Assembly: GCA_023132135.1 (NCBI GenBank)
Contig: JAGLYR010000027.1
Coordinates: forward strand, 1-18,253
Origin: Candidatus Eiseniibacteriota bacterium
GTDB lineage: Bacteria; Arandabacterota; Arandabacteria; JAGLYR01
Length of the DNA stretch: 18,253 nt
Reading direction: 5' to 3'
A program made the translations under genes and the position numbers. Below the pieces are notes generated by a model that saw only the letters and a program-made list of their open reading frames with translations, was not told the DNA's origin and did not search any database. Below are positions 1 through 18,253 of this stretch, piece by piece. Positions within the stretch are counted from its first letter, which is position 1, and every line of letters starts with the position of its first letter.

Positions 1-993
1 CTCCAGTTCCAGATCCACATCGAGAACACATGTCCGACACCATATCCGCTGACGATCCCGCTGGAGCTCTCCGCAAGCAAGGGCGAGATCTCGGCGGCCG
101 CCTGTGACGCCTGGGTCCCCGGACCCCTGGACACGGACTTCGAAGATGGCGAGGAGGGCTACTGGACCCACGAGGCCATCACCTTCGGGTACGTCGACCA
201 GTGGCGCCTGGTGGACAACAAGAGCTACGGTGATGGTACCCACAGCTGGAAATTCGGCGCCGTTCCGGGCGAGGGCTACTACGCCGACTACGCCGACGGC
301 GGGTTGATCACGCCGCTCGTGTGCCTGTCGGGTTCGGACACGCTGGAATTCTGGCACCGGATGCGGGCGGAAGAGGGCAGTGCGACGACAGCCTGGGACG
401 GTGGTTTCGTGGAGATATCGGTGGATGGAAGCCAGACGTGGCAGCAGATCGCACCCATGGGCGGCTACCCGTACACGATCATCGACAACCCCGACAGCCC
501 CTTCGATGCGGGAACGCCGTGCTGGTCGGGAATCAAGTCCTGGGAGTTCGCCCAGTTCAATCTTGCCGGCGTCACCGGACCCGCGCAGTTCCGGTTCCGT
601 TTCGGATCGGACGGATACGTGACCGCAGCCGGCTGGTGGGTCGATGAGGTCGTTCTGAAGACGGAGACGTCCACAGCCACACCGGAGGAAATGGTGCTCC
701 TAGGCAGCGGACCTGCGGATTTCGCCCTGTCGCAGAACCGGCCGAATCCGTTTAACCCGGTCACCACCATTCGATATGCGGTGCCGAAGGAGAGTGACGT
801 GTCCATCACGGTATTCAACGTGCTGGGGCAACAGGTCAGGAGGCTGGTGGACGAAGTCAGGCCCGCCGGCTACCATGAAGTGGCCTGGGACGGAAGGGAT
901 GCCCGCGGCCGCGAGATTGCCTCCGGAATCTACTTCTACCGGATGGAGAGCGGGACGTTCACGGCTGTAAAAAGGATGATCGTTCTGAAATGA
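1..993 (+). CDS. Secreted protein with C-terminal FlgD-Ig-like / T9SS-like sorting domain (5' partial)
   Basis: Frame 1 is open from the first base of the window to the TGA at 991-993, so the gene starts upstream; the GTG at 211 is only an internal codon. The visible 330 residues begin with a beta-rich segment, then a jelly-roll-like domain whose closing motif GWWVDEVVL resembles the end of the beta-sandwich modules found in secreted metallopeptidases of immune-inhibitor-A type. No catalytic residues are visible in this fragment, so the enzymatic identity is unknown. The C-terminus (about residues 240-330) is a typical FlgD-Ig-like sorting domain: LSQNRPNPFNPVTTIRYAVP, then VFNVLGQQVRRL, WDGRDARGREIASGIYFYR and a basic end KRMIVLK. 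In FCB bacteria this domain directs outer-membrane translocation by the type IX system. The stop overlaps the next start (ATGA), suggesting translational coupling. Confidence 0.85.
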   Translation, partial: LQFQIHIENTCPTPYPLTIPLELSASKGEISAAACDAWVPGPLDTDFEDGEEGYWTHEAITFGYVDQWRLVDNKSYGDGTHSWKFGAVPGEGYYADYADGGLITPLVCLSGSDTLEFWHRMRAEEGSATTAWDGGFVEISVDGSQTWQQIAPMGGYPYTIIDNPDSPFDAGTPCWSGIKSWEFAQFNLAGVTGPAQFRFRFGSDGYVTAAGWWVDEVVLKTETSTATPEEMVLLGSGPADFALSQNRPNPFNPVTTIRYAVPKESDVSITVFNVLGQQVRRLVDEVRPAGYHEVAWDGRDARGREIASGIYFYRMESGTFTAVKRMIVLK

Positions 994-2624
994 TAGAACT
1001 GACGGAGATATCCCTCACCAGGGTGAGCGCGATTGCGGTTCTGCTGGTCTTGATCTGGTCAATACCATTACTTGCCGTCCAATCGGAGATGACGTTGATC
1101 GATGCAAGGACCGGCAAGGTGATCACCGTGATCGAGGAGGTTTCACCGGATTCGGCGACCGATCTCCTGCGGTTCGCGTACGACAAAGCCAAGACCGGGC
1201 TGAACTGGGAAGCCGGCGCTGAATGGGCAATATGCAAATCGGTCTGCATCAGCGATGCGACCTACCATTCATTCATCGGCTGGCATACGAACGACCAGGC
1301 ATGGGCGTTCTTCAACGATACCGTCAATATCCCCGTCTGGGAATACGGCCTCGGGGACGTGGATGATCTGCCTCACGACATTACTTCCGATGGGACATGC
1401 ATGGCCGGCGGGACGGGGAATACGCTTTACGGATTCGACCCGTCTTCCAGCGTACCCGATTGGGTGTATCCCATAAGCATTCCAGGTGATGAGGTATATG
1501 ATCTGTTGTTGTCCGACGACGCCGAGACGATCTATTACGTATCCGGCGATGCTTTCGACCACATGAACATCACATCCGTGAACTTGACGACGTTCGCAGA
1601 GAACTGGAGTCATGCCCTCCCGGAGAATGGATATGTATGGGGCTCCGCCTTGTCGGGAAACGGCGAAAGGCTGGTGGTCCTGCAATACAGCTGGGTCACG
1701 GTCTATTCAAGCAGTGGCGACGTGCTGTTTCAAATCGAGAGGGGTACCGGCTCCCAGACGACTCCCGCCATTTCCGACGACGGAAACATATTCGTCATCG
1801 GTGATTACCACGGGTATGTGGATGTGTACGAATACGACGCCGGCGCCGGCACCTACGGGGCCAAATGGCAGTATCTGTTCGAGTGGGGCGTTTATTATGA
1901 TTGGGTGACGGCGCTCGCCGTCTCCGGAGACGGCGGCACGATTGCGGCCGGCTCGTACCAGAACGATGGCGGTGGTCAGTACAGCGGCGAACTGGCGTTG
2001 TTCGATGTCGCCAGCAACGTGCCGATATGGGTTTTTTCGTCCGGGGATGACCAGATTGCCGATGCCGACATATCGGCAGACGGTTCCGTGATCGCAGCAG
2101 TCGGTTGGGGACCCCTGGAAGACGGAGGCGATGATTTCTGGCTCTTCAACAGGGACAGCAACACACCATTCCTGGCATACGATTGCACCGGTTCACCGTT
2201 CGATCTTGATATGTCCAGCGATGGCGCAAGATGCATCGTGGGCGGCAAGGCCGTTCACGCAAGGACGATGGGGCATGGCGGCAAACTGTACTGTTTCGAC
2301 AGCAGCGGCCCCACCGGCGTCGATGATCCGGGGACCGATGTGCCGAGCAGGTGCGCGTTGTTGCAGAATCATCCCAATCCCTTCAATCCGCTGACGACGT
2401 TCACCTACTTCCTGACGGCGCCGGGACACGTCCGGCTTGCCATCTACGACCTCGAGGGCAGGCTGGTCGCCACGGTTGTCGACGATTCCGGACAGCCGGG
2501 TCGTGGATCCGCTGTCTGGGACGGGAGGGACGGCCGCGGCGAGGCGGTGGCGTCGGGAGTGTATTTTGCGCGACTGGAAGCGGGCAGAAACGTGGATACG
2601 AGAAAGATCACCCTGGCCAGATGA
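990..2624 (+). CDS. Secreted PQQ/WD40-like beta-propeller protein with sorting domain
   Basis: A 544-aa protein starting at the ATG at 990, which overlaps the preceding TGA by four bases. The N-terminus has a hydrophobic stretch (about residues 12-30, VSAIAVLLVLIWSIPLLAV) that fits a signal peptide or anchor. The body is a series of beta-propeller-like blades with recurring S-x-D-G phrases such as AISDDGNIFVIGDYHG, AVSGDGGTIAAGSYQN, DISADGSVIAAVGWG and DMSSDGARCIVGGKA, as seen in PQQ/WD40-like secreted proteins. It ends in a FlgD-Ig-like sorting domain beginning near N460 (LLQNHPNPFNPLTT), followed by IYDLEGRLVATVV, WDGRDGRGEAVASGVYFAR and TRKITLAR. No catalytic motif is visible; a binding or structural role is inferred. 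It is probably co-transcribed with both neighbours. Confidence 0.85.
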   Translation: MIELTEISLTRVSAIAVLLVLIWSIPLLAVQSEMTLIDARTGKVITVIEEVSPDSATDLLRFAYDKAKTGLNWEAGAEWAICKSVCISDATYHSFIGWHTNDQAWAFFNDTVNIPVWEYGLGDVDDLPHDITSDGTCMAGGTGNTLYGFDPSSSVPDWVYPISIPGDEVYDLLLSDDAETIYYVSGDAFDHMNITSVNLTTFAENWSHALPENGYVWGSALSGNGERLVVLQYSWVTVYSSSGDVLFQIERGTGSQTTPAISDDGNIFVIGDYHGYVDVYEYDAGAGTYGAKWQYLFEWGVYYDWVTALAVSGDGGTIAAGSYQNDGGGQYSGELALFDVASNVPIWVFSSGDDQIADADISADGSVIAAVGWGPLEDGGDDFWLFNRDSNTPFLAYDCTGSPFDLDMSSDGARCIVGGKAVHARTMGHGGKLYCFDSSGPTGVDDPGTDVPSRCALLQNHPNPFNPLTTFTYFLTAPGHVRLAIYDLEGRLVATVVDDSGQPGRGSAVWDGRDGRGEAVASGVYFARLEAGRNVDTRKITLAR

Positions 2625-2678
2625 TACGGGCCAAGGGGCCGACCTGGATGGAACACGCAATGGAGGAGGACTGACGTC

Positions 2679-4169
2679 ATGAAAAGAACAGTGTTCTTGG
2701 TCAGCCACCTTGTCCTGTTCGTAGCGGCCATGGTAATAGCACAGTTGCCCGGTGACGCCTTGTGGACGAGGACATACGGGGATGCTGATTGGAATTGCGG
2801 CCGCTGTGTTCAACCGACATCCGACGGAGGGTATATCATTGCCGGATTCACATTCACGTCCGGCACCGGCCAGGATATCTATCTGATCAAGACCGACGAT
2901 GTCGGGGATACGTTGTGGACCAAGTGCATTCGTGGCGAAGGCAGCGATGACGCGAAATCCATCCAGGAATTGCCGGGCGGCGGATATGTTATCGCCGGCA
3001 ACACGCAGGTGCCGGGTATATTCGGCTGTGACATCTATCTCATCAGAACGGATGCGGACGGAGACACCATATGGACGAAGAAATACGGGGATTCCGAAGC
3101 CATGGGCACGGGCACCAACAACGGCAATTGTGTCGAGCGAACATCCGATGGCGGCTACATCATAGCGGGATGGTCTCAATTCCAGGGGCCATACAATGAA
3201 GATGTCTGGCTCATCAAGACGGATGCGGACGGAGACAGTCTGTGGTCCAGGTTCTTCGGCGGAGCGGCCTATGATATGGCATATACGGTGGAGCAGACCT
3301 CCGACGACGGATACATCGCCGTTGGCTACACCCTGTCTTTCGGCGAAGGCAATGAAGACGTATATCTCGTCAGAACGGATGCGCTCGGGAGTCTTGAATG
3401 GGCGAGAACGTATGGCGGGACGGGCGCCGACTACGGGCGTTGCGTCCGCCAGACATCCGACGGCGGGTATATCATCACGGGATATACGAGCTCATTCGGG
3501 GCCGGCGGATTTGACGTCTATCTCATAAGGACCGATGCCCTGGGTGACACTCTCTGGACGAGAACCTATGGCGGAGCGAACGACGACATATCCTATTCAC
3601 TTCAGCTGACTGCGGATGAAGGATACATCATCTCGGGAAAAACGACCTCTTTCGGCGCGGGCGACAACGATACGTATCTGATCAGGACGGACGCGAACGG
3701 TGATACCTTGTGGACCAAGACATACGGAGGAACGGGTACGGACAAGGGGTATTTCGTTCAGCTGACTCTCGATGGCGACTACATCGTAACAGGGGAAACG
3801 TCGTCGTATGGAGGAGGCGACTATGACGTCTTGCTGATGAAAGTCGGCGGCGAGGTGACCGGCATTGAAGACGACCAACCGATTCCGACAATGCCGTGCC
3901 TTCTTTCCCAGAACTACCCCAATCCCTTCAACCCCTCCACGGTCATCTCATACGACCTGCTGCAGGCATCGGATGTGGAAATAAACATCTATAGCCTGTC
4001 GGGAAGACGGGTGAAGACATTAGTAAGTGCGATTCAGGCGGCAGGGGCGCACAAAGTGATTTGGGACGGCAGGAATGATAAGGGTGAGGAAGTGTCCAGT
4101 GGCGTTTACGTCTGCAGGCTCGATGCCGGGGGGCATGTGCAGGCGCGGAAGATGGTCCTGACAAGATAG
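2679..4169 (+). CDS. Secreted seven-repeat beta-propeller-like protein with sorting domain
   Basis: A 496-aa protein; the start at 2679 is supported by a strong Shine-Dalgarno (GGAGGAGGA at 2662-2670). Residues 1-22 form a signal peptide (VFLVSHLVLFVAAMVIAQ). Residues about 25-390 consist of seven imperfect repeats of roughly 52 residues. Each combines a strand like TSDGGYIIAGYTSSFG, a segment like DVYLIRTDALGDTLW and a linker TRTYGG. Seven units suggest one closed seven-bladed propeller (inference). The family is common in FCB-group secretomes and usually has no assigned function. The sorting domain starts near N412 (SQNYPNPFNPSTVISYDLL) and ends ARKMVLTR. The gene lies 54 bp after the previous stop and is probably in the same operon. 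Confidence 0.85.
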   Translation: MKRTVFLVSHLVLFVAAMVIAQLPGDALWTRTYGDADWNCGRCVQPTSDGGYIIAGFTFTSGTGQDIYLIKTDDVGDTLWTKCIRGEGSDDAKSIQELPGGGYVIAGNTQVPGIFGCDIYLIRTDADGDTIWTKKYGDSEAMGTGTNNGNCVERTSDGGYIIAGWSQFQGPYNEDVWLIKTDADGDSLWSRFFGGAAYDMAYTVEQTSDDGYIAVGYTLSFGEGNEDVYLVRTDALGSLEWARTYGGTGADYGRCVRQTSDGGYIITGYTSSFGAGGFDVYLIRTDALGDTLWTRTYGGANDDISYSLQLTADEGYIISGKTTSFGAGDNDTYLIRTDANGDTLWTKTYGGTGTDKGYFVQLTLDGDYIVTGETSSYGGGDYDVLLMKVGGEVTGIEDDQPIPTMPCLLSQNYPNPFNPSTVISYDLLQASDVEINIYSLSGRRVKTLVSAIQAAGAHKVIWDGRNDKGEEVSSGVYVCRLDAGGHVQARKMVLTR

Positions 4170-4475
4170 CCGCACACCGCGGGGCAAAAGGTGGAAAGAG
4201 CAAATGGCCCCTACGGATCCGTTGACTTCCTGACGAAACTGGAGGAAACCCTCGGAATCAGACTCCGCCCACTACCTGTAGGCAGACCAAGGAAAAGAGA
4301 ACGCTGAGATATCCCTCACCAAAATAGGGCTGACCACTATTAGCCACAACTCCGCTGACCCCTATTCCCCCGAATTGTCCGCGCAGCTTTTCAAAAAACG
4401 ACCACTCCGCTGTCCAATAGAAAGTGAGGCGACAAATCGATCGAACGGACAGACAGACACTGAAGGAGGCAAGCC
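4170..4475. other. Gene-free spacer (306 bp) with repeat-like fragment
   Basis: No convincing gene, strong promoter or terminator was found. Around 4348-4367 there is a phrase (CCGCTGACCCCTATTCCCCC) closely related to part of the 32-bp inverted repeat found at 7679-7710 and 9742-9773, so this spacer probably holds decayed repeat material. The strong Shine-Dalgarno of the next gene lies at its right end (AAGGAGG, 4463-4469). Confidence 0.5.
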
Positions 4476-7400
4476 ATGAGCCCGTCAACCCGGTCCACCT
4501 GGACACTTCTGCTTGTGCCGGTTCTCGTATCACCAGTATTGGCGTGGACGGTATGCCCGGGGCAAGCAATAGCCGCAGGTGAACCCTACGCCTGTGAAGA
4601 GAACCTGATAGAAGTGATGTTTGAATGGGGATCCGAAGTGCGTATCCGTGACGGAGTTCCGGTAGACCTGGCAACGAACGCTCTTGATGGTGTCGATCCG
4701 GTGCTCGAGAGAGCTGCCTGGTTTGAATGGCAGCGGATCTGTGATGTTCCGGAAGCGCGCCTGGATGAGATTCAGGCCCGCGGGGAAGCCAATTCCGGGA
4801 CGCCTGTGTACAACCTCAACAACATCTACCGTCTTCGGATTCCAAAAGAGTTGGATGTTTGGGAAATCAGCCGGGAACTGGAGGACCTCCCGGGCATTAT
4901 GCTTGCGCGGCCCGTTCCAAAACCGACCCCGGCGCCCATACCTTCTAATTGGGAATCCTCACAACAGCACTGCTATCCGGCGAGCGCGAACCCGACGGGG
5001 ATCGACGCCCAGTACGCCTGGACGCAGCCGGGAGGGGATGGAACCGGCGTCACCGTGTGCGATCTGGAGTACGGCTGGAAACTCCACGCGGACCTCAGCA
5101 AATTGCCGAGCTCCCAGATCAATCCGAATCCGCTCTTCTGGCCCGCCGGTGTCGATACCTTCCACGGTACGGCGGTGGTCGGCGAGATGGTCTCCGACGC
5201 GAACGGCTGGGGAACGAAGGGCATCTGCCATGGTTCCGGATTGAAGACGTGTGGAACGTACTATGGGAATCCTATTTCCTGGAACGTCCCGGGCGCCATG
5301 GCCTACGCGATTGCCGCCCTCGCGCCGGGTGACGTGATCGTCCTCGAGCAGCAGTGGGACTACTACGGCATCGGCGACCATATTCCTATCGAATGGTGGT
5401 TGGACTACTCTCCGAATCCCCAGTCCTACAATGGAGTCTACGCCGCAATCGTCAACGCGGTTTCCAACGGTATCCACGTGGTCGAAGCCGGTGGGAACAG
5501 CCGACTCACAAGTGTGGGTGTGGATACGGATTTGCTCACCTGGTACGGAGATTCAGGCGCCATCATCGTGGGTGCCGGCGGCGCCTGGGCCAACCTGAGT
5601 TATCCTTTCTTCCCCGAAGGAGATCTCGAGAGAATCTACATCTCGGCTTACGGTCCTCGATTCAGTCTCCAGGGATGGGGCGAGAGTGTGCTGACCACCG
5701 GGTACGGCACGTACTATCAGGAACCGCCGACCGACTACTACGATTACACGTCTACATTCAACGGCACTTCTGCCGCCGCCCCGATCGTGGCAGGAGCGGT
5801 GGCCTGTTGTGTCGGCCATTGGACGGCGACGGTATCTCCGACTCCGCCCTCCACCGAGTACGTGCGGAATCTTCTGGTCACTACGGGGACGCCCCAGAGA
5901 TTCGGACCTCCGGGACACATCGGTCCCCGACCCAATCTTCTCGCAGCCTTCAACGCGATGTCTACTCAGTGGACGGATCGGACTCATGGTCCATTCGCCA
6001 ATACCAGTAACGGAGAAGGTGTAGCATGGGGTGACTACGACGGGGATGGGGATCAGGATGTCTACATCACCAACCAGAACGGCACAAACGTGCTCTGCCG
6101 GAACGACGCCGGAACATTCGTGGACGCCACCTCCACCCCCGTAGGCGGAGCGGTGAACAGCTGGGGCGCCGCGTGGGGGGACTATGAGAACGATGGAGAT
6201 GTTGACCTCTACGTGGCGAATCACGGCGTTTCCAACCACATGTTCCGGAATGACGGATGGGGCTTCTCCGATGCTACCTATGGTCCCTTGGGAGATACGG
6301 GATCCGGACGATGCGTCGCGTGGGCGGACTACGACCTGGACGGGGATATCGACCTTTTCCTGGCGAGACTCAGCCAATCAGACAAACTCCTCCGGAACGA
6401 CGGCGGGGGAAGCTTCACGGACGTGACGAGCACTCCTCTGGGAGATGCGGGATATGCCCACGGTATCGCCTGGGGAGATTACGACAACGATGGAGATCCG
6501 GACCTTTTTGTCTCAAACGGGGGGGCTAGTAAGCTCTACCGAAACGACGGCGGCGGGAGCTTCACCGACGTCACTCCTGCGTTGCTCGTGGGAACGAACC
6601 GTGAAACCGGACCGGCATGGGGAGATTATGACAACGACGGCGACCTGGATCTCTTCGTGGCCAATGACAACTACAACGGAAATCGCCTTTTTCGCAACGA
6701 GGGAGGTGGAACCTTCTCGGATCAGACGTCGGCCGTGTTGATGGGGAGTAGCACCAACTACAAGAACCCCGCGTGGGGCGACTATGACAACGACGGCGAC
6801 CTGGATCTCTTCGTGTCGAATGGGAGCGGTTTCAACAAGCTGTTCCGAAATGACGGGGCCGGGAGCTTCTACGATGCGACCACCGGGCCTTTGGGCGCCG
6901 TCTACGGCGGCATGGGTGCGGCGTGGGCCGACTACGACGGGGACGGCGATCTCGATCTTTGCGTCGCCAATCTGGGTGCCGCGAACAAGCTGTTCAGGAA
7001 TGACGTTGGTATCGCCAACCACTGGCTGCACATCAATCTGGTGGGAATCCAGTCGAACAAGTCGGGGATCGGAGCGCGGGTCCGCGCAGTCTCAGGTAAC
7101 TTGTCACAGATCCGCGAGGTCTCGGGCGGTTCCGGATGGTGTTCACAGAATTCCCTGACGGTTGAGTTCGGGGTGGGTCACCGAACGAAAGTGGATACCG
7201 TTGAGATCTTCTGGCCCGGAGGGACGCGAGGCGGAGTGCAGCGGCTCTTTGATGTGGCTGTCGATCAGGTTCTCACCGTTGAGGAGGAAGCGTTCGCCGC
7301 CGTTGAGGATGTCGCGTATGACAATCGGCCGGCAGTCTTCCGTCTCGATCGCAACTTCCCCAACCCCTTCAATCCGTCGACCACGATCCACTACTCGCTT

Positions 7401-7595
7401 CCAGAAGCAGGGCCGGTCCGAGTAGAAATCTTTGATGTGGCGGGGCGCCGAATTGCAGTCCTGGTGGATGAGGTACAGACCTCCGGGGAGAAGTACTTGC
7501 CGTGGAACGCGGAGGGGTTTGCGAGCGGGATCTATCTCCTTCGTGTGCAAGCGGGGAGTGATGTGGGGACGCGGAAGATGATTTTGCTCAAATAG
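4476..7595 (+). CDS. Subtilisin-like S8 serine protease with VCBS/FG-GAP repeats, ASPIC/UnbV domain and sorting domain
   Basis: A 1039-aa multidomain exported protein. The start at 4476 follows AAGGAGG at 4463-4469, and residues 1 to about 34 form a signal peptide. A propeptide-like region precedes the S8 peptidase domain (about 180-485). Its catalytic residues look intact: Asp196 in VTVCDLEYGW, His230 in FHGTAVVGEM, oxyanion Asn341 in EAGGNSR and nucleophile Ser432 in FNGTSAAAPIVAG. The Asp is followed by Leu-Glu rather than the common Thr/Ser-Gly. Seven FG-GAP/VCBS-type repeats of about 48 residues follow (first Asp520, last Asp819), each with a WGDYDNDGDLDLFVSN-like calcium-binding loop. 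An ASPIC/UnbV domain (about 850-915, NHWLHINLVG to VEIFWPGG) comes next. A FlgD-Ig-like sorting domain begins at N960 (NFPNPFNPSTTIHYSL) and ends TRKMILLK. It is likely a surface or released protease, substrate unknown. A hairpin terminator candidate follows. Confidence 0.92.
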   Translation: MSPSTRSTWTLLLVPVLVSPVLAWTVCPGQAIAAGEPYACEENLIEVMFEWGSEVRIRDGVPVDLATNALDGVDPVLERAAWFEWQRICDVPEARLDEIQARGEANSGTPVYNLNNIYRLRIPKELDVWEISRELEDLPGIMLARPVPKPTPAPIPSNWESSQQHCYPASANPTGIDAQYAWTQPGGDGTGVTVCDLEYGWKLHADLSKLPSSQINPNPLFWPAGVDTFHGTAVVGEMVSDANGWGTKGICHGSGLKTCGTYYGNPISWNVPGAMAYAIAALAPGDVIVLEQQWDYYGIGDHIPIEWWLDYSPNPQSYNGVYAAIVNAVSNGIHVVEAGGNSRLTSVGVDTDLLTWYGDSGAIIVGAGGAWANLSYPFFPEGDLERIYISAYGPRFSLQGWGESVLTTGYGTYYQEPPTDYYDYTSTFNGTSAAAPIVAGAVACCVGHWTATVSPTPPSTEYVRNLLVTTGTPQRFGPPGHIGPRPNLLAAFNAMSTQWTDRTHGPFANTSNGEGVAWGDYDGDGDQDVYITNQNGTNVLCRNDAGTFVDATSTPVGGAVNSWGAAWGDYENDGDVDLYVANHGVSNHMFRNDGWGFSDATYGPLGDTGSGRCVAWADYDLDGDIDLFLARLSQSDKLLRNDGGGSFTDVTSTPLGDAGYAHGIAWGDYDNDGDPDLFVSNGGASKLYRNDGGGSFTDVTPALLVGTNRETGPAWGDYDNDGDLDLFVANDNYNGNRLFRNEGGGTFSDQTSAVLMGSSTNYKNPAWGDYDNDGDLDLFVSNGSGFNKLFRNDGAGSFYDATTGPLGAVYGGMGAAWADYDGDGDLDLCVANLGAANKLFRNDVGIANHWLHINLVGIQSNKSGIGARVRAVSGNLSQIREVSGGSGWCSQNSLTVEFGVGHRTKVDTVEIFWPGGTRGGVQRLFDVAVDQVLTVEEEAFAAVEDVAYDNRPAVFRLDRNFPNPFNPSTTIHYSLPEAGPVRVEIFDVAGRRIAVLVDEVQTSGEKYLPWNAEGFASGIYLLRVQAGSDVGTRKMILLK

Positions 7596-7638
7596 CAGGA
7601 AACTATTACGCATTGCGTATTACGTAAGAACCACGCAG

Positions 7639-7668
7639 GGGCGGCCGGGAGGCCGCCCTTGTCCGTTC
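7639..7668 (+). terminator. Candidate intrinsic terminator after the subtilase gene
   Basis: A perfect 8-bp GC stem GGGCGGCC (7639-7646), loop GGGA, GGCCGCCC (7651-7658), followed by a short T-rich run (TTGTCCGTT). It lies about 45 bp after the stop at 7595. The stem is strong but the T-tract is weak. Confidence 0.6.
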
Positions 7669-7678
7669 CTGCCCTCTC

Positions 7679-7710
7679 GGGAAACAGGGGTCAGCAGGGC
7701 TGTTGAAAAA
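7679..7710 (+). repeat. Left arm of a 32-bp inverted repeat pair
   Basis: The 32 bases here match the reverse complement of 9742-9773 at 31 of 32 positions (one substitution). The arm reads GGGAAACAGGGGTCAGCAGG, then GCTGTTGAAAAA. It lies just upstream of the promoter of the PorV-like gene. Fragments of the same sequence occur near 4348, 11639 and 11989-12014. Confidence 0.85.
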
Positions 7711-7786
7711 CCCCTTCGTTGGCACCCTTCCCGTTCGTCCTGGCGGACCCCTATTCGCACAAAACTCCCCCTGCCGGCAAAAGGGA

Positions 7787-7816
7787 TTGACTCTCCAATC
7801 CAGACGAGTCTACGAT
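7787..7816 (+). promoter_or_regulatory. Candidate sigma70-type promoter for the PorV-like gene
   Basis: TTGACT (7787-7792), 18-bp spacer, TACGAT (7811-7816). The -35 box matches 5/6 and the -10 box 4/6 of the consensus. It leaves a leader of about 70 nt before the ATG at 7893. It lies inside the segment enclosed by the 32-bp inverted repeats. Confidence 0.5.
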
Positions 7817-7892
7817 AGTCAACCACAAGGTCTTGCTCTCTGCTGGTGCGGGGAGATGGCGGGCTCACCGCCTCTCAAACAGGAGGACTCCC

Positions 7893-9062
7893 ATGCCTGT
7901 GAAGGTGGCCGGAAGGCTGATCCTCGTCTCGGGCATCCTTGTCTGCTGCGCCGCGGGAATCGGTTTTCCTTCCCGCGCATACTGCGAGCTAGACGCTGAC
8001 CGTGCGTTTGCCGGATGCGGCGCGGAGGAAACGCGCCTCAGTCCCACAACTGACATCTTCGACTGCCTCTTCCTGCTTCCCACTACCAGCTCCGCGCCTC
8101 CCGACGCCAGATCCCAAGGGATGGGCCGCGCCTTCACGGCGATTGCCGAAGGTCCCGCAGCGGTCTTCTGGAATCCCGGCGCTCTGGGACTTCCGCAGCC
8201 ACAATCTCTCCTGCCATTCTCAAGAGCGGAGCTCGGACCCGGGGTGTCCGGCGATGTCGTGCTTTACTCGTTCGGTGGAACGGGACGGTGGAAGGGCATC
8301 GGCGCCGGAGCGCTTCTCAACCGTCTCAGCTACGGCGAATCCGAGTGCGGCGGTTCGGACTACACCCTTCGCCTGGGAGGCGGTCTGAACCTGGCTTCCT
8401 TCATCGCTCCCGCTCAGGAGCGATTCCGGTGGGGGGTTGGCGCCAGCTTCAAACGTATCAAGATGGACAATAGCTATGAGGGGTCCTTCACCGAGTGTAC
8501 GGAGTTCGCGCCTTCCGGCTGGGATATCGATTTGGGAACTCTACTCACCTACCACTCGTACCAGCGCCCGTCCTCTGGTGACACCCACGGACTCCAATCG
8601 TATGTGGGAATGCGGGCCGGTGCGGTCGTCGGCAACCTGCTCAAGAACGAGATCGAGATCGTAGAGGGAGCGGATCCATGGCCTCTGAGCCGGGTGCTTC
8701 GTTTGGGCTTTGCCTTTGAGGGAGCCTTCCGGGATTCCCCGCCCTTCGGTCATGCCGTGAGAGCGGTCCTCTCAGTGGAGAGAAAAGTGATCTACATCGA
8801 TGCGGGTGACTGCGACGAGCGTACGTCTGATCACTTCGGTGGAGAGCTGCGACTGCTGGGGATCTTCGCCGCCCGAGTTGGCTATATCGACGACCCACGC
8901 AACAAACTGGAGGACTGGAGCTGGGGGTTGGGCCTGGGTATTGACTTACGGGATGTAGTCGCAGAGCGATTCGGAGTTGAGCTCGCGTTCGCCAGCATAC
9001 CCCGAGCAGATCCCTTCGAACGTATCCACCAGATCACCCTCTCGGCGTGGATTGACTCCTGA
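7893..9062 (+). CDS. PorV/PorQ-like outer-membrane beta-barrel protein
   Basis: A 389-aa protein. The ATG at 7893 is preferred over the in-frame upstream codon at 7833 because AGGAGG (7881-7886) sits just before it and it gives a clean signal peptide (MPVKVAGRLILVSGILVCCAAGIGFPSRA). Residues 71-100 contain the family signature DARSQGMGRAFTAIAEGPAA followed by VFWNPGALGL, the N-terminal plug/first-strand motif of PorV/PorQ and related FadL-like barrels. The rest alternates short amphipathic strands, with periplasmic-turn-like insertions, and ends in an aromatic/hydrophobic strand (HQITLSAWIDS). In Bacteroidetes PorV shuttles type IX cargo to the attachment complex, but the wider family has many paralogs of unknown role. 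The four upstream cargo-like genes make a link to type IX secretion plausible, not shown. It has its own promoter and terminator candidates. Confidence 0.75.
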   Translation: MPVKVAGRLILVSGILVCCAAGIGFPSRAYCELDADRAFAGCGAEETRLSPTTDIFDCLFLLPTTSSAPPDARSQGMGRAFTAIAEGPAAVFWNPGALGLPQPQSLLPFSRAELGPGVSGDVVLYSFGGTGRWKGIGAGALLNRLSYGESECGGSDYTLRLGGGLNLASFIAPAQERFRWGVGASFKRIKMDNSYEGSFTECTEFAPSGWDIDLGTLLTYHSYQRPSSGDTHGLQSYVGMRAGAVVGNLLKNEIEIVEGADPWPLSRVLRLGFAFEGAFRDSPPFGHAVRAVLSVERKVIYIDAGDCDERTSDHFGGELRLLGIFAARVGYIDDPRNKLEDWSWGLGLGIDLRDVVAERFGVELAFASIPRADPFERIHQITLSAWIDS

Positions 9063-9072
9063 TCGGAGTCCA

Positions 9073-9096
9073 TCTCCCCGGGACAGTCTGGGGAGA
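9073..9096 (+). terminator. Hairpin after the PorV-like gene
   Basis: TCTCCCC (9073-9079) pairs with GGGGAGA (9090-9096) across a 10-nt loop, 11 bp after the stop. There is no T-tract (CCTTCAGG follows), so it may be a weak terminator or an RNA-stabilising 3' hairpin. Confidence 0.4.
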
Positions 9097-9210
9097 CCTT
9101 CAGGGAAGTGGCTAGTGCCGTCGGCTTATCGGCTGCAGTAGTAGGCTGACAAAACCGACAACGTCTTTCAAAGCTCGAGGCTAAACTCGTGACATTGACT
9201 CAGAAGGCCC

Positions 9211-9393
9211 CTAGCCCGCATTTCTCACCAGCCTCGTCGCGAGGCGTTGTAGATGCCTGCAATGACGAGGAATGCGAGTGAGGAGACCGGAGGCGTACTG
9301 GTAAGTACGTCGAGGATCGCCGAACGAGTATACGGAAGTGAGTGCAGGTAGATACAACGCCGCAGCAGATGGCTGGTGAGAAATGCGGGCTAG
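9211..9393 (+). repeat. Palindromic-ended repeat, copy A (183 bp, complete)
   Basis: The ends are perfect 23-bp inverted repeats (9211-9233 and 9371-9393; the right end contains GGCTGGTGAGAAATGCGGGC). Further in, the arms pair imperfectly (GCGTTGTAG near 9244-9252 against ATACAACGC at 9352-9360). The middle carries a GTACT-GGTA-AGTAC hairpin (9295-9308). The core 9291-9331 is identical over 41 bp to copy B (9927-9967) and similar to copy C. No target-site duplication is evident. The length is MITE-like, but it could also encode a structured RNA. It contains the ATG that starts the following RDD frame. Confidence 0.85.
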
Positions 9394-9694
9394 CTTCGCC
9401 AAACGGATCGCAGCATTCGCGCTGGATTGGATCTTGATCGCGGGATACTTGGTCGTCCTCGCGATGGTCAGTTCCACTCTCGCATCCGGACCCCTGCGAG
9501 ATGAATGGCAAGCGCTCATATCCAGTTCGGTGCGCATGGAGCTTCTTGCCTTCGTCACGGCCATCTTGCCAGTCGTGCTCTACTACATGATCCTGGAGAG
9601 TTCGGAGGGTGGAGCGACGTGGGGGAAACGCCGCATGGGGCTGCGAGTGGTGAACACAAGCGGTGAACGCATCGGCCGTCGGGCGGACGGATAG
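9383..9694 (+). pseudogene. Truncated RDD-family membrane protein
   Basis: A 103-aa frame whose ATG lies in the right end of repeat copy A; TGA is immediately upstream in frame (9377-9379), so no earlier start is possible. The sequence is RDD-like: KRIAAFALDWILIAGYLVV carries the first-helix Arg and Asp, MELLAFVTAILPVVLYYMIL is the second helix, and ESSEGGATWGKRRMGLRVV followed by NTSGERIG is the hallmark loop. RDD proteins normally continue with at least one more transmembrane helix and a charged tail after this point. Here the frame ends at GRRADG and the DNA soon enters the right arm of the 32-bp inverted repeat, so the gene appears 3'-truncated and its native start may also be lost. Family members are often linked to transport or stress, but no function is assigned. 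Confidence 0.6.
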
Positions 9695-9741
9695 GTGTGG
9701 CGCGGGACCCGTATCGAGGGACCTATGTACGTTCAGCCGGC

Positions 9742-9773
9742 TTTTTCAACAGCCCCGCTGACCCCTGTTTCCC
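9742..9773 (-). repeat. Right arm of the 32-bp inverted repeat pair
   Basis: It reads TTTTTCAACAGCCCCGCTGA, then CCCCTGTTTCCC, the reverse complement of 7679-7710 with one mismatch. It lies 48 bp after the truncated RDD frame. The pair encloses about 2.03 kb with the PorV-like gene, repeat copy A and the RDD fragment. Confidence 0.85.
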
Positions 9774-9926
9774 AAAACTCGACGACGTCGAAGGTCCGGG
9801 TCATGCCTTCTGTCCTTCACTCGCGTCGGCTCCTGGCACACACTCACTTAAAGTGTCCAGAGAGGCCGCAGTGAAAATCCGGTTGAAGACCACGGTGCGA
9901 GTGAATTACCATACGCTGTGAGTGTG

Positions 9927-10049
9927 AGGCGTACTGGTAAGTACGTCGAGGATCGCCGAACGAGTATGACGAAGTGAGTGTGGCCCTCACACGGTGAGGG
10001 CCCGGCAGATACAACGCCGCAGCAGATAGCTGGTAAGAAATGCGGGCTG
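9927..10049 (+). repeat. Palindromic-ended repeat, copy B (lacks left arm, extra internal hairpin)
   Basis: The 41-bp core at 9927-9967 is identical to copy A, and the right end (10015-10047, CAACGCCGCAGCAGATAGCT, then GGTAAGAAATGCG) is near-identical. The left arm with CCCGCATTTCTCACC is absent. Between core and right end there is an extra perfect 9-bp hairpin, GGCCCTCAC-ACG-GTGAGGGCC (9982-10002), that copies A and C lack. The copy ends on an ATG (10040) that is in frame with the sulfatase-fold gene. Confidence 0.8.
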
Positions 10050-10066
10050 GCTTGGAGAAACGCGAC

Positions 10067-11497
10067 ATGGGAAACACAAGGAGGTTCCGGAGCGGCCTGT
10101 GGGTACTTCTTGCCCTGAGCGCCGCTCTGGCCGTATGCCTCGTGGGGAGCTGCGGACGTACGCCGAGAGCCCCCTCCAAGCAGCTGAACCTTCTGTTGAT
10201 CATGATCGACACGCTCAGAGCCGATCACCTGAGTTGTTATGGCTACGAACGCCCTACGTCTCCGAACATCGACGCCCTCGCGACCCAGAGTACTCTCTTC
10301 GAGAACGCAATTGCACCGAGCCCCTGGACACTGCCCTCCGTGGCCAGCATCTTAACCGGGCTTCATTCCACTCGTCATCAGGCGATCCGGGAACGGTTTC
10401 CACTGCCGCAGCACCGGGAAACACTGGCCGAGGTATTGACCGGGCAGGGTTACACGGCGGGCGCATTCGTGAGCGGGATCTTCGTCACCGCACAGTACGG
10501 CATCGATCAGGGATTCGCCGACTTCGATGAGTCCTTCGTAGGTGATCATACTCATGTTTCATCTCCCGAGATCACGGACGCCGCTGTGGAGTGGTTGCGG
10601 CATCAGGGGGATTCGCCCTTTGTTCTCTTCCTCCACTACTTCGATCCGCATGATGCCTACATTGCGCATCCCGGCTTCGAGTTCGGGAAACCCTACGATG
10701 GATGGGTGGACCCGACGATAGAACCACGCGTCCTGAGCAGGCAGGCAGCCCGCTTCGACGAAGAGGATCGGGACTACCTGATCTCCTGCTACGACAGCGA
10801 GATCAAGTTCACCGACTACCATGTGGGGCGGGTGTTGGACGAGCTGAAAACCCTGGGTCTCGATGAGTCTACGGTAGTCGTCTTGACCTCCGACCACGGC
10901 GAGGAGTTCCTTGAGCACGGTTTGTTGGGGCATCGCCGGACGCTCTATGAAGAAGTCCTGCACGTTCCGCTCCTTCTCAGGCATCCAGACATGAGGGACT
11001 TACCTGAAAGGGTCGTACAGCCTGTGGGTTTGGTCCATCTGATGCCGACCCTTCTGGACATGCTGGGGGTAGAGTGGGATGCTCAAGAGACCGACGCCCG
11101 TAGCTTCCTCGATGCGGTGCAAGGCAAAGCGGACTTCGACTCTCTCGTGTTCTCCGAGCGCTGCACGCGGTCTATACAGGAGTTGATGGAGGAGCCGCGT
11201 AGACCCAAAGGCTCGCGGCGGAACCTGAGGTCGCTCAGAACCGGCCCGTGGAAGCTGATCCGTCGGGTTGATTTCGACCAGTCTGAACTGTACAACCTGG
11301 CTTCGGATCCCGGCGAGCAGAGAGATCTAAGGAGGACGGAAGCCGAGGGGCGGGCAGGCAGGCTTGAGGAGATCCTTTTCCGCTGGATGGCGCAGACAGA
11401 AGAACTGGCGAGCGTGGAGAATCCTGAGGCGCCCGTCACAATACGCTACAACAAGGAAACGGAAGCCAGACTGAGAGCTCTGGGTTACCTTCAGTAG
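10067..11497 (+). CDS. Sulfatase-fold lipoprotein with Thr in place of the formylglycine Cys
   Basis: A 476-aa protein when started at the ATG at 10067, preferred because GGAG (10054-10057) sits nine bases upstream and it gives a compact lipoprotein signal (RRFRSGLWVLLALSAALAVC then LVGSC, lipidated Cys29). An in-frame ATG at 10040 lies in repeat copy B and would add nine residues. The fold is that of the sulfatase / alkaline-phosphatase superfamily: LLLIMIDTLRADHLSCYGY with metal ligands D48 and probably D53's neighbours, SPWTLPSVASILTGL, and LTSDHGEEFLEHG with D276-H277. At the CxPSR position the sequence is T88-L-P-S-V, so no Cys or Ser is available for formylglycine. A Thr nucleophile suggests a phosphotransferase or phosphodiesterase-like reaction rather than sulfate-ester hydrolysis; the substrate is unknown. 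It probably acts in the periplasm, anchored to a membrane. Confidence 0.85.
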   Translation: MGNTRRFRSGLWVLLALSAALAVCLVGSCGRTPRAPSKQLNLLLIMIDTLRADHLSCYGYERPTSPNIDALATQSTLFENAIAPSPWTLPSVASILTGLHSTRHQAIRERFPLPQHRETLAEVLTGQGYTAGAFVSGIFVTAQYGIDQGFADFDESFVGDHTHVSSPEITDAAVEWLRHQGDSPFVLFLHYFDPHDAYIAHPGFEFGKPYDGWVDPTIEPRVLSRQAARFDEEDRDYLISCYDSEIKFTDYHVGRVLDELKTLGLDESTVVVLTSDHGEEFLEHGLLGHRRTLYEEVLHVPLLLRHPDMRDLPERVVQPVGLVHLMPTLLDMLGVEWDAQETDARSFLDAVQGKADFDSLVFSERCTRSIQELMEEPRRPKGSRRNLRSLRTGPWKLIRRVDFDQSELYNLASDPGEQRDLRRTEAEGRAGRLEEILFRWMAQTEELASVENPEAPVTIRYNKETEARLRALGYLQ

Positions 11498-11744
11498 CCA
11501 CAAGAGTAGCATCCCCTTTGCTCTCCACCGTGAACATTTTGTCCACTCTCCGGCCCGGCAACGTATTCTTGCTCTTCAAGCAAACTCTTCCAAGCCTGTG
11601 GGATGGGTTCCGGGGTATTTCGGGACAGAGAGTCTGTTGAAAAAGCCTCCGATTGACCCCCTGATACGGCTGAATCTCACGTCTTGCGACTTGGCGTCAG
11701 CCACTCGGGGCGAACGGAGTTCGTCCCATTCTGTTGGCCTTGAC

Positions 11745-11926
11745 TAGCCCGCATTTCTCACCAGGCTTCGTCGCGAGGCGTCGTAGCTGCCTGTGATGGC
11801 AAGAAATGCGAGCGAGGGGACCGGAGGCGTACTGGTGAGTACGTTGAGGATCACCGAGCGAGCATGACGCAGTCAGCATGGGCAGATCCGATGCCGCAGC
11901 AGATTCCTGGTGAGAAATGCGGGCTA
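11745..11926 (+). repeat. Palindromic-ended repeat, copy C (182 bp, complete)
   Basis: Perfect 21-bp inverted ends (11745-11765 and 11906-11926). The core 11825-11865 differs from copies A/B at 5 of 41 positions and keeps the GTACT-GGTG-AGTAC hairpin (11829-11842). The innermost terminal pair is G-C here (CCAGG / CCTGG) but C-G in copy A (CCAGCC / GGCTGG), a compensatory change. Unlike copies A and B, the terminal ATG (at 11918) opens no recognisable gene. Confidence 0.85.
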
Positions 11927-12164
11927 ACTTACCGTTCGTCCCGAGTGCGGGGAGTCCGGCCGAAAGGCTTGACACCGCCGTGTATCGGGGAAACAGGGGT
12001 CGGAAACAGGGGTCCGCCACCCAGTCTCTTCGTACGTGTCCATGTGTATGATAGCACATTCGGGTCGGCAAGGCGAGAGCGCAAAGACCCGGTCGCCGGG
12101 TCGCCGGGGACAGTATACCTGTTTGATACTTTCGTGATAATTGCCCATGGCACTAGCCCTTCCC

Positions 12165-12193
12165 TTGACACTGAAATCCACTCGCGCTACATT
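12165..12193 (+). promoter_or_regulatory. Candidate sigma70-type promoter for the MobB-like gene
   Basis: Consensus TTGACA (12165-12170), 17-bp spacer, TACATT (12188-12193, 4/6). Transcription would start near 12200, giving a very short leader before GGAGG (12203-12207) and the ATG at 12217. Confidence 0.6.
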
Positions 12194-12216
12194 GCCGACA
12201 GCGGAGGTCAGGTTCC

Positions 12217-12882
12217 ATGCCGGTCGTAGGAATCACCGGGCGAAGCTCGGGAGTCGGAAAAACGCAGTTCATCGAGAAACTGCTGGGCGTGTTACCGGGA
12301 GCTTCGGTTCTCAAGGTAACCATCGGCGAGCGGCACGCGGAACCCAGGATTGTCCGGAACAAGGACGAGCTCCTGACTCCCGGCAAAGACACCTCGCGAT
12401 ACCTCCATGCCGGGGCGGGGACCGTCGTCTGGATCTCATGCCGGAGGGAGGATCTCCCGTCGACTCTGCCCCGGGCGATGGAAATCTTCGGGTCTGGGCT
12501 TATCCTGGTAGAGTCCAATTCGGCCGTCGAGAGTCTGGATCCCGAGATCGTCGTTTTTGTGGAAGGAGAAGCCGATTCGACCGCCGCGGGCAGAGGGTCG
12601 CCCAAGGACCAATCCCTGAGGATCCGGTTTCGGGCAGACTTCGTGACCTCAGAGCCCTTCGACAACTTCGACCTGATCCTGGACCGGATCAAGGAGGTTA
12701 TGGATATGTCGGAAGATCGGGCAAGAGAATTGATCAAGGAGCGGGCCAAGGACAATCGTCTCGCCTGCGCGGTGGCTTTCAAGATTTGCGAGGAGACGGG
12801 GATCACGAAACTCCGGATCGGCGAGATTATCAATGAGATGGACGTGCGGATTGCCACCTGCCAGCTGGGCTGCTTCCCTTAG
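12217..12882 (+). CDS. MobB-like P-loop protein with C-terminal cysteine-containing domain
   Basis: A 221-aa protein; the start at 12217 follows GGAGG at 12203-12207. The N-terminus VVGITGRSSGVGKTQFIEKL is a nucleotide-binding P-loop (SSGVGKT, residues 10-16). The following alternating strands and helices resemble MobB-type molybdopterin-guanine dinucleotide biosynthesis GTPases, including the LILVESN strand near 96-101 that aligns with the typical MobB acceptor strand. Residues about 180-221 form a separate small helical domain, RLACAVAFKICEETGI then LRIGEIINEMDVRIATCQLG CF, of a type also found alone or fused in molybdenum-cofactor contexts; its two terminal cysteines (C215, C219) suggest metal or redox chemistry. 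No molybdoenzyme or other moa/mob gene is in the window, so the molybdenum assignment rests on fold resemblance. It is apparently monocistronic with its own promoter. Confidence 0.6.
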   Translation: MPVVGITGRSSGVGKTQFIEKLLGVLPGASVLKVTIGERHAEPRIVRNKDELLTPGKDTSRYLHAGAGTVVWISCRREDLPSTLPRAMEIFGSGLILVESNSAVESLDPEIVVFVEGEADSTAAGRGSPKDQSLRIRFRADFVTSEPFDNFDLILDRIKEVMDMSEDRARELIKERAKDNRLACAVAFKICEETGITKLRIGEIINEMDVRIATCQLGCFP

Positions 12883-12899
12883 CCTGGATTATTCAGGCT
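12881..12899 (+). terminator. Hairpin at the end of the MobB-like gene
   Basis: AGCCTG (12881-12886) pairs with CAGGCT (12894-12899), extendable inward by G-T and A-T pairs to a three-base loop. It overlaps the stop codon at 12880-12882. It has no T-tract, so it is only a weak terminator candidate. Confidence 0.35.
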
Positions 12900-12993
12900 A
12901 TAACTCGGGTGATTGACCGGTGGAGGATGGTGGTTCGTCTTCTTCCTTCCCCCCCGGGTTCCACTTCGTTCCACCCGGGTCTAGCATTGAGCC

Positions 12994-13011
12994 GCCCCCT
13001 CCGGGGGCTTT
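12994..13011. terminator. Hairpin between convergent genes
   Basis: GCCCCC (12994-12999), loop TCC, GGGGGC (13003-13008), followed by TTTAA. It sits between the convergent MobB-like and LOG genes and could end plus-strand transcription; the T run is short. Confidence 0.4.
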
Positions 13012-13027
13012 AAGTGCTCCTGTCCTT

Positions 13028-13114
13028 GCACGAAGCACGGGGCACGTAGCACGAAGCACCACTTCCAATGCCCTTATCCTTGGACTAGGGACTAGGGACT
13101 ACGCACTAGGAACT
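13028..13114. repeat. Low-complexity repeats (GCACGAA-type and GGGACTA-type)
   Basis: At 13028-13059 variants of a 7-bp unit recur (GCACGAAGCAC appears twice, 13028-13038 and 13049-13059). At 13082-13114 the phrase GGACTAGGGACTAGGGACTA continues as CGCACTAGGAACT, a degenerate tandem of GGGACTA. The second block runs into the 3' end of the minus-strand LOG gene and supplies its stop codon. Confidence 0.75.
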
Positions 13115-13779
13115 GTGTCTCCATCGTAGAAACGCTCCACAATCTCAATCACTTCCTCTGCGTCATCCGTCATATGGTACAGATGAATGTCCTCCGGCGA
13201 GATATTGCCAGCGCCGAGGACCGTCTCCCGGATCCAATCCAGAAGCCCGCTCCAGAAATCCGGGCAGACGAGTATGATGGGAATCGGCTTCATCCGCAAG
13301 GTCTGAACCAGGGTCGTCATTTCGAAGAACTCGTCCAGCGTACCAAAGCCGCCGGGACAGGCAATGAAGGCCTTCGAATACTTCGCGAACATCACCTTGC
13401 GGGCAAAGAAGTAGTGGAAGTTGATGAGCCGCTTGACGTAGGGGTTGGGCTTCTGTTCGAACGGGAGCATGATGTTGAGCCCCACGGATTCCCCTTCGGC
13501 CTCGGTGGCCCCACGGTTCGCCGCCTCCATGATTCCGGGGCCGCCGCCCGTGACCACGGCATAGCCGGCCTGGACAAAACGCCGACCCAGGTCCCGCGCC
13601 ACCCCGTAGTAGCGATCGTCCTCCGCCACCCGGGCCGATCCGAAGATCGACACCGCCGGGCCAATCGCCGACAGGGTCTCGAATCCCTCGACGAACTCCG
13701 CCATGATCCGGAAGATCCGCCAGGTTTCCTCCGCCGCAAAGTCATGGGGCTCACTCAACCGGCCGTTTTCCTGTTTCAT
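13099..13779 (-). CDS. TIGR00730 / LOG family Rossmann-fold protein
   Basis: A 226-aa protein. The start at 13779 is chosen because the minus strand carries AAGGAGGAG about 10 bases before the ATG; a longer frame reaching 14019 would cross the thiolase operon promoter and has no family similarity. Family motifs are clear: SIFGSAR (44-50), VTGGGPGIMEAANRGA (76-91) and CPGGFGTLDEFFE (141-153), the PGGxGTxxE nucleotide-binding motif of LOG proteins. Characterised members are phosphoribohydrolases acting on nucleoside 5'-monophosphates (cytokinin-activating LOG, nucleotide nucleosidases); the older lysine-decarboxylase label is wrong for the family. The gene is divergent from the HMG-CoA synthase operon. 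The last codons (Pro-Ser-Ala-stop) lie in a GGGACTA-type repeat. Confidence 0.9.
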   Translation of the reverse strand: MKQENGRLSEPHDFAAEETWRIFRIMAEFVEGFETLSAIGPAVSIFGSARVAEDDRYYGVARDLGRRFVQAGYAVVTGGGPGIMEAANRGATEAEGESVGLNIMLPFEQKPNPYVKRLINFHYFFARKVMFAKYSKAFIACPGGFGTLDEFFEMTTLVQTLRMKPIPIILVCPDFWSGLLDWIRETVLGAGNISPEDIHLYHMTDDAEEVIEIVERFYDGDTVPSA

Positions 13780-13926
13780 GCTCAGGCTCCTCCTTCTGCA
13801 GCCAACCGCACCAACCTCCACCGGAACACTACAACGCCGGCCCGCCGGAGTCCAATGCCGTCTTGCCGTTTCGCCCATTCGGTGCTCCCGGTGTCTTCGG
13901 TGGACCGGCGGCGGGCTAATTTCCCT

Positions 13927-13957
13927 TTGCAAGTCCAAGCCATTCTGTGGTAGAATG
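13927..13957 (+). promoter_or_regulatory. Promoter of the HMG-CoA synthase operon with overlapping palindrome
   Basis: TTGCAA (13927-13932, 4/6), 18-bp spacer, TAGAAT (13951-13956, 5/6). A perfect inverted repeat CATTCT-GTGGT-AGAATG (13941-13957) overlaps the -10 box and could be an operator. The leader to the ATG at 14018 is about 55 nt, with AGGAAGGAG at 14002-14010. Confidence 0.55.
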
Positions 13958-14017
13958 CGCGTCTTTGGGTGAGTAACTGCTCCCTTTCCCCTACGACATC
14001 CAGGAAGGAGTGCGAGC

Positions 14018-15070
14018 ATGGCAGGTATTGTCGGCTACGGGGCATATGTTCCGAGGCACCGGATCACGGTGGAGGAAATCGCCAAGATCTGGAGCGCGGA
14101 CGCGCCGAGCTACAAGCGAGGCCTCCAGCTGCGGCAGAAGTCTGTTCCTGCACCCGACCAGGACACCGTCACCATGTCCGTCGAGGCAGCCAGGAACGCA
14201 CTGAAACGAGCGCAGATCGACCCAATGAAGATCGGAGCTCTCTACATCGGCTCCGAGTCGCATCCCTACGCTGTGAAACCCAGCGGCACCACGGTCGCAG
14301 AGGCCATTGGCGCCACACCCGAGGTCCATTGCGCTGATCTCGAGTTCGCGTGCAAGGCTGGCTCCGAGGGTATGTTTGTGGCACTGGGGTTGGTTCGGGC
14401 GGGTCTCATCGAATACGGGATGGGCATCGGCGCAGATACTTCCCAGGGTGCGCCCGGGGATGCCCTCGAGTATTCCGCGGCAGCCGGGGCGGCGGCCTTT
14501 ATCTTCGGCAAGGACAACCTGGTCGCCGAAGTGGAAGAAACCTACTCCTACATGACCGATACCCCGGATTTCTGGCGGCGCGAGTATCAGTTCTACCCGG
14601 AGCACGCCGGCAGGTTCACCGGCGAGCCCGCCTACTTCAAGCATGTCCTGGGCTGCGCCAAGGGCATCATGAAAAAGGCCGGGGCCACGCCCAAGGATTT
14701 CGCATACATCGTCTGCCACCAGCCCAACGGCAAGTTCCCTCAGAGAGTGGGCAAGATGCTGGGATTCAGCAAGAAGCAGATCGAGCCGGGTTGGCTCGCC
14801 CCGACTCTCGGAAACACGTATTCGGGATCGTCTCCCATGGGACTCAGTGCCATACTGGACATAGCGAAACCCGGCGACCGGATCCTGATGGTCTCCTATG
14901 GCTCGGGCGCCGGCAGCGATGGGTTCATCTTCAAAGCCACCGATCGGTTACCGGAAGTCCGGGACCTGGCTCCGAAGACCCGGGAGTTGCTGGACAACAA
15001 CCAGATTTACCTTGAGTACGGTACCTATGCGAAGTTCCGCGGCAAGATTCGAAGAGCCCGCGAACTCTAG
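14018..15070 (+). CDS. Hydroxymethylglutaryl-CoA synthase, archaeal type
   Basis: A 350-aa thiolase-fold enzyme that condenses acetyl-CoA with acetoacetyl-CoA to HMG-CoA. The start at 14018 follows AGGAAGGAG (14002-14010). Length and sequence match the short archaeal type (about 350 aa), not the longer Firmicutes MvaS. The catalytic triad is visible: Glu80 (LYIGSES), Cys112 ([13 protein letters not shown]) and His234 ([15 protein letters not shown]). The glycine-rich end [14 protein letters not shown] is also typical. In archaea this enzyme forms one complex with acetoacetyl-CoA thiolase and a DUF35 protein, and exactly those two genes follow here. The next start is 17 bp after its stop. Direction of flux (biosynthetic or degradative) cannot be read from sequence. 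Confidence 0.93.
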
Positions 15071-15086
15071 AGGAGGGACAATTCCA

Positions 15087-16244
15087 ATGAGAGAGGTCGC
15101 AATCATTGGCGTCGGGATGACCAACTGGGGCGAGCTGTGGGAGAAAGCTCTGCGCGACATCTACGTGGAGTCCGCGCTGCTGGCCATCAACGACGCCGGC
15201 GTCGACCACATTGATTCCATGTACGTCGGAAGTATGACCAGCGGGATCTTTGTCGGGCAGGAGCATCTGGCTTCCCAGCTGGCCGACTACCTCGGCGTAC
15301 TACCCATTCCGGCGGCTCGGGTCGAGAGCGCCTGCGCGTCCGGCGCTCTGGCGGTGCGGATGGGTTTCATGGATGTTGCTTCCGGGCTGAACGACATCGT
15401 CCTTGTCTCCGGCGTGGAGAAGATGACGGACGTCACCGGTGGCGATGCCACCTACGCGCTGGGCACGGCAGCCGACCAGGAATACGAGTGCTTCAACGGG
15501 ATCACCTTCCCGGGTCTCTATGCCATGATGGCCCGGGCCTACATGGACCGTTACGGAATGACCCGGGAGCAGCTGGCCCATGTGTCGGTCAAGAACCACC
15601 AGAACGGGTCGCTCAACCCGCGAGCCCAGTTCCCCATGAAGGTCACGGTGGAACAGGTTATGGACTCCGTGATGATAGCCGATCCACTGAGGATTCTTGA
15701 CTGCTCCCCCATCACAGACGGAGCGGCCGCCGCCATCCTCTGTCCTCTGGAGATGGCGTCGAAATTGAGCGACAAGCCACCCGTCAAGATTGTGGGCACG
15801 GGGGCCGCGACCGATACCCTCGCCTACCACGGGAGCGAGGACCTGACGGTCCTGGCCGCCACCGTCAAGGCCGCCGAGATGGCCTACAAAATGGCAGGCG
15901 TGGGTCCGGAGGATATCGATCTGGCGGAAGTGCACGACTGCTTCACCATCGCGGAGGTCGTCGTAATCGAAGATTTGGGGCTGGTGGAAAAAGGCGAAGG
16001 GAAATCCGCCGCCGAATCGGGACTCACAGCTCTGGGCGGCAAGATTCCTGTCAACACGAGCGGCGGCCTGAAATCCAAAGGCCACCCGGTGGGCGCCACG
16101 GGTGTGGGTCAGATCGTCGAGCTCACCGAGCAGCTGCGTGGGGAGTCCGGCGACCGGCAGTGCGGCAGTCCGAAGCGTGCCTTGGCCCAGAACATGGGCG
16201 GTTCCGGCGGCTCAGCCGTCGTTCACATTGTGGAGGTGGTCTAA
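15087..16244 (+). CDS. Acetyl-CoA acetyltransferase (thiolase), archaeal/SCP2-like type
   Basis: A 385-aa thiolase. The ATG at 15087 is chosen because AGGAGG (15071-15076) precedes it and the protein then begins with the family sequence [15 protein letters not shown]. The catalytic Cys83 lies in [15 protein letters not shown]. The downstream motifs are [10 protein letters not shown] (second-site His) and [20 protein letters not shown] (general-base His of the GHPxGATG motif). The family interconverts two acetyl-CoA with acetoacetyl-CoA and, in the archaeal complex, passes acetoacetyl-CoA directly to HMG-CoA synthase through a shared CoA site. The reaction is near equilibrium and favours cleavage, which the coupled synthase would overcome. 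It is followed after one base by the DUF35 gene. Confidence 0.93.
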
Positions 16245-16245
16245 T

Positions 16246-16635
16246 ATGTCTTCGCCTAAATTCTGGAGGGAAATCCCGCAGCGGTACCGCATGGAGGCAG
16301 GCAAGTGCAGCAAGTGCGGGAAGGTCTTCTTCCCGCCCAGACTGGTATGCTCCAGTTGCAAGGGGCAGGACTTCGAGACGATCCGCCTTGCCGGCACGGG
16401 AAGGGTGGCTACATATACTGTGATCCGCGTGTCGGCGACCCAGTTCGCCGATGAAGTTCCCTTTGCCGTCGGGGTGATCGACATGGATGAGGGCGTTCGG
16501 CTCACATCCCAGATCGTGGACTGTGATCCCGAGTCGGTGAAAACCGGGATGCCGGTCAAGATCGAGTTCCGGAAAGTGCAAGAGGAGGGCAAGGCGGGTA
16601 TTCTGTGCTACGGGTACAAATGCGTGCCCGCGTGA
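16246..16635 (+). CDS. Zn-ribbon / OB-fold DUF35 protein of the thiolase/HMG-CoA synthase complex
   Basis: A 129-aa protein starting at 16246, one base after the thiolase stop, with GGAGG at 16232-16236 inside the thiolase gene. The N-terminus carries a zinc ribbon, CSKCGKVFFPPRLVCSSC (Cys pairs four and fourteen residues apart). It is followed by an OB-fold half with GTGRVATYTVIRVSATQF and the closing GMPVKIEFRKV. DUF35 proteins are non-catalytic subunits that hold thiolase-fold enzymes together; the archaeal one bridges acetoacetyl-CoA thiolase and HMG-CoA synthase, and BbsA plays a similar part with its thiolase in benzylsuccinate degradation. Position and spacing strongly support a role as scaffold for the two preceding enzymes. 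Confidence 0.92.
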   Translation: MSSPKFWREIPQRYRMEAGKCSKCGKVFFPPRLVCSSCKGQDFETIRLAGTGRVATYTVIRVSATQFADEVPFAVGVIDMDEGVRLTSQIVDCDPESVKTGMPVKIEFRKVQEEGKAGILCYGYKCVPA

Positions 16636-16656
16636 TCCAGGGACGGGAGTGAGCGC

Positions 16657-18253
16657 GTGTACCGAATCGAAAGCAAAATCGACACCGGCAGTTCAGAGTT
16701 CAAGGAAAACCGGGACGCGATGCAAGCCGTTGTCCAGGAGCTCAAGGAGCACTTGACGGAGGTGAAGAAGGGCGGTCCCCCGAAGTATGTCGAACGCCAC
16801 AAGAAGCGGGGAAAGCTCACGGTTCGGGAACGTCTGGACCGTCTGTTCGACCGCAACACTCCCTTCCTGGAACTGAGCCCTCTGGCCGCGTGGGATATGT
16901 ACGACAACCAGTCGCCCGGAGCAGGAGTGGTGACCGGAGTCGGTGTGGTTCACGGACGGCAGGTGCTCGTGGTGGCCAACGACGCCACTGTCAAGGGGGG
17001 CACCTACTTCCCCATGACCATCAGGAAACACATCCGCGCCCAGGAAGTCGCATTGCAGAACCGTCTGCCCTGCGTCTATCTGGTGGACTCCGGCGGGATT
17101 TTCCTTCCTGAACAGGCCGGAACTTTCCCGGACAAGGAACACTTCGGGCGCATCTTCTACAACCAGGCTCGCCTCTCCGCCGAGAACATCGCTCAAGTTT
17201 CCATCGTGATGGGCTCCTGCACGGCCGGGGGCGCCTACGTTCCGGCCATGAGTGACGAGACTGTGATCGTCCGCCGGCAGGGGACAATCTTCATCGGCGG
17301 CCCCCCGCTCGTAAAGGCAGCCACGGGTGAAGAGGTGACGGCTGAGGACCTGGGCGGCGCGGACGTCCACTGTCGCATCTCAGGCGTATCCGACCACTAT
17401 GCACTAAACGACGAACATGCTCTGGAGATCGCGCGGAACGTCATCGAGAACCTCGATCGTGCAAAACCATTCGAACTGGACTCTGCAGAACCCGAGGACC
17501 CGTACTACGATCCGGAGGAGATCTACGGCGTGGTACCCTGCGCCCTGCGCAGGCCATACGACATCCGGGAACTCATTGCCCGCCTCGTGGACGGTAGTCG
17601 TTTCCACGAGTTCAAGGAACTCTATGGTACTACCCTGGTCTGCGGGTTTGCCCGGATCATGGGATACCCGGTGGGAATTCTTGCAAACAACGGTGTCCTG
17701 TTTTCCGAATCCGCCCTCAAGGGCGCCCACTTCATAGAGCTGGCCACGATCCGGAAGATCCCCCTGCTTTTCCTTCAGAACATCACGGGGTTCATTGTCG
17801 GCAAGCAATACGAGCATGGCGGGATTGCGCGGGACGGGGCCAAGATGGTGCACGCTGTGGCCAACGCGGACGTTCCGAAGCTGACCGTGATCGTGGGCGG
17901 GTCCTACGGCGCCGGCAACTATGCCATGTGCGGTCGCGCCTACAACCCGAGGCTTGCATGGATGTGGCCCAACGCGCGGATTTCCGTGATGGGGGGCGAC
18001 CAGGCGGCGGATGTTCTTCTCCAGGTCAAGATGGACCAGATGGCCGCCAGGGGACAGAAGCCGATGTCGGAGAAAGAACAGGAGACGTTCCGCATTCCCA
18101 CGCTGGAGAAATATGAACGCGAGGGAAGCCCGTACTTCAGCACCGCGCGTTTGTGGGATGATGGCATCCTGGATCCCCTTGACACGCGGGAAGCCCTGGG
18201 GTTGGCCATCGCCATGTCGCTCAACGAGCCGATCCCGGATCAGAAGTACGGCG
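16657..18253 (+). CDS. Methylcrotonyl-CoA carboxylase, carboxyltransferase (beta) subunit (3' partial)
   Basis: The frame starts at GTG 16657 (GGAG at 16646-16649) and stays open to the window end, showing 532 residues. The family is about 535 aa, so only the last few residues are missing. The sequence is MCC-beta-like throughout: APGAG-type [47 protein letters not shown], the first oxyanion site [13 protein letters not shown] (about 186-198) and the second [17 protein letters not shown] (G418-A419-G420-N421). MCC carboxylates 3-methylcrotonyl-CoA to 3-methylglutaconyl-CoA in leucine/isovalerate breakdown, working with a biotin-carrying alpha subunit that should lie downstream. Geranyl-CoA carboxylase is a closely related alternative. 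Only 21 bp separate it from the DUF35 gene, so it is probably in the HMG-CoA synthase operon. Confidence 0.9.

Follow-up and report, generated by a model that had tools for sequence, protein, structure and literature searches.

What does a bacterium do with archaeal-type HMG-CoA synthase, thiolase and DUF35 genes when they stand next to a gene for methylcrotonyl-CoA carboxylase (MCC), and in which direction does the pathway run? In archaea, the three proteins form a complex that serves the mevalonate pathway, and the favourable synthase step pulls the unfavourable thiolase step. Here the question is raised by the 3′ end of the window, i.e. the whole stretch of 18,253 nucleotides analysed, which is one entire contig (C190) of a draft genome with 345 contigs. 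The trio and the MCC beta gene are found there, all on the + strand.

Gene layout and identity of the products

The order of the four genes at 14018-18253, as read in the initial annotation, was borne out. A promoter-like site lies 61 bp upstream of the first start codon (13927..13956, + strand; TTGCAA, 18-nt spacer, TAGAAT, extended −10 TG). It is a consensus match only, found once where 0.1 was expected in shuffled sequences. Direct reading also detected a ribosome-binding-like sequence, AGGAAGGAG, at 14002..14010 (+ strand). Gaps between the genes measure 16, 1 and 21 bp; of these, the first had been counted as 17, the other two correctly.

The first gene (14018..15070, +) encodes a predicted HMG-CoA synthase of the archaeal type, 350 aa long, scoring 545 bits against the archaeal family TIGR00748 (curated cut-off 353). 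Its best solved relative is PDB 6esq_I (E 4.5e-145), and it is 65% identical to its counterpart in the archaeal 6ESQ complex. The second gene (15087..16244, +) encodes a putative SCP2-type acetoacetyl-CoA thiolase of 385 aa, the partner of the synthase, with 542 bits against the subfamily model NF004720 (cut-off 420), 527 bits against the equivalog NF053570, below its cut-off of 600, and 6esq_A as best solved relative (E 1e-114). The third (16246..16635, +) predicts a 129 aa DUF35 scaffold protein, zinc ribbon plus OB fold (PF12172 and PF01796; 6esq_E, E 8e-32). Catalytic residues are intact: Glu80, Cys112 and His234 of the synthase are invariant in 82 aligned sequences, and Cys83, His283 and His333 of the thiolase are conserved in 76-78 of 78. 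Judged by sequence, the trio is a gene set of the 6ESQ type, the archaeal thiolase/HMGCS/DUF35 complex (Voegeli et al. 2018, as cited in PMC12329534): the genes are adjacent and all three products have chains of that complex as nearest solved structures, in agreement with the archaeal type first assigned to them.

The fourth gene (16657..18252, +) starts with GTG and is cut by the contig end before any stop codon, leaving 532 aa of a carboxyltransferase (501 bits against PF01039). Compared with solved chains, it scores 738-744 bits with MCC beta, 452 with geranyl-CoA carboxylase and 290 with the next PCC beta. The top solved relative, 9tps (760 bits), is a chain that bears the name PCC beta. 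From these scores the product is assigned as MCC beta, as had been proposed, being closer to MCC than to geranyl-CoA carboxylase or the next PCC beta chain. In the same genome, contig C143 opens with a biotin carboxylase and a biotin carrier protein of the MCC-operon type, both nearest to partners from MCC operons, and we infer that C190 joins C143.

Carboxylase linkage and exits from HMG-CoA

A genome scan yielded 80 related loci, nearly all bacterial and spread over more than 10 phyla. With the synthase as sole criterion, 44 bacterial loci had at least 6 kb visible downstream; an MCC-type or Gcd-type carboxyltransferase was present within ~10 kb in 24 of them, and in 20 of these it was downstream on the same strand. 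By chance, such a neighbour is expected in less than 1% of loci (a rough figure, taking one such gene per ~3 Mb), so the linkage is not fortuitous. The carboxyltransferase is often accompanied by a crotonase, a biotin carboxylase and a biotin carrier. In a recurrent arrangement, the genes downstream of the trio encode MCC beta, a crotonase, a biotin carboxylase and a carrier, to which some operons add an acyl-CoA dehydrogenase; PCC and epimerase genes flank some of these operons. Among the records that carry this arrangement are those named Aminicenantes, Zixibacteria, Coatesbacteria, WOR-3 and Deltaproteobacteria. The link to the carboxylase that was noticed in the window is therefore conserved in many bacteria.

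The initial annotation had also hinted at a transfer from archaea. In the synthase tree, 78 bacterial sequences, this one included, are split from four archaeal ones with support 100/99, and the same operon is carried by other bacteria. A recent archaeal transfer into this lineage is thus unsupported. Some bacteria of this tree pair the trio with HMG-CoA reductase.

This genome was searched family by family for the other genes of the pathway. HMG-CoA reductase (PF00368) was detected in none of 8 genomes of the phylum, this one included, while five control genomes were positive; Dxr, of the MEP pathway, was found in 7 of the 8, again including this one. With a MEP gene present and the reductase undetected, the trio does not appear to serve mevalonate synthesis here, and we reject this role for the phylum. 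HMG-CoA lyase was searched with a single model, NF004283, which gave no match in this genome and none above cut-off in the 8 genomes. HMG-CoA is thus left without another recognised exit. The linkage was to be considered uninformative if the genome held a full mevalonate pathway using these genes, together with a separate leucine operon with HMG-CoA lyase; neither the reductase nor the lyase was found in it.

The same holds more widely. No HMG-CoA lyase was present in any trio locus (1.13 Mb searched), and both reductase and lyase are missing in 36 of 49 trio-bearing genomes, 23 of which carry the carboxyltransferase in the trio locus. Three single-chromosome records, CP070825, CP070742 and CP070686, have the whole operon and neither exit. 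The lyase is also present in 7 of the 49 genomes (in four of these the trio locus includes the carboxyltransferase), and the reductase in six or seven; at one locus (L075), a reductase fusion lies beside the trio and the carboxylase. Lyase was no rarer with linkage (3/23 carboxylase-linked against 2/12 unlinked genomes, p = 1), so its count alone does not set the linked genomes apart. The reductase was rarer when linked (1/23 against 4/12, p = 0.04, uncorrected for relatedness). Since the 49 genomes were partly picked for operon genes, the unbiased count of linkage is the one made over all loci.

Proposed pathway and its direction

The trio occupies the place that HMG-CoA lyase has in the leucine operons of other bacteria, and this arrangement suggests that the "synthase" works backwards and cuts leucine carbon into acetyl-CoA. 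We think it probable that the window holds the opening half of an operon for leucine/isovalerate catabolism, and that the trio complex, run in reverse, replaces HMG-CoA lyase there. On balance, we also lean towards the broader proposal that, across more than 10 bacterial phyla, leucine and isovalerate are broken down without lyase by the reversed complex, through coupled thiolysis giving three acetyl-CoA and no free acetoacetate.

Leucine would lose its amino group and undergo oxidative decarboxylation to isovaleryl-CoA; alternatively, a CoA-transferase would activate isovalerate. The next intermediate, 3-methylcrotonyl-CoA, would be formed by an acyl-CoA dehydrogenase and carboxylated to 3-methylglutaconyl-CoA by MCC, with the beta subunit encoded in the window and the biotin carboxylase and carrier on C143. 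Three acyl-CoA dehydrogenases are present in this genome. None could be assigned specifically as an isovaleryl-CoA dehydrogenase; the one that could be named is nearest to acryloyl-CoA reductase, below cut-off. Hydration of 3-methylglutaconyl-CoA to HMG-CoA is the step expected of the crotonase. A crotonase adjoins the trio in many operons and in four relatives (G001, G003, G004 and G005), where it is nearest to gamma-carboxygeranoyl-CoA hydratase, below cut-off; comparison with solved structures gave no informative name. An operon-type hydratase was not detected in this genome, whose contigs break at its expected place; the search matched a general crotonase on C326 alone, at 33-35% identity, and the hydratase of this organism is a presumed one. 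The synthase, working backwards, would convert HMG-CoA and CoA into acetyl-CoA and acetoacetyl-CoA, the latter being cut immediately by the thiolase into two acetyl-CoA (net, HMG-CoA + 2 CoA → 3 acetyl-CoA). On energetic grounds, such a reversal would avoid free acetoacetate and save the cost of its activation.

Of the two directions raised in the initial annotation, breakdown is favoured by gene context: an ATP-using biotin carboxylase accompanies the carboxyltransferase, some operons have PCC and epimerase genes as neighbours, and relative G003 carries catabolic genes. On one 230-kb contig, the latter has a 2-oxoacid oxidoreductase, a mutase, PCC, acyl-CoA dehydrogenases, ETF-like proteins, an ELFV amino-acid dehydrogenase and butyrate kinase. 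Against a reversed reaction, HMG-CoA synthase is generally regarded as practically irreversible towards HMG-CoA. Also to be counted against the proposal are the operon-type hydratase undetected in this genome, the dehydrogenases not specifically assigned to isovaleryl-CoA, the lyase in 7 of 49 genomes, which is no rarer with linkage, and the reductase that goes with some trios.

The main rival, which we judge rather unlikely, is synthesis of isovaleryl-CoA and iso-branched fatty acids: three acetyl-CoA would form HMG-CoA via the trio, the crotonase would remove water to give methylglutaconyl-CoA, and this would be decarboxylated and reduced, as in the myxobacterial alternative route. Synthase and thiolase would then work in their normal, thermodynamically easy direction, the missing reductase and lyase fit equally well, and a related path leading from HMG-CoA synthase to methylglutaconyl-CoA has been described (PMC9636800). 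However, the biotin carboxylase and carrier that come with the carboxylase form the usual carboxylation set, the neighbours are catabolic, and the commonest gene clusters of the loci include no recurring AibA/B-like or AibC-like family. HMG-CoA might otherwise be a hub, supplied by MCC and the hydratase and cleaved by an unrecognised lyase, with the trio serving a separate need such as acetoacetyl-CoA recycling or another product. The use of one lyase model, the seven genomes having both trio and lyase, and the reductase fusion at L075 speak for it; but lyase is also missing from single-chromosome records and in phyla far apart, the place of the trio in the operon is constant, and we find this explanation unlikely. 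As for a remnant or part of a mevalonate pathway, linked to the carboxylase by chance, it would agree with the role of the archaeal complex and with the reductase of six or seven of the 49 trio bacteria. It is very improbable given the reductase undetected in the phylum's 8 genomes, the MEP gene, the 24/44 linkage and the preserved catalytic residues.

Relation to known systems

The lyase-free breakdown proposed here resembles the Liu pathway (liuABCDE, regulator liuR) by its MCC subunits, its crotonase, in some operons its acyl-CoA dehydrogenase, and its intermediates. It differs in that HMG-CoA lyase (LiuE) is missing, with the trio in its stead, and in that biotin carboxylase and carrier are separate proteins. 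The myxobacterial alternative route to isovaleryl-CoA (HMG-CoA synthase, LiuC, AibA/B/C) likewise couples an HMG-CoA synthase to methylglutaconyl-CoA chemistry, but its synthase belongs to a different family, and the trio operons have MCC instead of AibA/B, plus catabolic neighbours. Compared with the archaeal complex, the predicted bacterial one is encoded in a leucine-type operon of a host where HMG-CoA reductase was undetected, and is proposed to run in reverse. The roTCA cycle of Desulfurella, in which citrate synthase is reversed (PMC11861179), offers a precedent for a CoA-releasing "synthase" that cleaves its product with CoA; enzyme and pathway are unrelated, and this is an analogy only. 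Searches of the open literature found no account of leucine breakdown in which this complex takes the place of the lyase.

In annotation, this synthase tends to be assigned to the mevalonate pathway, and a genome without HMG-CoA lyase tends to be scored as incomplete for leucine degradation. If the proposal is true, many uncultured bacteria would have a lyase-free leucine pathway that spares acetoacetate activation. A complex viewed as a one-way biosynthetic machine would be reversible in nature, and mevalonate synthesis, its best-known role, would be one of two natural directions.

The operon and its likely continuation

The window spans contig C190 from end to end, in a draft genome of 3.4 Mb (345 contigs, 96% complete). 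Four genes fill the final 4.2 kb, all on the + strand and spaced by 16, 1 and 21 bp: an HMG-CoA synthase (14018-15070), a thiolase (15087-16244), a DUF35 protein (16246-16635) and a carboxyltransferase truncated by the contig end (16657-18252). The synthase scores far above the archaeal equivalog cut-off. In a structure-database comparison of the first three products (the trio), the three chains of 6ESQ, the solved archaeal complex, outranked every other solved structure. By similarity, the fourth product is the beta subunit of methylcrotonyl-CoA carboxylase (MCC). The arrangement first proposed for the window end is borne out by coordinates, 6ESQ matches and MCC similarity. The synthase gene has a promoter-like site and a sequence resembling a ribosome-binding site on its 5′ side, and its upstream neighbour is divergent. 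At 1-4169 and 4476-7595, the window encodes proteins of secreted type whose C-termini carry 'NPFNP' sorting-like tails; one of them, 1039 aa long, combines a subtilase domain with FG-GAP repeats and an ASPIC/UnbV domain.

Another contig of this genome, C143 (coordinates under L198), starts with a short repeat, after which come genes for a biotin carboxylase (L198:65-1564), closest to enzymes from MCC operons elsewhere, and for a biotin carrier protein (L198:1583-2089). As complete operons run carboxyltransferase, crotonase, biotin carboxylase, carrier, we infer that C190 and C143 plausibly flank one assembly gap hiding the crotonase. In four relatives, which belong to a different family within the phylum, a crotonase comes after the trio. 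Neither the operon crotonase (hydratase) itself nor a specific isovaleryl-CoA dehydrogenase was found in the window's genome. The repeat (L198:1-25), directly before the carboxylase gene, is a likely reason for the assembly break. C143 also encodes a CoA-transferase related to butyryl-CoA:acetate CoA-transferase, scoring under that family's cut-off.

Spread, gene order and origin

A genome scan with the synthase alone as query gave at least 80 loci. The best 80 listed are nearly all bacterial, under record names of Aminicenantes, Zixibacteria, Eisenbacteria, Coatesbacteria, Planctomycetota, Acidobacteria, Chlorobi/Ignavibacteria, Calditrichota, Gemmatimonadetes, Cloacimonadota, WOR-3/Stahlbacteria, Deltaproteobacteria and Bacteroidota. 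Marker proteins mapped onto the loci revealed a gene order that runs from synthase, thiolase and DUF35 through MCC beta and crotonase to biotin carboxylase and carrier, joined in some operons by an acyl-CoA dehydrogenase. Linkage was counted in 44 bacterial loci from these best 80, outside the phylum and with at least 6 kb downstream. A carboxyltransferase was present in 24 (downstream on the same strand in 20 of them), a downstream crotonase in 22 and a downstream biotin carboxylase in 18. Linkage of trio and carboxyltransferase is common, not universal, since nearly half of the 44 loci show none.

In relatives G003 and G004 and in loci L075, L084 and L108, the MCC beta slot is filled by a GcdA-like carboxyltransferase with its own biotin carboxylase type, perhaps another form of methylcrotonyl-CoA carboxylase (L015:17640-19382, L017:4462-6255, L075:15189-16910, L084:6600-8324, L108:14158-15891). 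In several phyla, the trio has an AtuA-family gene (PF07287, acyclic terpene utilisation) close by (L078:8492-9853; similar in L081, L090, L099, L101, L114, L127 and L129). In G003, an apparent Cascade-type CRISPR gene set and repeat array come before the trio (L015:2513-9863; reading frames, by eye).

The initial annotation hinted at a transfer from archaea. In a careful tree of 82 synthases, with archaea thinly sampled, a branch with 100/99 support separates all 78 bacterial sequences, the window's included, from the 4 archaeal ones. The window synthase clusters with two Planctomycetota sequences (88/84), and reductase-bearing genomes are scattered over the tree. The synthase phylogeny lends no support to a recent acquisition from archaea by this lineage.

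Exits for HMG-CoA

The phylum is represented by only 8 genomes in the collection searched. A mevalonate role of the trio is rejected for the phylum, as HMG-CoA reductase was detected in none of the 8 and Dxr of the MEP pathway is found in 7, the window's genome included. HMG-CoA lyase was above cut-off in none of the 8, and the window's genome gave no match at all; there, the trio is the only recognised exit for HMG-CoA.

Among 49 genomes carrying trio loci, 7 had a lyase above cut-off and 6 a full-length reductase (1 more had a weak match). Neither was present in 36, not counting the weak match, and 23 of these have a carboxyltransferase in the locus. The whole operon with neither exit also occurs in three single-chromosome records (CP070825, CP070742, CP070686), so the double absence cannot be put down to missing contigs. 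No lyase was found within the trio loci (1.13 Mb searched). Reductase was rarer with a linked carboxyltransferase (1/23 vs 4/12, p = 0.04, relatedness ignored); lyase was not. Three trio-bearing bacteria apparently have an HMG-CoA reductase whose C-terminal part is a fused kinase-like portion (GHMP-type ending, by eye; L155:1444-3693, L156:397-2760, L158:1387-3678). In L075, the single linked genome with reductase, this reductase/kinase fusion sits within the trio locus.

Direction of the pathway

In the Liu pathway, the final lyase step yields acetyl-CoA and acetoacetate (PMC9636800). The trio occupies the position expected for the lyase and, in the simplest reading, would work in reverse to give three acetyl-CoA. 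Acetoacetyl-CoA thiolysis is generally favourable and synthase reversal unfavourable; the two steps would be physically coupled, and the route would need no acetoacetate activation. Citrate synthase offers a precedent for a synthase run backwards (PMC11861179).

Of the two directions initially proposed, leucine/isovalerate carbon to acetyl-CoA without lyase is the best supported: an ATP-using biotin carboxylase accompanies the operon, propionyl-CoA carboxylase (PCC) and epimerase genes adjoin some operons, and a 230-kb contig of G003 encodes acyl-CoA dehydrogenases, ETF-like proteins, mutase, PCC, 2-oxoacid oxidoreductase, an ELFV-family amino-acid dehydrogenase and butyrate kinase. The synthetic direction keeps a real probability, because HMG-CoA synthase is usually regarded as irreversible, neither the hydratase nor a specific isovaleryl-CoA dehydrogenase was found in the window's genome, and trio and lyase occur together in some genomes. 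Searches of the open literature turned up no description of a lyase-free leucine pathway with the trio. We conclude that the pattern extends beyond the window, probably as a conserved form of the leucine pathway that does without the lyase.
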